Assembly (NCBI RefSeq): GCF_035825295.1 | Contig: NZ_JAYMGI010000002.1 | Location: 1,962,001-2,026,000, forward strand | Source: Actinacidiphila sp. DG2A-62 | GTDB taxonomy: Bacteria > Actinomycetota > Actinomycetes > Streptomycetales > Streptomycetaceae | Length of the DNA: 64,000 nucleotides | Reading direction: 5' to 3' | Part shown: positions 1-64,000 of the stretch, in pieces | Position numbering within the stretch: the first letter of the stretch is position 1 | Layout of the letters: the number at the start of each line of letters is the position of its first letter | Notes under the pieces: generated by a model | Told to the model about the DNA's origin: nothing | Database searches by the model: none | The model's input: only the letters and a program-made list of their open reading frames with translations | Program-made: the position numbers and the translations under genes

Positions 1-1
1 C

Positions 2-838
2 GAGCACGAGCCCGCACCCGCACCCGCACCCGCACCCGCACCCGCACCCGCACCCGCACCCGCACCCGCACCCGGCGGGGGACGTGCGACCGTCGCGCAG
101 GGGTTGCGCTTCGCGTTCGGCACGCTGACCGCCGTTCCCGTCCGGCTGACCCGCTGGGACCGGCCCGCCGCCCGCGCGGGCATGGCGGCCGCGCCCTTGG
201 TCGGCGCGGCGGTCGGCCTGTGCGCGGCGGTCGCCGGGGCCGCTCTGTTGCGGCTGGGCGCGAGTCCGTTGCTCGCGGCGGTCGCCGCGGTCGCGGTCCC
301 GGCCGCGCTGACCCGCGGCCTGCACCTGGACGGCCTGGCCGACACCGCCGACGGCCTGGGCAGCGGCAAGCCCGCGCCCGACGCGCTGCGGATCATGAAG
401 CAGTCGGACGTCGGGCCGTTCGGCGTGGTCGTGCTGGTGCTCGTGCTGCTCGGCCAGGTCGCGGCGCTGGCCGGCTGTTACGGGCACGGGTGGCGTGACG
501 GCGGCGCGGCCGCGGTGGTGGCGGGGGTCGCGGGGCGTACGGCGATGACGCTCGCGTGCCGCCGCGGCGTCCCCGCGGCCCGCCCCGACGGCCTCGGCGC
601 GGCGGTCGCCTCCTGCGTGCCGCCCCCGCTGGCCGTCGCCGCCGCGGCCGTCACCCTCGCCCTCGGCGCCGCCCTCGCGACCTGGCACGGCGCACTGGCC
701 GCGGCCGCCGCCCTCCTGGCCGCCGAACTCCTCCTCCGCCGCTGCACCCGCCGCTTCGGAGGCGTCACCGGAGACGTCTTCGGCGCCCTGGAGGAGACAG
801 CCTGCACCTGCGCCTACCTGATCCTCACCCTCCGCTGA
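2..838 (+). CDS. cobS: Adenosylcobinamide-GDP ribazoletransferase (cobalamin synthase), 5' end beyond the window
   Basis: CobS joins adenosylcobinamide-GDP to alpha-ribazole in the last step of cobalamin assembly and is an inner-membrane protein. The CobS hallmarks are visible: an early LRFAFGTLT segment, HLDGLADTADGL (acidic metal-binding motif), then several Ala/Leu/Val membrane segments and GGVTGDVFGALEE near the C-terminus. A TTG at 104 would give 244 aa, but the frame stays open to the left edge and reads through a Pro-Ala repeat (10 copies of CCCGCA). The true start is therefore probably upstream, giving either a variable N-terminal tail or a fusion to the preceding gene. The family assignment is firm; the start is not. 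Confidence 0.9.
   Translation, partial: EHEPAPAPAPAPAPAPAPAPAPAPGGGRATVAQGLRFAFGTLTAVPVRLTRWDRPAARAGMAAAPLVGAAVGLCAAVAGAALLRLGASPLLAAVAAVAVPAALTRGLHLDGLADTADGLGSGKPAPDALRIMKQSDVGPFGVVVLVLVLLGQVAALAGCYGHGWRDGGAAAVVAGVAGRTAMTLACRRGVPAARPDGLGAAVASCVPPPLAVAAAAVTLALGAALATWHGALAAAAALLAAELLLRRCTRRFGGVTGDVFGALEETACTCAYLILTLR
11..70. repeat. Perfect CCCGCA hexanucleotide repeat (10 copies)
   Basis: Ten uninterrupted CCCGCA units lie in frame with cobS and encode (Pro-Ala)10 ahead of the conserved LRFAFGTL. Because the unit is six bases, copy-number change would alter tail length without shifting frame. Confidence 0.9.
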
Positions 839-1014
839 CCCCGCCGGGCCGCCGTCGACCGAACACGCCGTACCCGAACTCGGGGAGGCGCCCAGGCAGT
901 CGTTCGTCGCCCGCGGCGCCGGCGCGGTGATGCCCGGTCAGGGCGGTGGCGCGTGCGTCTGTTGTGCCGATCGCGCGGAGAACCGGCGGGAGTCCGGTCC
1001 GGCTGGCCACACTG

Positions 1015-1073
1015 GTCGGGACGGTCGTGTCGGGACGGTCTGGTCGGGACCGTCTGGGCCGGGACCGTCTGGC
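1015..1073. repeat. Short imperfect direct repeats in the cobS downstream gap
   Basis: The 303-base gap 839-1141 has no convincing gene. Near its end are four imperfect 14-15 bp units of the form TCGGGACGGTCNGG / CCGGGACCGTCTGG in tandem. Nothing else recognisable is seen; a promoter for the next gene could lie here but no clear -10/-35 pair stands out. Confidence 0.6.
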
Positions 1074-1141
1074 CGACGACGGCCCGTGTCGCGGGTCGGC
1101 GTGGCCGGCACGGGAGTCGGGGTGGGCGCTGAGGGGGCGAC

Positions 1142-1846
1142 GTGAGGACGGGAACGTACGCGCGGCTGCACGCCGAGATCGTGAGCACGCGCCTCGAACG
1201 CGAGCCGCTGCCCGCACGCCTGCACCGTACGCTTCGCGCGGTGTCCGGGGAGATGTCGCTGCTGCGGGCCGGCACGCTGGTGTGGCCGTCGATGACGGAG
1301 GACGCGTACCACCGCTACGGCCGCGTGCTGGCCGCTCAACTGGCCGAACTCGCCGTACGGGGACACCTGTGGCTCAGCTACGGCCGCGACCTGCCGGGAC
1401 CCGCCGGTCTTGAGGTCGCCCGGCACTCGGGCGCCCCGCCGCCGGCGAGGGAGGAAGAGGCCATGCTGATGCGCGTCGTCCTCGGCGGTGAGGACAGCGT
1501 GCGCCTGGCGAGCCGGACCGACGGGCAGGCGTGGGACCGGCTGGCCGCGACGCTCCACAAGGCGCTCAAGGACGACGGCCTGGGCTGGAGCCGGCTGGAC
1601 CGCTACCGGACCTGGAAGATCCTGTTGACGCTGAGACGGTGGATGGCCGAGTACGCCCGCCGGGAACCCGCCTGGCGGACGGACCCCGCCCTGCACCTGG
1701 CCGGCTCTCCCTACGCCGTCCTGTTCGGCATCGAGAACGGCTCCATGAGCTGGCCGCACCCTCCGGAGGAGGTCGTGTACCTGCCTTCCCTCCTGCCCCA
1801 GGCGTGCGACATGGCGGTCAACGGCACGGGGAGAAGCGCGTGGTGA
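1142..1846 (+). CDS. Conserved-looking protein of unknown function, coupled to the WD40 kinase
   Basis: A 234-aa soluble protein starting at GTG. I do not recognise a family. It is Arg/Leu rich with several Trp (LVWPSMTEDAYHRYG, WKILLTLRRWMAEYAR) and has no signal peptide or membrane segment. Its stop codon overlaps the GTG of the downstream kinase gene by four bases (GTGA at 1843-1846), so the two are almost certainly co-transcribed and translationally coupled. That suggests a partner, regulator or substrate of the kinase; this is inference from context only. Confidence 0.75.
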   Translation: MRTGTYARLHAEIVSTRLEREPLPARLHRTLRAVSGEMSLLRAGTLVWPSMTEDAYHRYGRVLAAQLAELAVRGHLWLSYGRDLPGPAGLEVARHSGAPPPAREEEAMLMRVVLGGEDSVRLASRTDGQAWDRLAATLHKALKDDGLGWSRLDRYRTWKILLTLRRWMAEYARREPAWRTDPALHLAGSPYAVLFGIENGSMSWPHPPEEVVYLPSLLPQACDMAVNGTGRSAW

Positions 1847-4800
1847 CCTCGTACGGCGGCCCGGGCGAGGAGGAGACCACGCTGGACGACACCGGCGGTG
1901 ACCACGAGGACGCGTGGCCCCCCGGCACCCGCCTTCTGGACACCTACGAGATCACCGGCGCCCCCAGGCACGGCGGCATGGGCGTCGTCCACCCGGCCCG
2001 CCACCTCGGCTGGAACACCACCCTCGCCGTCAAGAGCCCGCGGCGGCGCCTGCTGAGCAGCCCGGCCGACCGGGAGGACTTCGTCCGCGAGGCCCGGACC
2101 TGGGCCGACCTCGGACTGCACCCGAACATCTGCGCCTGTCACTACGTCCGCACGGTGGACGGGTTCCCCCGGGTGTTCGCCGAGTGGGTCGGCCGAGGCA
2201 GCCTGGAGGACTGGATGCGCGGCGCGCAGGCGCCGTTGTACCAGGGCGGGCCGCGGGCAGCCGTGCCCCGCGCCCTCGACATCGCGATACAGACCGCGTG
2301 GGGTCTGGAGCACGCCCACGCCCAGGGCGTGGTCCACCGGGACGTGAAGCCGGGGAACATCCTGGTGGGTGACGAACAGCAGGTGAAAGTCACCGACTTC
2401 GGGCTGGCCCAGGCGGCGCGAAGCCACCGGGGCACACCCCGGTACCGCTCGCCGGAGCAGACCGCAGGGCAGCGGACGGGCCCCGCGACGGATGTGTGGA
2501 GCCTGGCGGTGGTCGTCCTGGAGATGTTCACCGGCGAGTGCACCTGGCTCGACGGATCGGCGGCCGGGGAAGCCCTGGCCGACCGCGTCGAGTCCGGCGC
2601 ACCGATGGCCCTGCCCCTGCCGGAGGGGCTGCGCGAACTCCTGGACCACTGCCTGGCCCACGAGAGCGCGCAGCGCCCGGCCCGCATGGCGGACGTCGCC
2701 GCCGCGCTGGTGGCCGTCCACACCCGGGCGACCGGAGAGCCGTACGGCCGACAGCCGCCGGCCGCCTCCCGGCCGCGCGCCGCCGAACTCAACAACCTGG
2801 CCCTGTCGCGGCGCGACCTCGGCCAGGACGAGGAGGAGGTGCGGGGTCTGCTGCGCCAGGCCCTGGCGGCCGACCCCCGGCATCCTGAGGCGTCCTACAA
2901 CCTGGGCATGATCAGCTGGCGGGCCGGCGAGACCACCCCCACCCAGGTGCCGGACGAACTGCGGGCGGCACTCACCGCCGGCAAGGACCTCCCCGGCTCC
3001 GCCGGCGCCGAGTACGACCTGCGGGTACGGCGCCTGATGGCGCTGGTCGACGCCGAACGCGGACAGTCCGCGCCGGCCGTCACGATCCCCGTCGTCGGCG
3101 ATGCGATGGCCGCCGTGATGCGTCCGCTGCCCGACGGGACGCATGTGCTCGTCGGCCACGACGACGGACGGCTCACCCTGCACGCCACGGCCACCGGCGT
3201 CCGCGTCCGCACGTTTCCCGGCCACGCCCCCCACCAGGTGAACGCGCTGCACGTCTCCCGCGACGGGCGGCACGCCGTCAGTTCGGGCAGCGACCGCGTC
3301 GTCCGGCTGTGGGACCTGGCCACCGGAGCCCGCCTGGGGGCGAAGAAGCGCCGCGGCCCCACCGCGTATCTGACGGTGGCCGCGGACCTGCGGGTGATGG
3401 CCCTGCAGCCGTTGGCCGAGGAGGCCGACCGGATACGGATCTGGCGGCTCGGCACCCGCCGGCCGCGTCCGTACGTCCTCCCTCTTGCCGGCGAGGCCAC
3501 CGCCGGCCCCTCTTCCTCGACGAGAACACGGTGCTGGTCGCCGAGCAGGGCGGCGCCGTCGACATCTGGGACTGGCGGCGGGGCCGGCGGCACGGCGCCT
3601 TGTCGGGGCACACCGGATCGGTACGGCACATGGCCGCCGACCGGACCGGACGGCTGGTGGTCACCGCCGCCGAGGAGAGCGATCTCGCCGTCCGGGTCTG
3701 GGACGTCCGCGCGGGACGCTGCCTGCACCGCCTCGAAGGGTGCATCGGGCCCCGGTGAGCGCCCTCGCCGTGAGCGCGGACGGGCGGCTCGCGCTGACCG
3801 GGGACGGCGGCCAGTCGGCACGCCTGTGGGACCTGGACGCCGGCGCCGGCCTCGGGGAGCTGGCCGGACACACCGGAGTGGTGGGTCGCGTCGCTCTCGC
3901 GGCGAACCGGGCGCTCACCGTCGAACTGGGCGGCGCGGCCAGGGTCTGGGACCTCGCCACGGGCCGCTGTCTGAACGCCTACGACCAGGTCGACGCCCTC
4001 GGGGCGCACGCGGAACTCACCGCGGACGGCCGCTACCTGCTCCAGGCCGGGCTGGGCCGGGTCGTCGTGCGGGACCTGGCCCGGCGCCCGGACGCGTCCC
4101 CGCTCCAGATCTGCCGTCCCCGCTCCACCGACGCCGTCTTCAGCGCGGACACGCGCAGCACGGCGCTGCTGCGGCGGGCAGCGCGCGAACGGGACGAGAG
4201 CAACACCGCCGCCGCGCTCGGCCTGCTGCGCGTCGCCCGGTCGCTGCCCGGTCACGAGCGATCGCCGGAGGCCATGGCCACGTGGCGGCAGATGGCGTCG
4301 ACCACCCGGCCGACGGGATTCCGCGCCGCGTGGCTCAGCCGCCGCCTCGAAGCCGGTGACCAGCCCGTCCACGACGTGTGCAGCACCCCTGACGGGCGGC
4401 TCGCCCTCACCAGCGGCCACCGTGACCACTGCGTGTGGATCTGGGACCTGCCGGCCGGCCGCCGGGTGGGACGGCTCACCGGGCACACCGGCCCCGTGCA
4501 CGCGCTGTGCGTGACGCCCGACGGCCGCCACGTCGTGACCGCGAGTTCAGACCGCACCGCACGGGTGTGGGACCTCACCGCGCTCGCCCACGGCCCGGCC
4601 GACCTGGGCGCGGGCGCCACGCTGGCCGGGCACGGCGACGCGGTGCTCGCCGTCGACGTGACGCCGGACGGCGGCCACGCGGTGACCGGGGACAGGGACG
4701 GCGCGGTACGGGTCTGGGACCTGCGGACCGGCGCCCGCGTCCACACGATGACCGGGCACCGCGGACCGGTCGACACGCTGTGCGTGACCGCTGACGGCCG

Positions 4801-5278
4801 CCATGTCCTGTCGGCCTGGCCGCTGGACGCGGGCGTCCGCCAGTGGGACCTGGGCACCGGTCGCTGCGTGCGGGTCCCGGAGACCTACCCCGCCGGCGGG
4901 CCCGTCTCCATGTGCCTCACCCCCGACGACCACCTGGTGACGGCCACCTGGCTGCGGAGCCAGGGCGGCGTACGGGTCCGGCACCTGCCCACCGGCAGGT
5001 TCCTGCACCGCCTCGGCACCGGCGACGCGGCCACGGCCCTGCGGGCGGTGCACTCCGTGCCCGTCGGCGGCTTCGTCCTCACCGCCGGCTCCGACCACGT
5101 CCTGCGGCTGTGGGACGTGGCCTCGGGCCGGAACGTGGGGCGGCTGGAAGGCCACCGGTGCGACGTGAACGCCGTGCACATGACCGCCGACTGGCAGCAC
5201 GTCCTGGCCGCGGGAAAGGACGGCAACGTCCACATCTGGGACGTCGACTGGGAGCTTGCGGAACACCGGCCGCAGTGA
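1843..5278 (+). CDS. Ser/Thr protein kinase with TPR-like linker and WD40 repeats (two frame breaks)
   Basis: N-terminal Hanks-type kinase: ATP-binding Lys64 (AVKSP), HRD at 165-167 (GVVHRDVKPGNILV), DFG at 185-187, GTPRYRSPEQ activation loop. A TPR-like stretch follows (LRQALAADPRHPEASYNLGM), then many WD40 repeats ending in WD dipeptides (VRLWDL, ARVWDL, VRVWDL, LRLWDV, VHIWDV). The frame changes twice: near 3507-3510 (a C missing in ggcccctc) and near 3747-3749 (a G missing in gggcccc). Restoring one base at each gives one protein of 1145 aa, fitting the length exactly. Likely consensus errors, otherwise a pseudogene. No membrane segment is seen, so it is probably a cytosolic signalling scaffold. 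The partner is the upstream coupled gene. Confidence 0.85.
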
Positions 5279-5464
5279 CGGCGCCGGTCCCCGCCCCGGC
5301 GTCCGGGCGCGTCACGGAGGTCTGCGCGCGCTCCCGAGGTGAACGGGGCCGGGCGGGTGGATGGCCATGGGTGGGACGGGGGCGCATACCATGCGAGGGG
5401 CCGGGCCGGCCCATCCACCGGCCGCTCGCACCAGGACCTCCGACCGAATAGGACCTCATCCACC

Positions 5465-6976
5465 GTGACTGCTCTGACACTCAGTACCTCCTCCGCCGCG
5501 GCGCTGCGCGCGGACGCCGTCGTCGTGGGAGTGACGAAGGGGGCCAAGGGCCCGCGTCTCGCCCCGGGAGCGGAAACCGTGGACGCCGCCTTCGACGGCG
5601 GCCTCGCCGGCGTGCTGGAGACGCTGGGCGCCTCGGGCGCCGAGGGCGAGACGACGAAGCTGCCCGCGCCGGCCGGCGTCAAGGCCGCGGTCGTGCTCGC
5701 GGTCGGCCTCGGCGAGGCCCCCGAGGACGGCGACGCCTTCGACCCGGAGGCGCTGCGCAAGGCCGCCGGCGTGGCCGCGCGCACCCTGGCCGGAGCGAAG
5801 AAGGCCGCGTTCGCGCTGCCCGCCGGCGCCCCCGAGGACGTCGAGGCGGTGGCCACCGGCGCGCTGCTGGGCGCGTACGCCTTCACCGCGTACCAGTCGC
5901 AGAACAGCGGCGGCAAGGCCCCGCTCGGCGAGGTCGCCGTGGTCGGCGCGAAGCCGCGGGACAAGGCGCACAAGGCCGCCGCGGAGCGCGCCACCGCGGT
6001 GGCCGCGGAGGTCAACCGGGCCCGCGATCTGATCAACACCCCCTCCAACGACCTGAACCCGACCGTGTTCGCCACCACCGTGCAGGCCGCGGCCAAGGAG
6101 TTCGGCCTGAAGGTCGAGGTGCTGGACGAGAAGGCGCTCGCCAAGGGCGGCTACGGCGGCCTGATCGGCGTGGGCCGCGGCTCGGCCACCCCGCCGCGGC
6201 TGGTCCGGCTGGCGTACACGCACCCCAAGGCGACGCGGACGCTGGCCTTCGTCGGCAAGGGCATCACGTACGACTCGGGCGGCATCTCGCTGAAGCCGGC
6301 CGGCCACAACGAGACCATGAAGTGCGACATGAGCGGCGCGGCCGCGGTCTTCGGCGCGGTCGTGGCGAGCGCCAAGCTGGGCCTGAAGGTCAACGTCACC
6401 GGCTGGCTGGCGCTGGCCGAGAACATGCCCGGCGGCAACGCGACCCGCCCCGGTGACGTGCTGAGGATGTACAGCGGCAAGACCGTCGAGGTGCTGAACA
6501 CCGACGCCGAGGGCCGCCTGGTGCTGGCCGACGCGCTGGCCAGGGCCTCGGAGGAGTCTCCCGACGCGATCGTGGACGTGGCCACGCTGACCGGCGCGAT
6601 GGTGCTGGCGCTGGGCGAGGGCCGGTTCGGCATCATGTCCAACGACGACGAGTTCCGCACCAAGGTGCACACCACGGCGCTGGCGGCCGGCGAGGACTCC
6701 TGGCCGATGCCGCTGCCGCAGCAGCTGCGCAAGACCTTCGACTCCCCCACCGCGGACATCGCGAACATGGGCGTGCGGATGGGCGGCGGCCTGATCGCCG
6801 GCCTGTTCCTGCGCGAGTTCGTCGGCGAGGGCATCACCTGGGCGCACCTGGACATCGCCGGTCCCGCGTTCCACGAGGGCGCGCCGTTCGGCTACACCCC
6901 CAAGGGCGGCACCGGCTCCGCGGTGCGCACCCTGGTCGGCCTGGCCCGGCAGGCCGCGGACGGCACCCTGCTCTGA
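5465..6976 (+). CDS. pepA: Leucyl (cytosol) aminopeptidase, M17 family
   Basis: A 503-aa dizinc/manganese aminopeptidase that removes N-terminal residues from peptides. The M17 signature NTDAEGRLVLADAL is present, as are the metal-ligand regions KGITYDSGGISLKP and KCDMSGAAAV and the helix MGVRMGGGLIAGLFLREF. I start at GTG 5465 (VTALTLSTSSAAAL), matching family N-termini; the longer frame upstream to 5339 has non-homologous composition. It lies just upstream of lpdA, as in Streptomyces generally. A stem-loop follows at 6985-7033. Confidence 0.95.
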   Translation: MTALTLSTSSAAALRADAVVVGVTKGAKGPRLAPGAETVDAAFDGGLAGVLETLGASGAEGETTKLPAPAGVKAAVVLAVGLGEAPEDGDAFDPEALRKAAGVAARTLAGAKKAAFALPAGAPEDVEAVATGALLGAYAFTAYQSQNSGGKAPLGEVAVVGAKPRDKAHKAAAERATAVAAEVNRARDLINTPSNDLNPTVFATTVQAAAKEFGLKVEVLDEKALAKGGYGGLIGVGRGSATPPRLVRLAYTHPKATRTLAFVGKGITYDSGGISLKPAGHNETMKCDMSGAAAVFGAVVASAKLGLKVNVTGWLALAENMPGGNATRPGDVLRMYSGKTVEVLNTDAEGRLVLADALARASEESPDAIVDVATLTGAMVLALGEGRFGIMSNDDEFRTKVHTTALAAGEDSWPMPLPQQLRKTFDSPTADIANMGVRMGGGLIAGLFLREFVGEGITWAHLDIAGPAFHEGAPFGYTPKGGTGSAVRTLVGLARQAADGTLL

Positions 6977-6984
6977 TCGGGTGA

Positions 6985-7033
6985 GGCGCGTCGGCCACGG
7001 CCCCGGGTCCCGCCGGCCGGGGCCGTACGCGCC
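6985..7033 (+). terminator. Probable pepA terminator stem-loop
   Basis: Nested inverted repeat: GGCGCGT pairs with ACGCGCC and CGGCCCCGG pairs with CCGGGGCCG around a ~10-base loop, nine bases after the pepA stop. There is no long T run, as usual in this GC range. Confidence 0.55.
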
Positions 7034-7266
7034 TTCCGCGTCCCGTCGGCCGGGGGGCCGCACGGGTCCCCGCGCCGCCGCCTCCCGCCGTCCGGCCCGG
7101 GTATCTCGTTCGTCTCACACCGGCGGCCCGGTGACCCGCCGGGCGCGAAGAAGTGCGAGGATGTTGTCTCGGCACGACAGGGCCCCCTTTGAGACAAAGC
7201 GGCCGAACCAAAGCCGCCGACCGGTCATGGAGGCCGGACCCGGCGTACATGCATGGAGGACGTGAC

Positions 7267-8656
7267 GTGGCGAACGACGCCAGCACTGTTTTCGACCTAG
7301 TGATCCTCGGCGGCGGCAGCGGCGGCTACGCAGCCGCTCTGCGTGCCGCACAGCTCGGGCTCGACGTCGCCCTGATCGAGAAGAACAAGCTCGGGGGCAC
7401 CTGTCTGCACAACGGCTGCATTCCCACCAAGGCGCTGCTGCACGCCGGTGAGATCGCGGACCAGGCTCGCGAGAGCGAGCAGTTCGGCGTGAAGGCCACC
7501 TTCGAGGGCATCGACATCGCGGCCGTCCACAAGTACAAGGACGACGTGATCTCCGGCCTGTACAAGGGCCTGCAGGGCCTGGTGGCCTCGCGCAAGGTGA
7601 CGTACATCGAGGGCGAGGGCCGGTTGTCCTCGCCGACCTCGGTCGACGTGAACGGCCAGCGGATCGAGGGCCTGGCACGTCCTGCTGGCGACCGGCTCGG
7701 TGCCGCGCTCGCTGCCGGGCCTGACCATCGACGGCAACCGGATCATCTCCTCCGACCACGCGCTGGTGCTCGACCGGGTCCCGCAGTCCGCGGTGATCCT
7801 CGGCGGCGGCGTGATCGGCGTGGAGTTCGCCTCCGCGTGGAAGTCCTTCGGCACCGACGTGACGATCGTCGAGGGTCTGCCGCACCTGGTGCCGGTGGAG
7901 GACGAGAACAGCTCCAAGCTGCTGGAGCGCTCCTTCCGCCGCCGCGGCATCAAGTTCAACCTGGGCACCTTCTTCCAGAGCGCGGAGTACACCGACAGCG
8001 GGGTCAAGGTCACCCTCGCCGACGGCAAGACCTTCGAGGCCGAGGTGCTGCTGGTGGCGATCGGCCGCGGCCCGGTCTCGCAGGGCCTGGGCTACGAGGA
8101 GCAGGGCGTCGCGATGGACCGCGGCTACGTCCTGGTCGACGAGTACATGCGCACCAACGTGCCGACGATCTCCGCGGTCGGCGACCTGGTGCCCACCCTG
8201 CAGCTCGCGCACGTCGGCTTCGCCGAGGGCATCCTGGTGGCGGAGCGGCTGGCCGGTCTGAAGACCGTGCCGATCGACTACGACGGCGTGCCGCGGGTGA
8301 CGTACTGCCACCCGGAGGTGGCCTCCGTGGGCATCACCGAGGCCAAGGCCAAGGAGGTCTACGGCGCGGACAAGGTGGTCACGCTCAAGTACAGTCTGGC
8401 CGGCAACGGCCGCAGCAAGATCCTGAAGACCCAGGGCGAGGTCAAGCTCGTCCAGGTGCGGGACGGGGCCGTCGTGGGCGTCCACATGGTCGGCGACCGG
8501 ATGGGCGAGCAGGTCGGCGAGGCGCAGCTGATCTACAACTGGGAGGCGCTGCCCGCCGAGGTCGCCCAGCTCATCCACGCGCACCCGACGCAGAGCGAGG
8601 CGCTGGGCGAGGCCCACCTCGCGCTGGCCGGCAAGCCGCTGCACGCCCACGACTGA
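7267..8656 (+). CDS. lpdA: Dihydrolipoyl dehydrogenase (E3), with one extra base in the sequence
   Basis: E3 reoxidises dihydrolipoyl groups on E2 subunits of 2-oxoacid dehydrogenases. FAD motif GGGSGGYAAALRAAQ, redox-active Cys46/Cys51 in GGTCLHNGCIPTK, NAD motif ILGGGVIGVEFAS, and the C-terminal catalytic His-Glu in HAHPTQSEA are present. GTG 7267 has GGAGGA six bases upstream. The frame slips at 7673: deleting one T turns ggcctggcacgtc into ggccggcacgtc and restores GRHVLLATGS, giving 462 aa, the usual length. For a housekeeping gene this most likely is a sequencing error, but a true frameshift in a paralog cannot be excluded. Directly followed by the E2 gene. Confidence 0.92.
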
Positions 8657-8710
8657 CACCCTCCGTAACGCCACCCCATCCGCACTGATCCGTTAGGAGC
8701 AACCGCAACC

Positions 8711-10543
8711 ATGGCGGTTTCCGTAACCCTCCCGGCGCTCGGCGAGAGCGTGACCGAGGGCACCGTCACCCGCTGGCTGAAGGCCGAGGGTGAGCACGTC
8801 GAGGCCGACGAGCCGCTGCTCGAGGTCTCGACCGACAAGGTCGACACCGAGATCCCCTCCCCGGCGTCGGGCGTGCTCGCGTCCATCAAGGTCGCCGAGG
8901 ACGAGACGGTCGAGGTCGGCGCCGAGCTGGCCGTCATCGACGACGGCTCGGGCGCCCCGGCCGCGGCGCCCGCCCCGGCCGCCGAGTCCGCGCCCGCCGC
9001 CCCGGCGCCCGCGCCCGCCGCCGAGCCCGCTCCGCAGCCGGCCGCGGCCGCGCCCTCCACCGAGCAGGCCGCCCCGGCGCCCGCGCCGACCGCGCAGGCC
9101 GCGGCCGGCGGCAGCGGCGCCTCCGGCACCGACGTGGTGCTGCCGGCGCTCGGCGAGTCCGTCACCGAGGGCACCGTCACCCGCTGGCTGAAGGCGGTCG
9201 GCGAGTCGGTCGAGGCGGACGAGCCGCTGCTGGAGGTGTCGACGGACAAGGTCGACACCGAGATCCCGTCGCCGGTGTCCGGCACGGTCCTGGAGATCCT
9301 GGTCCAGGAGGACGAGACGGCCGAGGTCGGCGCGAAGCTGGCGGTCATCGGGGCGGCCGGCGCCGCTCCGGCGCAGGCTCCCGCTCCCGCCGCGCCCGCG
9401 CCCGCCCCGGCGGCCCAGGCGCCCGCGCCGCAGGCTCCCCCGGCTCCGGCTCCGGCCGCTCCGGCGCCCGCGCCCGCCCCCGCCGCGCCCGCCCCCGCCC
9501 CGCAGCAGGCGGCTCCGGCGCCCGCCCCCGCCGCGCCCGCTCCCGCGGCTCCGGCCCCCGCGCCGCAGGCTCCGGCGCCGCAGGCTCCGGCGCCTGCCGC
9601 CGCGTCCTCCTCCGCCGCGGACGACGGCGCCTACGTGACGCCGCTGGTCCGCAAGCTGGCCGCGGAGAACGGCGTCAGCCTCGCCTCGGTGCGCGGCACC
9701 GGCGTCGGCGGCCGCATCCGCAAGCAGGACGTGCTCGCCGCCGCCGAGGCCGCGAAGGCCGCGGCTCCGGCCGCCGCCGCGCCCGCGGCCAAGGCCGGGA
9801 AGGCCGCCCCCGCGGCGTCCCCGCTGCGCGGCCAGACGGTCAAGATGACGCGGATGCGCAAGCTCATCGGCGACAACATGATGAAGGCGCTGCACTCGCA
9901 GGCGCAGCTGACCACCGTGGTCGAGGTGGACGTCACCCGCATCATGCGGCTGCGCGCGCAGGCGAAGGACGCGTTCGCGGCCCGCGAGGGCGTGAAGCTG
10001 TCGCCGATGCCGTTCTTCGTCAAGGCCGCGGCGCAGGCGCTCAAGGCCCACCCGGTGGTCAACGCCCGGATCAACGAGGACGAGGGCACGATCACCTACT
10101 TCGACACCGAGAACATCGGGATCGCGGTGGACTCCGAGAAGGGCCTGATGACCCCGGTCATCAAGGGCGCGGGCGACCTGAACATCGCCGGCATCGCCAA
10201 GAAGACCGCGGAGCTGGCCGGCAACGTGCGGGCCAGCAAGATCACGCCCGACGACCTGGCGGGCGCGACCTTCACGGTCAGCAACACCGGTTCGCGCGGC
10301 GCGCTGTTCGACACGGTCATCGTGCCGCCGAACCAGGCCGCGATCCTCGGCATCGGCGCGACCGTCAAGCGCCCGGTGGTCGTGGAGACCGCCGAGGGCA
10401 CGGTCATCGGCGTCCGGGACATGACGTACCTGTCGCTCTCCTACGACCACCGGCTGGTGGACGGCGCCGACGCGGCCCGCTACCTGACCGAGGTCAAGGA
10501 GATCCTGGAGGCCGGCGAGTTCGAGGTCGAGCTGGGTCTGTGA
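8711..10543 (+). CDS. sucB: 2-oxoglutarate/pyruvate dehydrogenase E2 (dihydrolipoamide acyltransferase), two lipoyl domains
   Basis: A 610-aa acyltransferase core of a 2-oxoacid dehydrogenase. Two lipoyl domains carry the lysines to be lipoylated in STDKVDTE (Lys43 and Lys180), separated by Ala-Pro linkers. A peripheral subunit-binding domain follows ([28 protein letters not shown]), then the catalytic domain with DHRLVDG (His580, Asp584). ATG 8711 is preceded by TTAGGAG. In actinobacteria this single E2 serves both pyruvate and 2-oxoglutarate complexes, consistent with aceE and lpdA alongside and lipA/lipB nearby. The long Ala-Pro linkers are normal for the family. Confidence 0.93.
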
Positions 10544-10564
10544 CCGGCTGAGCGCACGGTGACC

Positions 10565-10598
10565 GGCGCCCCCGCACCCCACGGGGTACGGGGGCGCC
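10565..10598 (+). terminator. Terminator stem-loop after the E2 gene
   Basis: GGCGCCCCCG(c)ACCCC pairs with GGGGT(a)CGGGGGCGCC around a two-base centre, 22 bases after the stop. It is followed (10591-10660) by several near-copies of CCGTCCGTTCGGGGCGC in tandem. Confidence 0.75.
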
Positions 10599-10787
10599 GT
10601 CCGTTCGGGGCGCCCGCCGTTCAGGGCGCCGTCCGTTCAAGGCCGTCCGTTCGGGGCGCCGCGCGTCCCGCGAGGCGCGGCCCGCGCCGCCCGGTCCCGC
10701 GTCGGGGGCGGGCGCGGCACGGCGGGAGGCATCCTTGCGCCATGCCCGTATCGTCTAAGGCACGCAACACGTGAAGGAGTGCGCACG

Positions 10788-11429
10788 ATGGTCTCTGCCG
10801 CCACCTCTCCCCACCTGGTCGTGCACAGCCTCCGCGAGCAGATCCGCGAGCACATCCTGGAGGGCATCGTCAGCGGCCGGTGGCAGCCCGGCGAGCGCAT
10901 CGTGGAGCGCAGGATCGCGGTGGAGCTGCAGGTCAGCCAGACGCCGGTGCGCGAGGCGCTGCGCGAGCTGGAGTCGCTGCGGCTGATCGAGGCGGAGCCG
11001 AACAAGGGCGTGCGGGTGCGCAACCTGACGGCGGCCGACCTCAAGGAGAGCTACCCGGTGCGGGCCGGCCTGGAGCAGGTCGCGGCGGAGCTGGCGGCCG
11101 AGCGGCTGGCCGCGGACCCCTCGGCGCTGGAGCGGGAGGTCGCCGCGCTGCACGCGGCGGACGCCGAGCTGGACGGCGAGGAGCAGGTGCGGCACACCGT
11201 GGCCTTCCACCACGAGCTGGTGCGGGCGGCCGGGAACGCGGTGCTGCTGCACGCCTGGGAGGCGCTGGGCATCGAGGTGTGGACGACGCTGTCGATCCGC
11301 TGGCTGAGCCCGGCGCCGCGCGCGTACGCCGCCGAGCACCAGGACATCGTGGACGCCTTCACCCGGCGCGATCCGGCGATCTGCGCGCTGATCAAGGCGC
11401 ACGTCCTGAGCTGTGCGCCCCAGGTCTGA
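10788..11429 (+). CDS. GntR/FadR-family transcriptional regulator
   Basis: A 213-aa regulator: N-terminal winged helix-turn-helix (REQIREHILEGIVSGRWQPG, VSQTPVREALRELESLRLIE) and a C-terminal all-helical FCD-type effector domain with the metal/ligand histidines in HHELV and the HQDIVDAF motif. I choose ATG 10788 because AAGGAG (10774-10779) sits eight bases upstream; the GTG at 10779 overlaps that site. It lies between the E2 and aceE genes, so control of the pyruvate dehydrogenase genes (and itself) is a reasonable inference. Confidence 0.9.
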   Translation: MVSAATSPHLVVHSLREQIREHILEGIVSGRWQPGERIVERRIAVELQVSQTPVREALRELESLRLIEAEPNKGVRVRNLTAADLKESYPVRAGLEQVAAELAAERLAADPSALEREVAALHAADAELDGEEQVRHTVAFHHELVRAAGNAVLLHAWEALGIEVWTTLSIRWLSPAPRAYAAEHQDIVDAFTRRDPAICALIKAHVLSCAPQV

Positions 11430-11525
11430 GGTTCCGCCACCGATTCGAAGGCGACAGCCATCGGGCACTGGGTGCCCTTAAGGCTGGCACCGCGTGCCGA
11501 CTTGGAAGATATGGCCGTCCACCAT

Positions 11526-11543
11526 TGATCGATCATCGATCGA
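11526..11543. promoter_or_regulatory. Adjacent palindromes in the aceE promoter region
   Basis: TGATCGATCA (perfect 10-bp palindrome, 11526-11535) is followed directly by TCGATCGA (8-bp palindrome, 11536-11543). They lie ~95 bases upstream of aceE and downstream of the GntR-type gene. The 9-mer CGTATCGTC occurs both here (11547-11555) and upstream of the regulator (10747-10755), which may mark a shared operator or -10 element (TATCGT). Function is inferred. Confidence 0.4.
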
Positions 11544-11637
11544 GGACGTATCGTCGACCGTGGGGAGCGAAGCCCTGTCGTGCCGACACCGCATTCGACC
11601 CCTGAAGACCCTCCCTCCGTTCGGAAGGCGGCCACCC

Positions 11638-14325
11638 ATGCCCGACGCCGTACGCAAGCACCGGCCGAGCCAGCTCGACCAGATCCCCGACCGGGACTCC
11701 GAGGAGACCGCCGAGTGGCGCGCGTCCCTGGACGCCGTCGCCGCGGCCGCCGGCCCGCACCGTGCCGCGTACCTGATGCGCCGCACCCTGGAGGCCGCGG
11801 CCGACAGCGGCGGCATCGCACTGCCCTCGCTGCTGGAGACCGAGTACATCAACACCATCCCGACCTCCGCCGAGCCCGCCTACCCGGGCGACGAGGCGAT
11901 GGAGGCCAGGATCACCGCGTGGAACCGGTGGAACGCCGCCGCGATGGTCACCCGCGGCAGCCGCCAGGGCCTCGGCGGCCACATCGCCACCTTCGCCTCC
12001 GCGGCCTGGCTCTACGAGACCGGGTTCCAGCACTTCTTCCGCGGCAAGGAGGGCTCGGGCTCCGGCGACCAGCTGTACCTCCAGGGCCACGCCTCCCCGG
12101 GCATATACGCGCGCGCGTTCCTGGACGGCCGGCTCACCGAGGCGCACCTGGACCGGTTCCGGCAGGAGGCCGGCGGCGACGGCCTGCCCTCGTACCCGCA
12201 CCCGCGGCGGCTGCCCTGGCTGTGGGAGTTCCCCACCGTCTCGATGGGCCTCGGCCCGCTCTCCGCGATCTACCAGGCCCGCTTCAACCGCTACCTGGAG
12301 CACCGCGGCATCAAGGACACCTCGGACTCGCACGTGTGGGCGTTCCTCGGCGACGGCGAGATGGACGAGCCGGAGTCGACCGCCGCGCTGGCGCTGGCCG
12401 GCCGCGAGGGCCTGGACAACCTGACCTTCGTCATCAACTGCAACCTGCAGCGGCTGGACGGCCCGGTCCGCCCCAACTTCAAGATCGTGCAGGAGCTGGA
12501 GGCGCAGTTCCGCGCCGCCGGCTGGAACGTGATCAAGTCGCTGTGGGGCGCCGCCTGGGACGAGGTCCTCGCGCTCGACACCGACGGCGCGCTGCTCCAG
12601 CGGCTGCGGGAGACCCCGGACGCCCAGTTCCAGACCTACGCCACCCGCGACGCGGGCTATGTGCGCGAGCACTTCTTCGGCGCGAACCCCTCGCTGCGCC
12701 CGATCGGCGCGCGGCTGGACGACGCGAAGATCACCGAGCTGTTCCGCGCCTCGCGCGGCGGCCACGAGCCGCGCAAGGTGTACGCGGCCTACCGCGCCGC
12801 CGTCGACCACAAGGGCGCGCCGACGGTGATCCTGGCGCAGACCGTCAAGGGCTGGACGCTCGGCGAGGGCTTCGAGTCGCGCAACGCCAACCACCAGATG
12901 AAGAAGCTCACCGGCGCGCAGTTCCGCGCCATGCGCGACCTGCTGGAGCTGCCCATCCCGGACAGCGCGCTGGACGCGGACGTGGTGCCGTACTGGCACC
13001 CGGGCGAGAACTCCCCCGAGGTGCGGTACCTGCGCGAGCGCCGCGCGGCCCTCGGCGGCCCGGCGCCGGCCCGCAAGGTCGTCGCCAAACCGCTGCCGCA
13101 GCCGGCCGACAAGGCGTTCAAGGCGCTGGAGAAGGGCTCGGGCAGCCAGGAGATCGCCACCACGATGGCCTTCGTCCGGCTGGTGAAGGACCTGATGCGG
13201 GAGAAGGAGACCGGCCGCCGCTGGGTGCCGATCGTCCCCGACGAGGCCCGCACCTTCGGCATGGAGTCGCTGTTCCCCTCGGCCGGCCTGTACTCGCCCA
13301 AGGGCCAGACGTACGACCCGGTGGACCGCGACCAGCTGCTGTACTACAAGGAGGCGAAGGACGGCCAGATCCTCAACGAGGGGATCACCGAGGCCGGTTC
13401 GCTCGCCGACTTCACCGCCGCCGCCACCGCGTACGCCACGCACGGCGAGCCGATGATCCCGTTCTACATCTTCTACTCGATGTTCGGCTGGCAGCGCACC
13501 GCCGACCAGTTCTGGGCGCTCGCCGACCAGCTGGGCCGCGGCTTCGTGATCGGCGCGACCGCCGGCAAGACCACGATGACCGGCGAGGGCCTGCAGCACG
13601 CCGACGGCCACTCGCACCTGACCGCCTCCACCAACCCGGCGGCGATCTCCTACGACCCGGCGTTCGCGTACGAGGTCGCGGTGATCGTCCGCGAGGGCCT
13701 GCGCCGGATGTACGGCCCCGGGCGCGACGGCGAGGACCAGGACGTCTTCTACTACCTGACGGTCTACAACGAGCCGAAGGTGCAGCCCGCCATGCCCGAG
13801 GGCGTGGAGGAGGGCATCATCAAGGGCCTCTACCGCTACCGGCAGGCCGAGGCCCCCGCGGCCGGCGCGCCCCGGCTCCAGCTGCTGGCCTCCGGCACCG
13901 CGATCCACTGGGCGCTGGACGCGCAGAAGCTGCTCGCGCAGGACTGGGGCGTGGCCGCCGACGTGTGGTCCGCGCCGTCCTGGACCGAGCTGCGCCGCGA
14001 GGCGCTGGAGTGCGACGCGGCCCGGCTGCGCGGCGAGGAGCGGGTGCCGTACGTGACTCGCGCGCTGGAGGGCGCGCCCGGTCCGGTCGTCGCGGTCAGC
14101 GACTGGATGCGGGCGGTGCCCGACCAGATCGCGCCGTGGGTGGAGCAGGACTGGACCTCGGTGGGCACCGACGGGTTCGGCCTGTCGGACACCCGCGCGG
14201 CGGCCCGCCGGCACTTCGGCGTCGACCCCGAGTCGGTCACCGTGCAGGCGCTGGCCGCGCTCGCCCGGCGCGGCGACATCGAGCCGGCGAAGGTCAAGGA
14301 GGCGGCGGAGCGCTACGGGCTCTGA
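11638..14325 (+). CDS. aceE: Pyruvate dehydrogenase E1 component, homodimeric type
   Basis: An 895-aa thiamin-diphosphate enzyme that decarboxylates pyruvate and acetylates E2. Family landmarks: [20 protein letters not shown], the ThDP motif region [14 protein letters not shown]...[17 protein letters not shown], and the C-terminal [21 protein letters not shown] and [19 protein letters not shown] blocks. ATG 11638 ([20 protein letters not shown]) has GGAAGG upstream; the extended frame to 11494 is non-homologous. Probably regulated by the upstream GntR protein. Confidence 0.95.
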
Positions 14326-14861
14326 CGCGGGTGACGCCACGGCGGGCGGCCGGGCGGGTGGCGGATCTGCGCCGCCGCCCGGCCGCCCGTCCGGCGTGCG
14401 GCGGACGGCCGGCTGCCACCCGGAGGGCGTCCGCGAACGGCCGCCGTCCGCGCCCGGCCGCCGTCCGCCGCCTGCCGTTGCCGTCTTCCGTCCCGGCGGG
14501 CGTCCCGGTGGGTGGCCTGGCGGGAAACGGGCGGCGAACGGGCAGTGGCCGGGCGGAACCGGGCCGCAGCCGGGCCCGGTGGGCATCGGCGGTCGTAGCC
14601 GGTGCGTAGACGCGCCGTCGTCCATCACACGTAGGGCCTGGCGTATCCGGCGGGCGTCCCGGGCGCCGGGTGCGCCGGCCCGCGACGCCCGGGGCGGCAG
14701 CCGCGGGCCGGATCGGAGCTGAGAGACGCGCGTAGCCCCCGGGGCCGCCGCGACAGGCGGAGCGTCCACCGACGGGTGGGGCGCGTGCGCCGGCCGGGGC
14801 GGCGCCGCGGCGGCGGTGAATCGTTCTTGCGGGCGCCGTCACCGGCCGCTACGGTCCCCCG
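14326..14861. other. 536-base gap without a supportable gene
   Basis: Very GC-rich, with many CCGTCCG/CGGCCGG runs. Both strands carry short open frames, but their codon composition does not match genes here. I see no tRNA fold, known motif or strong terminator. Confidence 0.6.
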
Positions 14862-15896
14862 GTGCCTGCCAATCCCGCCCCCTTGACGGCGCCCACCGCC
14901 GACGACCTCCGCGCCTGGCACCGCGTGCAGTCCGCCGCTCTCGCCCACGACCGGCCCGGCGAGCCGGTGCCCGACCAGGAGGCCGTACGGGGCGAGCTGA
15001 CCGTCCCCGGCGTGGACAGCCGGCGGGTGCTGTGGCTGGTGCGCGGGCGCAACGGCGACGCGGTCGCCACCGCCTCCTTACAGCTGTTCTCCGACCCGGA
15101 GCGCGCCCGCACCGCGGACGTCGGGCTGACCGTCCACCCCGCGCACCGGCGGCTGGGCGCGGGCTCCCGGCTGCTGGCCACCGTGGTCGAGGCCGCGGCC
15201 CGGGCCGGCTGCCGCACCCTGGTCGCGAACGCGGCGGCCGGCACGACCGTCGAGGCGTTCCTCGGCGCGCGCGGCTTCTCGCCGGCGCTGCGGCTGACCC
15301 ACCAGCGGCTGCTGCTCGACGAGGTGCCCGAGCGTGTGCGGGACCGCCCGGACGCGCCGGACAGCGGTTACCACCTGGTCTTCTGGCCCGGCGCCGCTCC
15401 CGAGCACCTGATCGCCGGCTTCGCCCGGGCCCGCGGCGAGGCGGCCGCGACCGCCACCGGCCGCCTGGACCTCGGCCCGCGGTGCTGGGACCCGGCCCGG
15501 CTGCGCAAGGCCGCGGAGGTGGTGGCCCGCCGCGGCGAGCGGTTGCTGACGGTCGCGGCGCTCTGCGGCCCGCCGGACGGCGACGCCGGGGAGGGCGCGG
15601 GGTCCGCCGACGGCGGGATCGCGGGGTTCACCGAACTCGTCGTGCCCGCGCCGGGCGCCGGACACACCGCGCGGCAGTACGCCACCGCGGTGCTGCCCGC
15701 ACACCGCGGCAACGGCCTCGGGCTGCGGCTGAAGGCCGAGATGCTGCGCCGGCTGGCCGCGGACCACCCCGGGATCACTGAGGTGCGCACCGACACCGCC
15801 GACGACGACCGGCACATGCTGGCGGTCAACGCGGCGCTGGGCTTCCGCGCGCAGCGCCGTACGGTGGTCTACCGGATGCGGCTGCCGGCGCGCTGA
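14862..15896 (+). CDS. GNAT-family N-acetyltransferase, tandem-domain
   Basis: A 344-aa protein with two GNAT folds. The N-terminal half has VGLTVHPAHRRLGAGSRLLATVVEAA, the acetyl-CoA-binding motif A (R/Q-x-x-G-x-G/A). The C-terminal half has YATAVLPAHRGNGLGLRLKAEMLRRL and the terminal VNAALGFRAQR typical of motif B. Start GTG 14862. The substrate is not deducible. A stand-alone gene, followed by DUF4240. Confidence 0.85.
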   Translation: MPANPAPLTAPTADDLRAWHRVQSAALAHDRPGEPVPDQEAVRGELTVPGVDSRRVLWLVRGRNGDAVATASLQLFSDPERARTADVGLTVHPAHRRLGAGSRLLATVVEAAARAGCRTLVANAAAGTTVEAFLGARGFSPALRLTHQRLLLDEVPERVRDRPDAPDSGYHLVFWPGAAPEHLIAGFARARGEAAATATGRLDLGPRCWDPARLRKAAEVVARRGERLLTVAALCGPPDGDAGEGAGSADGGIAGFTELVVPAPGAGHTARQYATAVLPAHRGNGLGLRLKAEMLRRLAADHPGITEVRTDTADDDRHMLAVNAALGFRAQRRTVVYRMRLPAR

Positions 15897-15985
15897 GCCC
15901 GCCCCCGGGTTTCGGTAACGAGACGGGTGCCATCCGGCGCGCTGGGCGTGCGTGGGACGGCCGCAACCGGGAAGCTTGACGCGTG

Positions 15986-16504
15986 ATGGACGAGACCGAG
16001 TTCTGGGAGATCGTCGACGGCACGCGGGAGGCGGCCGAGGGCGATCCGGAGGAACACGCGGACCTGCTGGTCGAGCGCCTCACCCAGCTCGACCCGGAGG
16101 CCGTGCTGGACTTCGCCCGGCACTTCGAGACGCGCTTCGCGCGGGCGAACACCTGGGAGCTGTGGGGCGCGGCGGACATCATGCTCAGCGGCGCGGACGA
16201 GGAGTCGTTCGACTACTTCCGCTGCTGGCTGATCGGGCAGGGCCGGCACGTCTTCGAGGGCGCGCTGCACGCGCCGGACGAGCTGGCGGAGCTGGTCCCC
16301 GAGTTCGATCCCGAGACGGACGGGGACGCGGAGGATCTCGGCTACGCGGCGGACGAGGCGTACGAGCAGCTCACCGGTGTCCGCCTGCCCGAGCTGGGCC
16401 TGCCGGCCGCGGCCGGCGACGCGCCCGAGGGCGCGCCCCTCGACTTCGAGGACGAGGCCGCGATGTCCGCGCGCTACCCCCGCCTCTGGCTCCGCTTCAA
16501 CTGA
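15986..16504 (+). CDS. DUF4240 domain protein
   Basis: A 172-aa acidic protein that fits DUF4240: MDETEFWEIVD start, LVERLTQLDPEAVLDFARHF, and the central DIMLSGADEESFDYFRCWLIGQGRHVFEGAL block. The function of the family is unknown; members are often encoded in Streptomyces. ATG 15986 is preferred over the GTG three bases upstream. Soluble, no catalytic motif visible. Confidence 0.85.
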   Translation: MDETEFWEIVDGTREAAEGDPEEHADLLVERLTQLDPEAVLDFARHFETRFARANTWELWGAADIMLSGADEESFDYFRCWLIGQGRHVFEGALHAPDELAELVPEFDPETDGDAEDLGYAADEAYEQLTGVRLPELGLPAAAGDAPEGAPLDFEDEAAMSARYPRLWLRFN

Positions 16505-16505
16505 G

Positions 16506-16775
16506 CCCCCCACCGGGCCGGTGGTCCGCCCCCGACCTCATCCGCCCCTCGGGACGGTGACGCCCCTCCCCGCCGCGACGGCTGATCGGGGCACCCCCCG
16601 GACGGGGTCCGGGGGGTGCCGTTCCCCGCGCCCCGATGTGCTCGCGTCGAGCGCCGGCGGGTCGGCTCGACATTGGGCGTCGGCTCCCCAGAGGCGCGGG
16701 GAACGGCGCGAGCAACCGCCCACGGGCCGGTGGTCCGGAACAAGCCGCACAGCCCCCTCGGGGCGGTGGCGACCT
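16506..16775. repeat. Intergenic hairpin-rich repeat (about 1.3 units of ~209 bp)
   Basis: Fills the 341-base gap 16505-16845. The block GGGCCGGTGGTCC occurs at 16515 and 16724, and the intervening unit contains the inverted repeat CCCCCCGGACGGGGTCCGGGGGG and the block GGCGCGGGGAACGGCGCGAG. The same building blocks form the array at 19.4-20.0 kb. Confidence 0.75.
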
Positions 16776-16845
16776 GCGGGTCGCGGATGGTCCCTGATCG
16801 GCGCAGTGCCCGGCGTTTTGTGTGGGGGTCCGGGAGGATGGGGGC

Positions 16846-17907
16846 ATGCGGATCGTGGTGAGTGGAAGCTCGGGGCTGATCGGGAGCGCGCTGGCGCGCA
16901 CGCTGCGCGCGGACGGGCACGACGTCGTCAAGCTGGTGCGGCGCCGGCCGAAAGCCCCGGACGAGGCCGGCTGGGACCCGATCGCCGGCACCGTGGACAG
17001 CGCCCGGCTGGAGCACGCCGACGCGATCGTCCACCTGGCCGGCGCCCCCGTGGGCACCCGCCGCTGGACCCCCGCCCGCAAACGCGAGCTGCGCGACAGC
17101 CGTATCGCGGGAACCCGCACGATCGCCCGCGCGGCGGCGGCGCTCACGTCCCCGCCCCGCACCCTGCTGTGCGCGAGCGCGATCGGCTACTACGGCGACA
17201 CCGGCGCCGACTGGGCCGACGAGCGGAGCCCCGCGGGCGCCGGCTTCCTGGCCGACCTGGTCCGCGGCTGGGAGGCCGCCGCCGACCCGGCCAGGGACGC
17301 CGGCATCCGCACCCTGCACGCCCGCACGGGCCTGGTCGTCTCCGCGGCCGGCGGCGCGTGGGGCCCGCTGTTCCCGCTGTTCCGCGCCGGCCTCGGCGGC
17401 CGGCTCGGCAGCGGACGCCAGTTCTGGAGCTTCATCGCGCTGCACGACGAGATCGCCGCGCTGCGCTTCCTGCTGGACACGCCGTCCCTGTCCGGCCCGG
17501 TCAACCTGACCGCCCCCGAGCCGCTGACGAACCGTGAGATCACCAAGGCGATGGGCCGCGTGCTGCACCGGCCGACGGTGGCCACCGTGCCCGCGCCGGT
17601 ACTGCGCCTGGCGCTCGGCGAGTTCGCCGGCGACGTGCTGGGCAGTCAGCGGGTGCGCCCCAAGGTGCTGCTGGACGCCGGCTTCACGTTCACGTACCCC
17701 GAGATCGAGCAGGCGATCAGGGCGGCGCTCGACGCGCGCTCCCCCGTACCGCACGAGCCCGGCACACCGGACGCCGAGGGTGCGCAGGGGCCCGGGGGTG
17801 CGGAGGGCGCCGGGAGTGCGCAGGGTTCCGGGGACGCCGGGGACGCAGGCGACGCCGCCCCCGGCGCGGAGCGCGGCGAGCGCCCCGAGCCTCCCGGCAA
17901 GGGGTGA
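16846..17907 (+). CDS. TIGR01777-family NAD-dependent epimerase (SulA-like/YfcH-type)
   Basis: A 353-aa protein with an N-terminal Rossmann motif VVSGSSGLIGSALARTL, the family block VHLAGAPVGTRRWTPARKRELRDSRIAGTR, SAIGYYGDTG (YxxxK-like site degenerate) and the C-terminal DUF1731-like GEFAGDVLGSQRVRPKVLLDAGF. The last ~50 residues form a Gly/Ala/Glu-rich tail beyond the usual ~300 aa. ATG 16846 chosen from homology; no strong Shine-Dalgarno other than ggagga 15 bases away. The substrate is unknown. Confidence 0.88.
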   Translation: MRIVVSGSSGLIGSALARTLRADGHDVVKLVRRRPKAPDEAGWDPIAGTVDSARLEHADAIVHLAGAPVGTRRWTPARKRELRDSRIAGTRTIARAAAALTSPPRTLLCASAIGYYGDTGADWADERSPAGAGFLADLVRGWEAAADPARDAGIRTLHARTGLVVSAAGGAWGPLFPLFRAGLGGRLGSGRQFWSFIALHDEIAALRFLLDTPSLSGPVNLTAPEPLTNREITKAMGRVLHRPTVATVPAPVLRLALGEFAGDVLGSQRVRPKVLLDAGFTFTYPEIEQAIRAALDARSPVPHEPGTPDAEGAQGPGGAEGAGSAQGSGDAGDAGDAAPGAERGERPEPPGKG

Positions 17908-18126
17908 TCCTCGGCCGGACGCGGGCCCGATCGTCCGGAAAGGGAACGTTCATCCCGCATCGATTGCCCTCGTCCGGGGCATGACCTCTACCAGCGTTCG
18001 CGCGACAGCGGCCACCCCCCGTGCCGGGGGGCGCGGGGTCGGGACCCCCGTGTGTCCGCACGCCTGCCCGACCGGCCCGTCGCCGTACGCGAGCGGGGAA
18101 CGGACCCGATCTCCGGGAGGGGCATC

Positions 18127-19424
18127 GTGCTCGCACCAGCACGCCGGCAAGGGGCAGCCGCAACGGCGGACGTGATCGTGATCGGGGCGGGGCCGGCCTC
18201 GCCGCGGCGCGCCATCTCATCGACGGCGGCCTGCGGGTCACCGTCCTGGAGCGCTCGGACCGCGTCGGCGGCCGCAGCGCCACCGACACCGTGGACGGCT
18301 TCCGGCTCGACCGCGGGCCGCACCTGCTCAACACCGCCTACCCCGAGCTGCGCCGCCTGCCCGCGCTGCGCGGACTGCCGCTGGCGCCGCTCGCGCCCGG
18401 CGCGGTGCTGCGCTCGGCCGGCCGCGGCTACCGGGTCGGCGATCCGCGCGGGGCCCGCGCGGCGTTCAACTCCGCCCGTGCGCCCATCGGTTCGACGCTG
18501 GACAAGGCGCGGCTGGGCACCACGCTCAACCGTCTCGCCGCGACGCCGGTCGCGCGGCTGACCGCGCGCCCGGAGACCACCGCGGCGCTCGCGCTCGGCG
18601 CGCGCGGCTTCGCGCCGCGCACCGTCGAGGGGTTCCTGCGGCCGCTGCTGGCCGCGTTGCTGTGCGACCCGGAGCTGGGCACGTCCAGCAGGGTCGCGGA
18701 CGTGGTGCTGCGCGGCTTCGCGCTGGGCCGCGCGTGCCTGGCCGTGGGCGGCGCGGCGACCGTGCCGGAGCGGCTCGCGGCGGCGCTGCCGCCGGGCACG
18801 GTACGGCTGGGGGTCGGCGCGGCGCGCGTCGCGGTCGACTCGGTGCTCACCGAGGACGGCGAGGAACTCCCCTGCCGCGCGGTGCTCGTGGCCACCGACG
18901 CGCGCGTGGCGGCCGAGCTGCTGCCGGGGCTGCGGGTGCCGGGCTTCCACCAGGTGACGGTGGTGCACCACGCCGCGCCCGAGCCGCCGCTGCGCGAGCC
19001 CGCGCTCGTGCTGGACGCGGACCGGCTGGGTCCGGTGTCGCACACGTTCCCGGCGAGCCTGGTGGACCCCACCCGGGCGCCGCGGGGGCGGGCGCTGGTC
19101 ACGTCCGTGGTGCTCGGGCCGCCGCCGGACGGGGACGACGACAAGGCGGTGCGGGCGCACCTGGCGGAGCTGTACGAGGTGTCGACGGACCGGTGGGAGC
19201 TGCTGGGGATGCGTACGGACGCGGAGGCCCTGCCGGCCATGGCCGCGCCGCACGATCTGCGGCGGCCGGTGCGGGTGCTGTCCGGCCTCTACGTCTGCGG
19301 CGACCACCGCGGCACCAGTACGGTCCAGGGCGCGCTCCTGTCCGCGCGCCGCGCCGCGCGGGCCGCCCTCCGCGACATCCCCTCGCGGGGAGCCCGCCCC
19401 ACCCCCGGCCGCCGCGCCGCATAA
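18127..19424 (+). CDS. FAD-dependent amine oxidase/desaturase-like oxidoreductase (frame break near the start)
   Basis: Flavoprotein of the phytoene-desaturase/monoamine-oxidase type. GTG 18127 follows GGGAGGGG. ADVIVIGAGPA begins the FAD site, but then the frame jumps to AAARHLIDGGLRVTVLERSDRVGGRSAT. One copy of CCGG appears missing near 18193-18200: restoring it gives GAGPAGLAAARHL and a continuous 433-aa protein. The C-terminal FAD motif GLYVCGDHRGTSTVQGALLSARRAA is intact. Adjacent to the epimerase as in other streptomycetes. Either a 4-bp contraction in the strain or a consensus error; substrate unknown. Confidence 0.83.
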
Positions 19425-19436
19425 CGCTGGGCGCTT

Positions 19437-20020
19437 TGCCCCCGGCCACGACACCAACTGCCCCTCCCGGGCCGGTGACGCCCCGCGGGCCCACCGTAGC
19501 TCGCCCCCCGGGGGTGACCCGACGCCCGACGTCACCCCCAGGGGACCATCCACGCCGCGACAGCTGATGGGGGTACCTCCCGGACGGAGTCCGGGGAGCA
19601 GTCCCCCGCGCCCCCGACAAGCCACGCCCGCACAACGGCCAACGTCACCCCCGGGGGCGCGGGGAACGGCGCGAGCAACCACCCACCGGACCGGCGGTCC
19701 GGGCACGACAGCAACAGCCCCCTCGGGCCGGTGACGACCATCCACGCCACGACAGCTGACGGGGGTACCTCCCGGACGGAGTCTGGGGGGAACAGTTCCC
19801 CGCTCCCCCGACAAGCCACGCCCGCGCAACGCCCGACGTCACCCCCCAGGGGCGCGGGGAACGGCGCGAGCAACCACCCACCGGACCGGTGGTCCGGGCA
19901 CGACAGCAACAGCCCCCTCGGGCCGGTGACGACCATCCACGCCACGACAGCTGACGGGGGTACCTCCCGGACGGAGTCTGGGGGGAGCAGTTCCCCGCTC
20001 CCCCTCCAGGTGCTCGACGC
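19437..20020. repeat. Tandem array of a ~195-bp hairpin-rich intergenic repeat (about three copies)
   Basis: Fills the 646-base gap between convergent genes. GACAGCTGA(T/C)GGGGGTACC occurs at 19559, 19751 and 19946, and GCGAGCAACCACCCACCGG at 19671 and 19866 (period 192-195). Each unit contains the inverted repeat CCCGGACGGAGTCCGGG and GGACCGG(C/T)GGTCC, plus GGCGCGGGGAACGGCGCGAGC. The blocks recur at 16.5-16.8 kb. The units show no coding bias, so they are RNA-structure or DNA-structure elements; a bidirectional terminator role is plausible. Confidence 0.85.
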
Positions 20021-20070
20021 CCAGCGCCACGCTGGCCGCCACCGCCGGGGGCCGGAAGTGGGCGCCACGC

Positions 20071-21780
20071 TCAGCGTGGGGGAAGCGCGGCGAGGCGATC
20101 GCGGAAAGCCCGAGCGGGCGCGGCGTCGCGGTAGGGATCGAGCCGCCGGGCGAAGTCCCGGACGTACTCCGCCGCACGGGCGGACCGCATGTCGGCCGCC
20201 GCGCGGACCACGTCGAACCCCAGCGCGCACGCCGCGTCGACCTCCCCGAGCCCCAGCCTCGCGCACGCCAGGACCGTACGGCAGAAGAGCCGGCTGCGCG
20301 CGTACGCCGGCGCGCGCAGCGCGAGGGACCGCTCGGCGTGCTGCGCCGCGGCCCGCCACTGCCGCAGGTCCCGGTGGCAGTGCCCGAACTCGTCCGCGAG
20401 CTGCGCCTCGTCGAAGAACCGCGCCCACCCGGGCACCTCGTCGCCGCCGCGCGCGGCGCCCAGCGACCGCTCGGCCCGCGCCAGCGCCGCCGCGCACGCC
20501 CGCGCCTCACCGAGCAGCCCGTGCCCGCGGGCCTCCGCCGCGTGCAGCAGCGCCTGCACCGCGTGCGGCGCCGCCGTGCCGACGCCCTGCTGAGCGACCC
20601 GCGCGAGCTGCACCGCCTCGCGCCCGTGCCCGAGGTACACGGCCTGCCGGCTCATCGTCACCAGGACGTAGCCGCCGAACACCCGGTCCCCCGCGGCCTG
20701 CGCCAGCCGCAGCGCCTGCACGAAGTAGCGCTGCGCGAGCCCGTGCGCGCCGATGTCGTACGACGTCCAGCCCGCCAGCCTGGTCAGGTCCGCGACCGCG
20801 CCGAACAGCTTGCGGCCGAGCGTCTCGCCGTAGCTGCCGCGCAGCATCGGCTCGGCCTCGTGCTCCAGGTAGCGGACCAGCGCCTGGCGCGCGTGGCCGC
20901 CGCCGTACGCGTGGTCGAGGGTGCGGAAGAGGTCCGCGACGGCCCGTACCGCGCTGATGTCGCCGGGGCCGACCGTGCCGGGCTCGGCGGGGACGGGCCA
21001 CGGCACGCTCCCCCGGCTCTGGGCCGGCACCCGCGGCCCCGCGGTACCGGCCGCCCGCCCGCCCGCCGCCTCGGCCGCCCCCGCGGCGGCGGCAGCGAAC
21101 GCCGCGCCCACCGCCACGGACCCGGGCCCCGCGCCCACGGACCCGGGCCCCGCGCCCAGGGAACCGGGCCCCGCGCCCACGGCCCCGGGCGCGACCGGCC
21201 GCGGCACGGACGCCACCGACTCGTCGGCCCGCCCGATCAGCCAGTCCCGGCTGGGCACCACCAGCCCCGCCGGCGTGAACGCGATCTTCCGCACCTCGGG
21301 CTGGTTCCCGGTGTCCTTGCGCCACAGCCCGCTGACGATGTCCACCGCCTCGCCGGGCGTCGAGGCGTACTCAAGGCCCGCGTAGACCGGCGCCGCCGCG
21401 TCCATGCCCAGGTCCTGCGCGGAAAGCCTGCGGCCCAGCCGCTGGGTGAAGACCTCGGCGATCAGCGCGGGCGTCGCGCCGCGCGGCTGCTGGCCGCGCA
21501 GCCAGCGGGTGACGGACGTCTTGTCGTACCGCAGGTCCAGGCCGTGCTCGGTGCCGAGCTGGTCGACCCTGCGGGCCAGCCCCGCGTTGGAGAAGCCGGC
21601 CTCCGCGATCAGCTCGGCGAGCCTGCTGTTGGGGCGGGTCGCGCGGCCCTCGGAGGGCTCCCCCGAGGCAGCCGGGCTCCCGGCCCCGGCTGCCTCGGGG
21701 GCCGCCGGGGCCTCCCGGACGGGCGGCGCGGCGAGCGCCGGCGGGCGGTCGGGCTCTGACTGGGGGGCACGGTCCGTCAT
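20071..21780 (-). CDS. NsdA-like HTH/TPR transcriptional regulator
   Basis: A 569-aa protein starting MTDRAPQSE. Residues ~45-120 hold the conserved DNA-binding-like block ([54 protein letters not shown]). The C-terminal two thirds is TPR-like helical ([36 protein letters not shown]). This architecture matches the NsdA/SCO2192-type family, in which NsdA represses antibiotic production in S. coelicolor. The gene diverges from lipB as in that species. The linker holds a 21-bp tandem repeat (GAGPGSV units). Confidence 0.82.
21121..21183. repeat. 21-bp tandem repeat inside the NsdA-like gene (three copies)
   Basis: Three near-identical units CCGGGCCCCGCGCCCACGGA (plus one base) encode Gly-Ala-Gly-Pro-Gly-Ser-Val/Leu repeats in the linker between the DNA-binding-like and TPR parts. 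Confidence 0.75.
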
Positions 21781-22113
21781 CGGCAGGGCGGTCCACTTCC
21801 GCTGGGCGGGTCTTGGAGTCGGCGTGAATGTAACGGTCGGTGCCGAGGAGCTCACCGGAAGAACCTCATATTCCCCCGAACGAATGACCACCCGGCCCAT
21901 TTCCGGGTAAACCGACCGGCGCGCTCCGGTGCTCGCTGCTACGCCCTCCGGGACCCGTGGGAGCCCCGCGGAGCCTTTCACCGGGCGTCCGCGGAGCCCC
22001 TCGCCGAGCCTTCGGCCGGCCCCGGCCGACGCGCCCGCCGCCGCCCGCATCGACCGCCGTACAGTGAGAGGGGCATTGCGACCACGAGCAGAGCCACAGC
22101 AGAAGGAGTCGTC
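21781..22113. other. Divergent promoter region (NsdA-like / lipB)
   Basis: A 333-base gap between diverging genes, less GC-rich around 21840-21910, where promoters would be expected. AGAAGGAG at 22101-22108 is the lipB Shine-Dalgarno. No operator that I can name. Confidence 0.5.
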
Positions 22114-22923
22114 GTGAGCGAGCTGCACTTCGTGCACCTGGGGTTCGGGGCCGACGCGGTGGAGTACACCGAGGCATGGCAGGAACAGCGCCGCGTGCAC
22201 GGCGCGCGCTTCGCCGACGAGATCGAGGACACCTGCCTGCTGCTGGAGCACCCGCCGGTCTACACCGCGGGCCGCCGCACCGCCGACGACGAACGCCCGC
22301 TGGACGGCACCCCCGTGGTCGACGTGGACCGCGGCGGCAAGATCACCTGGCACGGCCCCGGCCAGCTGGTCGGCTACCCGATCCTGAAGCTGCCCCGGCC
22401 GGTCGACGTGGTCGCCCACGTGCGGCGCCTGGAGGAGGCGCTGATCCGTACCGCCGCGGACTTCGGGCTGGAGACCACCCGGGTGGAGGGCCGCAGCGGG
22501 GTGTGGGTGCTCGGCGACCCGGTCGAGGAGCGCGCCGCCAGGGGCCTGACGCTGGACTTCGACCCCCGCCTGGTGGGCCCCTCCTGGCCGAAGGCGGGCA
22601 AGGAGGGAGAGGAGTTCGACCCGCGGCTCAACGGCCCGGAGTACGCGCCGTCCAACGCCGGCCAGCGCCGCGAGGACCGCAAGCTCGCCGCGATCGGCAT
22701 CCGGGTCGCCAAGGGCGTGACGATGCACGGCTTCGCCCTCAACTGCAACCCGGACAACACCTGGTTCGACCGGATCGTGCCGTGCGGGATCAGGGACGCG
22801 GGCGTCACCTCGCTCTCCGCGGAGCTGGGCCGCGAGGTCACCGTCGCCGAGGTGCTGCCGGTGGTGGAGAAGCACCTGACCGCGGTGCTGACGACCGCGG
22901 TGCCGCTGCCGCGGGCGGTGTAG
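22114..22923 (+). CDS. lipB: Lipoyl(octanoyl) transferase
   Basis: LipB moves octanoate from acyl carrier protein to lipoyl-domain lysines. The LipB signature is present: [20 protein letters not shown] (RGG-x-T-x-HGPGQ), the conserved lysine block [24 protein letters not shown], and [12 protein letters not shown]. It is 269 aa, with GTG 22114 preceded by AGAAGGAG. An insertion around residues 145-180 ([16 protein letters not shown]) is typical of actinobacterial LipB. It forms the lipoate pathway with lipA downstream and serves the E2 in this window. Confidence 0.95.
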
Positions 22924-23044
22924 CGGGCCGCGGTGCCGGTGTGACCTGCCAGGCATCCGCCGCCGCCCAGGAATGCGAGGGCGTACCCTGGCGTTCACCG
23001 AAGAATTGAAGCCGTAGGCAGAATCTCAGCTTAGGGAGCCGGCC

Positions 23045-24010
23045 GTGTCCGCAGTCTCACCCGACGGACGCAAGATGCTGCGCCTGGAGGTCCGCAACAG
23101 CCAGACCCCCATCGAGCGCAAGCCCGAGTGGATCAAGACCCGGGCGAAAATGGGCCCCGAATACACCCAGATGCAGAAACTCGTGAAGAGCGAGGGCCTG
23201 CACACCGTGTGCCAGGAGGCCGGCTGCCCCAATATCTACGAGTGCTGGGAGGACCGCGAGGCCACCTTCCTCATCGGCGGCGACCAGTGCACCCGGCGCT
23301 GCGACTTCTGCCAGATCGACACCGGCCGGCCGCAGCCGCTGGACCGCGACGAGCCGCGCCGCGTCGGCGAGTCGGTGCTCACCATGGACCTGAACTACGC
23401 CACCATCACCGGCGTCGCCCGCGACGACCTGCCCGACGGCGGCGCGTGGCTGTACGCCGAGACGGTCCGCCAGATCCACGCGATGACCGCGGACCGCCCG
23501 GCCGGCCGTACGAAGGTCGAGCTGCTCATCCCCGACTTCAACGCCGAGCCGGCCCAGCTCGCCGAGGTCTTCGGCGCCCGCCCCGAGGTGCTCGCGCACA
23601 ACGTGGAGACGGTGCCGCGGATCTTCAAGCGGATCCGCCCGGCCTTCCGCTACGAGCGCTCCCTCGACGTCATCACCCGCGCGCGCGAGGCGGGCCTGGT
23701 CACCAAGTCCAACCTGATCCTCGGCATGGGCGAGGAGCGCGAGGAGATCAGCCAGGCGCTGCACGACCTGCACGACGCGGGCTGCGAGCTGATCACCATC
23801 ACCCAGTACCTGCGGCCCTCGGTCCGCCACCACCCGGTGGAGCGCTGGGTGAAGCCCGCGGAGTTCGTGGAGCTGAAGGAGGAGGCCGAGGAGATCGGCT
23901 TCGCCGGCGTGATGTCCGGGCCGCTGGTGCGGTCGTCCTACCGCGCGGGTCGGCTGTTCCAGCAGGCCGTCGAGCGCCGGGAGCAGCTCCAGGCCGCCGC
24001 GGCCCGCTGA
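23045..24010 (+). CDS. lipA: Lipoyl synthase (radical SAM)
   Basis: LipA inserts two sulfurs into octanoyl-lysine. The radical SAM cluster motif CTRRCDFC and the auxiliary cluster cysteines in [15 protein letters not shown] are present, as is the C-terminal [10 protein letters not shown] with the ligating serine. It is 321 aa, with GTG 23045 and AGGGAG upstream. The gene lies 121 bases after lipB, in the usual order. Confidence 0.96.
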
Positions 24011-24313
24011 CCTCGGCGCCGCGGTTGCGATCGGCTGCACCCGGGTGGCGCGCGGCCGCCGGCCACCCGTATCCGGCCCCTCCCGGCGCGGGCGCGGCGG
24101 CTTTCATCCGCGATTGACCGAGTGGTCACTGCCTGGTAACACGGAGTGGCCAGGCTGGTTCGGGCAGGGCCCGGCATCCCGTGCCGCGTCCGCACCGGGC
24201 GGCGCACCGCCGCGCCGCGCGGGCCGTGCCGCGGCCGTGTCCCGGCCGGCCGCTCACGCACCGCAGCCGTACCCGCCCCGTACCTTCCGCGCTGACGAGC
24301 CCAGGAGCACGCG
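24011..24313. other. 303-base gap after lipA
   Basis: No gene supported. The slightly AT-richer stretch GATTGACCGAGTGGTCACTGCCTGG near 24112-24137 could hold the promoter of the following small gene, since GAGTGGTCAC/ACGGAGTGGCC-like half repeats occur there. Nothing else seen. Confidence 0.4.
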
Positions 24314-24541
24314 ATGCCGTCCCAGCCCCAGCAGGCGCACCCCCGTCCGCGCCCGTACGCGCCGGTGGCCGGCGCGCTGCGGGTCGTCGAAACGTTCCTG
24401 CTCAGCGGGGGCCAGCAGACCGCCCGCCGGAACGCCTGGGCGGCCGTGGTGGCCGACCGGCAGCGGGCCAGGGACCGCCGGGAAGCCGAGCGGGCGATGG
24501 CGGGCCTGACCGGTCCGCAGGCCCCCTCCCTGCCGCGGTGA
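24314..24541 (+). CDS. Small conserved streptomycete protein (SCO2195-like)
   Basis: A 75-aa basic protein (MPSQPQQAHPRPRPYAPVAG, then an Arg-rich helix TARRNAWAAVVADRQRARDRREAERAM). It occupies the position of the small conserved gene between lipA and the DUF4191 gene in Streptomyces (recalled, not searched). No signal peptide or known domain. Confidence 0.65.
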   Translation: MPSQPQQAHPRPRPYAPVAGALRVVETFLLSGGQQTARRNAWAAVVADRQRARDRREAERAMAGLTGPQAPSLPR

Positions 24542-24629
24542 CGCGGGCCGCCGGGGCCGCCGCGCCGACGCCGCCGCGATGACCCGGTCGCGGTGACGGT
24601 GTCCCGCCAGGCCACGTATCCTTTGCGGC

Positions 24630-25310
24630 ATGGCGAGGAAGGAAACATCCGAGAACGCTGGGCGGCTGGCACAGATCGCCCAGACCTACAAGATGACCCG
24701 GCAGGCCGACTCCACGATCGGTCTTGTCCTTGCGGCTGTGGGAATCGTCACCTTCGGTGTCATCCTCGCCCTCGGCTTCTTGATCGGTCACCCCATCTAC
24801 GCGGGCATCCTGGGTCTGCTGCTCGCCCTGCTCGCGACGGCGGTCGTCTTCGGCCGGCGCGCGGAGCGGGCGGCCTTCGGCCAGCTGGAGGGCAAGCCCG
24901 GCGCGGCCGCCGCGGTGCTCCAGAACGTGGGGCGCGGCTGGACCGTCACCCCCGCGGTCGCGATGAACAAGAGCCAGGACGTGGTGCACCGCGCGGTGGG
25001 CCGCGCGGGCGTCGTGCTCATCGGCGAGGGCAACCCCAACCGGGTCAAGGGCCTGCTGGCGGCGGAGAAGCGCAAGGTCGGCCGGGTCGTCTTCGACGTG
25101 CCGGTGCACGACTACATCGTCGGCGACGGCGAGGGCGAGCTGCCGCTGAAGAAGATCAGGTCCACGCTGCTGCGGCTGCCGCGGGCGCTGAGCGGCCCGA
25201 AGACCACCGAGGTCAACGACCGGCTGCGGGCGCTCGGCGATCTGATGTCGAACATGCCGATTCCCAAGGGTCCGATGCCGAGGGGCATGCGGATGCCGAA
25301 GGGCCGCTAG
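24630..25310 (+). CDS. DUF4191 domain membrane protein
   Basis: A 226-aa protein. The N-terminus MARKETSENAGRLAQIAQTYKMTRQAD is followed by two adjacent membrane helices (residues ~35-52 and ~56-75: GLVLAAVGIVTFGVILALGF, YAGILGLLLALLATAVVFG). The rest is a conserved cytoplasmic domain (FGQLEGKPGAAAAVLQNVGRGW, GRAGVVLIGEG). The family is universal in actinobacteria next to lipA; its function is unknown. Confidence 0.9.
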   Translation: MARKETSENAGRLAQIAQTYKMTRQADSTIGLVLAAVGIVTFGVILALGFLIGHPIYAGILGLLLALLATAVVFGRRAERAAFGQLEGKPGAAAAVLQNVGRGWTVTPAVAMNKSQDVVHRAVGRAGVVLIGEGNPNRVKGLLAAEKRKVGRVVFDVPVHDYIVGDGEGELPLKKIRSTLLRLPRALSGPKTTEVNDRLRALGDLMSNMPIPKGPMPRGMRMPKGR

Positions 25311-25500
25311 CCGCTAGTTCCGGGGGCGACCCGGTTCCGGGTGACGGGGACGGCGGGCGGGACGACTCACGGGGGCGCGGACGACCGCGCCCCCGTTCGC
25401 GTACCGCGTCCGGATCGCGTACCGCCCCCGGATCGCGCGCCGGCGGGCTCCCGCACGGGACCGCGTCCACGTACGGCGCCCCGCTCGCGCACCGCGCGGG

Positions 25501-25968
25501 TCAGATGCGGACCTCGACCGACTTGGCCGCCTTGTCGTGCAGGCCCCGGGTGTCGCGGTCCCAGACGACGGCCGGGATGACGATCAGCAGCAGGACCGTG
25601 CGCACCAGCGCGGCCAGCGGGCTGAGCCGGCTGCCGTCGACGCCGACCACGCGCAGTCGCATGATCAGCTTGCCGGGCGTGGCGCCGACCAGCGCGAGGC
25701 CGATCAGGCTGACCGCGCCGAACACCGCGAGCGCCCAGTTGTTGGCGAGGTGGACGTCACGGCCCGCGATCAAGCCGTATGCGATCACCACGCAGAGGAT
25801 CCAGTCGATGAAGACGGCCGCGACGCGGCGGCCGATCGACGCGATGGACCCCGGCCCCGACTCGGGGAGCCCGAGGCGCTCGCCACGGTAACCGAACTCC
25901 ACGCCCATCTGCTCGGCGGCGGCCCGGGGCCCCGAGAGCCACGAACCGATGACATCCCTGTTGTCCAC
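25501..25968 (-). CDS. RDD family membrane protein
   Basis: A 155-aa protein with about three hydrophobic helices. The RDD-type block [20 protein letters not shown] opens the domain, followed by [16 protein letters not shown] and a C-terminal [20 protein letters not shown] start at GTG 25968 ([10 protein letters not shown]); the longer open frame upstream runs into the glnA promoter and is not homologous. It lies divergent from glnA. Function unknown. Confidence 0.88.
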
Positions 25969-26105
25969 CCGTCCACGGTAACCCCCCGCGGATCCCGCCC
26001 GAACCGGGCTCCCCGCCGGCCCGCCCGCCCCCTCGCTCCCCCACTGCTTCCCCACTGGTCCCACGGGTGCGCCCCGGCCGCGCACCGCCCTCCCCGACGT
26101 GGCGG

Positions 26106-26143
26106 TTAACGTCCACGAAACAAATGGGTCATGCTGGAGAAAT
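26106..26143 (+). promoter_or_regulatory. GlnR box upstream of glnA
   Basis: TTAAC-n6-GAAAC-n6-GTCAT-n6-GAAAT matches the actinobacterial GlnR consensus gTnAc-n6-GaAAc repeated twice, 98 bases upstream of the glnA start. GlnR control of glnA is established in Streptomyces; the site itself is read directly. Confidence 0.85.
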
Positions 26144-26240
26144 CCCTGATCCCTACTGTCGGGGTCAGCGTGCGCCACCGCACTGGCCGCGTCTCGATCG
26201 CCCACCCGACCGCGCTCCGGCCGGGCCTAGGAGGAGTTGG

Positions 26241-27650
26241 ATGTTCCAGAACGCCGACGACGTCAAGAAGTTCATCGCGGACGAGGGCGTCAAGTTCGTC
26301 GACGTCCGGTTCTGTGACCTGCCCGGCGTCATGCAGCACTTCACGGTCCCGGTCTCGACGTTCGACCCGACCGAGGAACTGGCCTTCGACGGCTCGTCCA
26401 TCCGCGGCTTCCAGGCCATCCACGAGTCGGACATGGCGCTGCGCGCGGACCTGACGACCGCGCGGGTGGACCCGTTCCGCAAGGACAAGACGCTCAACAT
26501 CAACTTCTTCATCCACGACCCGATCACCGGCGAGGCGTACAGCCGCGACCCGCGGAACGTGGCGAAGAAGGCCGAGGCGTACCTGGCCTCCACGGGCATC
26601 GCCGACACCGCGTACTTCGGCCCCGAGGCCGAGTTCTACGTCTTCGACAGCGCGCGCTTCGCCACCCGGTCGAACGAGTCCTTCTACCACATCGACTCCG
26701 AGGCGGGCGCCTGGAACACCGGTGCGCTGGAGGACAACCGCGGCTACAAGGTCCGCTACAAGGGCGGTTACTTCCCGGCCCCGCCGGTCGACCACTTCGC
26801 CGACCTGCGCGCCGAGATCACCCTGGAGCTGGAGGCGGCCGGGCTGCAGGTCGAGCGCCAGCACCACGAGGTCGGCACCGCGGGCCAGGCGGAGATCAAC
26901 TACAAGTTCAACACGCTGCTGGCCGCGGCCGACGACCTGATGCTCTTCAAGTACATCGTGAAGAACGTCGCGTGGCGCAACAACAAGACCGCGACCTTCA
27001 TGCCCAAGCCGATCTTCGGTGACAACGGCTCCGGCATGCACGTCCACCAGTCGCTGTGGCAGAGCGGCTCGCCGCTGTTCTACGACGAGCAGGGCTACGC
27101 GGGCCTGTCCGACACCGCCCGCTACTACATCGGCGGCATCCTGCGGCACGCGCCGTCGCTGCTGGCCTTCACCAACCCGACGGTGAACTCCTACCACCGT
27201 CTGGTGCCGGGCTTCGAGGCGCCGGTGAACCTGGTGTACTCGCAGCGCAACCGGTCCGCGGCGATGCGCATCCCGATCACCGGCTCGAACCCGAAGGCCA
27301 AGCGCGTCGAGTTCCGCGCGCCCGACCCGTCCTCCAACCCGTACCTGGCCTTCTCCGCGCTGCTGCTGGCGGGCCTGGACGGCGTGAAGAACAAGATCGA
27401 GCCGGCCGAGCCGATCGACAAGGACCTCTACGAGCTGGCCCCCGAGGAGCACGCGGGCGTCCCCCAGGTCCCGACCTCCCTCCCCGCGGTCCTGGACGCG
27501 CTGGAGTCCGACAACGACTACCTCCAGGCCGGCGGCGTCTTCACCGCGGACCTGATCGAGACGTGGATCGACTACAAGCGCACCAACGAGATCGCCCCGA
27601 TCCAGCTCCGCCCGCACCCGCACGAGTTCGAGCTGTACTTCGACATCTAA
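26241..27650 (+). CDS. glnA: Glutamine synthetase type I (GSI-beta)
   Basis: ATP-dependent ammonia assimilation into glutamine. It is 469 aa, with [16 protein letters not shown], the ATP-binding [18 protein letters not shown] and NRSAAMRIP active-site loop. Tyr397 (DLYELAPEE) is the adenylylation site of the beta subtype. ATG 26241 is preceded by GGAGGAG. Regulated by a GlnR box 98 bases upstream and probably post-translationally by GlnE. Followed by a strong terminator. Confidence 0.97.
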
Positions 27651-27667
27651 GCCGCCGGCTCGCCTCT

Positions 27668-27705
27668 GACGAGCGCCGCCGCCCCTGGGGGCGGCGGCGC
27701 TCGTC
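27668..27705. terminator. Strong terminator between glnA and the convergent gene
   Basis: Perfect 18-bp inverted repeat GACGAGCGCCGCCGCCCC / GGGGCGGCGGCGCTCGTC with a two-base centre, 18 bases after the glnA stop. The gene at 27782 converges on it, so it may serve both strands. Confidence 0.9.
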
Positions 27706-27781
27706 GGTGTTCGCGGACGAGGTGGCGAACGAGCCGGTGCTTTCGTGCCTTGGCGGCACGCCGTCTTCGTGGTCTGCAGCT

Positions 27782-28609
27782 TCACGCGAGCGGCTTCACG
27801 CGGGCGACCCACCTCTCGGGGTCGGCGATCTCGTCCCGGGTCGGCATCAGCGAGGGGTCCGCCCACGCCAGGTTGAGCGTGTCGACTCCGGCCAAGGTGA
27901 CGACGTCGACGGCCCACACCGCGCCCGCGTCCTGGATGGCCTGGCGCGTCTCGGTGTCCGTGCCCTTGTCCACAACCGCCATGAGCGTCTTCATGTCCAC
28001 CGACTCCCGGCCGGTCCGCGCACCGATCTTCCGCCCGATCAGCCGCGTGGTGACCTCGCCGTCCGCCCACCGCGCATGCCCGTGGAGAGCGTGGGCCGGC
28101 GCGATGTCAGGCCATCCCCGGACCTCCCGGAGAAGCGTCGTGTGCGCCAGGAACGCCCGCCCGTCGCTTGCCCGGTGCTGTGCCACACGGGCCAGATGGT
28201 GAGCGAGGACCTTCGTCAGCCCGTCGTCCTCCACACCCCATGCCGACAGTGCGTCCGGTACCAGAAGAATCTCCGGCTCCCACTCCTCCGTCTCGATCAC
28301 CGTTCCCTCGATGAGCTGCCACAGGAGGTCGTGCTGGCTCGGCCCTGCCAGAGGGGACCTTCGGATCACGTCGACCGCGGATTCCGGCAGCCCGAAGTCC
28401 CGTACGTCGCGCGTGATGACGCGTTCGGTGTACGCGGCGCGGGCCTCGTGCCAGGACTCCGGCGTCACCAGGCGGATGACGGGAGATTCGCCCACCGGCA
28501 GGTGCGTGACCTCTTCCACGACCGGCAGCACCGCATCGGCGAGTTCACTCACCACCCCGCCCAACGAGATTCTGCGGGGTGCTTCCACTCGGACATCGCA
28601 AAGCGGCAC
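27782..28609 (-). CDS. Unknown protein, possibly a degenerate zinicin-like metallopeptidase
   Basis: A 275-aa protein starting at GTG 28609 (VPLCDVRVEAPRRISLGGVV) after GAGGAAGAGG. I do not recognise the family with certainty. The central LTKVLAHHLARVAQHRAS recalls a metallopeptidase HExxH helix with the catalytic Glu replaced, and WLIEGTVIETEE-type acidic segments precede it; this is a weak resemblance. The frame is open in phase back to GTG 28732, through the hairpin described next, so a longer form is formally possible. It belongs to the accessory block with the HATPase and HTH genes. Confidence 0.65.
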   Translation of the reverse strand: MPLCDVRVEAPRRISLGGVVSELADAVLPVVEEVTHLPVGESPVIRLVTPESWHEARAAYTERVITRDVRDFGLPESAVDVIRRSPLAGPSQHDLLWQLIEGTVIETEEWEPEILLVPDALSAWGVEDDGLTKVLAHHLARVAQHRASDGRAFLAHTTLLREVRGWPDIAPAHALHGHARWADGEVTTRLIGRKIGARTGRESVDMKTLMAVVDKGTDTETRQAIQDAGAVWAVDVVTLAGVDTLNLAWADPSLMPTRDEIADPERWVARVKPLA

Positions 28610-28625
28610 GGTTCCTCTTCCTCGT

Positions 28626-28680
28626 GAAAAAACAGGGAAGGCCCTCAGCGGATGGTCAGCCACCCTGCCCGCTGAGGGCC
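28626..28680 (-). terminator. Hairpin plus T run in the leader of the 27.8-28.6 kb gene
   Basis: On the minus strand CCGCTGAGGGCC and GGCCCTCAGCGG form a perfect 12-bp inverted repeat (28640-28651 with 28669-28680, 17-base loop), followed by TTCCCTGTTTTTT. It looks like an intrinsic terminator for the upstream HATPase gene, but it lies only ~16 bases ahead of the next gene's ribosome-binding site, so it could also act as an attenuator. Confidence 0.75.
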
Positions 28681-28811
28681 CCGGTGCCCCGCGACGGGGG
28701 AGAACGCTGGGACACCGACCCACGCCACTCACGGCGCGGGGATTGAATGCCGCCCTTACCCGGATGCGGCGGCCATCGGGGAGCGGTGAAGCGTTTGCGA
28801 CGGGCCTGCGC

Positions 28812-29252
28812 TCACAGCGGCGCAGCGCGGGAAACGACGGCCCAGACGATCTTTCCCGGACCCTCCCGGTCCTTCACGCCCCACTGCCCATCGGTCAGGG
28901 CGTCGACCAAGAGGAGACCGCGGCCTGATTCGGCGTCGTCCGGCGCAACAGCTCGGAACTCCGGGCTGCGCTCAGTGATGTCGTGCACCTCGATGCGCAC
29001 GCCGCGCTCCAACCGCTCGAACCGCGTCCCGATCACGTGCCCGTACGGCGGATGCGCGTGCGTGATCGCATTGGTCACCAACTCCGAGACCACCAACCCG
29101 GCATCGTCCGCAAGAGCGGACAGGCCCCACAGGTCGAGGCGCAACAGCAGCAGCCGCCGCGCCTTGGCCACCGAGCGGGGCGCAGGCGGCCACGTCCTCA
29201 TGACGTCCCCCGCCGACCCCGCCGACCCGGCCGGGGACAGAGCGCCGATCAC
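28812..29252 (-). CDS. HATPase_c ATP-binding protein (anti-sigma/RsbW-like)
   Basis: A 146-aa GHKL ATPase domain: N box LVVSELVTNAITHA, G1 box region ESGRGLLLVDALTDGQWGV, and C-terminal GKIVWAVV. Such stand-alone domains are abundant in Streptomyces and are usually anti-sigma-factor-like regulators paired with HTH proteins. GTG 29252 is chosen because GGGGAGG lies seven bases upstream; ATG 29201 is an alternative. It is divergent from the HTH-TPR gene at 29732. Confidence 0.85.
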   Translation of the reverse strand: MIGALSPAGSAGSAGDVMRTWPPAPRSVAKARRLLLLRLDLWGLSALADDAGLVVSELVTNAITHAHPPYGHVIGTRFERLERGVRIEVHDITERSPEFRAVAPDDAESGRGLLLVDALTDGQWGVKDREGPGKIVWAVVSRAAPL

Positions 29253-29505
29253 CGGAGACCTCCCCGCAGTTCCGGAAGTGCCGCGGCCACGCGTGGATGA
29301 ACGATCGTTCCGGACACTTCCCAGGGCTGCGGCAGGATGTACGCGCCCTGCTCCACGGTTGCGGCCCGTCGTGAATCGGTTCGCCGGAACGAGCGTCAGA
29401 CGGCGCCGGGGCACCCCCGCGGCGAACCGCCTGCACGGCTCGCTCGGACCGCCGGCCGAATAACACGACCAGTAGGCAGAACAGTTGGACGATAGGCTTG
29501 CTCAC
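28972..29505 (-). CDS. Doubtful small hydrophobic-start ORF upstream of the HATPase
   Basis: GTG 29505 has GAGGAG eight bases upstream and begins VSKPIVQLFCLLVVLFGRRS, a plausible membrane-anchored short peptide start. The frame then overlaps the HATPase gene in another phase and loses sense. If real, only roughly the first 45-80 codons are meaningful and the end may be disturbed by an indel. Listed because the ribosome-binding site and hydrophobic start are good. Confidence 0.3.
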   Translation of the reverse strand: MSKPIVQLFCLLVVLFGRRSERAVQAVRRGGAPAPSDARSGEPIHDGPQPWSRARTSCRSPGKCPERSFIHAWPRHFRNCGEVSGDRRSVPGRVGGVGGGRHEDVAACAPLGGQGAAAAAVAPRPVGPVRSCGRCRVGGLGVGDQCDHARASAVRARDRDAVRAVGARRAHRGARHH

Positions 29506-29541
29506 GTCGACGCTCCTCTGAAGCGTTGGCCACGCCCCGGG

Positions 29542-29629
29542 GCCGCTAGCACGGTCGCCGGGGTCTTACCTGCGGCGATGTGTTCAGCGGGGCTGCGCGG
29601 GGTACGGCCGTCTATGCGCCGCTAGCACG
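29542..29629. repeat. Two copies of GCCGCTAGCACG, 76 bp apart
   Basis: The 12-mer GCCGCTAGCACG, with a GCTAGC palindrome at its heart, occurs at 29542-29553 and 29618-29629 in the gap between the divergent HATPase and HTH-TPR genes. An operator role for the adjacent regulator is a guess. Confidence 0.5.
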
Positions 29630-29731
29630 ACGCCTTGCATGAGCCCATCGTTCAGAAGGCAGCGCCTACAGGGGAGTTGACGAGCCTTGACTATGCTGGA
29701 AGTAGCTTCAGTCAACCCCTAGAGGTTCACG

Positions 29732-30697
29732 ATGAGTGACTTTGCTGATCTTGCCCGCAAGGCACTGCGGGATAGCGGCTACTCCATGAGCGCCGCGGCC
29801 CGTGCACTGAACTACGACCTTGCGTATTTGAGCAGGGTTCTCAACCGGAAGCAGGCGCCCTCGCGCGCTCTCGCCCGCGCCCTGGATGAATTAACGGGTA
29901 TGCAGAGCACACTTGTTGAGAGTCTGGAGCCACGCACCATCGACGGCGAACGCGTGTCACACGCCGCCGCACATCCGTTCCGCCTCGACGGTGCGGCTGT
30001 AAGCGCTCTGGCGGGGGCTCTGGCCGCCCAGCGCCACGCGGATGATGTAGTTGGACCGGAACCGCTCATCGGGGCGGCGGAAGCCCAGAGGGAAGCCCTT
30101 CTGGCCATGCTGCGGGAGGCGCGCGGTAGTCATCGGGATGCACTGGGCGCTGTCGTTTCGGAATCCGTGCAATTCGTGGGATGGCTGAACATCGAGCTCG
30201 GCCGGTACGCGCGCGCCGACAATTTTCTCAATGAAGCAATCGCGCTGGCAGATGACATCGGCGACGGATCTCTTATCGCCCAGGCGTACAACCTCAAGGG
30301 CAACATTGCGCGGCAGCGCGGGCAATTCCAGGCGGTACACCGAAACTTTGTGGCCGCCTACGTCAGCGAATCGACAAAAAGGCAGCGCGTGGTGAATGGT
30401 GCGCAAGCCGCTTCGGCTCTGGCTCTTCTCGGCAGGCGCAGCGAAGCTGAACGAATGCTCAACGAGATCGAAATGCTGCGAGACAAAGCGGCTGACGAGA
30501 ATCCACCGGGTACGGCATACTGGCTCACCCCAGAGTGGCTGTCCATCCCTATCGGACACGTGCATTTCCACCTTGGCAGGCCACAACAGGCAGCCGCATA
30601 CATCAGCCATGGGCTGGACAGCCTACCCCCGGAACACAGGCAGGCCCTGTGGACTCGTGAAGCACGGGCCGCGCTGGAGCAGGCAGAAAACGCATAA
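29732..30697 (+). CDS. HTH-TPR regulatory protein, lower GC than its surroundings
   Basis: A 321-aa protein. Residues ~1-60 are an XRE-like helix-turn-helix (SGYSMSAAARALNYDLAYLSRVLNRKQAPS). The rest is TPR-like (ADNFLNEAIALADDIGDGSLIAQAYNLKGNIARQRG). The start has AGAGG upstream and TTGAC-like sequences at 29677 and 29687. Codon use is clearly less G/C-biased than neighbouring core genes (many A/T third positions), suggesting acquisition. Probably works with the divergent HATPase. Similar HTH/ATPase pairs are common in Streptomyces accessory regions. Confidence 0.8.
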   Translation: MSDFADLARKALRDSGYSMSAAARALNYDLAYLSRVLNRKQAPSRALARALDELTGMQSTLVESLEPRTIDGERVSHAAAHPFRLDGAAVSALAGALAAQRHADDVVGPEPLIGAAEAQREALLAMLREARGSHRDALGAVVSESVQFVGWLNIELGRYARADNFLNEAIALADDIGDGSLIAQAYNLKGNIARQRGQFQAVHRNFVAAYVSESTKRQRVVNGAQAASALALLGRRSEAERMLNEIEMLRDKAADENPPGTAYWLTPEWLSIPIGHVHFHLGRPQQAAAYISHGLDSLPPEHRQALWTREARAALEQAENA

Positions 30698-30848
30698 ACA
30701 CCTGCCCCGCCTTGACGCATCCCCGGGCAGGTCATGCCGTTCGCGCAAGTACGCGCTCGTTTGACAGCGCCTCTCTTCGTTTCCGTCCGGTGGACGGCCG
30801 GGGGCGGGGCGCGCGGCGGATCGGCGGGGGGTGGGTCAGACTGGGGGC

Positions 30849-31718
30849 ATGCCTGAAATGCCGGAAGTCGAGGCCCTGCGGCAGTTCCTCGGGGAGCACC
30901 TGGCCGGGCGCACCGCCGGGGCGGTGTTCCCTGTGGCCGTGCATGCGCTCAAGACGTACGACCCGCCGGTCACCGCGCTGGTCGGGGAGCCGTTCGGGGA
31001 GGTCGCGCGGCACGGGAAGTTCCTCGACGTCGGGGTCGGGGACGCTCACCTGGTGCTGCACCTCGCGCGCGGCGGGTGGGTGCGGTGGAGCGACAAGCTG
31101 CCCGCCGCGCCGCCCAAGCCCGGCCGCGGGCCGCTCGCGCTGCGGATCAGGCTCGGCGAGCCGGACGACGGCGCCGGCCTGGACGTCACCGAGGCGGGCA
31201 CGCAGAAGCGCCTGGCCGTCTACGTGGTGCGCGACCCCGCGCAGGTGCCCGGCATCGCGCGGCTCGGCCCCGACCCGCTGGACCCGGACTTCACCCTCGA
31301 CGCCTTCGCCGCACTGCTCGGCGGCGAGCGCCGCCAGATCAAGGGCGTGCTGCGCGACCAGGGCGTGATCGCCGGCATCGGCAACGCGTACTCCGACGAG
31401 ATCCTGCACGCGGCGAAGATGTCGCCGTTCAAGCTCGCCGCCAAGCTCACGCCGGAGGAGACCGCCCGGCTGTACGCGGCGATGGGCACGACGCTGACCG
31501 ACGCGATCGAGCGCTCCCGCGGGCTGCCGATGCGCGAGCTGAAGGCCGAGAAGAAGTCCGGCCTACGGGTGCACGGCCGCAAGGGCGAGCCGTGCCCGGT
31601 GTGCGGCGACACCATCCGCGAGGTGTCCTTCAGCGACTCGGCGCTGCAGTACTGCCCCACCTGCCAGACCGGCGGCAAGCCGCTGGCCGACCGCAGGATG
31701 TCGCGCCTGCTGAAGTGA
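30849..31718 (+). CDS. Fpg/Nei family DNA glycosylase
   Basis: Base-excision repair glycosylase/AP lyase of 289 aa. The mature N-terminus PEMPEVEALRQFL supplies the catalytic proline and Glu. The H2TH segment is LRDQGVIAGIGNAYSDEILHAA, and a C-terminal zinc finger is CPVCGDTIREVSF..YCPTCQTGGK. ATG 30849 is chosen because the active-site Pro must follow Met directly. Fpg versus Nei specificity cannot be told. Confidence 0.9.
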   Translation: MPEMPEVEALRQFLGEHLAGRTAGAVFPVAVHALKTYDPPVTALVGEPFGEVARHGKFLDVGVGDAHLVLHLARGGWVRWSDKLPAAPPKPGRGPLALRIRLGEPDDGAGLDVTEAGTQKRLAVYVVRDPAQVPGIARLGPDPLDPDFTLDAFAALLGGERRQIKGVLRDQGVIAGIGNAYSDEILHAAKMSPFKLAAKLTPEETARLYAAMGTTLTDAIERSRGLPMRELKAEKKSGLRVHGRKGEPCPVCGDTIREVSFSDSALQYCPTCQTGGKPLADRRMSRLLK

Positions 31719-31895
31719 GGGCCCGGCCCGGGCTGGGCTGGCCCGGGCTGGGTCGCGGCCCCGTGCATACGGTCCGGCCCCGTACGCACGGGGTCGCTCG
31801 CGGTGCGCCGCCGCTACGATGCCGGTGCTCCTGCACGGTTCGCACCTCGCATCCCGGGGTCGCCGACGGCCCCGGACGTCGTCTCGGAGGTAGGC

Positions 31896-32519
31896 ATGCG
31901 CACCAGGCACCGCGATCCGGCGCGCCGCAGGCACATCCCGCACCGCAGGCACATCCCGCACCGTATGCACGACGCCGCCCGGCGGCGCACCCGGTTGCGC
32001 CCGCCGACCGGCCGCGCCCTGCTCGCTGCGGCCGGGCTGGCCGCCGCCGCTGCCCTGGGCATGGCCGTGGCGCCGACGGCCTCGGCGACCGCCGCCCCCG
32101 CGGCCTCGGCGGATGCGATCGAGGCGATCGGCCCGCAGCAGTGGTTCACCGGGGACGTGAACGGGACGGCCGCCGGCGCCGTCATCAAGGTCGGCTGCTT
32201 CGGGCCGGTCACGCCGGCGTCCACCGGCCATCCGCTGGCCGGCCAGACCGTGGCCGTGCACCACGTCGCGGCGTCGACCGCCACGTCGGCCGGATACACC
32301 GGGGATTCGGCCGACCGCGTCGTCGTCGGCTTCGAGGACGCGGGCCCGGTCGTCGGGCTGCCCGTGTCGATCGGCGCCTACGACACGGCGGTGGCCATCC
32401 CCACCGACCTCCAACTGCCGTGCTACGGACCGGGGAAGGTGAACTTCGTGCCGGCGCCGACGAGTTCCACGGCGCGGTCCACGACCGTGCCGGTCACGTA
32501 CGTGAGCATCGGCGACTGA
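31896..32519 (+). CDS. Secreted protein of unknown function
   Basis: A 207-aa protein. ATG 31896 with CGGAGG upstream. A long basic n-region includes a duplicated RRRHIPH unit (18-bp direct repeat, 31928-31963). A signal peptide follows (GRALLAAAGLAAAAALGMAVAPTASA), then a ~125-aa Gly/Ala/Thr-rich mature domain containing two Cys (IKVGCFGP, LQLPCYGPG) that could form a disulfide. I do not recognise the family. Convergent with the GH99-like gene and separated by a shared terminator. Confidence 0.75.
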   Translation: MRTRHRDPARRRHIPHRRHIPHRMHDAARRRTRLRPPTGRALLAAAGLAAAAALGMAVAPTASATAAPAASADAIEAIGPQQWFTGDVNGTAAGAVIKVGCFGPVTPASTGHPLAGQTVAVHHVAASTATSAGYTGDSADRVVVGFEDAGPVVGLPVSIGAYDTAVAIPTDLQLPCYGPGKVNFVPAPTSSTARSTTVPVTYVSIGD

Positions 32520-32552
32520 AGGGACGCGCGCGTCGGCGCGACGGCTGCCGCG

Positions 32553-32583
32553 GGGGCGGTTCGCGCGGGTCGCGAACCGCCCC
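32553..32583. terminator. Bidirectional terminator between convergent genes
   Basis: Perfect 13-bp stem GGGGCGGTTCGCG / CGCGAACCGCCCC with a 5-base loop, located between the secreted-protein gene (+) and the glycoside hydrolase gene (-). Confidence 0.88.
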
Positions 32584-32626
32584 TGTGCGTAGGCAAGTTG
32601 GACGACCGGCACGCAGGGCGCGACGC

Positions 32627-34343
32627 TCAGGACCCGTAGACCTGGAGGCCGGAGAGCTGGCCAGGCCAGCCGGTGTTGGCGGTGAAGGTGAGCCGGACGT
32701 AGCGCGCGGTCGCGGCCGAGGACAGGGTGACCGTGGCGGTGTTGCCGGTGGCCGGGTCGAACAGGCGGCCCGCCGGGGCGGCGAGCTGGCTGAACGTCCC
32801 GCCGTCCACGCTGCCTTGGACCGACAGGGTCTGCGTGCGCGCGCCCCACGCGGCGGACGGCGGCAGCGTCAGCACGAGCCGCCGGACCGTCGCGGCCGAG
32901 CCCAGATCGACCTGGATCCACTGCGGGAAGGCGTTGTTGGCCGACTCCCAGTACGTGTTCGGGTCGCCGTCCACCGCGTTGCCCGACCCGTAGACCTGGG
33001 TGTGGCTGCTCTCCGAGGTCGGGCGGCGCAGGGCGAGGTCGGTGGCGGGCGGGGTGCCGCCGCCCCCGTCGCCGGTCATGGGCTGGGTCGGGCGGACCGC
33101 GGTGAGCGCGATCTGTCCCTTGAGCATCCGGCCGCCGTCGCCGGTCAGCCGCAGATAGTAGTCCGAGGAGCAGGCCGTGCCGTCCTCGTCCAGCGCGAGG
33201 AAACCGGAGTCGACCGGCGTCCAGGCCTGCGACTCGGCGGTCTTGGCGATCTGGTTGCCCTCGTTGTACTCGTCGAACATCGAGATGTAGATGCCCTGCA
33301 CGCCGGCCCGGCACATGTTGTAGAACTGCCGCCACATGAAGTCGCCGTGCGCGCGCTGGCGTGCGGAGACGTCGCCGGGCAGCACGCAGGGCTGGTAGTC
33401 GATGCCGTGCGCCGCGCAGTCCGCCTCGTCGCCGACGGTGTACGTGGTGTAGGCGTTGTCGGAGTCCGCCGCGGTGCCGATCGCGCCGACCATCCACGGC
33501 GAGAGCATGTCGAACGCGTGGTAGACGTCGGTGTATCCGGTACGGGTGCCCGCGCCGCCGGTACGCCACTCGCGCGGCACTCCGCCGATGACGTAACAGC
33601 CCTGGGCCTTGAACCAGTTGATCACGTCGAGGCAGGCGTCGGCGGTGAACGGGTGGTTGGCGTCGTTGAAGCCGAAGCCCCAGACGCACACGACCGGCTT
33701 GCCGTTCTGCGTCGCGTACTGCGGCGAGGCGGTGTGCGCCTTCATCTTCTGCGTCCAGTCGGTCTTGATCTCCGACTGCATGCCGGTCCAGCCGGTGACG
33801 TCGTACATGAGGTAGAACTTCACGCCCTTCGACTCCGCGGCGCTGCGCACCTTCTGCGCCATGGCGTCGCGGGTCGGGCCCTCGCCGCCGGTGGGGTTGA
33901 AGCGCTGGAGCGCGGCGGTGTCGATGCCGTAGGTCTTCATCCACTGGAAGTGGGTGTCGACGGTCTGCTGGTCGTAGGAGGAGAAGAGGGTGGCGGGCTG
34001 GCCGTTGCCGAGGTTGCCGTACCCGGTCTGGTAGCCGTGCGTGTAGTCGCGCATGTCGGGCCAGCACTTGATGCCGGTGTTCGACGGGGACGGCGGCCGG
34101 CCCAGTCCTGCGTCCAGTGCCACCAGCCGGCGATGGGGGCGCCGTCGCCGGCGCAGGCGAACCAGCCCTGGTAGCCGACGGTGATCTTGCCGACGACGTC
34201 GCCGGGCGGGCTGGCGGCGGGGACGGCGGACGCGGCGGGGGACGCGGTCGCGGACGGGGCGGCGGTCGCGGCCGCCGCGGTGAGGGGCCGGCCGCGGTGG
34301 CCGCGACGGCGGCCTGCAGGAAGGTCCGGCGTGTGACGCCCAT
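32627..34343 (-). CDS. Secreted GH99-like glycoside hydrolase with C-terminal F5/8C (discoidin) domain; two frame breaks
   Basis: The N-terminus MGVTRRTFLQAAVAATAAG is a Tat-type signal peptide. The catalytic part resembles GH99/xylosidase-like domains: VGYQGWFACAGDG, WWHWTQDW, DTHFQWMKTYGIDTAALQRF, FYLMYDVTGW, YISMFDEYNEGNQ. The C-terminal ~140 aa is a discoidin-type carbohydrate-binding domain (NTYWESANNAFPQWIQVDLG, ATARYVRLTF). Two single-base losses break the frame, in G runs of the plus strand near 34284-34287 and C run 34101-34103; restoring both gives 572 aa. Start supported by AGGAG. An extracellular polysaccharide hydrolase; substrate uncertain (alpha-mannan is one candidate, given GH76 nearby). 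Confidence 0.82.
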
Positions 34344-34743
34344 GGGTCTCCTCCGGTGGTGTGGGGGCGGGAGGTGCGTGGGGCTGGCGGGGCGGGGCGC
34401 ACGGAGTGGGCGGTGCGCGGGGCTGGGGGCGCGAGGCGGGGGTTCAGGGGCGGGGTTTCACGGGTGCGAGTCCACGGGTGGGGGTGCCGGTGGATCGTAA
34501 TCACACGGATACGCGGACGCAATAGTGCGCGCACAGAGTGAAATAATGTACGGGCGTACCGCAAGAAACCCCCAGAATGGGTCCTGGGGGTCGGTGTGGG
34601 GCCGGGCGGGCGCGGCTCGGGAGCGCCTCGCGGGGTTCGCGGCGCGCGGGTCCGCCGAGGTCGGGCGTACTTTCATGCGGATCTCAGACGACCGGCGGCC
34701 GGCTCTCAGGGGAACCCCAGAATGCGTGCCTAGCGTCGCGGCC
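34344..34743. other. 400-base divergent gap (GH99-like / serine hydrolase)
   Basis: G-rich simple sequence at 34360-34500 on the plus strand, then a distinctly AT-richer stretch at 34495-34560 likely to contain promoters. ATG 34675 lies in phase with the downstream gene and is a possible alternative start. No terminator or named operator. Confidence 0.5.
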
Positions 34744-36078
34744 ATGGAACGGGAGCAGGCGCCGCAGGGGGACGGCGAGGACGCGATACGCGAGGACGCG
34801 GGGGCGGCCCGGGAGGTCGCAGCGCCGGCGGACGTTGCCGCGACGGCGCCGGGGGTCGCGCAGACGGCAGGGGTCGCCGGCATCTCCCCGGAGGTCGCCG
34901 CAGCGCCAGGAGACGCAGCGCCGGCGGACGTTGCCGGGACGGCGCCGGGGGTCGCGCAGTCCGCTGGAGTCGGGGACACGGCGCCGCGGGTCGCGGGCAG
35001 CGTGTTCGGGAGCGTCGCCGCGCTGCTGGGGCGGCTGCGGGGCCGGCCGCTGGCCGTCTCGGTGACGGCGCTGGCCGCGATGGCGGTCCTGACGGTGGCC
35101 ACGATCGCCCAGTCGCCGGACAACGCGGCCGGCTCCGACGCGCGCCCGGCCGCGGGCACGGCGTCGCCGACCAGCGCTCCGGCGGCGACTGACTCGGCCA
35201 CCGACGCGACGGCGACGCCCAGCACCTCGGCGACCACGCCCACCGCGTCGTCCGACCCGACCGGCGCCCCGACCTCGGCCGCTGCCTCGGCCCGGGCCTC
35301 CGCCTCCCCCGCCGCGGCGTCCGACGCCGCCGCGACCGCCGCAGCCCGGGTGCGGGCCGCGATCGACGCGCTGCCCGGGACCGGGGACCTGGCGGTCGCG
35401 GTCACCGACCTGGACGGCGACGGCGCGGACGCCGGCACCGCGTACGACACCAGCGACGAGGCCGGCAACACGTACGACACCGCGAGCATCGTCAAGGTCG
35501 ACATCCTGGCGGCGCTGCTGCTGCGGCACCAGGACGCCGGCACCCACCTGACCGACGCCGAACGCGGCCTGGCCACCGCGATGATCGAGCGCAGCGACAA
35601 CGACGCGGCGACCGCGCTGTGGGACACCGTCGGCGGCGCCGCCGGACTGGCAGCGGCGAACCGTACGCTCGGCCTGACCGCGACCGACGGCGGCGCCGGC
35701 GAGTTGTGGGGTCTCACCCAGACCACACCCGGCGACCAACTCACCTTGCTGCGTGCCGTGTTCGGCGACGGCGACGCCTCTCCGCTGTCCACCGCGTCCC
35801 GCGCCTACGTGCGGTCCCTGATGGGCGCGGTGACCGCGGGCCAGCGCTGGGGTGTCTCCGCCGCGGACTCCGACGACGCCGGCTTCGCCCTCAAGAACGG
35901 CTGGCTGCAGCGCACCGCGACCGGCCTGTGGGACATCAACAGCATCGGCGAGGTCACCTACCGCGGCCACCGCCTCCTGATCGCCGTCCTGTCCTCCGCC
36001 CAGCCCACCGAGTCAGCCGGCATCACCCTCGCGGAATCCGCCGCCCGCGCCACCGCCGAGGCGTACACCGCTTCCTGA
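34744..36078 (+). CDS. Membrane-anchored serine hydrolase of class A beta-lactamase fold
   Basis: A 444-aa protein. The cytoplasmic N-terminal ~100 residues carry an Ala/Pro/Val direct repeat (APADVAATAPGVAQ..., APADVAGTAPGVAQ...). One membrane helix (AVSVTALAAMAVLTVATIA) leads to a Ser/Thr/Ala-rich spacer. The extracellular domain holds S248-x-x-K (SIVK), S284-D-N and K384-N-G, the three active-site motifs of penicillin-recognising enzymes. An intact Glu166 equivalent is not obvious, so peptidoglycan or ester hydrolysis is as likely as beta-lactam resistance. The function is inferred from the fold only. Confidence 0.83.
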   Translation: MEREQAPQGDGEDAIREDAGAAREVAAPADVAATAPGVAQTAGVAGISPEVAAAPGDAAPADVAGTAPGVAQSAGVGDTAPRVAGSVFGSVAALLGRLRGRPLAVSVTALAAMAVLTVATIAQSPDNAAGSDARPAAGTASPTSAPAATDSATDATATPSTSATTPTASSDPTGAPTSAAASARASASPAAASDAAATAAARVRAAIDALPGTGDLAVAVTDLDGDGADAGTAYDTSDEAGNTYDTASIVKVDILAALLLRHQDAGTHLTDAERGLATAMIERSDNDAATALWDTVGGAAGLAAANRTLGLTATDGGAGELWGLTQTTPGDQLTLLRAVFGDGDASPLSTASRAYVRSLMGAVTAGQRWGVSAADSDDAGFALKNGWLQRTATGLWDINSIGEVTYRGHRLLIAVLSSAQPTESAGITLAESAARATAEAYTAS

Positions 36079-36150
36079 CCACCGCGGCACGCCACGGCCT
36101 CCCCGACCTGTCAGCGTCAGCCGTACCACCGGACCGCCCGAGCCGACGGG

Positions 36151-36714
36151 CTACTGGCGGGTGAGCCCAGCGGGGTCGATGGCGAGGGGGAACGGATCGT
36201 CCAACCGCGTGGTCACACCGGAGAGCGCCGTCGTCCGCTCCACATAGCGGCCGTCCTTCAGCTCGTACACCGCGAGCATCGGGGCGGGATCGAATTCGAG
36301 CCGCCAGAAGTGCGGGATGGCGGCCTCCGCGTACAGCATGGGCTTGACCTTGCGGTCCATGGTGCTGTTGCCCGGGGAGACCAGTTCGACGACGAGCTGA
36401 ACCGCTTCGATGTCGACGGTGACGGGATCCGCGGCGGTCGCTCCGGCATCGGCCACGACCAGGTCGGGTACGACAAGTCCCGACGGCAGGACGACGTTGA
36501 CGCCTTCCAGGATCTCCACCGGCGCGCCGACGGCCCGAGCGGCCGCGTCCAGGGCGACGTGGAGGCGGAACGAGGCCCGCTGGTGGCGGACACCGGGCGC
36601 GGGGGACATCACGAGGGACTCCCCCAGCAGTTCGTACCGGTTGCTGCGGTCCTCGGGCAGGGCGAGGACGTCGGCGACGGTCCAGGGCCCGGTGTGGTCG
36701 ATGGCAACGCTCAT
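36151..36714 (-). CDS. Uma2 family endonuclease-like protein
   Basis: A 187-aa PD-(D/E)XK-fold protein: NRYELLGESLVMSPAPG (motif RYELxxG), PSGLVVPDLVVADAG (PD motif), QLVVELVSPGNSTMDRKVKPMLYAEA (ExVSPxN...DRxxK) and HFWRLEFDP. The Uma2 family is abundant in Streptomyces and of unknown biological role. Convergent with the serine hydrolase gene. Confidence 0.9.
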   Translation of the reverse strand: MSVAIDHTGPWTVADVLALPEDRSNRYELLGESLVMSPAPGVRHQRASFRLHVALDAAARAVGAPVEILEGVNVVLPSGLVVPDLVVADAGATAADPVTVDIEAVQLVVELVSPGNSTMDRKVKPMLYAEAAIPHFWRLEFDPAPMLAVYELKDGRYVERTTALSGVTTRLDDPFPLAIDPAGLTRQ

Positions 36715-36852
36715 TCCCTTTCACCTCCTCGTCCGCCCGACAGCCGCGGCGTCACCCGAGCAGGCGGTACACGGCCAGCATAAGGCGGAGCGACGGCGTA
36801 CGGCCGACCCACCGCGCTGCTCGGGGCGACACCGGCGGGGTTGCTCGGCGGG

Positions 36853-37860
36853 TCACTCGGGGACGTCGATCAGGACCTTGCCGACCGTTCCGGACTGGAC
36901 CGCGTTGTGGGCGTCGGCGGTTCGGGCGAGGGGGAAGCGGTGGAGGGGGAGGCCGGCGGACTCGCCGGTGCGCAGGGCGCGGGCGGCCACGGCCGCCGAG
37001 ACCGCGGCGACGGCGCGGTCCTTGGCGGCCTGGGTGATGGTGTAGACGAGCAGGCCCTGCCAGCGCAGGTTCGCGGTCATCGAGGGCCGCACGGGGATGG
37101 CGGCGTCACCGCCGTCGTCAGCGTAGAAGGCGATGGTCGCGCCGGGCGCGGCGACCTCCGTGTCGAGCCGCGCGTTGGCCGCGGGGGCGACCTCGACGAC
37201 CAGGTGGACGCCCTCGGGGGCCAGCCGGCGGATCTCCGCGGCGGCGTCCTGCGCGCGGTAGTCCACCACGTGGTGCGCCCCGGCCCGGGTGGCGAGCGCG
37301 GCCTTCTCGGGGCTGCTCACGGTCGCGATGACCGTGGCGCCCGCCCAGCGCGCCAGCTGCACCGCCGCGTTGCCCACCGCGCCCGCGCCGCCGGCGACCA
37401 GCACGGTGCGGCCGTCCAGCGCGCCGGGGGCCAGCTGCTCCGGGCCGTCCTCGGCGACGGTCAGCGCGCGGTGCGCGGTCAGCGCCGGGATGCCGAGGCT
37501 CGCGCCGAGGTCGAAGGAGGCGTGGTCGGGGAGCGCGACGGCCTGCCGGGAGGGCAGCGTCACATACTCCTGCGCGGTGCCGTCGGCGCGCTGCCACGCG
37601 GCCTCCCACAGCCATACCCGCTCCCCGACGCGCTCGGCCGGCACGCCCTCGCCGACCGCGTCGACGGTGCCGGCGCCGTCCTGGTTGGGGACCTGCTCGC
37701 CGTCCGGGTCGGTGGTCGAACGCCGCTTCCAGTCCGTGGGGTTGACGCCGGAGACCGCGACCTTGACCCGCACCTCGCCGGGGCCGGGCTCGGGCACCGG
37801 CCGTTCGGTGAGCGTGAGGACGTCGTGGCTGCCGCTGGTGCTGTACGTGATCGCTTTCAT
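36853..37860 (-). CDS. Zinc-independent NADPH:quinone oxidoreductase (MDR family)
   Basis: A 335-aa medium-chain dehydrogenase/reductase: MKAITYSTSGSHDVL start, GVNPTDWKRRS, the NADPH Rossmann motif VLVAGGAGAVGNAAVQLAR and VVEVAPAANARLD. It lacks the structural and catalytic zinc ligands, matching the QOR subgroup. Stand-alone; the physiological electron acceptor is unknown. Confidence 0.9.
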   Translation of the reverse strand: MKAITYSTSGSHDVLTLTERPVPEPGPGEVRVKVAVSGVNPTDWKRRSTTDPDGEQVPNQDGAGTVDAVGEGVPAERVGERVWLWEAAWQRADGTAQEYVTLPSRQAVALPDHASFDLGASLGIPALTAHRALTVAEDGPEQLAPGALDGRTVLVAGGAGAVGNAAVQLARWAGATVIATVSSPEKAALATRAGAHHVVDYRAQDAAAEIRRLAPEGVHLVVEVAPAANARLDTEVAAPGATIAFYADDGGDAAIPVRPSMTANLRWQGLLVYTITQAAKDRAVAAVSAAVAARALRTGESAGLPLHRFPLARTADAHNAVQSGTVGKVLIDVPE

Positions 37861-37949
37861 GGGCAGTGAAAGCCCGCGGACCGGCCCGTTTCTTCCCGGG
37901 CGCGGCACACATCACACGTTCGGCCCAGCGGCGCCACGCGTCCTGCGGT

Positions 37950-39914
37950 TCAGCCCGCCGCGAGCAGCGCGCTGAGCGCCGACGCCTGGGTGCGCCAGTC
38001 CGCCACGCCGCCGCCGGCCCAGCGCTCGCCGAGCCGGTTGAGGCTGTCCCGGTCGGAGTTCCACACGCTGGCGGCCTGGGTCTGCGCGAAGGAGTTGTAC
38101 GCGCCGCCGGTCGCGCCGTTCAGGTCCTGGAGGTAGCGCATGAACACGCCCTTGAACTGCTTGCCGTTGTCGTCGCAGGAGTTGGAGCCGGTGTCGCAGG
38201 ACTCGGTGAGGATGCCGCCGGAGGTGAGCGCGGGCGAGGAGACCGCCGCGTCCGCGAGCCGCCGCGCGGTGGCCAGCGCCGAGGAGTCGCCGGTCGCCCT
38301 CCAGATCTCCACGCCGGCGCCGATCGCCAGGCCCTGGTTGTAACTCCACACCGTCTGGCCGTTGTTGGCGCAGGAGGAGGTGAGTCCGTCGTTGACCAGG
38401 CCGGAGGAGTTAATCAGGCCGCTCGCGGTGAACCAGTGCCACGCGGTGGTGGCGCGGCCCAGCCACAGCGAGTCGCCGGACAGCCGCTGGTGCAGCTCGG
38501 CGGTGATGGTCACCCACAGCCCGTTGGTGACCGCGTTCTTGTACGTGCGCTCGCGGTCCCACCACACGCCGCCGCCGCAGGTGCTGGTGTCCCACAGGCC
38601 GTTGACGTAATTGGCGATCGTGACGGCCTCGTTGAGGTACGCGGTGTTGCCGGTCAGGTCGTACGCGTCGATCCAGGCCAGCGCCCACCACTCGGCGTCG
38701 TCGGTGGCGCGGCTGATGAAGTCGCCGTCGATGGGGTCGGAACTGCGCGCGCCGGCCGGGAAGGACGCCTTGTCGATCTGGTAGGTACGGTCCACGACCC
38801 AGCGGTAGCGGGTGTCGCCGGTCTGCCGCATGTAGTCGATGACGGTGGTGAGCGCCACCGCGCTGTTCCACCAGCTCGACGGCCAGTAGGCGGTGTTGGG
38901 GTCGTAGGAGTACATCAGCGCGTCGGCCGCCGCGGCGTCGCGGGTGACCGCGGGCCGCGCCCAGGCGGTGCAGCTGCCGTTCTGGCCCTCGACCGCGCGC
39001 CCGCAGGCACGCACCGCTCCGCCGTACAACCGGCCCAGCGGGTCACTGGTGTTGAAGGCCGCGGTACGGGTCCCGGTGGCGCCGGACGGCACGCTGGTGC
39101 GGCCCTTGGAGGAGCCGTCGGGCCAGCTCGCGCCGCTGTCCCAGGAGCGGTCCAGCCAGATCTCGTCGCCCGCCTTGCCGCCGGAGATGGTGCCCCAGGC
39201 CAGGCCCCCGGAGTCGGTGTGCAGGGCGATGGTGCGGCCGTTGAGCGTGGTCGGGGCGACCGGCTGGACGTCGCCGGAGCCCGGAGCCGCGCCGTCGCAC
39301 ACGGTCGCGCAGACCGACAGGTGCGCCCAGTTGGTGCAGGTCACTCCCCCGGCGTCGCCGCACGCGCGGAGCACCGCGCGGCGGTGGTTCGTGGGGTCGT
39401 AGAGGTTGTACATCAGGGTGCGGGTACCGGTCCACGAGGAGGGGATCCACGCCTTGCCGAGCAGCCCGTCCCAGGTGGAGCCGCCGTCCCAGGAACGGTC
39501 CAGCCACACCGAGTCGTTGAGCACGCCCTTGTCGATGCTGGCCCACGCCATGCCGTCGACGTCGTCCACGTGGAGTTCCAGCAGCCGGCCGTTGAGGTTG
39601 ACGTTCGGCACCGGGAAGGTCTCCTGCGCGGCCTGCGACGGATCGCGGGTGTCGCAGTACAGCGCGCAGACGGTGGTGCTCGCCGCGGGGGACGCGGAGG
39701 TCGCGGACCTCGCGGATCCCGCGGTCGCCGCCGGGGACGCCGAGGCCGCGGATGCCGCCGACGACGCTGACGCCGCCGACGACGCGGATGCCGCGGCCGA
39801 CGGGCCGCCGGGTTCTGCGCCCCATGCCGCGGCGGGCGTCCAGCCCGCGGCGACGAGCGCCAGGAGGAGCAGCAGCACGGCCGGCAGAGCAGGCCGCGGG
39901 AACGCCTTGCGCAC
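37950..39914 (-). CDS. Secreted GH76 family glycosidase (alpha-1,6-mannanase type)
   Basis: A 654-aa protein from GTG 39914 (AGGAAGG nine bases upstream). Signal peptide ALPAVLLLLLALVAAGW...AAAWG. An Ala/Ser-rich linker comes next, then two related ~100-aa modules (NLNGRLLELHVDDVDGMAWASI and TLNGRTIALHTDSGGLAWGTI, each followed by a WLDRSWD element) that look like a duplicated binding domain. The C-terminal GH76 domain includes DDAEWWALAWIDAYDL (double Asp/Glu active site), GGGVWWDRERTYKNAVTN and WSYNQGL. GH76 enzymes cleave alpha-1,6-mannan. A LacI-type operator candidate lies just upstream. Confidence 0.88.
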   Translation of the reverse strand: MRKAFPRPALPAVLLLLLALVAAGWTPAAAWGAEPGGPSAAASASSAASASSAASAASASPAATAGSARSATSASPAASTTVCALYCDTRDPSQAAQETFPVPNVNLNGRLLELHVDDVDGMAWASIDKGVLNDSVWLDRSWDGGSTWDGLLGKAWIPSSWTGTRTLMYNLYDPTNHRRAVLRACGDAGGVTCTNWAHLSVCATVCDGAAPGSGDVQPVAPTTLNGRTIALHTDSGGLAWGTISGGKAGDEIWLDRSWDSGASWPDGSSKGRTSVPSGATGTRTAAFNTSDPLGRLYGGAVRACGRAVEGQNGSCTAWARPAVTRDAAAADALMYSYDPNTAYWPSSWWNSAVALTTVIDYMRQTGDTRYRWVVDRTYQIDKASFPAGARSSDPIDGDFISRATDDAEWWALAWIDAYDLTGNTAYLNEAVTIANYVNGLWDTSTCGGGVWWDRERTYKNAVTNGLWVTITAELHQRLSGDSLWLGRATTAWHWFTASGLINSSGLVNDGLTSSCANNGQTVWSYNQGLAIGAGVEIWRATGDSSALATARRLADAAVSSPALTSGGILTESCDTGSNSCDDNGKQFKGVFMRYLQDLNGATGGAYNSFAQTQAASVWNSDRDSLNRLGERWAGGGVADWRTQASALSALLAAG

Positions 39915-39955
39915 GGGTGGCCCCTTCCTCGTCCACCGCTCTTCAACGTGGTAAA

Positions 39956-39969
39956 TGAGAGCGGTTTCA
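39956..39969. promoter_or_regulatory. LacI-family-like operator ahead of the GH76 gene
   Basis: TGAGAGCGGTTTCA has a central CG and near-palindromic arms, with two mismatches to the common LacI/CcpA-type form TGWAARCGYTWNCW. It lies ~42 bases upstream of the GH76 start. Sugar-responsive repression is inferred; no LacI gene is in the window. Confidence 0.5.
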
Positions 39970-40029
39970 AGGGCATGACAGCACGGCCTTGATGTCATGT
40001 CCATAGCGGAAGCCGAAGTGGCCAGTGTG

Positions 40030-41073
40030 TCAGCAGAAGCCGGACGAGGCCCGATTGAGGCACCTCGCCCGGTCTGCCGCACCACCACCGGGCGTCACCG
40101 TGGTGGAGGCCCGACCCGTATAACGTTGTAAAGCAGAGGGTCCGCGACCTCCGCCGGCGCTACTCCCCGCGGTCCCCGCGGCGAAGTAGTGGTCGAGGGC
40201 GAGGTCCGCGAGCAGGTCGGGGTGTTCCGGGCGCCAGTCCAGCAGCTCGCGGGTGCGGGCGGCGGTGGCCGGGATGTCCAGGCCGACCAGGCCGGCGAGG
40301 AAGCCGAAGCGGGCCTCGGCCTGATCGGGCGCGACCGCGGCGACCGGCACGTCCAGCCGGCGGCCGATCTCCTCGGCGATCGCCCGCAGCGGCACGCCGT
40401 CGTCGCCCACCGCGTGCAGCCGCGAGCCGCCGGGCGCCTTCTCCAGCGCCAGCCGGTAGACGCGGGCGGCGTCCCGGGTGTGCACGGCGGGCCAGCGGTT
40501 GGCGCCGTCGCCGAGGTAGCCGGACTCGCCGGCCCGGCGGGCGGCGGCGATCAGCGTCGGCACGAAGCCGTGGTGGTCCAGGTCGCTGTGCACGACCGGG
40601 GGCAGCCGCACCACCGAGGACCTGACGCCGCGCGCGGACAGCCCGACGACCTCGTTCTCCGCCTCGACGCGGGGGCCGGCCGTGCGCACCTGGTCCTCCG
40701 TGCTGGGCGTGCCGGGGACGTCCGAGCCGCCGGTGCCGGAGGTGCCGACCAGCGGCTTGCCGCTGCCGGCCAGCGCGTCGCCGAGCGCGCGCACCACGGC
40801 CAGGTCGTCGGCGATCGCGCCCTGGTAGTTCCCCGAGCGCATGGCCTCGTGCTTGAAGGCGAGGTGGATCACCCCGTCGGCCTCGGCGGCGGCCTCGCGC
40901 AGGCCGTCCAGATCGTCCAGGTCGCCGGTCCGCACCCGGGCGCCGAGCGCCTTGAGCGCGGCGGCGCCGGACTCGGACCGGGTCAGGCCGGTCACCTCGT
41001 GGCCGGCGGCGAGCAGGTCGGGGAGGAGGGCCGAGCCGATGTGGCCGGTCGCTCCGGTGACGAAGACGTGCAT
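40030..41073 (-). CDS. NAD-dependent epimerase/dehydratase-type SDR protein
   Basis: Extended SDR of up to 347 aa: MHVFVTGATGHIGSALLPDLLAAGHEV (Rossmann GxxGxxG), DGVIHLAF and RWPAVHTRDAARVYRLALE. The conserved part ends at LALDHYFAAG; the remaining ~45 residues look random. One extra G near 40174-40177 (minus-strand gcgggg) would instead end the protein as HYFAAGDRGE at 40160 (304 aa), the usual length, so the tail may be an indel artefact. Divergent from a TetR gene with twin operators, so probably repressed by it. Confidence 0.83.
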   Translation of the reverse strand: MHVFVTGATGHIGSALLPDLLAAGHEVTGLTRSESGAAALKALGARVRTGDLDDLDGLREAAAEADGVIHLAFKHEAMRSGNYQGAIADDLAVVRALGDALAGSGKPLVGTSGTGGSDVPGTPSTEDQVRTAGPRVEAENEVVGLSARGVRSSVVRLPPVVHSDLDHHGFVPTLIAAARRAGESGYLGDGANRWPAVHTRDAARVYRLALEKAPGGSRLHAVGDDGVPLRAIAEEIGRRLDVPVAAVAPDQAEARFGFLAGLVGLDIPATAARTRELLDWRPEHPDLLADLALDHYFAAGTAGSSAGGGRGPSALQRYTGRASTTVTPGGGAADRARCLNRASSGFC

Positions 41074-41122
41074 GGGGAGCCTCCTGGCGTCCTTCCGCGC
41101 TCCGGGCGGGTCGTCCGGAACG

Positions 41123-41179
41123 GTGACAGGACTCTGTCTTGTCACCACCGTAACATCTGATGCGACAGAGTCCTGTCAC
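41123..41179. promoter_or_regulatory. Twin TetR-type operators in the divergent promoter
   Basis: GTGACAGGACTCTGTC (41123-41138) and its exact reverse complement GACAGAGTCCTGTCAC (41164-41179). Each half is itself a palindrome GACAG-N4-CTGTC, with starts 39 bp apart, between the epimerase start and the TetR start. Confidence 0.85.
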
Positions 41180-41192
41180 GTAGACTTCCGGC

Positions 41193-41882
41193 ATGGCGAG
41201 GTGGGAACCCAATGCGCGGGAGCGACTGGAACGCGCCGCGCTGGAGCTGTTCCTGCAGCGCGGCTACGAGAGCACGACGGTGGCGGAGATCGCCGAGCGC
41301 GCGGGGCTGGTGCGGAGCACGTTCTTCCGGCACTTCGCGGACAAGCGGGAGGTGCTCTTCGGGCGCGACGAGCTGAAGCTGCTGCTCCTCGACGGGATCG
41401 CGGGCGCGCCGGACGGCGCGTCGCCGATCGAGACGGTCGGGGCGGCGCTCCAGTCCGCGGCGGCGGCGTTCAGCCCGCAACGACGCGCTTTTGTGCGGCA
41501 GCGGCAGCAGGCCGTCGCCGCCAACAGCAACCTGCTCGAACGCGAGCTGCTCAAGCGCGCGGGGCTGGCCGCGGCGATGGCGGAGGCGCTGCGCGGACGC
41601 GGCGTCGCGGAGCCGACGGCGAGCCTGGCCGCGGAGGTGGCCTCGCTCGCGCTGCGGACGACGCTCGCGCGCTGGGTGGAGGTGGAGGTGGGGGCGGAGG
41701 CAGAGGAGGCAGCACCGGCGGGTGCGGCGGGGTCGACGGGTACGGAGGAGCCCTCGGCGGCGGAGTCCACGGATGCGGCGGACGGCGCGACGGACGGCGC
41801 CTGGGCGGACCCGCGGGACTTCGGCGCGATCGCGCGCGACCAGCTGGCCGCGCTGCGGGCGGCGGGCGCGGCGCTGGGCTGA
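41193..41882 (+). CDS. TetR/AcrR family transcriptional regulator
   Basis: A 229-aa protein with an N-terminal HTH RERLERAALELFLQRGYESTTVAEIAERAGLVRSTFFRHFADK typical of TetR. The ligand domain is Ala-rich, and a low-complexity acidic insert (residues ~175-205: EVEVGAEAEEAAPAGAAG) precedes the last helix. It starts 14 bases after the second of two GACAGN4CTGTC operators shared with the divergent epimerase gene, implying autoregulation and control of that gene. Confidence 0.92.
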   Translation: MARWEPNARERLERAALELFLQRGYESTTVAEIAERAGLVRSTFFRHFADKREVLFGRDELKLLLLDGIAGAPDGASPIETVGAALQSAAAAFSPQRRAFVRQRQQAVAANSNLLERELLKRAGLAAAMAEALRGRGVAEPTASLAAEVASLALRTTLARWVEVEVGAEAEEAAPAGAAGSTGTEEPSAAESTDAADGATDGAWADPRDFGAIARDQLAALRAAGAALG

Positions 41883-42027
41883 CGGGCGGCCCGGCGGCCG
41901 GGCGTCACGGAACGGCTGCTACGCATCGGGCGCCACGTGTCCCGGCGTCGCGGACGGTCCGCGTGGACGCGCTTGGCGCGCGGGCGCCTCGGCGGTCGCG
42001 GCGTCCCCGCTTCCCCGGCGGGAGCCG

Positions 42028-42393
42028 TCAGGCGGGGTCGGGGAGGGCGACGCGGTCGGCGGCCGGGGGGACGCGCGGCGGGGCCGGGACGTAGCTGCCG
42101 GAGGCGCCGCCGTGGCCGCGGTGGACCAGTAGGCCGGAGAGCGGGTCGGGCACCGCGTCCAGCGCGGCCCGGGTGCCGGGCAGCGACTTCCAGTCCAGCC
42201 AGGCGCGTTCCTCGGCGAAGGCCACTTCGAGCACCACGCCCCAGTTGTGCGCGAACCACTGCCAGGACGACGCGCCGTTGGTGACCAGCGACTCGGCGAG
42301 CGCCTGCGCATGGGCGTCGCGCCAGCCGGCGGCGGAGACCCCCGCGCGCTCGGCGTCCAGGACCTCGATCGACCACCAGTCCGCTGCAGTCAT
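42028..42393 (-). CDS. Conserved hypothetical protein, short
   Basis: A 121-aa protein, MTAADWWSIEVLDAERAGVS..., with ESLVTNGASSWQWFAHNWGVVLEVAFAEE and DPLSGLLVHRGHGGASGS. I recognise the pattern as a recurrent Streptomyces hypothetical but know no function. No membrane segment. Downstream of the TetR gene and convergent with it. Confidence 0.72.
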   Translation of the reverse strand: MTAADWWSIEVLDAERAGVSAAGWRDAHAQALAESLVTNGASSWQWFAHNWGVVLEVAFAEERAWLDWKSLPGTRAALDAVPDPLSGLLVHRGHGGASGSYVPAPPRVPPAADRVALPDPA

Positions 42394-42845
42394 GCCATCG
42401 ACGATAGACACGTGCCGACTCCGCCGGAAGGGTCCCAGCGCGTCCGGGCCGTGATCCTTTGTCCGGATGCGCCGGAGATCACCGCGGCGGCACGGCGCGA
42501 GGCCCGCCACCGGCCGACGACCACCGCCCGGCGCAGGGCCCGTTCACGCGAGGCCCACCGGGCAGCGCCTGACGCCGAGTCAGCCGCCCGACAACGACCA
42601 AGCGCCGGTCGGGCAGGCTCGCCTGTACAGCCGTCGTACCCGCCGACGACGCCTGGGCCGGCCCCGGGCATCCACCTCCGAGCCGCTCAGCGTCGGCGCT
42701 GGTGCTCGCGTCCATGAACCTCGGCTTCAGCGCACGGGATGGTCGTTCTACGTCCCCGAAGGACCGTCGCGCTCACAGACCGGGCGAGGACGACCCGGCG
42801 TCGTCACTCCACCCACGACAGCCTCTCGTCCGATGTGGGACAGGG
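42394..42845. other. 452-base gap at the 3' edge of the lanthipeptide operon
   Basis: Open frames exist on both strands but none has convincing codon bias or a recognisable product. The minus-strand GTCCTTCGGGGAC near 42757 is a weak hairpin that might end the lanthipeptide operon. Confidence 0.4.
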
Positions 42846-43928
42846 TCACAGGAGCCCGCGGAGTGCCGCATCGGCCTGGTCCACGGCCGCGGTGAGGGTT
42901 TGGGCGTGGGCTGCTGGGAGTTTTCCCGCGTCGAGCCCCGACTTCTCGATCGCAGCTTGGAGCTTCTGTTCCTGCTCGCTGGTGAGGTGGGTGCTCACCG
43001 TGTGGTGCAGGACTTCCCGTGCAGCGTGGGCGTCGAGAGTGGCCGCTTCGGCGACGGCCTCTTTGAGGAGGGCGGCATCGGGGGCGGCGTGGTCCCGGAC
43101 CAGTTCGAGGGCAGTCAGTCCGGCCCGGGTCTGGAACACGGCGGTCATGGGGTCGGGCGGGGTGATCAACGCGCGGACGTCTTGTAGGACGAGATCCTGG
43201 TCTGGTTGCGGCGCGGGCCAGCAGCAGACGCGTAGGAGGGCCGCGATGGTGTTCTCCCACGGTTCAGTGGGGACGGTGGAGTCGATCGTGGCGCGGGCTT
43301 CCTGGTCGAGACCGCGTTCCAGCAGGGACATGATCTTGATTTGGCGTCCGTCGAGGAGGCGGTTGCCGATGCCGCGGTGTGCGGTCATGGCGTCAGCGGC
43401 TTCGGTCCAGCGCCCGATCCTCGCCAGGGCTCTCGCCCCGTCCACGAGCACGGTGATCCATAACTCCTCGCAGACTTTCCGGTGGCTGGCCTCGGTGTCG
43501 ATCAGCATCGACAGATCAACGGTGTTGCCGCGGATCTCTGCTGTGCCGCGTTTCTGGGCGGCGTGGTACAGCCGGGTGAGTACGTCGTAGGCGGCTTCGG
43601 CGTCGCCTTCGCGGGTCAGCAGCCGGGAGACGTTGATCAGGGGCATGAGCGCCATCACGGCGATGCCCCCCGTGAGGTGTCTGGCGTCGGCGAAGACCTT
43701 GTGCTGCCTCCAGCACAGCTCGGCGGCCAGGTCGGGCATCCCGACATCGGAGGCGATCAGAGCGGCGTAGTTGAGGACCCCGCTGGCGCGGACCACCAGA
43801 TCATGGTGGCTCGCGCCGGCGGGCTCGACGGTCAGCCCGGTGAGGTGGGCGATGCGCTCGTCCAGTGGTAGCGCGGGTGCCTTGGGGCGGCGGACCAGGG
43901 GGATGCGGCTGGCTATCGCGGGGACCAT
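42846..43928 (-). CDS. TPR-like helical protein of the lanthipeptide operon
   Basis: A 360-aa all-helical protein starting MVPAIASRIPLV, four bases after the methyltransferase stop. Repeating helical pairs such as MPLINVSRLLTREGDAEAAYDVLTRLYHAAQ and WITVLVDGARALARIGRWTEAADAM read as TPR-like. No catalytic motif or DNA-binding domain is evident. Similar proteins accompany Streptomyces RiPP loci, where a regulatory or scaffolding job is assumed. Last gene of the operon. Confidence 0.75.
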   Translation of the reverse strand: MVPAIASRIPLVRRPKAPALPLDERIAHLTGLTVEPAGASHHDLVVRASGVLNYAALIASDVGMPDLAAELCWRQHKVFADARHLTGGIAVMALMPLINVSRLLTREGDAEAAYDVLTRLYHAAQKRGTAEIRGNTVDLSMLIDTEASHRKVCEELWITVLVDGARALARIGRWTEAADAMTAHRGIGNRLLDGRQIKIMSLLERGLDQEARATIDSTVPTEPWENTIAALLRVCCWPAPQPDQDLVLQDVRALITPPDPMTAVFQTRAGLTALELVRDHAAPDAALLKEAVAEAATLDAHAAREVLHHTVSTHLTSEQEQKLQAAIEKSGLDAGKLPAAHAQTLTAAVDQADAALRGLL

Positions 43929-43932
43929 CGGG

Positions 43933-45993
43933 TCATCCCTTGCGGGGCCAGTCGATGACGAGTCGGCTGAAGGTCTTGTCGATGACGAAGCGCGGATCGG
44001 CAGCCGTGAGCTGGTCGCGGGCATCGCCGACGGCCATGCGGAAGGCGGGTTCCGGCGCGTGGTTGCCCCAGCCCTCGTCCCAGTCGCGGATCTCGCCCGC
44101 GACCCGGTCGGCGAGCTCGGCGGCGCGGGGCCCATGGCCGATGACGCCGATCTCCCAGAACCTGCCGTGCTCGTCCTCGCCCTGGCGCACGGTCAGGTAG
44201 GCCAGGGTGTCGCCGTGGAGTGCGGCCATGGAGCCCCAGCCGAAGTGCGGGGTGAAGCCGGGGCGGGTCCCGGGCATGCGGGACAGGCCGTTGGGCAGCA
44301 CCGAGGTGAGGTACAGGTACAGCCACTCCCAGGGGTCGCCCTGGCGGAACTTCACGCCGGTGTAGACCTTGGCCTGGTTCTGGTCCAGGACGGTGCGGAT
44401 CGCGTCGCGGTCCACCTGCTGCTCGCTGAAGGTCTCCAGCCGGACGGTCCCCTCACCGTCCATGGGTACCAGCGTGTAGATGTCGTCCATGACGCCCTTG
44501 CGCAGCGGCACGAACGTCGCCATCTCGCAGGACACCGTCCGCCAGTGGTCGCCGTCCCGCTCGAAGGCGAAGGACCGCGAGATGCTGCCCCGAATACGCA
44601 TCGGCAGAACCAGGCGCCCGCCGGGGGCGAGCTGGTCGAGCAGCTTCACCGGCACGTCGCCGGCGCCGACGGTGAACTGGATACGGTCGAAGGGGGCGTG
44701 CTCGGGGAGGCCGGCCGCACCGTCGCCCAGCACGACCGTCACGTTGGTGGTCCCGGCCTGCGCGAGGTTTTTGCGGGCGCCGTCCACGAGGTCCTGGTCC
44801 ACGTCGAGGGTCCACACGTGACCGCCGGGGGCGACGAGTCGGCCGAGGAGCGCGGCGTTGTAGCCGGTGGCGGCTCCGGCTTCCAGGATCTTGTGGCCGG
44901 GCTCGGCTCCCATCTGCTCCAGCTGGGTGGCGACGATCGAGGGTGCGGAGATGCAGGAGATCATCTCGCCGGTTTCGTCGTGCTTGGTGGGCACCGCGTC
45001 GTTGATGTACGCGGTCGGCAGGTCGACGCCGGGGAGGAACTGGTGGCGCTCGGTGTCGCGGAAGGCGGTGATGACTTCGGGAGTGCGCAGGTTGTGGTTG
45101 TCGATGAGGCGGCTGACGAGTGCTTCGCGCAGGTCAGAGGGGTCGGTGGCGGGGCTCACAGTGGTCTCCATTCCAGTGAGGCTAGAGGTCGGATGGGTGG
45201 TCGGGCGGCTGGACACGTCCGCTGACTCCCCGTCGGCGAAGGCGACTTGGCGGCCAAGCCAGGCCGTGGCAGCTTGCTCGGGAGTGGGCACCCCGGCACG
45301 GTTGAAGGTGAAGATCGCGTGATGGGCGAGTACGGCGCGCAGGCCCCGGGTCAGCCTCCCGTTCGCGGCCAGCTGCCTCAGTTGGCGCCCGGTGCTCTCG
45401 AACGCCGCGACGCGTTCGGCCCAGTAGGGTTCGGCGTCCGGCCGCAGGGCTGCGTCGGCGTTCATCAGACGCCGCATGGCCGCGATCGCCTGCTCGCGCC
45501 GCGGGCCGGTGGGCGGAGTGACGGGGGGTCGCAGCTGACCGAGCTTCGCCCAGACGTCACCGGTCTCGAACGGGTCCAGTCCTGCCGCCCGGAACATGGC
45601 GGAAAGGAGCAGGACGCAGCGTTCGCGGGCTCGGCCATCCGGGAGGGCGGATTCGGCCAGGGCGGCACGGCTGTCCGCACAGAACAGGTCGTGCGCGATG
45701 ATCAAGCCCTCGGGGCCGCCGAACGCTTCGGTCTCCGGCTCGTAGAGGCCGATCACCCAGCCCGTGGCCCTCTGCTCGGCGACGAGGCGGTCCAGCAATT
45801 CGGCTGCGGGTTGCGTGGTGCGCAGTCGCAGACCCCCGTCCTTGCGCAGGAAGTGGAACGGCTGCCCGCTCAGAGCGGACGACAGCGCGCCTGCGGCCTC
45901 GGGGGTTAGCCCGGCTCCGCCGGGAAAGGACACGCGGGCGTGCCACCAGTCTTTCTCGGCCGGGGTGGAAAGGTTCTCGTCGTCGAAAATCAT
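43933..45993 (-). CDS. One-ORF fusion: SpaB_C (thiopeptide-type/LanB elimination) domain plus FxLD-system PCMT-like O-methyltransferase
   Basis: A 686-aa reading frame. Residues ~12-255 match the SpaB_C/TIGR03891 domain: WWHARVSFPGG, IGLYEPETEAFGGPEGLIIAHDLFCADSRA. This removes glutamate from glutamylated Ser/Thr in class I lanthipeptides. From ~275 (ATG 45171) to ~480 it is a protein-isoaspartate-methyltransferase fold: ISAPSIVATQLEQM, SAM motif I ILEAGAATGYNAALL near 368-382, VVLGDGAAGLPEHAPFDRI. A C-terminal ~200-aa extension follows (WGSMAALHGDTLAYLTVRQG). Methyltransferases of the FxLD lanthipeptide system look like this. The fusion could be natural or an indel joining two genes, since a TAG lies 12 bases before ATG 45171 in another frame. 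Confidence 0.85.
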   Translation of the reverse strand: MIFDDENLSTPAEKDWWHARVSFPGGAGLTPEAAGALSSALSGQPFHFLRKDGGLRLRTTQPAAELLDRLVAEQRATGWVIGLYEPETEAFGGPEGLIIAHDLFCADSRAALAESALPDGRARERCVLLLSAMFRAAGLDPFETGDVWAKLGQLRPPVTPPTGPRREQAIAAMRRLMNADAALRPDAEPYWAERVAAFESTGRQLRQLAANGRLTRGLRAVLAHHAIFTFNRAGVPTPEQAATAWLGRQVAFADGESADVSSRPTTHPTSSLTGMETTVSPATDPSDLREALVSRLIDNHNLRTPEVITAFRDTERHQFLPGVDLPTAYINDAVPTKHDETGEMISCISAPSIVATQLEQMGAEPGHKILEAGAATGYNAALLGRLVAPGGHVWTLDVDQDLVDGARKNLAQAGTTNVTVVLGDGAAGLPEHAPFDRIQFTVGAGDVPVKLLDQLAPGGRLVLPMRIRGSISRSFAFERDGDHWRTVSCEMATFVPLRKGVMDDIYTLVPMDGEGTVRLETFSEQQVDRDAIRTVLDQNQAKVYTGVKFRQGDPWEWLYLYLTSVLPNGLSRMPGTRPGFTPHFGWGSMAALHGDTLAYLTVRQGEDEHGRFWEIGVIGHGPRAAELADRVAGEIRDWDEGWGNHAPEPAFRMAVGDARDQLTAADPRFVIDKTFSRLVIDWPRKG

Positions 45994-46037
45994 GGCGCTG
46001 GGCGCTCCTTGTGTGCTCGGTTCGGTTGGCGGTGGGC

Positions 46038-47108
46038 TCAGGTGATCAGTAGGGCGCGGGTCCAGCCGGTGGTGTCCGCGCCGTCCAGCGCCAGTTGCGC
46101 ACCGGCTCGGCCTTCCAAGAAACCGGGTTTGGTCAGCCGGTCCAGGCCGGTGGCCAGGCGCTGCTTCAGGTCTGTGACCAGCAGTACGAAGCGGTCCGGG
46201 GCACTGCTGTCGGTGGCGACGGCGCGGGCGACGGTCACCAGGCCGACCCAGCCGTGGCAGAGGGAGGCGTCGGTGATCCGGCCAAGACAGGCAGGGTCGG
46301 CCAGCGCGCGCACGATGGCTTCCTCTGCCGCGCGCCGGCGTACCGGATCGCCCAGAGCGAGGGCGGCCAGTTGCTGGGCGCGAGCGATACCGATCTCGCC
46401 GTAGCACCAGGACGGGCGGGAGGGCTCCGGCTCGGGCTTTTCGGCGGCCGACAGTTCACCGTGAGTGGTCCAGTAACGGCAGCCGTACACGTCCAGCCAA
46501 CGAGCGAACGCCCCGATGGCGTCCTGCTGACCGGGTACCGTCACATCGTGCTGAGCGGCGAGGGACAGTAGCGCCAGCGGACCGGCGATGCCGTGCGCTA
46601 CTCCGTTGTTGCCGTGGCCGCCGTCCATCTGCTCGCCGGCAGGACCGACCGCCGACCACCACCCCGGCAGCTCCCGACTTCCGACGCGCACCGGCTGCGA
46701 CAGAGACACCAGATAGGCCAGAACCTCTCGCAGCAGTGGTGAGGCCGTGCCGCGCATCAGCAGCAGCGCGGCCAGCCCGGTCAGACCTCGGATGAGGTCG
46801 AACTCTGCGAGGTGGGGTAAGTCCCCGGACACCTGCCGCCGACGCGCCGCTGCCAGCCGGACGGCCACGACGCGGTCCACCGCATCGCGGACTTCCCGGC
46901 CGGCACGCCCGGCACGGCCGAGCACGAATTCCAGAGCTGGGGCGCCGTGGTACAACGACGCGTTGCCGCCGGCGCTGACCCCGCCGGCCACTGCCTGCGC
47001 CAGACTGCTCCGCCCGGCCACGAGGTCGCCTCGCTCGATGTGCAGCAGCGTGATGCCCAGCGCGCCTTCCGACAGATCCTGCGTCCGGGGCAGGGGCGCC
47101 GCCGTCAT
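46038..47108 (-). CDS. LanC-type lanthionine cyclase
   Basis: A 356-aa zinc cyclase that adds Cys thiols to dehydroalanine/dehydrobutyrine. Zinc ligands Cys235 (SWCYGEIG) and Cys284-His285 (LCHGWVG) are present, as are the GNNGVAHGIAGPLALL helix and the early GALGITLLHIE motif. ATG 47108 overlaps the LanB stop (ATGA), showing tight coupling. Positioned between the LanB-type protein and the SpaB_C-methyltransferase. Confidence 0.92.
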   Translation of the reverse strand: MTAAPLPRTQDLSEGALGITLLHIERGDLVAGRSSLAQAVAGGVSAGGNASLYHGAPALEFVLGRAGRAGREVRDAVDRVVAVRLAAARRRQVSGDLPHLAEFDLIRGLTGLAALLLMRGTASPLLREVLAYLVSLSQPVRVGSRELPGWWSAVGPAGEQMDGGHGNNGVAHGIAGPLALLSLAAQHDVTVPGQQDAIGAFARWLDVYGCRYWTTHGELSAAEKPEPEPSRPSWCYGEIGIARAQQLAALALGDPVRRRAAEEAIVRALADPACLGRITDASLCHGWVGLVTVARAVATDSSAPDRFVLLVTDLKQRLATGLDRLTKPGFLEGRAGAQLALDGADTTGWTRALLIT

Positions 47109-49144
47109 GAGCGCGTCCGCAGTGGGACGACGATGCTGTGGGCACGGCCGCCGAGCCATCCGTCGGCATCCGGCGGCGGAGCGTCGTGCAGTTGCGCGAC
47201 ACCGGTCGGGCTGGCATCCAGGTGGGCACGCAGCAGGTCCAGGTGCATAGCCTGGTCGAGGTCGAGGGGGAGCCGTTGGTCGTCCTCCGCCAACAGCACG
47301 CGGCTCGGCGCATGGAACCGGCCCAGCCAGGCGTGCAGCCCTTCGGCCCACTCGTCCAGGCTGGCCGTATGGCTGGGCAGGTCCTGGGCGCGCAGCTTCC
47401 ACCGCGCGGACGCCAGGATCGACCGCCGGTAGTGCAGCGCCGGCGTGAACGGCAACGTCCATGCGGCGCCCCAGTCGAACCAGGTCACCTGCGGCGCCGC
47501 GGCCCGGCTGATCTCGGCGAGGAATCGTGGCAGGGCAGGTGTGTAGTTGTTCCACAGGAAGTTGATCGCGGTGGGTGCGAGAACTTCCAGGTGCGTGCCG
47601 GTGGCGGCCTCGGTGAGGTAGAGGCGGCCGTCGCGTAGGCCGACGGCAAGGTCGGACGGGAGCAGCACCTCCTCCGTGCGGTGCCGGAACTCTCCGACGC
47701 TGATCACCCGCGGCAGCGCCTGGGGGGCGCGCGTCAGCAGGTCCGCGTGGACGCGGGCGGCGTGGAAGGAGAGTTGGACCAGTTCCGCGCCGGGCTCGAC
47801 TGCGGGCAGTCCGGTGTACGCCGCGCCGGCCTCTGGGAACAGGTGCCAGAACCGTCCCGTCATCGAGCCGGCAGCGCGGGAGACAGCGGACACCTGGAGT
47901 CGGAAGTCCCCGCGGTCCAGAGCATCTGTCGAGCCGGCCCGAACCTGCATGCTCAGCTCCAGGTGGGGCGGACGAAGAGCGGCCTTGCCCGCAGCGGCCT
48001 CCAACTGCTCGATCATCGCGCCGGACAGGCCCACCGACCTGTTGCCCTCGACGCCCGCGATACCCGCCCACTCCAGAAGGAGCCTGTCCCGCCGGGTCAT
48101 CGGACGGGGCGCCTCGGACACCTTGCCGAACCCCTCGGGAAAGCCCAGGCCCCGCTCGCTGTCGGTCACCAGCTCCAGCGGCACCTCGACGCCCTCGCCG
48201 TACCGCTCGGCGAACTGCTCGGCGTACCGGCGCCACACCCTGGTTCCCATCGGGTGCGCGGCAAGCCGGGTCAGGACCGTCGCAGTGGTCTCCGCCTCCG
48301 TCAAGACCGCCTCAGGTAACCGCACCGCGGCGTCCAGCCGCAGATCCGACGCCGTCGAACTGCTGCGGATGTCCTCGCGCAGAGCGGCCGGCAGGCAGAC
48401 GGTCGGATCGACCACGGTGGCGGGTGCTCGCAGTGAGGAACGCAGCAGCCGTACCCTCAGGAGCTGCGCGAGCAGCCCGGCCCGGTGGTGCGGGGCCGTG
48501 TTCGGGAACTCGGCAGCGAGCTTGCCCAACAGGGCCGAGTACCGGAGCGGTGACCGGGCCGCGTCGAGTACCAGCGCCACTGCGGGCGTCAACGCGAGAG
48601 AGAACTCCGAGGCGCCCTCGGAGGGGACGTAGACGCGCCCGCCTCGCCGTTGCGCGAGGTTGTTGAGACACACGTCGATGTCGGCCATCCGCTCGGCGTC
48701 CGCCTCCCAGGCGCTGATCGCCGCGTCCACCACCACTGGGTCCGGCCGGACGACCGCCTGGTGCCGGTCGCCGACACGAGCTTCGGTCGTACCGCCGAAC
48801 TCGATTGCGGCGACGCCCGCGAACAGGCCGTACGGGGTGGAGCGGCCCGTGTACCTGATGGCGTATCGCGCGGTGGCCAGCGCCGCTCGCCGTACCCGAC
48901 GTAGCTTCGGGGATCGTCCGTCGAGGATCGACCGGACTTGGCGGGCAAGGTCCGGGCTCGCGCCGGCCACGGCCTGACCGAAGGTGTCATCGGCCCACGC
49001 CGCGGTCAGCCACGAACGCCATCGTTCGAGTGAGGCGTCAGACCCCGGCCAGGGCGGCACGTCCGGTCCGGTGAGGTTCACGGCGGCGCGTAGCATCCCG
49101 CCGTCGACGCCGCGATACCAGCTATGGCGTGATCGTGTCATCAT
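47105..49144 (-). CDS. LanB-type lantibiotic dehydratase, glutamylation domain only
   Basis: A 679-aa N-terminal Lant_dehydr domain protein that uses glutamyl-tRNA to activate Ser/Thr of the precursor. Diagnostic ARYAIRYTGRSTPYGLFAG at ~91-110, NNLAQRRGGRVYVPSEG, and the C-terminal VLAPTAINFLWNNYTPALPRFL. A full LanB is ~1000 aa; the missing elimination domain is encoded in the downstream fusion gene, so this is a split LanB. Start ATG 49144 chosen from GGAG at 49150-49153; ATG 49141 and GTG 49150 are alternatives. It follows the precursor gene after a strong hairpin. Confidence 0.9.
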   Translation of the reverse strand: MMTRSRHSWYRGVDGGMLRAAVNLTGPDVPPWPGSDASLERWRSWLTAAWADDTFGQAVAGASPDLARQVRSILDGRSPKLRRVRRAALATARYAIRYTGRSTPYGLFAGVAAIEFGGTTEARVGDRHQAVVRPDPVVVDAAISAWEADAERMADIDVCLNNLAQRRGGRVYVPSEGASEFSLALTPAVALVLDAARSPLRYSALLGKLAAEFPNTAPHHRAGLLAQLLRVRLLRSSLRAPATVVDPTVCLPAALREDIRSSSTASDLRLDAAVRLPEAVLTEAETTATVLTRLAAHPMGTRVWRRYAEQFAERYGEGVEVPLELVTDSERGLGFPEGFGKVSEAPRPMTRRDRLLLEWAGIAGVEGNRSVGLSGAMIEQLEAAAGKAALRPPHLELSMQVRAGSTDALDRGDFRLQVSAVSRAAGSMTGRFWHLFPEAGAAYTGLPAVEPGAELVQLSFHAARVHADLLTRAPQALPRVISVGEFRHRTEEVLLPSDLAVGLRDGRLYLTEAATGTHLEVLAPTAINFLWNNYTPALPRFLAEISRAAAPQVTWFDWGAAWTLPFTPALHYRRSILASARWKLRAQDLPSHTASLDEWAEGLHAWLGRFHAPSRVLLAEDDQRLPLDLDQAMHLDLLRAHLDASPTGVAQLHDAPPPDADGWLGGRAHSIVVPLRTRS

Positions 49145-49170
49145 CCACACTCCGTTCCTGGCAGAGGGCG

Positions 49171-49200
49171 CGGGCTGGACGGGGAACCCCGTCCAGCCCG
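49171..49200 (-). terminator. Read-through hairpin between precursor and lanB
   Basis: Perfect 14-bp inverted repeat CGGGCTGGACGGGG / CCCCGTCCAGCCCG with a two-base centre lies between the precursor stop (49220) and the dehydratase start (49144). Such hairpins in lanthipeptide operons let the precursor be made in excess over the enzymes. Confidence 0.85.
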
Positions 49201-49219
49201 CCGTGACGAACCGACCTGG

Positions 49220-49402
49220 CTACGAGGTGGTGCAGGCGCTCGGGCAGGAGCTACCGCAGTTGTCGCCGGTGCCGCACATCAGCACCGTCTCGGTTGCCGG
49301 AGTGCCCTCGATGAAGCTGATGTCGAGCCCGAACGGATCGTCGTCCACGACCTCGGCGACCGACGGCATGGCAGCCGCCGGCTCACCCAGTTGAACGGTC
49401 AT
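49220..49402 (-). CDS. FxLD family class I lanthipeptide precursor
   Basis: A 60-aa peptide with AAGGAGG seven bases upstream of ATG 49402. The leader carries the family motif DPFGLD (F24-G-L-D27), after MTVQLGEPAAAMPSVAEVV. The C-terminal core ends CGTGDNCGSSCPSACTTS: four Cys (43, 49, 53, 57) with Thr45, Ser51, Ser52, Ser55, Thr58, Thr59, Ser60 (and Thr34/37/39) available for dehydration. Asp47-Asn48 is the obvious candidate for the isoaspartate-type methyltransferase. First gene of the operon; lanB, lanC and the methyltransferase follow. No dedicated protease or transporter is seen. Confidence 0.9.
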   Translation of the reverse strand: MTVQLGEPAAAMPSVAEVVDDDPFGLDISFIEGTPATETVLMCGTGDNCGSSCPSACTTS

Positions 49403-49649
49403 ACGAACCTCCTTGTGTAGTGGCGGAGTAGTGCAGGTGCCGGGCCCTGCTGAGCCCGGGATCTCATCGCCAAATGACCGCGATGGCACTGCGTGACGGG
49501 GACACAGTTCCCACGGCGGGGTCAGAGCGGCGAAGTCCTGTGAGGACGGTCGTCATGAGGCCGTGCCCGCGAGAGCTTCCTCAGTCACGGCGAGCACCAG
49601 ATGCACCGAGTGGTCATGTGTGGTCACCCTGTGCTCGATGCCTTTCGGA

Positions 49650-49931
49650 TCAGGTCGCTCCGGGGCGTTTGCGCTCCAGGATCACGAGGGGGCAGTTGAG
49701 GGCGTCGGCGATCTTCTTGAGGTTCGCGGGGGTGGCGCTGCGCCAGCCGGACTCGATCTCTCCCATCAGCTGTTCGGAGACTCCGATCTCCCTGGCGAGG
49801 GCCCGTTTGGTCAGCCCGGCCTTCTCCCGGGCCCAGCGCACGGCCTCGGGTTCCTGGTGCAGGCGCCGGGGAGCCGTCCTCGTGCGGTGGACCGTGGGGC
49901 GTTCCACGGCATCTCCCTTCAGGGAATTCAT
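49650..49931 (-). CDS. Small XRE-family HTH protein
   Basis: A 93-aa protein. HTH from ~30 to 85: VRWAREKAGLTKRALAREIGVSEQLMGEIESGWRSATPANLKKIADALN. No sensor domain. It lies upstream of the lanthipeptide precursor on the same strand, separated by ~250 bases, so it could regulate that operon or belong to the regulatory block further upstream. The intervening 247 bases carry only tiny ORFs and presumably the precursor promoter. Confidence 0.88.
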   Translation of the reverse strand: MNSLKGDAVERPTVHRTRTAPRRLHQEPEAVRWAREKAGLTKRALAREIGVSEQLMGEIESGWRSATPANLKKIADALNCPLVILERKRPGAT

Positions 49932-50120
49932 GGCGGTACGGGTTCGCGCGGTGCGCGGGCTCCGGTCCCGTCGCGCTCTGGACCGCGTTCGACCCCGCTC
50001 CGCCTCACGGGGGAGGGAAGGCGGAGCGGGGAGTTCAGGGGGTGGTGTGATGGTGGTTCCGGGCGCGGGGTGGGTCCGCGGCGTGTTCGGGTGTTTAGGA
50101 TCTGCCGGCGGCCGGTGTGG

Positions 50121-50531
50121 CTATGCGGGGGTGGGCTCGGGGTGGGCGGGGCTGGGACGGGGGTTCCAGCGGTCGTGGAGTTCCCAGGTGTGGCCGCCGG
50201 GGTGGCCCTCATATTCGCCGCAGCCGCCGAGGTCGGGGTGGGAGGCGGGGCAGTCGGGGAGAACGAGCAGCGTGTCGGGGGTGTCGTCCTGGGGCCATCG
50301 GCTCCAGACGGCGGTGTTGTCGTCGACGTCGTGGACCAGGGCGTAGTGATGGCCGGCGGCGTGGTGTTCGAGGGTGCAGCGCAGGTCGCGGATGTCCGCG
50401 GGCCTGCAGTAGTCGTCCGCCGACCATGCCAGGGCGGTGAGTGCGAGCCGGTCGGGCAGGACCGTCATGGTCGAGCAGACGGCCCGGCGGGTGGGCCTGG
50501 GGAGGGGGCTGGTGCTGAGCGTGTGGTTCAC
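50121..50531 (-). CDS. Small Cys/His-rich protein of unknown function
   Basis: A 136-aa protein starting at GTG 50531 (VNHTLSTSPL). Cys and His cluster in two places (CTLEHHAAGHHYALVHDVDD and CGEYEGHPGGHTW), suggesting metal binding. Not recognised as a named family. In the same-strand regulatory block between the XRE gene and the HATPase operon. Confidence 0.6.
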   Translation of the reverse strand: MNHTLSTSPLPRPTRRAVCSTMTVLPDRLALTALAWSADDYCRPADIRDLRCTLEHHAAGHHYALVHDVDDNTAVWSRWPQDDTPDTLLVLPDCPASHPDLGGCGEYEGHPGGHTWELHDRWNPRPSPAHPEPTPA

Positions 50532-50630
50532 GGCGTGTTCCTGGAGTGAGTGAATGCGTACGAGTTCGTCTGCGGCGGGGTGAGGTGAGTTCGGGAGAAC
50601 TGGTCGGGGGTGGTGCTCGGGTGAGGGGGT

Positions 50631-51107
50631 CTACGGCAGGCGGCGATGCCGCCCGCTCGGAGGGGAGAGCGCGTGCGGCCTGATCGCGCCGACGGTGGTC
50701 AGGCCCAGTTCGGGGCCGGTGTCGCGGGCCATCTGCGTGTCGAGGATCTGGTCGGCCAGCGACTGCGTACACGCCGCGCATGCGAACACGTCCGCGCTGA
50801 CACCAAGCACCGTGGCCGGCCCCAGCCACACCACCCGCGCCGATTCACGCCCGCACCACAACCAACAACGCCCGGTCACCCAGAGGTTGTCGTCGTCCCT
50901 CTCGGCGACGGGAGGCAGCCGCCACGGTGCGGCACGGCGGAACCGGTCGAGCGGGGATTCCGTAGATCGGGTGGCGTGCAACGCTTCGTCACCGCGGGCC
51001 TCGGCCTTCCCCGTGCGAGCGGAGGGTCGAGCGTGCTTGTCCAGTCGGGCGTCGTTCTCCTCCGGCGCCTCCGTGCGGCGCAGCAGTGCGCACTGGGCCT
51101 CGGTCAT
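50631..51107 (-). CDS. Unknown protein with putative Cys4 metal site, coupled to the HATPase
   Basis: A 158-aa protein starting MTEAQCALLRRTEAPEEND; ATG overlaps the HATPase stop (ATGA). The second half contains GRCWLWCGRESARVVWLG and VFACAACTQSLADQIL, four cysteines arranged as two CxxC-like knuckles. This resembles small zinc-binding proteins found beside Streptomyces HTH/ATPase pairs. Function unknown. Confidence 0.65.
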   Translation of the reverse strand: MTEAQCALLRRTEAPEENDARLDKHARPSARTGKAEARGDEALHATRSTESPLDRFRRAAPWRLPPVAERDDDNLWVTGRCWLWCGRESARVVWLGPATVLGVSADVFACAACTQSLADQILDTQMARDTGPELGLTTVGAIRPHALSPPSGRHRRLP

Positions 51108-51592
51108 CGACCCGCACCCCCGAGGGTCAGCGTGCACCAGGTCGTCGTGCCGTCGGGGCTGACACCCCACTCGTCGGCGATCGAGGCCACGAGGAACAGC
51201 CCGCGGCCGGACTCGCTGTCGGCGTCGGCAACGGTCAACTGCGGCCGGTGATGCGATCCGTCGTCGACCGCAATCAACAGCCCCTGCAGAGTGATCAACA
51301 GACGGAACCCGATCTCGCCGTGCTGGCCGTACTGCAGGGCGTTCGTGACGAGTTCGCTGACCAGCAGCCTCGCATCGTCCGCGAGCGAGCCCAATCCCCA
51401 AGCAGACAACTTGGCTTCGGTGAGGTGGCGAAGCCGACCCACCCACTTGACCACGGGAGTTCCTTCGCTTCCACCATCTGTGGCGTTGGCGAAAATCCGC
51501 ACGTCCAGCTCGTCGCAGGTCGGTTCGCCGACGTCGGGAACCTCGGCGTTGGGTGTGGCGGTGTTCGTCGACGGATGCGTTGCCCGGGTCAT
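51104..51592 (-). CDS. HATPase_c ATP-binding protein (anti-sigma/RsbW-like)
   Basis: A 162-aa protein: a ~45-aa variable N-terminus, then LSAWGLGSLADDARLLVSELVTNALQYG (N box), LLIAVDDGS, and DSESGRGLFLVASIADEWGVS (G box). Same architecture as the protein at 28.8-29.3 kb but not a recent duplicate. ATGA overlaps at both ends tie it to the neighbouring genes, so it is the third gene of a four-gene coupled operon. Confidence 0.87.
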   Translation of the reverse strand: MTRATHPSTNTATPNAEVPDVGEPTCDELDVRIFANATDGGSEGTPVVKWVGRLRHLTEAKLSAWGLGSLADDARLLVSELVTNALQYGQHGEIGFRLLITLQGLLIAVDDGSHHRPQLTVADADSESGRGLFLVASIADEWGVSPDGTTTWCTLTLGGAGR

Positions 51593-51756
51593 GAGTCCGA
51601 CCCCCCTCTCCGGGGGCGGACGAGACGCGGCACTTTCACGGCCGGAGCACGTTGCGCAGCGGCCACGGCCGTGCTTGCCGAGTGCAGGCCGGCGGCAGCC
51701 GAGAGAAGGTTCTCGCGGCGCTCCGAGTTCGCGGTGGTCAGCAGAAACGCGCTCAC
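51589..51756 (-). CDS. 55-aa ORF coupled at both ends
   Basis: GTG 51756 overlaps the stop of the gene above (GTGA) and its TGA overlaps the HATPase ATG (ATGA). The product VSAFLLTTANSERRENLL... is Ala/Arg-rich with no recognised domain. The double 4-base coupling is the argument for it being a translated gene or a coupling leader. Confidence 0.55.
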   Translation of the reverse strand: MSAFLLTTANSERRENLLSAAAGLHSASTAVAAAQRAPAVKVPRLVRPRRGGSDS

Positions 51757-51995
51757 GACGCCGCCTCCTGGCCGCCGCCCGGGCGCAGCAGAGCCGCCAA
51801 GTCAACGCAGAGCGCGTCAGCTTCCTCAGCGGTGAGGACCAGCACGGTCGTCGTTCCGGAAAGGCGCCTCCCGAGCCGGCGGAGCCGGACCGGGATGGCG
51901 ACACGTCCGGCCTGGGTCAGCTCTGGCGCCCCGGGGGCGCGTTCGACGCGCCAAGATCGCAGCGCCCCGTTCGGCAGCAGGTGACGTTCTGTCAT
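51753..51995 (-). CDS. Small protein of the coupled regulatory operon
   Basis: An 80-aa protein starting MTERHLLPNGALRSW (a GTG three codons upstream at 52004 is an alternative). It has an LVLTAEEADALCVDLAALLRPGGG C-terminal helix typical of small proteins next to Streptomyces HTH regulators. No named function. First gene of the operon running to 50631. Confidence 0.6.
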   Translation of the reverse strand: MTERHLLPNGALRSWRVERAPGAPELTQAGRVAIPVRLRRLGRRLSGTTTVLVLTAEEADALCVDLAALLRPGGGQEAAS

Positions 51996-52075
51996 GTCAC
52001 TCACCGTAGGAGCGCAGTCGCCCTGCGACCCTGAGAAAAAATCAGGGCAGACTAACGGTCAGGGAGTACCGCTTT

Positions 52076-53302
52076 CTAGGCGGTCATGCCGATGTGCTGA
52101 GCAACGGCCCGAAGATCCTCTCTCCACATGGGCTTTTCGCGCTTGAGGAGGTCCGCGACTGCCTCCCGAACCAGCGGCGAGAAGCCCACCTCTTCCGGGG
52201 ACTGCTCCGTGATTCGCTTGAGCATGAAAACCGTGCCGAAGTCGTCACGTTGGATGCGGTTGCAGTTCATGACCTCGATCAGGTACCGGGTTCGTCGCTC
52301 AAGGGGCAGCTCGGGGTTGTCCTCGACGCTGTCGGCCACGCGTAGAGCCTCCACCGTGTCGCCCTCTTCGGCCCGCAGGTGTACCGCGTGCATGGCCACG
52401 TTCGTCGGGCCGAAGCTGGTGTGCCAATCGTTGCGGTCCTTGCCAAGCCGTGCCGCTACCTGCTCGGCGCCGTGATACAGGTCCCAGGCCACCGGGCCCT
52501 GGTGGTCGCGGACGGCGGCGACGGCCGCCGACAAGTGGAGTGCTCCGTACGCGGACAGGTGCTCCGAGGTGGCGTCTTCGCCAGGGCGGCAGCTCTCGAT
52601 GGTCTCGCGCGCCAGGGCAACGCTGTCGGCCACGTCTCCCGACGACGTGAGTACGCACGCCAGGCTCCACGTAGCCGCGGCGAGGAGAGCCGGGTCGCCG
52701 ACCTGGTCGGCCAGGGCGACACCGCGATCGGCCGCGATGCGAGCCTGCATTGGTTCACCCACGCGTCGCAGCCATACTTGAGCCATGCCGTACACGGAGA
52801 TCAGCAGCGCCACCGCCTGCCGCTCTTGCTGCTCGCCGTCGGCGTCGCGCACGGCTGCATAGCCCTGCCGTAGGAGATTCGGAAGTCGGCCACCGATGTC
52901 GGCGTACCGGTTCCGGGTCTGCGTCTCGTACACCCGCCAGGCGTCGTTCACAGCAGCGCGGTACTCCTCGATGCGCACCTCGCCGATCCCGGACGGGAGC
53001 AGCGAAGAGGGCAAGGACAGAGTCCGGCGGATCGCCGGCACGGCCTCGTGGCCGGCGCGCGGCCCGGAAACCGCACTCGTCAGGACGCCGCCGGTCAAGT
53101 CCCTCAGATCACGGACGTGGAGCACCCGCGCGAGGTCGATCAGTACCGACAAGCGGTCGATGGGCAGGAAGCCTTTCTCGACCTTGTACGCCCAGTTCTC
53201 CGACTTACCGACCAACTCGGCCATGGCCTTCTGCGACAGGCCCCGGCGCTCGCGGTAGTAACGGATGCGGTCACCGATACCGAAGTCCTCTACGACGGCC
53301 AT
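52076..53302 (-). CDS. XRE-family HTH regulator with TPR-like C-terminus
   Basis: A 408-aa protein. HTH at ~10-65 (IGDRIRYYRERRGLSQKAMAELVGKSENWAYKVEKGFLPIDRLS). The remainder is TPR-like helical (LLISVYGMAQVWLRRVGEPMQARIAADRGVALADQVGD). ATG 53302 with GAGGGGA upstream. This type commonly pairs with HATPase and small proteins in Streptomyces. It lies 80 bases upstream of the coupled operon and is divergent from the HAD gene. Confidence 0.88.
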   Translation of the reverse strand: MAVVEDFGIGDRIRYYRERRGLSQKAMAELVGKSENWAYKVEKGFLPIDRLSVLIDLARVLHVRDLRDLTGGVLTSAVSGPRAGHEAVPAIRRTLSLPSSLLPSGIGEVRIEEYRAAVNDAWRVYETQTRNRYADIGGRLPNLLRQGYAAVRDADGEQQERQAVALLISVYGMAQVWLRRVGEPMQARIAADRGVALADQVGDPALLAAATWSLACVLTSSGDVADSVALARETIESCRPGEDATSEHLSAYGALHLSAAVAAVRDHQGPVAWDLYHGAEQVAARLGKDRNDWHTSFGPTNVAMHAVHLRAEEGDTVEALRVADSVEDNPELPLERRTRYLIEVMNCNRIQRDDFGTVFMLKRITEQSPEEVGFSPLVREAVADLLKREKPMWREDLRAVAQHIGMTA

Positions 53303-53466
53303 GGCCTGACGTCCCCTCAATCGGTCGAGTCAGTAGTCGCTATGCCTCCCGGCCAGGGTACGGCCCAGCGCTGGGAAGGCCGCAACCTTCGCCAACGGTT
53401 ACCATCCGAACGACAGCGCACCCACGCGCCGCCCTCGGCGCGAATATCGTCCGTACGGAGCGATCA

Positions 53467-54093
53467 ATGACCTACCGTGGCCTGATTCTCGACTTCGGCG
53501 GGGTTCTCACCGTCCACATGCGGCTGAACCGGGAGGCGTTCGAGCGCAGCGAGGGGCTGGAGCCCGGCGCCTACTACCGCGCGTTGAACGAGCATCCGGA
53601 CGGGGTGGCGGTCTACGCAGCTTTGGAGGTGGGCGAGGCCACGCAGGAGGACTGGAACCGCGTCATCGGCGGCATCCTCGGTATCGATCCCACGGACCTG
53701 ATGCGGCGCGCGCTGGCCAACCTCCACCTGGAGCCGGCCATGGTCGACGCCGCCCGTCGCGCCCGCGCCGCGGGCATCAAGGTCGCCATGCTCTCCAACA
53801 GCTTCGGCCTCACGCCCTTCAACCCCTACGCAGCGCTCGGCACGTGGGACGGAGAGTGGGACACGATCGTCCTGTCCGAGCAGCTCGGCGTACGCAAGCC
53901 CGACCCGGCCATCTACGCGCACACACTGAAGCAGCTCGACCTTCCCGGCGAGGACTGCGTGTTCGTCGACGACCGCGCGGCCAACCTGCCGCCGGCCGAA
54001 GCGCTCGGCATCCGCACGATCCACCACACGCAGGTGGCCGACACGATCGCACAGCTCGACGCGCTGCTAGATCGCGCCACGCTGGCGACCTGA
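53467..54093 (+). CDS. HAD-superfamily phosphatase
   Basis: A 208-aa protein with all four HAD motifs: I LILDFGGVLT (nucleophile Asp; the acid/base Asp position is Gly-Gly as in some IA members), II MLSNSFG, III GVRKPDPAIYAHTL, IV CVFVDDRAANLP. Helical cap between I and II. Substrate unknown. Divergent from the XRE regulator across 164 bases. Confidence 0.9.
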   Translation: MTYRGLILDFGGVLTVHMRLNREAFERSEGLEPGAYYRALNEHPDGVAVYAALEVGEATQEDWNRVIGGILGIDPTDLMRRALANLHLEPAMVDAARRARAAGIKVAMLSNSFGLTPFNPYAALGTWDGEWDTIVLSEQLGVRKPDPAIYAHTLKQLDLPGEDCVFVDDRAANLPPAEALGIRTIHHTQVADTIAQLDALLDRATLAT

Positions 54094-54293
54094 TCACGCG
54101 GCATCCGCGTCTGGGCGCGGGCCGCGGCTCGCCCGCACCGAGGGTGTGAGATCGGCCAGGTCGCGCATCCTCGACTGTGCACAGCACCCCGCCGGCCCCG
54201 CCCGGGTCTTGGTGACTGGTCCAGCCACAGCCAGGCTCGTCGAAGACCGGCCGTTCGGTCGACAACCTCAACCGCCGTGCGGCGCCGGGGTGT

Positions 54294-55382
54294 TCAGTCC
54301 AGCGCTGCCTCCGCCGCCGCGAGGATCTCCGTCACCCTCGCGCCGAACCGCGCGTCGCACGCGTGGGGTTCGCCCGAGACCAGCGCGTCCACCGCCGCGG
54401 TCAGCGCGTCGGTCGCCGATCCGCCCAGGTCCTGCGGGTAGGCGGCCACGCCGTGCGCACCGCGGAACTCGACCGTCACACCGGCGGCTTGGGGCGGCGC
54501 GGAGAGCGTCAGCAGGGCCGTGCTGGACGCGCCGCTCTCATGACGCAGCGTCAGGTGGACGGTGTCACGCGGCCCGCGGGCGGCGTGCACCTCGACGGCG
54601 TCGCCGAGCACGGGCAGCAGCACGGACAGCGCGTGCGGGCCGACGTCCCACAGGCCGCCCTTGTCCCTGCGCCACGGCGAGTCGGCGAACGGGCTGGTGG
54701 CCGTCGTGCCGTCGTCCGGCGGGAACACCGCGCCGTACCAGTCGGCGCGCGCGGTGAACCAGTCGCCCGTGGCGGCCTGTTCGGCGATCCAGCGCGCGGC
54801 GGCTGGTGCGAAGCGCAGCGTGAAGAACACCAGCGAGCGCACGCCCGCCGCCTCGACCGCGTCGGCGACCTCGCGGGCCGCCTCGACCGTGGTGGCCAGC
54901 GGCTTGTCCAGCAGCAGGTGCCGGCCGGCCCGGGCGGCGCGCGCGGCGAGCGGCGCCTGGACCGCGGGCGGCAGGGCGACGGCCACCGCGTCCACGTCGG
55001 CGATCAGCGCGTCGGCGTCGGCGTAGGGGCGGGTGTCCAGCAGCCGGGCCGCCTCCGCGGCGGCCTCGGGCCTGCGGCCCCACACGCCGACGAGGTCGAC
55101 GCCGGGGTGCGCGGCCAGCGCGGGCCCGTGCGTCGCGCGCGCCCAGGGCCCGGTGCCGAGCAGACCGACGCGCAGCCGCCCGCCCCCGCCGCCGGACACC
55201 GCGCCAGCCTCGGCGTCCGCGGATCTGCCGGCGCCGACGCCCGCCGACGTAGCGGCCGCACCCGCACCCGCCGACGCACCGGCACCCGCGCCTGCCGACG
55301 CACCCGCACCCGCACCCGCACCCGCCGACGCACCGGCCGCACCCGTGCCCGCGCTCGTGTTCACCTCCGCGTCCCCCTTCAC
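54294..55382 (-). CDS. Gfo/Idh/MocA family NAD(P)-dependent oxidoreductase
   Basis: About 362 aa from GTG 55382, which overlaps the stop of the upstream isomerase gene (GTGA). The first ~55 residues are a low-complexity Ala/Gly/Ser tail ([14 protein letters not shown]) from GC-rich repeats; the enzyme proper starts at RLRVGLLGTGPWARATHGPAL (Rossmann). The DKPLAT motif (EKP equivalent) and GLWDVGPHALSVLLPVLGD are present. A GTG within the tail (AVSGGGGG) is an alternative start. Sugar or inositol-type substrate likely, not deducible. Confidence 0.85.
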   Translation of the reverse strand: MKGDAEVNTSAGTGAAGASAGAGAGAGASAGAGAGASAGAGAAATSAGVGAGRSADAEAGAVSGGGGGRLRVGLLGTGPWARATHGPALAAHPGVDLVGVWGRRPEAAAEAARLLDTRPYADADALIADVDAVAVALPPAVQAPLAARAARAGRHLLLDKPLATTVEAAREVADAVEAAGVRSLVFFTLRFAPAAARWIAEQAATGDWFTARADWYGAVFPPDDGTTATSPFADSPWRRDKGGLWDVGPHALSVLLPVLGDAVEVHAARGPRDTVHLTLRHESGASSTALLTLSAPPQAAGVTVEFRGAHGVAAYPQDLGGSATDALTAAVDALVSGEPHACDARFGARVTEILAAAEAALD

Positions 55383-55754
55383 GCCCGGGTCCGCGGCTCC
55401 TCGTGGCGGACGTACGCCTCGCGGTCCAGGTCCCGCAGGTCCACCGAGAACTGCACCTCCAGGTGCGGCAGCGGCGCGATGTGCCAGGCGCAGCAGGTCG
55501 AGGGCCGCCTCGGTCACCTCCCGCTTGACCTCGGGGGTGCGGCCGGCCAGCAGCGCGATCTCGGCGTGCACCAGGGCGTAGTGCGGCGAGCCGTCACCGA
55601 TGAAGGTGTCGTCGAGCCGGACGAACCGGGTCTTGCAGCCCTCGGTCTTCGCGCCGGCGGCCCGGACCAGCACCTCGTGCAGGTCCTTGCCGAAGGCGGG
55701 CCGGTCGAAGGCGTCGGCCACGGCGGCGGAGTATTCAACGATGGTGTGCGGCAT
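55379..55754 (-). CDS. 5-carboxymethyl-2-hydroxymuconate isomerase-like tautomerase (frame break)
   Basis: MPHTIVEYSAAVADAF supplies the catalytic Pro after Met, and CKTRFVRLDDTFIGDG..HAEIALLAGRTPEVK matches the CHMI/tautomerase fold. The frame is lost after ALDLLR and the expected C-terminus (HLEVQFSVDLRDLDREAYVR) is found in another frame ending at 55379. Two bases (GC) seem missing near 55487-55493; adding them gives 125 aa, the family length. Coupled by GTGA to the oxidoreductase. Substrate not known. Confidence 0.8.
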
Positions 55755-55808
55755 GCGCCCGAGCATAGAGCGTGTCCGCCAGGTCGCGCCGCACCTCAGC
55801 GGGCCGGG

Positions 55809-55846
55809 TTCACACACGGTTAACACCTGGGCAACGGTCGGGAAAA
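55809..55846 (+). promoter_or_regulatory. GlnR box upstream of glnII
   Basis: TTCAC-n6-TTAAC-n6-GCAAC-n6-GAAAA keeps the four-pentamer, six-base spacing of actinobacterial GlnR sites, 96 bases before the glnII start. It is less perfect than the glnA site. Confidence 0.75.
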
Positions 55847-55942
55847 ACGTTCCTGGGACTCTGCACCCGGCCCGACCAGCGCGGCTCGGCGCCGGCACCC
55901 GCGACCACGTTCGCCAAGGATTTCGTTAAGGACGGCGTCACC

Positions 55943-56962
55943 GTGACCTACAAGGCTGAGTACATCTGGACCGACGGCACCCGCCCGACCGCCAAGCTGC
56001 GCTCGAAGACCAAGATCCTGGCCGACGGGGTCGAGCCGCCGGTCTGGGGCTTCGACGGTTCGAGCACCAACCAGGCCGAGGGCCACGCCTCCGACCGCGT
56101 GCTGCAGCCGGTCGCCACCTTCCCCGACCCGATCCGCGGCGGCGCGAACATCCTGGTGCTGTGCGAGGTCCTCAACATCGACGGCACCCCGCACGAGTCC
56201 AACACGCGTGCGGCGCTGCGCGAGGTGGCCGAGCGGTTCGCGGACCAGGAGTCGCTGTTCGGGATCGAGCAGGAGTACACCTTCTTCCAGGGCTCGCGCC
56301 CGCTGGGCTTCCCCGAGAACGGCTTCCCGGCCCCGCAGGGCGGTTACTACTGCGGCGTCGGCGCCGACGAGATCTTCGGCCGCCCGGTGGTCGAGAAGCA
56401 CCTCGACAACTGCCTGGCCGCCGGCCTCGGCATCTCCGGCATCAACGCCGAAGTCATGCCGGGCCAGTGGGAGTTCCAGGTCGGGCCGCTGAGCCCGCTG
56501 GAGGTCGCCGACCACCTGTGGGTGGCGCGCTGGCTGCTCTACCGCACCGCCGAGGAGTTCGGCGTCTCGGCGACGCTCGACCCCAAGCCGGTCAAGGGCG
56601 ACTGGAACGGCGCCGGCGCGCACACCAACTTCTCCACCAAGCGGATGCGCGAGAGCTACGAGGCGGTGGTCGAGGCCGCCGAGGCGCTGGGCCGCGACGG
56701 CAAGCCGCTGGAGCACATCAGCAACTACGGCGCGGGCGTCGAGGCGCGGCTGACCGGCGCGCACGAGACCGCGCCGTGGAACGAGTACAGCTACGGCGTC
56801 TCCGACCGCGGCGCGTCGGTGCGCATCCCGTGGCAGGTCGAGGTGGACCAGAAGGGCTACATCGAGGACCGCCGGCCGAACGCCAACGTGGACCCGTACG
56901 TCGTGACGCGGCTGATCGTGGACACCTGCGGCAGCGCGCTGGAGAAGGCCGGCCTGGTCTGA
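55943..56962 (+). CDS. glnII: Glutamine synthetase type II (eukaryotic type)
   Basis: A 339-aa GSII enzyme: KAEYIWTDGTRPTAKLRSKTKIL start, PPVWGFDGSSTNQAEGHASD, FGIEQEYTFFQ, GINAEVMPGQWEFQVGP and GAGAHTNFSTKRMRE. GTG 55943 matches family N-termini; AAGGA lies ten bases upstream. Not subject to adenylylation. Streptomyces carries it in addition to glnA, both GlnR-controlled. Followed by a terminator. Confidence 0.96.
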   Translation: MTYKAEYIWTDGTRPTAKLRSKTKILADGVEPPVWGFDGSSTNQAEGHASDRVLQPVATFPDPIRGGANILVLCEVLNIDGTPHESNTRAALREVAERFADQESLFGIEQEYTFFQGSRPLGFPENGFPAPQGGYYCGVGADEIFGRPVVEKHLDNCLAAGLGISGINAEVMPGQWEFQVGPLSPLEVADHLWVARWLLYRTAEEFGVSATLDPKPVKGDWNGAGAHTNFSTKRMRESYEAVVEAAEALGRDGKPLEHISNYGAGVEARLTGAHETAPWNEYSYGVSDRGASVRIPWQVEVDQKGYIEDRRPNANVDPYVVTRLIVDTCGSALEKAGLV

Positions 56963-56974
56963 GCCGTCCGCGAC

Positions 56975-57008
56975 AAGGGGCGTCCGTCGGTGGGACGGGC
57001 GCCCCTTT
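56975..57008 (+). terminator. glnII terminator
   Basis: AAGGGGCG(t)CCGTC pairs with GACGG(g)CGCCCCTT, and the stem runs into TTT. Starts 12 bases after the stop. Confidence 0.8.
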
Positions 57009-57047
57009 CGCATGTGACCATCGCACCAATGGCTCGTTTGACACCGC

Positions 57048-59152
57048 GTGAACACGCGAGCGCAGACAGCGAATTCACCCGTCGCCGTGCCGCAGCAGGG
57101 CGGGCATCCGGACGCCCCGGTCGCGGTGGAGGAAGCCGAGGCGGCGCTCGTCGAGCACTATCCGCGGCTGGTGCGGCTGGCGTATCTGACGCTGCCGGCC
57201 GGGCTCGGCAGGCACCGCCGTGTGATCACCGCCCACCGGCTGGCGCAGCGCGCGCTGCCGCGGTCCGCGCGGACCGCGCGCGGCGGCGCGTACGGGCTGC
57301 TGCGCCGCGAGGTGCTGCGCGAGGCGATGGCGTACGGCGAGGGCGGCCGGCTGCGGGCGGCGGCGCGGACCGCGCTGGACGCGCTGCGGCCCCCGGCGGT
57401 GCTGGGCCTGCGGGTGCATCCGCAGGTCGGCGGTGACGCCGAACTCGCCCTGGAGCGCGCCTTGTCGGCGCTGCCCGCGGCGGCCCGCGCGGCCTATGCG
57501 CTGCAGCGCCTGGAGGGGCTCGGCGAGCGCGTCGCGCGGTCGGTGCTGGAGTCGGCGGGCGCGGCGGACCCGGTCGGCGCGCTGCGGGCCGCGGCGGGCG
57601 TGGCAGCGGGCGGGACGGGCGCGGGAGCGGGCGGCGTCGGCGCGGGCGGCGCGGGCCTCGGCATGGGCGCGGACCCGGGCGCGGGCGGCGCGGGGGCGGG
57701 CGGCGCGGGGGCGGGCGCGGCGGGCGGCTCGGGCGCCGGCTCGTCCGGCGCGGGCGGCGGCGCCGAGCTGCTGCGGGCGCCGCAGTTCGACCCGTGCACC
57801 GTGCAGGCGCGGCCCACCGACCTGCTGCGCCGCCGTCAGCGCAGCCGCGTCGCGCTGGTCGCCGCGGCCGTGCTGGGCGTGGGCGCGCTGCTGCTCGCGG
57901 TGGACGACGGGGGCCACGGCGGCGCCCGTTACACCGCCGCGGGCACGCCGGGCGCGGACCCGCGGGCGCTGGACCCGGCCGCGCTGGTGCGGGTCGCGCC
58001 CACGCTGTGGCGCTCGACCGGCCGGCTGGACTTCTCCGCCTGGCCGGCCCGCGGCGACCGCGCCTCCGACACCGCGCTGCTCGGCCGGGCCCTCGCGGTG
58101 TGGGCGCGCCCGGGCTCCTCGGTGGACGTCGGCGCCACCCCCGGCACCCCGCGCTCGGGCCCGGCGCAGCCGCCGCAGCTGCTGTTCGCGGGCGACGTGG
58201 ACGAGGCGACGGTGGTGGTCTTCTACGACGGGCTGCGGGTGGTGCGGTATGCGCAGCCGCGGCACGGCGGCGGACGGGCGGCGCTGGACCTCGCGCAGGC
58301 CGCGAACGCCGATCTGACCAGTTCGGCGGCGGTGCTGCTGGACCGGGTGGACGGCAACGCCCGTTATCTGACCGCCCCTTGGGTGGCCGCCGCGCAGAGC
58401 CGCGACCTGCTGGCGCCGGACCGCCCGGCCGCCTCGGTGCACCGGTCAGGCGACGGCGTGACCGACCCGGTGCGGATGCCCGCCGCGCTGACCGGCGCGG
58501 CCTGCGGGTCCTCCTGGCCGGTGCTCCAACTGCGGTCCTCCGCGGCGGTCGTGGAGCACCACAGCTTCCTCGTCACCGACCTCGGCGACATCCTGCCGAC
58601 CCATCTGACGTACACCGCGCCGCCGTCCGCCGGGGTGCCCGCGGGCGCGCCGCGCGAGGCCACCGGCACGCGGGCGCTGGCCAGTTGGGCGCACGACGCC
58701 TGCGGGCTCGCCCAACTGCGGGGCCAGAGCGTGAAGTCGGTCAACGACTGGGAGTTCGCCCGCACTCCGCTGCCCGAGGGGCCGGCACCGCGTCGTGGAC
58801 CTGCGATCGGGCGGACACCTGGCGCGGCCCGGGGCTGGCCACCGTACGGTTCGTGCCGCCGGACGCCGCCGCGTCGGCCGCGGGTTCCGTGGTCGGGCAG
58901 CAGGCCGACGGCAGCGCGTGCGGCCGGTTCGGGCGGGACGTGATGGCCGGGGTGATGTGGCGGGCGCCGTCCGCGGACTGGTATCTGGTGGCCGCGGGCA
59001 GCCGCGGCGTCACCCGGATCACCGCCTCGCACGGCGTCGACGCGCGGGCCGACGGGCCGTTCCTCGCGGTGCGGGCGCCGCGCGGCGCCCGCGCGACGCT
59101 CACGGGACGGCTGGCCTCGGGCGGTTCGCTCGCGCCCCTCGGCCAGCGCTGA
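57048..59152 (+). CDS. Large membrane-anchored protein of unknown function with sigma-like N-terminus (frame break)
   Basis: About 701 aa after correction. Residues ~25-110 (ALVEHYPRLVRLAYLTLPAG, AHRLAQRALPRSART) resemble a sigma-70-like helical N-terminus. A Gly/Ala-rich linker follows (~185-245), then one membrane helix (~265-285, RVALVAAAVLGVGALLLAV) and an extracytoplasmic domain with repeated TASW/DW-type motifs. The frame breaks at 58778-58781: one G missing from gaggggcc; adding it joins WEFARTPLPEG to AGTASWTCDRADTW. I do not know the function. Directly downstream of the glnII terminator. Confidence 0.75.
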
Positions 59153-59248
59153 GCCGCCCCGGCCGCGGCGGCCGGGTCGGTTCGGGGGCCGGGGCGGCCG
59201 GGGCCGGGGTGGCCGGTCCTCCCGCGACGCCGCCCCGGCCGCCGCCCC

Positions 59249-61978
59249 TCAGCGGGTCCGCTCGAAGACCGCCGCGGTCCGCGCCGGGACGCTGAACGTG
59301 CCGGTCGCCGCCGCGTAGGACGCGGTCCGCACGACCGGGTCGGCGCCCGCCGCCTGGACCGGGTGGAGGGCGTACCGGGTGCCGGCGAGCGCGTCGATCC
59401 GCTGGTCCTGGCGCCGCGGCGTGGCGTTGAGCACCACGACCAGATCTCCCGCGCGCATGGTGATCACGCCGGGCGTCTCGCCCGTCCCCGACAGCGGGAA
59501 CGACACCTGCCGCTGGACCTGCGCGGCAGTGGTGAGGTGGAAGGCCGGCTCGGTGCCGCGGATGCGCAGCAGATCCTGGTACGCCGCCGACGCGCCGGCG
59601 ATCTGCGCGCAGCTGGGGGTGATCGCCGGATCGTTCAACAGGGGCGTGGCGTAGGGCCACTTGTCCCGGTTGTCGGCGGCCGGCGGCAGTCCGCGGCCGA
59701 AGCCGTCGGTGCTGCCGCCGTCCCGGCAGGTCCAGTGCACCGCGTTGAACCAGTCGCCGGAGTCGAAGGAGTTGCGGTCCAGCGACTTCGAGCGCAGCAG
59801 GTCCGAGCCGGCCTGGTAGAGCGCGGGCCCCTGGGAGAGCGCCGCGGTCGCCTCGGCGACGACCTGCATGCGCGCCCGGTCGGCCGCCGGGGTGCCGGCC
59901 GGCAGCTTGTAGGCGAGCGCGTCGTACAGCGACTCGTTGTCGTGCGCGTCGACGTAGGCGAGCGCGTCGCCGGGCGCGTCGGCGTATCCGGCGGGTGCGC
60001 CGTTGTAGTCGACCTCGCCGCCGGTGACCTGCCGGCCGGTGGAGTCGGTGAAGCGGAACTCCCTGAGATTTCCGGTCAGTCCGACCTCGATGAGGTCCTG
60101 GTAGTGCAGCAGCCGGGCCCTCTGCTCGGCTACGGTGCCCTGCGACGTCGAGGAGTTGGGGTCGGTGTACAGGCCCGAGGCGAAGCCCTGGACGCCGGGG
60201 TCGGCGTCGAAGGGGCTGCCGCCGCGCACCGCGTCGCGGGCCCGGTCGGAGAAGGTGGCGATGCCGGTGCCGGCCATGTTGGCCTGGGTGGCCTGCACGA
60301 AGCGGGAGTCGTCGGCGACCTCGCCGAAGTTCCAGCCCTCGCCGTAGAGGATGACGTTCTTGCCGTCCACGCCGTCCTTGGCGAGGGTCAGCCGGTCCAG
60401 GGCGTGCCGCACGGCGAGGATGTTCGCCTTGGGGTGGTGACCCATGAGGTCGAAGCGGAAGCCGTCGACCTTGTACTCCTTGGCCCAGGTGACGACCGAG
60501 TCGACGACGAGCCTGCCCATCATGGCGTTCTCGGGCGCGGTGTCGGCGCAGCAGGTGGAGGTCGCGACCGAGCCGTCCGGCATCAGCCGCTGGTAGTAGC
60601 CGGGCACGATCTCGTCGAGCACCGAGGTGGGGGCCTCGCCCGCGGCGGAGGTGTGGTTGTAGACGACGTCCATCACCACGCGCAGCCCGGCGTCGTTGAG
60701 CCCCTGCACCATCTGCCGGAACTGCACGGTGCGGGCGGGGCCTCGGGGATCGGTGGCGTACGAGCCCTCGGGCACGGTGTAGTGGTAGGGGTCGTAGCCC
60801 CAGTTGTAGGCGTCGGTGGCCTGCTGCGCGGTGACGCACGCCTGCTGCCGGTCGCTGGCCGGGCCGTACGAGCCCAGGTCGCAGTCCGGCGTGGTCTGTT
60901 CGGCGGCCTGTTCGGGGACGGTCGCGAAGTCGAACGCGGGCAGCAGGTGCACATGCGTGATGCCGGCCCGCGCCAACTGCCGCAGGTGCGTCATGCCGGC
61001 CGAGGAGCGGTCGGTGAACGCGGTGTACGTGCCGCGGTCGCGGACCGGCACGGTGGGGTCGTCCGCGGAGAAGTCGCGGATGTGCAGTTCCTGGATCTGC
61101 GCGCGGCTCATCGGCACGGCGGCGGGTTTGCGCTGCCGCGCCCAGCCCTTCGGCGCGAGCCGCGGGTCGTCCAGGTCCACCAGCAGGCTCTGCCGCGAGT
61201 CGGCGGTCAGCGCGGTCGAGTACGGATCGGTGACCTCGTTGACCACGACCTTCCGGACGCTGGGCGCCCAGACGGTGACGTCGTAGCGGTACGGCCTGCC
61301 GGTCCAGGAGCGTTCGCCGCGCACCGACCACACGCCGTCCGCCGGGTCCTGCCGCATCGATACGGTCCTGCCGCCGATCGTGAGCCCGACGTGCTGCGCG
61401 GTGGGCGCCCACACCGACAGCGTCGGCGTGCCGTCGCGGCCGAACACCGGCCCGAGCGGGGCGTGTTCGGCCCGGGCGGCGTAGAGGTCGTCCAGCACGC
61501 CCTGCGTCTGCACGCCGGTCGCGTCCAGCAGGGCGCCGTGGGCGTCGCGTTGCACAGCGACGAGCTGGCCGCGCAGCGCCTCCTTCTCCCGGGCGCGGTC
61601 GCGCGGGTCGACGGTGAAGGCCGCGTACCCCTTGAGCTGCGGGAATCTGGCGAGCTGCGCGGCGCTGAGGCCGTCGGGGTCCCTGGTCAGCCGGATCGTC
61701 CGGCTCCGGCCGGTCAGCTCGCCGCCGGCGAGGGCGAGGCCGCCGTCCGCGGCGTACCGCAGCTCCTGGGCGGCGGACGGCGCGTCGGTCTGCCAGGCGA
61801 GGGTGCCGGCGTCGATCCACTGCGCCCTCGCGGCGCCGAGGTCCGGTTCCGCCGCCGCGGTCCGCGTCGGCGGGTCCGACGCGGCGGGCCGGGCGGACGC
61901 GGCCGGCGCGGTGAGGGCGGCCAGCGCGGTCAGCGCCGTCAGCGTGGCGAGCAGGGGCAGCCTGAAGAGAGGGGCCAC
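59249..61978 (-). CDS. pulA: Secreted pullulanase-type alpha-1,6-glucosidase (GH13)
   Basis: A 909-aa protein from GTG 61978 (AAGGAG eight bases upstream). Signal peptide [22 protein letters not shown]. Starch-binding/Ig-like N-domains, then a GH13 catalytic barrel with region I DVVYNH, region [11 protein letters not shown] (nucleophile Asp510), region [12 protein letters not shown] (acid/base Glu547) and region [13 protein letters not shown]. The [17 protein letters not shown] and [17 protein letters not shown] blocks are typical of type I pullulanases. Debranches pullulan/starch outside the cell and feeds the divergent malEF transporter. Confidence 0.93.
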
Positions 61979-62116
61979 GGGCGGTTCTCCTTGTGTTTCC
62001 CCGTCCCGGGAGGACGAGAACGGCCTCGCGCGCCCGTCCTCACGCGCCTGATTCCGGGAGCCGCCCCGGCCACGGCGCCGGAGCTGTCCGGGACCGTATC
62101 CCCCTCCAGCGGATTG

Positions 62117-62178
62117 CTGCAATACCCCGCAACGCCTTGCAGAAAATTTCTTGCAGAGGCTTTCGCAACGTGTTGCAG
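62117..62178. promoter_or_regulatory. TTGCAG-repeat control region between pulA and malE
   Basis: CTTGCAG occurs at 62136-62142 and 62150-62156 (14 bp apart), GTTGCAG at 62172-62178, and the reverse complement CTGCAA at 62117-62122. GCAAC-GT-GTTGC is a perfect inverted repeat at 62165-62176. CTTGCAG-type repeats are known from Streptomyces alpha-amylase and malE promoters and are linked to the repressor MalR. Shared by the divergent pullulanase and malE genes. Confidence 0.75.
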
Positions 62179-62283
62179 CCCTGTTAACGTCCGGTCCAGC
62201 CCGAGCGAGGGGGCCGGACCGGGGACGGGGCGGCTGTCCACGGATCAGGGTGTTCGGGCACTTCCCTCATCAAGGAGTCAGGT

Positions 62284-63582
62284 ATGCGACGCGGCATATC
62301 CGCCGTGGCGATGGCCGCGGCCATCGTCCTCGGGGTCACCGCCTGTGGCGGCGGCAGCGACAGCGGGAGCGGCAGCAAGGGCGGCGCGGCGAAGGACCCG
62401 GCCGCGGTGTCGGGGACCATCACCTACTGGGACACCTCCGACGCCAAGAACGAGGCCCCCGCGTACCAGGCGCTGATCAAGGACTTCGAGGCGAAGTACC
62501 CGAAGATCAAGGTGAACTACCAGAACGTGGACTTCACGACCGTGGAGCAGAAGTTCAAGGCCGCCGCGCAGAGCGGCAAGGGCGCGCCTGACGTCGTGCG
62601 CACCGACGTGGGCCTGATCCCGGAGTACGCGTCGCTGCACTACATCGCGCCGCTGGACGGCACCGCCGCCCTCCAGGACACGCAGGACTTCGTGACCGGA
62701 CCGCTCGACACCACGAAGTACGACGGCAAGACGTACGGCGTGCCGTCGGTCACCGACACCCTGGGCCTGCTCTACAACAAGGAGATCTTCGCCAAGGCGG
62801 GCATCGCCCAGCCGCCGGCCACCTGGGACGAGCTGATCGCCGACTCCGCGACGATCAAGCAGAAGGTGCCGGGCGTCGCGGGCACGTACGTCAACCCGGA
62901 CTCGTACTTCCTGTTCCCGCTGCTGTTCGGCGAGGGCGCGGACCTGGCCGACCCGGCGGCGAAGAAGATCACCATCAACTCCCCCGCGGCCGTCAAGGCG
63001 GTCACCGAGGCGAAGAAGATCTACGACACCTCCTCGCTGAAGGTCGACTTCGCCAGCGCGTACGACAACATGCAGACCTCCTTCAAGACCGGCAAGGTCG
63101 CCATGCTGATCCAGGGCCCGTGGTCGGTCGGCGACGACCTGACCGGCTCCGCCTTCAAGGGCAAGGAGTCCAACCTCGGGTACGCGCCGGTGCCAGGCTC
63201 CTCGGGCAAGGCGCTGGCCCCGACCGGCGGTCACGACCTGGCGGTGTACCAGGGCTCGCGCAACCTCGACGCGGCGTACCTGTTCACGCAGTTCATGACG
63301 TCCAGCAGCAGCCAGCAGCAGATCGCGCTGAAGAACGGCACCCTGCCCACCCGCACCTCCGCGTACACCCCCGAGGTGCTGAAGAACCCGACCATCGCCG
63401 GCTTCAAGCCGATCATGGACACCGCCCGGCCGCGCGTCGCGCTGCCGCAGGTCGGCAGCCTCTTCACGCCGCTGCAGCAGGAGTACATCAAGATCCTCCA
63501 GGGGCAGACCTCGGTCCGGTCCGGGCTGGACGCCGCCGCGAAGGACTTCGGCAAGCTGCTGCCCGGCTACACCGTCCAGTAG
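62284..63582 (+). CDS. malE: Maltose/maltodextrin ABC transporter substrate-binding lipoprotein
   Basis: A 432-aa solute-binding protein. Lipoprotein signal with lipobox VTAC (Cys21). Family 1 SBP features: GTITYWDTSDAKNEAPAYQALIKDFEAKYP, VPSVTDTLGLLYNKEIFAKAG, KVAMLIQGPWSVGDDL and APTGGHDLAVYQGS. ATG 62284 follows AAGGAG. Followed by malF after two strong stem-loops. Maltose-type substrate is inferred from the divergent pullulanase and the MalR-like region; no malR is in the window. Confidence 0.92.
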   Translation: MRRGISAVAMAAAIVLGVTACGGGSDSGSGSKGGAAKDPAAVSGTITYWDTSDAKNEAPAYQALIKDFEAKYPKIKVNYQNVDFTTVEQKFKAAAQSGKGAPDVVRTDVGLIPEYASLHYIAPLDGTAALQDTQDFVTGPLDTTKYDGKTYGVPSVTDTLGLLYNKEIFAKAGIAQPPATWDELIADSATIKQKVPGVAGTYVNPDSYFLFPLLFGEGADLADPAAKKITINSPAAVKAVTEAKKIYDTSSLKVDFASAYDNMQTSFKTGKVAMLIQGPWSVGDDLTGSAFKGKESNLGYAPVPGSSGKALAPTGGHDLAVYQGSRNLDAAYLFTQFMTSSSSQQQIALKNGTLPTRTSAYTPEVLKNPTIAGFKPIMDTARPRVALPQVGSLFTPLQQEYIKILQGQTSVRSGLDAAAKDFGKLLPGYTVQ

Positions 63583-63589
63583 CCCGACC

Positions 63590-63617
63590 GGCGCGCGGCC
63601 CGGCCGGACCGCGCGCC
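63590..63617 (+). terminator. Stem-loop 1 in the malE-malF gap
   Basis: GGCGCGCGG pairs perfectly with CCGCGCGCC around a 10-base loop, seven bases after malE. Probably an mRNA-stabilising or partial terminator element that keeps the binding protein in excess over the permeases. Confidence 0.75.
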
Positions 63618-63644
63618 CGCCGAACCCCGGACCGGCCGGCCGGA

Positions 63645-63674
63645 GTCCCGTGCGCCGAACGGGGGGCACGGGAC
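63645..63674 (+). terminator. Stem-loop 2 in the malE-malF gap
   Basis: GTCCCGTGC pairs perfectly with GCACGGGAC around a 12-base loop. Same setting as stem-loop 1. Confidence 0.7.
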
Positions 63675-63740
63675 CACGCGCCCGGCAGGCCGGTCCGGCC
63701 CTCGCCGCGGACGGACCCGAGGCGGACCGTCCGCGCGGCC

Positions 63741-63787
63741 GCGACGACAAGCCCGCCGACAACAAGCCCACCGACGACAAGCCCACC
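63741..63787 (+). repeat. Three imperfect 15-bp units before malF
   Basis: GACGACAAGCCCGCC, GACAACAAGCCCACC and GACGACAAGCCCACC lie in tandem and would read Asp-Asp-Lys-Pro-x three times in one frame, ending at TGA 63788. No ribosome-binding site for an ORF there, so treated as a repeat. Confidence 0.6.
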
Positions 63788-63807
63788 TGATCAGAAGCCG
63801 AGGAGCG

Positions 63808-64000
63808 ATGACCACCGCCACCATGGACGACCGCACCCGGGACGCCGGCGCCGCGCCGCGCGCCCCGCGCGGTGCGTGGACGTCGGTCAAACGGTCGTGG
63901 GACAAGCACTGGTACGCGTGGGCGATGGTCGCCCCGGTGGTCATCGTGATCGGCGTGCTGGTGCTGTACCCGCTGTGCTACGGCCTGTACCTGTCCTTCA
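63808..64000 (+). CDS. malF: Maltose ABC transporter permease, N-terminal part (runs off the window)
   Basis: The first 64 codons (MTTATMDDRTRDAG...) reach the first membrane helix WAMVAPVVIVIGVLVLYPL and the YGLYLSF start of a MalF/LacF-like permease. GAGGAG lies just upstream of ATG 63808. Truncated by the window edge; the rest is expected downstream with malG. Confidence 0.85.
   Translation, partial: MTTATMDDRTRDAGAAPRAPRGAWTSVKRSWDKHWYAWAMVAPVVIVIGVLVLYPLCYGLYLSF

What the first reader, a model, noticed from the sequence alone, without database searches (positions are those of the whole stretch)
42846..49402. Compact FxLD lanthipeptide cluster with a split LanB and an isoaspartate-type methyltransferase
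Five same-strand genes: a 60-aa FGLD-leader precursor, the LanB glutamylation domain, LanC (coupled by ATGA), a SpaB_C-PCMT protein and a TPR-like protein. The core CGTGDNCGSSCPSACTTS has four Cys and seven Ser/Thr, and Asp47-Asn48 directly before Cys49 is a plausible site for methylation and succinimide/isoaspartate formation, as known for PCMT-like enzymes of class I lanthipeptides. The final structure (ring pattern, modified Asp) of this core is not one I know. No protease or transporter is present, so maturation depends on outside functions.
Basis: partly seen in the sequence, partly recalled or inferred. Interest (0 to 1): 0.85.

Follow-up and report, generated by a model that had tools for sequence, protein, structure and literature searches.

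The report
Lanthipeptide operon with lone syn-type lyase
A five-gene actinobacterial operon encodes a small peptide, nearly identical in its 18-residue core across 13 genera, together with enzymes predicted to close four sulfur-bridged rings and to rearrange one aspartate; its only elimination domain belongs by sequence to a recently described type that would likely give the rings an unusual handedness.

Summary
Observation confirmed: on the minus strand lie an FxLD precursor (TIGR04363, 57.8 bits, cut-off 30), a LanB without elimination domain, LanC, a lyase-PCMT fusion (TIGR04364) and a TPR-like protein. The general kind is known: lanthipeptides with an aspartate methyltransferase (olv, coi). 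(1) The lyase domain lacks the NisB R826 equivalent, and by motif H961, and has the lysine of the syn-acting lyases SptBb and CoiSA. In coi this lyase assists a full-length LanB; here the fused lyase is the operon's only one. Sixty related loci were found in 13 genera; LanB is short in all 54 with a single LanB match. Of 46 such genomes searched, 10 hold no other PF14028 match, so class I dehydration there would have to use it. (2) The core C-x-T-x-D-x-C-G-[ST]-S-C-P-S-A-C is fixed in 60 of 60 precursors and more constrained than the leader (pN/pS 0.16 against 0.60). Position 39 is Ser/Thr in 60 of 60, so the modified region probably starts before Cys43. Ring pattern and stereochemistry are inferred from mCoiA1. 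New variant of a known kind; product unobserved.

The parts
49220..49402 (-). FxLD precursor peptide, 60 aa; F24-G-L26-D27 leader motif; predicted ring residues T39/C43, T45/C49, S52/C57, C53/T59; Asp47 the likely methylation site
   Evidence: TIGR04363 57.8 bits; 272 relatives, best 120 listed; invariances; ring pairing inferred from mCoiA1 spacing
49170..49201 (-). 14-bp perfect hairpin between precursor and LanB; attenuator role inferred
   Evidence: fold of the 79-base intergenic stretch; an uninterrupted stem of at least 8 pairs in 56 of 59 related intergenic stretches; no shuffle control; the terminator scan did not list it
47105..49141 (-). Short LanB: glutamylation domain only (678 aa from ATG 49141)
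   Evidence: PF04738 530.8 bits, no PF14028; 673-693 aa in 54 of 54 related loci with a single LanB match
46038..47108 (-). LanC cyclase, 356 aa, with VAHG, WCYG and LCHG motifs aligned to NisC
   Evidence: PF05147 90.7 bits; alignment to 2g02/2g0d NisC and 8byk; AHG and CHG motifs in 56 of 56 and WCYG in 55 of 56 full related LanC matches
43933..45993 (-). Syn-type glutamyl-lyase domain (about residues 1-265; K51, R56, R58, E87; Ala90 at the NisB R826 place) fused to an aspartate O-methyltransferase (about 286-682)
42846..43928 (-). TPR-like all-helical protein, 360 aa, last gene of the operon; probable CoiH counterpart
   Evidence: 456 relatives, best 120 listed; AlphaFold2 mean pLDDT 88; VIA top rows Rap and NprR, tied with generic TPR folds

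Best explanation
This is a class I FxLD lanthipeptide operon whose short LanB lacks an elimination domain and whose only lyase domain, fused to an aspartate methyltransferase, carries the residues of the syn-acting glutamyl lyases, so it likely makes a four-ring peptide by syn elimination and would turn Asp47 inside the second ring into aspartimide and isoaspartate. Steps: (1) LanB glutamylates core Ser/Thr from Glu-tRNA (inferred from family). (2) The fused lyase removes glutamate with Lys51, giving (E)-Dhb from Thr and Dha from Ser (inferred from SptBb and CoiSA; shown here only at sequence level). (3) LanC closes T39-C43, T45-C49, S52-C57 and C53-T59 (inferred from spacing shared with mCoiA1). 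(4) The methyltransferase half then methylates Asp47, which cyclises and reopens largely to isoAsp (inferred from OlvSA). (5) Leader removal and export depend on outside functions, perhaps after Glu38 or nearby (guess). The TPR protein is probably a peptide- or enzyme-binding scaffold (inferred from fold and constant presence).
For: Profiles for four of the five genes; AlphaFold2 model for the fifth. Lyase domain, 56 rows: K51 in 55, R56 in 56, E87 in 56; the NisB R826 place is Ala in 53 and Thr in 3, never Arg; position 227 (H961 place) is Ile/Val/Leu in 55 and a gap in one. In contrast 11 of 11 aligned full-length LanB C-termini (of 32 full-length LanBs in the genus loci) keep the R826, H961, H963 and R966 equivalents. 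A tree of 55 domains puts the 20 window-type lyases with the extra lyases of the two-lyase clusters, apart from the 10 canonical ones at 100/100. LanB is 673-693 aa in 54 of 54 related loci with a single match. In 10 of 46 genomes the only PF14028 match is this domain. Published: CoiSA K46A accumulates glutamylated peptide, CoiSA(ED) can eliminate at all three CoiA1 threonines, and SptBb gives (E)-Dhb (PMC9011353, PMC9486935, PMC9890492).
Against: No product has been seen here or in what I read of the papers. CoiC could not close rings on (E)-Dhb at positions 43 and 50 (PMC9486935), so this LanC must differ for T45, which is untested. CoiSA handled a Ser substitution poorly, yet S52 is Ser in 60 of 60. 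T59 is missing in 4 of 60 precursors (S60 stays), so ring C53-T59 cannot be the same in all. The window's own genome also has a full-length LanB in another cluster (6.30 Mb), so help in trans is possible in this strain. The H961 equivalence rests on a fold-level range and motif reading, as the profile alignment covers only the R826 part. The 10 genomes are of unstated completeness. The pairing T39-C43 is inferred.
Confidence: 0.7

Rival explanations
1. Ordinary coi-like pathway in trans: the short LanB and fused lyase work together with a canonical anti lyase from another LanB elsewhere in the genome, giving mixed ring stereochemistry as in mCoiA1.
For: The window's genome has a full-length LanB at 6.30 Mb in a coi-like cluster. 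Of 46 window-type genomes 35 have two or more PF14028 matches. CoiC needs (Z)-Dhb for two rings.
Against: 10 of 46 genomes have no second PF14028 match, and 8 of those 10 have a single LanB, although they carry the same cassette and core.
Confidence: 0.17
2. The lyase-like domain is no longer a lyase here; it serves as a docking domain for the methyltransferase, or catalyses another step, as its fold relatives TbtD and PbtD do.
Against: The lysine, two arginines and glutamate of syn lyases are kept in at least 55 of 56 rows. Without it no elimination domain was found in 10 genomes, in nine of which the cassette's LanB reads in one frame, and glutamyl esters would be left in place.
Confidence: 0.08
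3. The short LanB is a peptide aminoacyl-tRNA ligase (PEARL-like) and the FxLD peptide a carrier rather than a lanthipeptide.
For: Small LanBs without elimination domain exist (PMC4979651), and carrier peptides of 3-thia-amino-acid pathways share an FxLD/E motif (PMC9303977); the PEARL link is otherwise recalled.
Against: A LanC is present in 60 of 60 loci, with zinc-ligand motifs in at least 55 of 56 full matches. Four Cys, T45, S52 and a Ser/Thr at 39 are invariant in 60 of 60 precursors, and a lyase-like domain lies next door.
Confidence: 0.04

Closest known systems
coi cluster of Streptomyces coelicolor A3(2), product mCoiA1 (PMC9486935)
   Same: Class I lanthipeptide; MT fused to a syn-type lyase (CoiSA); [quoted passage not shown] ring spacing that matches T45-C49, S52-C57 and C53-T59 here; no protease in the cluster.
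   Different: coi has a full-length CoiB with an anti lyase and needs both lyases; here LanB is short and the fused lyase is the only one. Here there is a further Cys (C43) with T39, and S52 in place of Thr50.
olv cluster of Streptomyces olivaceus, product OlvA(BCSA) (PMC13001092, PMC7268733, PMC9486935)
   Same: Aspartate methyltransferase acting on a conserved Asp in a MeLan ring; an extra N-terminal ring beside the three shared with mCoiA1.
   Different: olv has no additional lyase domain and a full-length OlvB; its extra N-terminal ring is Lan, here it would be MeLan.
spt cluster, SapT (PMC9011353, PMC9890492) and dmx, dmxorosin (PMC11855644)
   Same: Split LanB; in spt the separate lyase is the syn type with the conserved Lys.
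   Different: No methyltransferase is named in the spt cluster as described or in the dmx text (0 occurrences); no Asp modification was mentioned in what I read.
Precursor families I 1-4 of Walker et al. 2020 (PMC7268733)
   Same: Largest class I families, actinobacterial, conserved Asp plus PF01135 methyltransferase; standalone elimination domains fused to PCMT were already noted.
   Different: Their logos and supplements could not be read here, so whether and where this core falls among I 1-4 is not checked; syn lyases were reported only in 2022.

Membership tests
FxLD family lanthipeptide (TIGR04363) | Precursor scores above the curated cut-off | tested here: met
   57.8 bits against 30
Class I lanthipeptide | Separate LanB glutamylation domain and LanC cyclase beside a Cys/Ser/Thr-rich precursor | tested here: met
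   PF04738 530.8 bits, PF05147 90.7 bits
Class I lanthipeptide | (Methyl)lanthionine in the product | not testable with these tools
   needs mass spectrometry and NMR
Methyltransferase, FxLD system / LanSA (aspartate O-methyltransferase) | TIGR04364 above cut-off including the C-terminal extension | tested here: met
   428.9 bits against 320, profile 2-394 of 394
Methyltransferase, FxLD system / LanSA (aspartate O-methyltransferase) | Conserved Asp followed by Gly, Thr, Asn or Asp inside a T-x-D-x-C motif of the core | tested here: met
   T45 and D47 in 60 of 60, next residue T 33, N 25, G 2; n+1 residues as in PMC13001092
Methyltransferase, FxLD system / LanSA (aspartate O-methyltransferase) | Methylation and aspartimide/isoAsp at that Asp | not testable with these tools
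   enzyme assay needed
Syn-type glutamyl lyase (SptBb/CoiSA group) | Hydrophobic residue instead of NisB Arg826 | tested here: met
   Ala in 53, Thr in 3, Arg in 0 of 56 rows; the three Thr rows are not strictly hydrophobic; alignment to NisB
Syn-type glutamyl lyase (SptBb/CoiSA group) | Conserved Lys (K46 in CoiSA) five residues before the Arg pair | tested here: met
   K51 in 55 of 56, R56 in 56, R58 in 55 of 56; same spacing as K46/R51/R53 named in PMC9486935
Syn-type glutamyl lyase (SptBb/CoiSA group) | Loss of the catalytic His961 | tested here: inconclusive
   Ile/Val/Leu at the place read from the N-R motif in 55 of 56, one gap; fold ranges agree but no residue-level alignment there
Syn-type glutamyl lyase (SptBb/CoiSA group) | Gives (E)-Dhb and D-allo-L-MeLan | not testable with these tools
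   needs product stereochemistry
coi-type cluster | Full-length dehydratase with its own anti lyase beside the MT-fused syn lyase | tested here: not met
   LanB has no PF14028; 673-693 aa in 54 of 54 related loci with a single LanB match
RRNPP quorum-sensing TPR receptor (seriously considered for the TPR-like gene) | Fold match standing clear of other TPR folds, plus HTH or phosphatase module | tested here: inconclusive

The most novel reading that the evidence does not exclude
A lanthipeptide pathway in which every dehydration, of Ser and of Thr, runs through one syn lyase covalently joined to the aspartate methyltransferase, so that the isoaspartate sits inside a D-allo-L-methyllanthionine ring. 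Its near-invariant product is a conserved actinobacterial signal or morphogen, read or handled by the TPR protein, rather than a diversifying antibiotic.
Probability: 0.25. Interest if true: 0.8.

Novelty: new variant of a known kind. Interest (0 to 1): 0.55.

Why it matters
PMC9486935 states that MT-fused syn lyases occur in clusters that also hold a full-length dehydratase, and that coi needs both lyases. Here the same fusion stands alone in a conserved cassette, and in 10 of 46 genomes searched no other elimination domain was found. It is therefore a natural test of whether a syn lyase can do a whole lanthipeptide, Ser included, and whether LanC can close the Asp-bearing ring on (E)-Dhb. 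The core is more constrained than the leader, a reversal that points to a fixed target. The group, probably part of the large uncharacterised families I 1-4 of PMC7268733, becomes a well-defined target for isolation.

Tried and rejected
Antibiotic-only reading: not excluded, but the core conservation argues for a fixed function. Literature search for the core sequence strings: 0 papers; only the open library is covered. Search for CoiH, CoiSA and lanthimiditide listed one relevant paper among 20 shown of 810; a TPR/FxLD/lanthipeptide search gave one review that I did not open. The precursor has no solved relative by sequence (chance hits at E 0.76 or worse). P0211, a TPR-like protein joined to a PCMT, was considered as fusion evidence and dropped: the methyltransferase part stops early and it looks like a local deletion. 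The first precursor extraction read minus-strand loci in the wrong orientation and was redone. The promoter/terminator scan found no promoter and only one terminator-like site, inside LanB, within chance expectation. Profile comparison of the two lyase groups aligned only 119 columns, so the H961 place was read from motif and fold range. Conservon neighbours: the label is recalled, no family search. Twenty regions fetched as intermediate lyases were not used. The pN/pS ratios are uncorrected pairwise counts, meant only as core-against-leader contrast.
Full report

2. How common is it. The precursor has 272 relatives at E 0.01 or better; the best 120 were listed and all 120 carry Cys-x-Thr-Gly-Asp-x-Cys. 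In the genus, 25 of 35 genomes have some FxLD precursor, at 45 places. I examined 43 of the 45 places by precursor or by cluster; the window-type cassette turned up in 4 genomes (G000, G015, G027, G031). A scan of genome contigs with the short LanB (alignment A1) gave 60 loci. Their record titles name 13 genera: Streptomyces, Nonomuraea, Rhizohabitans, Streptoalloteichus, Microtetraspora, Microbispora, Actinomadura, Sphaerisporangium, Streptosporangium, Saccharopolyspora, Sinosporangium, Actinocorallia, Frankia. The scan finds close relatives only, so 60 is a lower bound. All six parts (precursor, LanB, LanC, lyase, MT, TPR) are found in 54 of 60, in these 54 on one strand and in the same order. 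Four of the six misses lie at contig ends (L094, L102, L105, L110); L106 lacks the last three parts inside a long contig; L143 lacks a precursor hit. In six loci (L103, L104, L142, L144, L148, L149) LanB or the lyase is in more than one piece.

3. The core. These loci were found through LanB, not through the precursor, so the core was free to vary. Among 60 precursors (59 loci plus the window) C43, T45, D47, C49, G50, S52, C53, P54, S55, A56, C57 and S60 are fixed in 60 of 60; position 48 is T 33, N 25, G 2; position 51 is Ser or Thr in 60; T59 in 56; position 44 is Ser in 49, and Gly, as in the window, in 8. Uncorrected pairwise pN/pS is 0.16 for the 18 core codons against 0.60 for the 24 codons before them. 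Position 39 is Thr in 58 and Ser in 2 of 60, and Thr/Ser in 120 of 120 listed proteins. Cys43 therefore has a constant candidate partner four residues upstream, with the same spacing as T45-C49.

5. The only lyase. I searched PF14028 in the genomes behind 46 of the 60 loci. Ten have exactly one match, one has none (L106, whose cassette is truncated) and 35 have two or more. Repeating the ten at E 1 gave the same single match each, and all ten lie inside the cassette's lyase (coordinates compared by hand). Eight of these ten have one LanB (in L104's genome in two pieces); G041 and G079 have further LanB-like matches. In these genomes, if the peptide is dehydrated by the class I route, the fused lyase must do it, unless a lyase lies in an unsequenced gap. 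PMC9486935 says that MT-fused syn lyases lie in clusters with a full-length dehydratase, so this arrangement differs from what is described there; its supplement could not be checked. The window's own genome has five PF14028 matches, among them a full-length LanB in a coi-like cluster at 6.30 Mb, so help in trans cannot be ruled out in this strain.

6. Inferred chemistry. In mCoiA1 Cys47, Cys55 and Cys51 pair with Thr43, Thr50 and Thr57. Shifted by two, these rings fall on T45-C49, S52-C57 and C53-T59 here. The extra T39-C43 would match the additional N-terminal ring of mOlvA. Asp47 lies inside T45-C49, as in the T-x-D-G-C motif; OlvSA gives 70-80% isoAsp at its Asp (PMC13001092, passages). 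All of this is inference from spacing and homology. A clear conflict remains: CoiC did not close rings on (E)-Dhb43 and (E)-Dhb50, so this LanC would have to accept (E)-Dhb at T45. Four of 60 precursors lack T59 and would need S60 or another acceptor.

7. Surroundings. In 18 of 55 loci with at least 2.6 kb beyond the TPR gene an ABC transporter of one family follows (16 seen by motif within 3 kb, two by family membership); L067 in the genus has one too (PF00005). The window has none and no protease among 15 flanking proteins searched. In 22 of 60 loci at least two of four conservon-like gene families lie nearby, mostly upstream (label recalled). A hairpin of 14 bp separates precursor and LanB; 56 of 59 related intergenic stretches fold with a stem of at least 8 pairs (no shuffle control), which fits an attenuator but does not show one.

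8. Verdict. The finding is real and well read. The kind is known, and the product class (lanthipeptide with aspartimide or isoAsp) has characterised members. What is new, as far as the texts I could read go, is the variant: a syn-type lyase fused to the aspartate methyltransferase as the only elimination domain, in a conserved five-gene cassette with a nearly fixed core. Paper use: PMC7268733 passages and section 8, PMC13001092 outline and passages, PMC10787088 passages, PMC11855644 passages, PMC9303977 one passage; Acedo 2019 itself was not held and is known only through the others.

Noticed in passing
L053 (G000:C2:4939000-4958900): A second copy of the same cassette in the same genome: intact precursor (P0072), LanB and methyltransferase in broken frames, two more PCMT-like copies in pieces, and another FxLD precursor with a shifted tail. 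Looks like a decaying cluster or a patch of assembly indels.
   Followed up: partly
L054 (G000:C2:6289000-6308900): A coi-like FxLD cluster in the same genome with full-length LanB, lyase-MT fusion and TPR-like gene; core ...TDDNCGNTCEKSTC....
   Followed up: partly
L067:15911-17752 and 18 of 55 related loci: ABC transporter downstream of the TPR gene in 18 of 55 related loci with enough sequence, and in L067; absent from the window.
   Followed up: partly
L093-L152, mostly upstream of the cassette: Conservon-like genes (histidine-kinase-like, roadblock, DUF742-like, GTPase; labels recalled), at least two of the four families in 22 of 60 loci.
   Followed up: partly
L084, L085: Standalone lyases of two clusters with the MT upstream group with MT-fused lyases in the tree, a sign of lyase-domain exchange between cluster types.
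   Followed up: no
window 49650-53320: Upstream minus-strand HTH genes (49650-49931; 52076-53320 with HTH_31), an HATPase-like protein (51104-51904) and an orphan (50121-50531), possible regulators.
   Followed up: no
L089, L090 (G023): Two FxLD clusters about 110 kb apart in one genome with identical hit scores and coordinates in the locus: a recent duplication or assembly repeat, and a type without the extra lyase.
   Followed up: no
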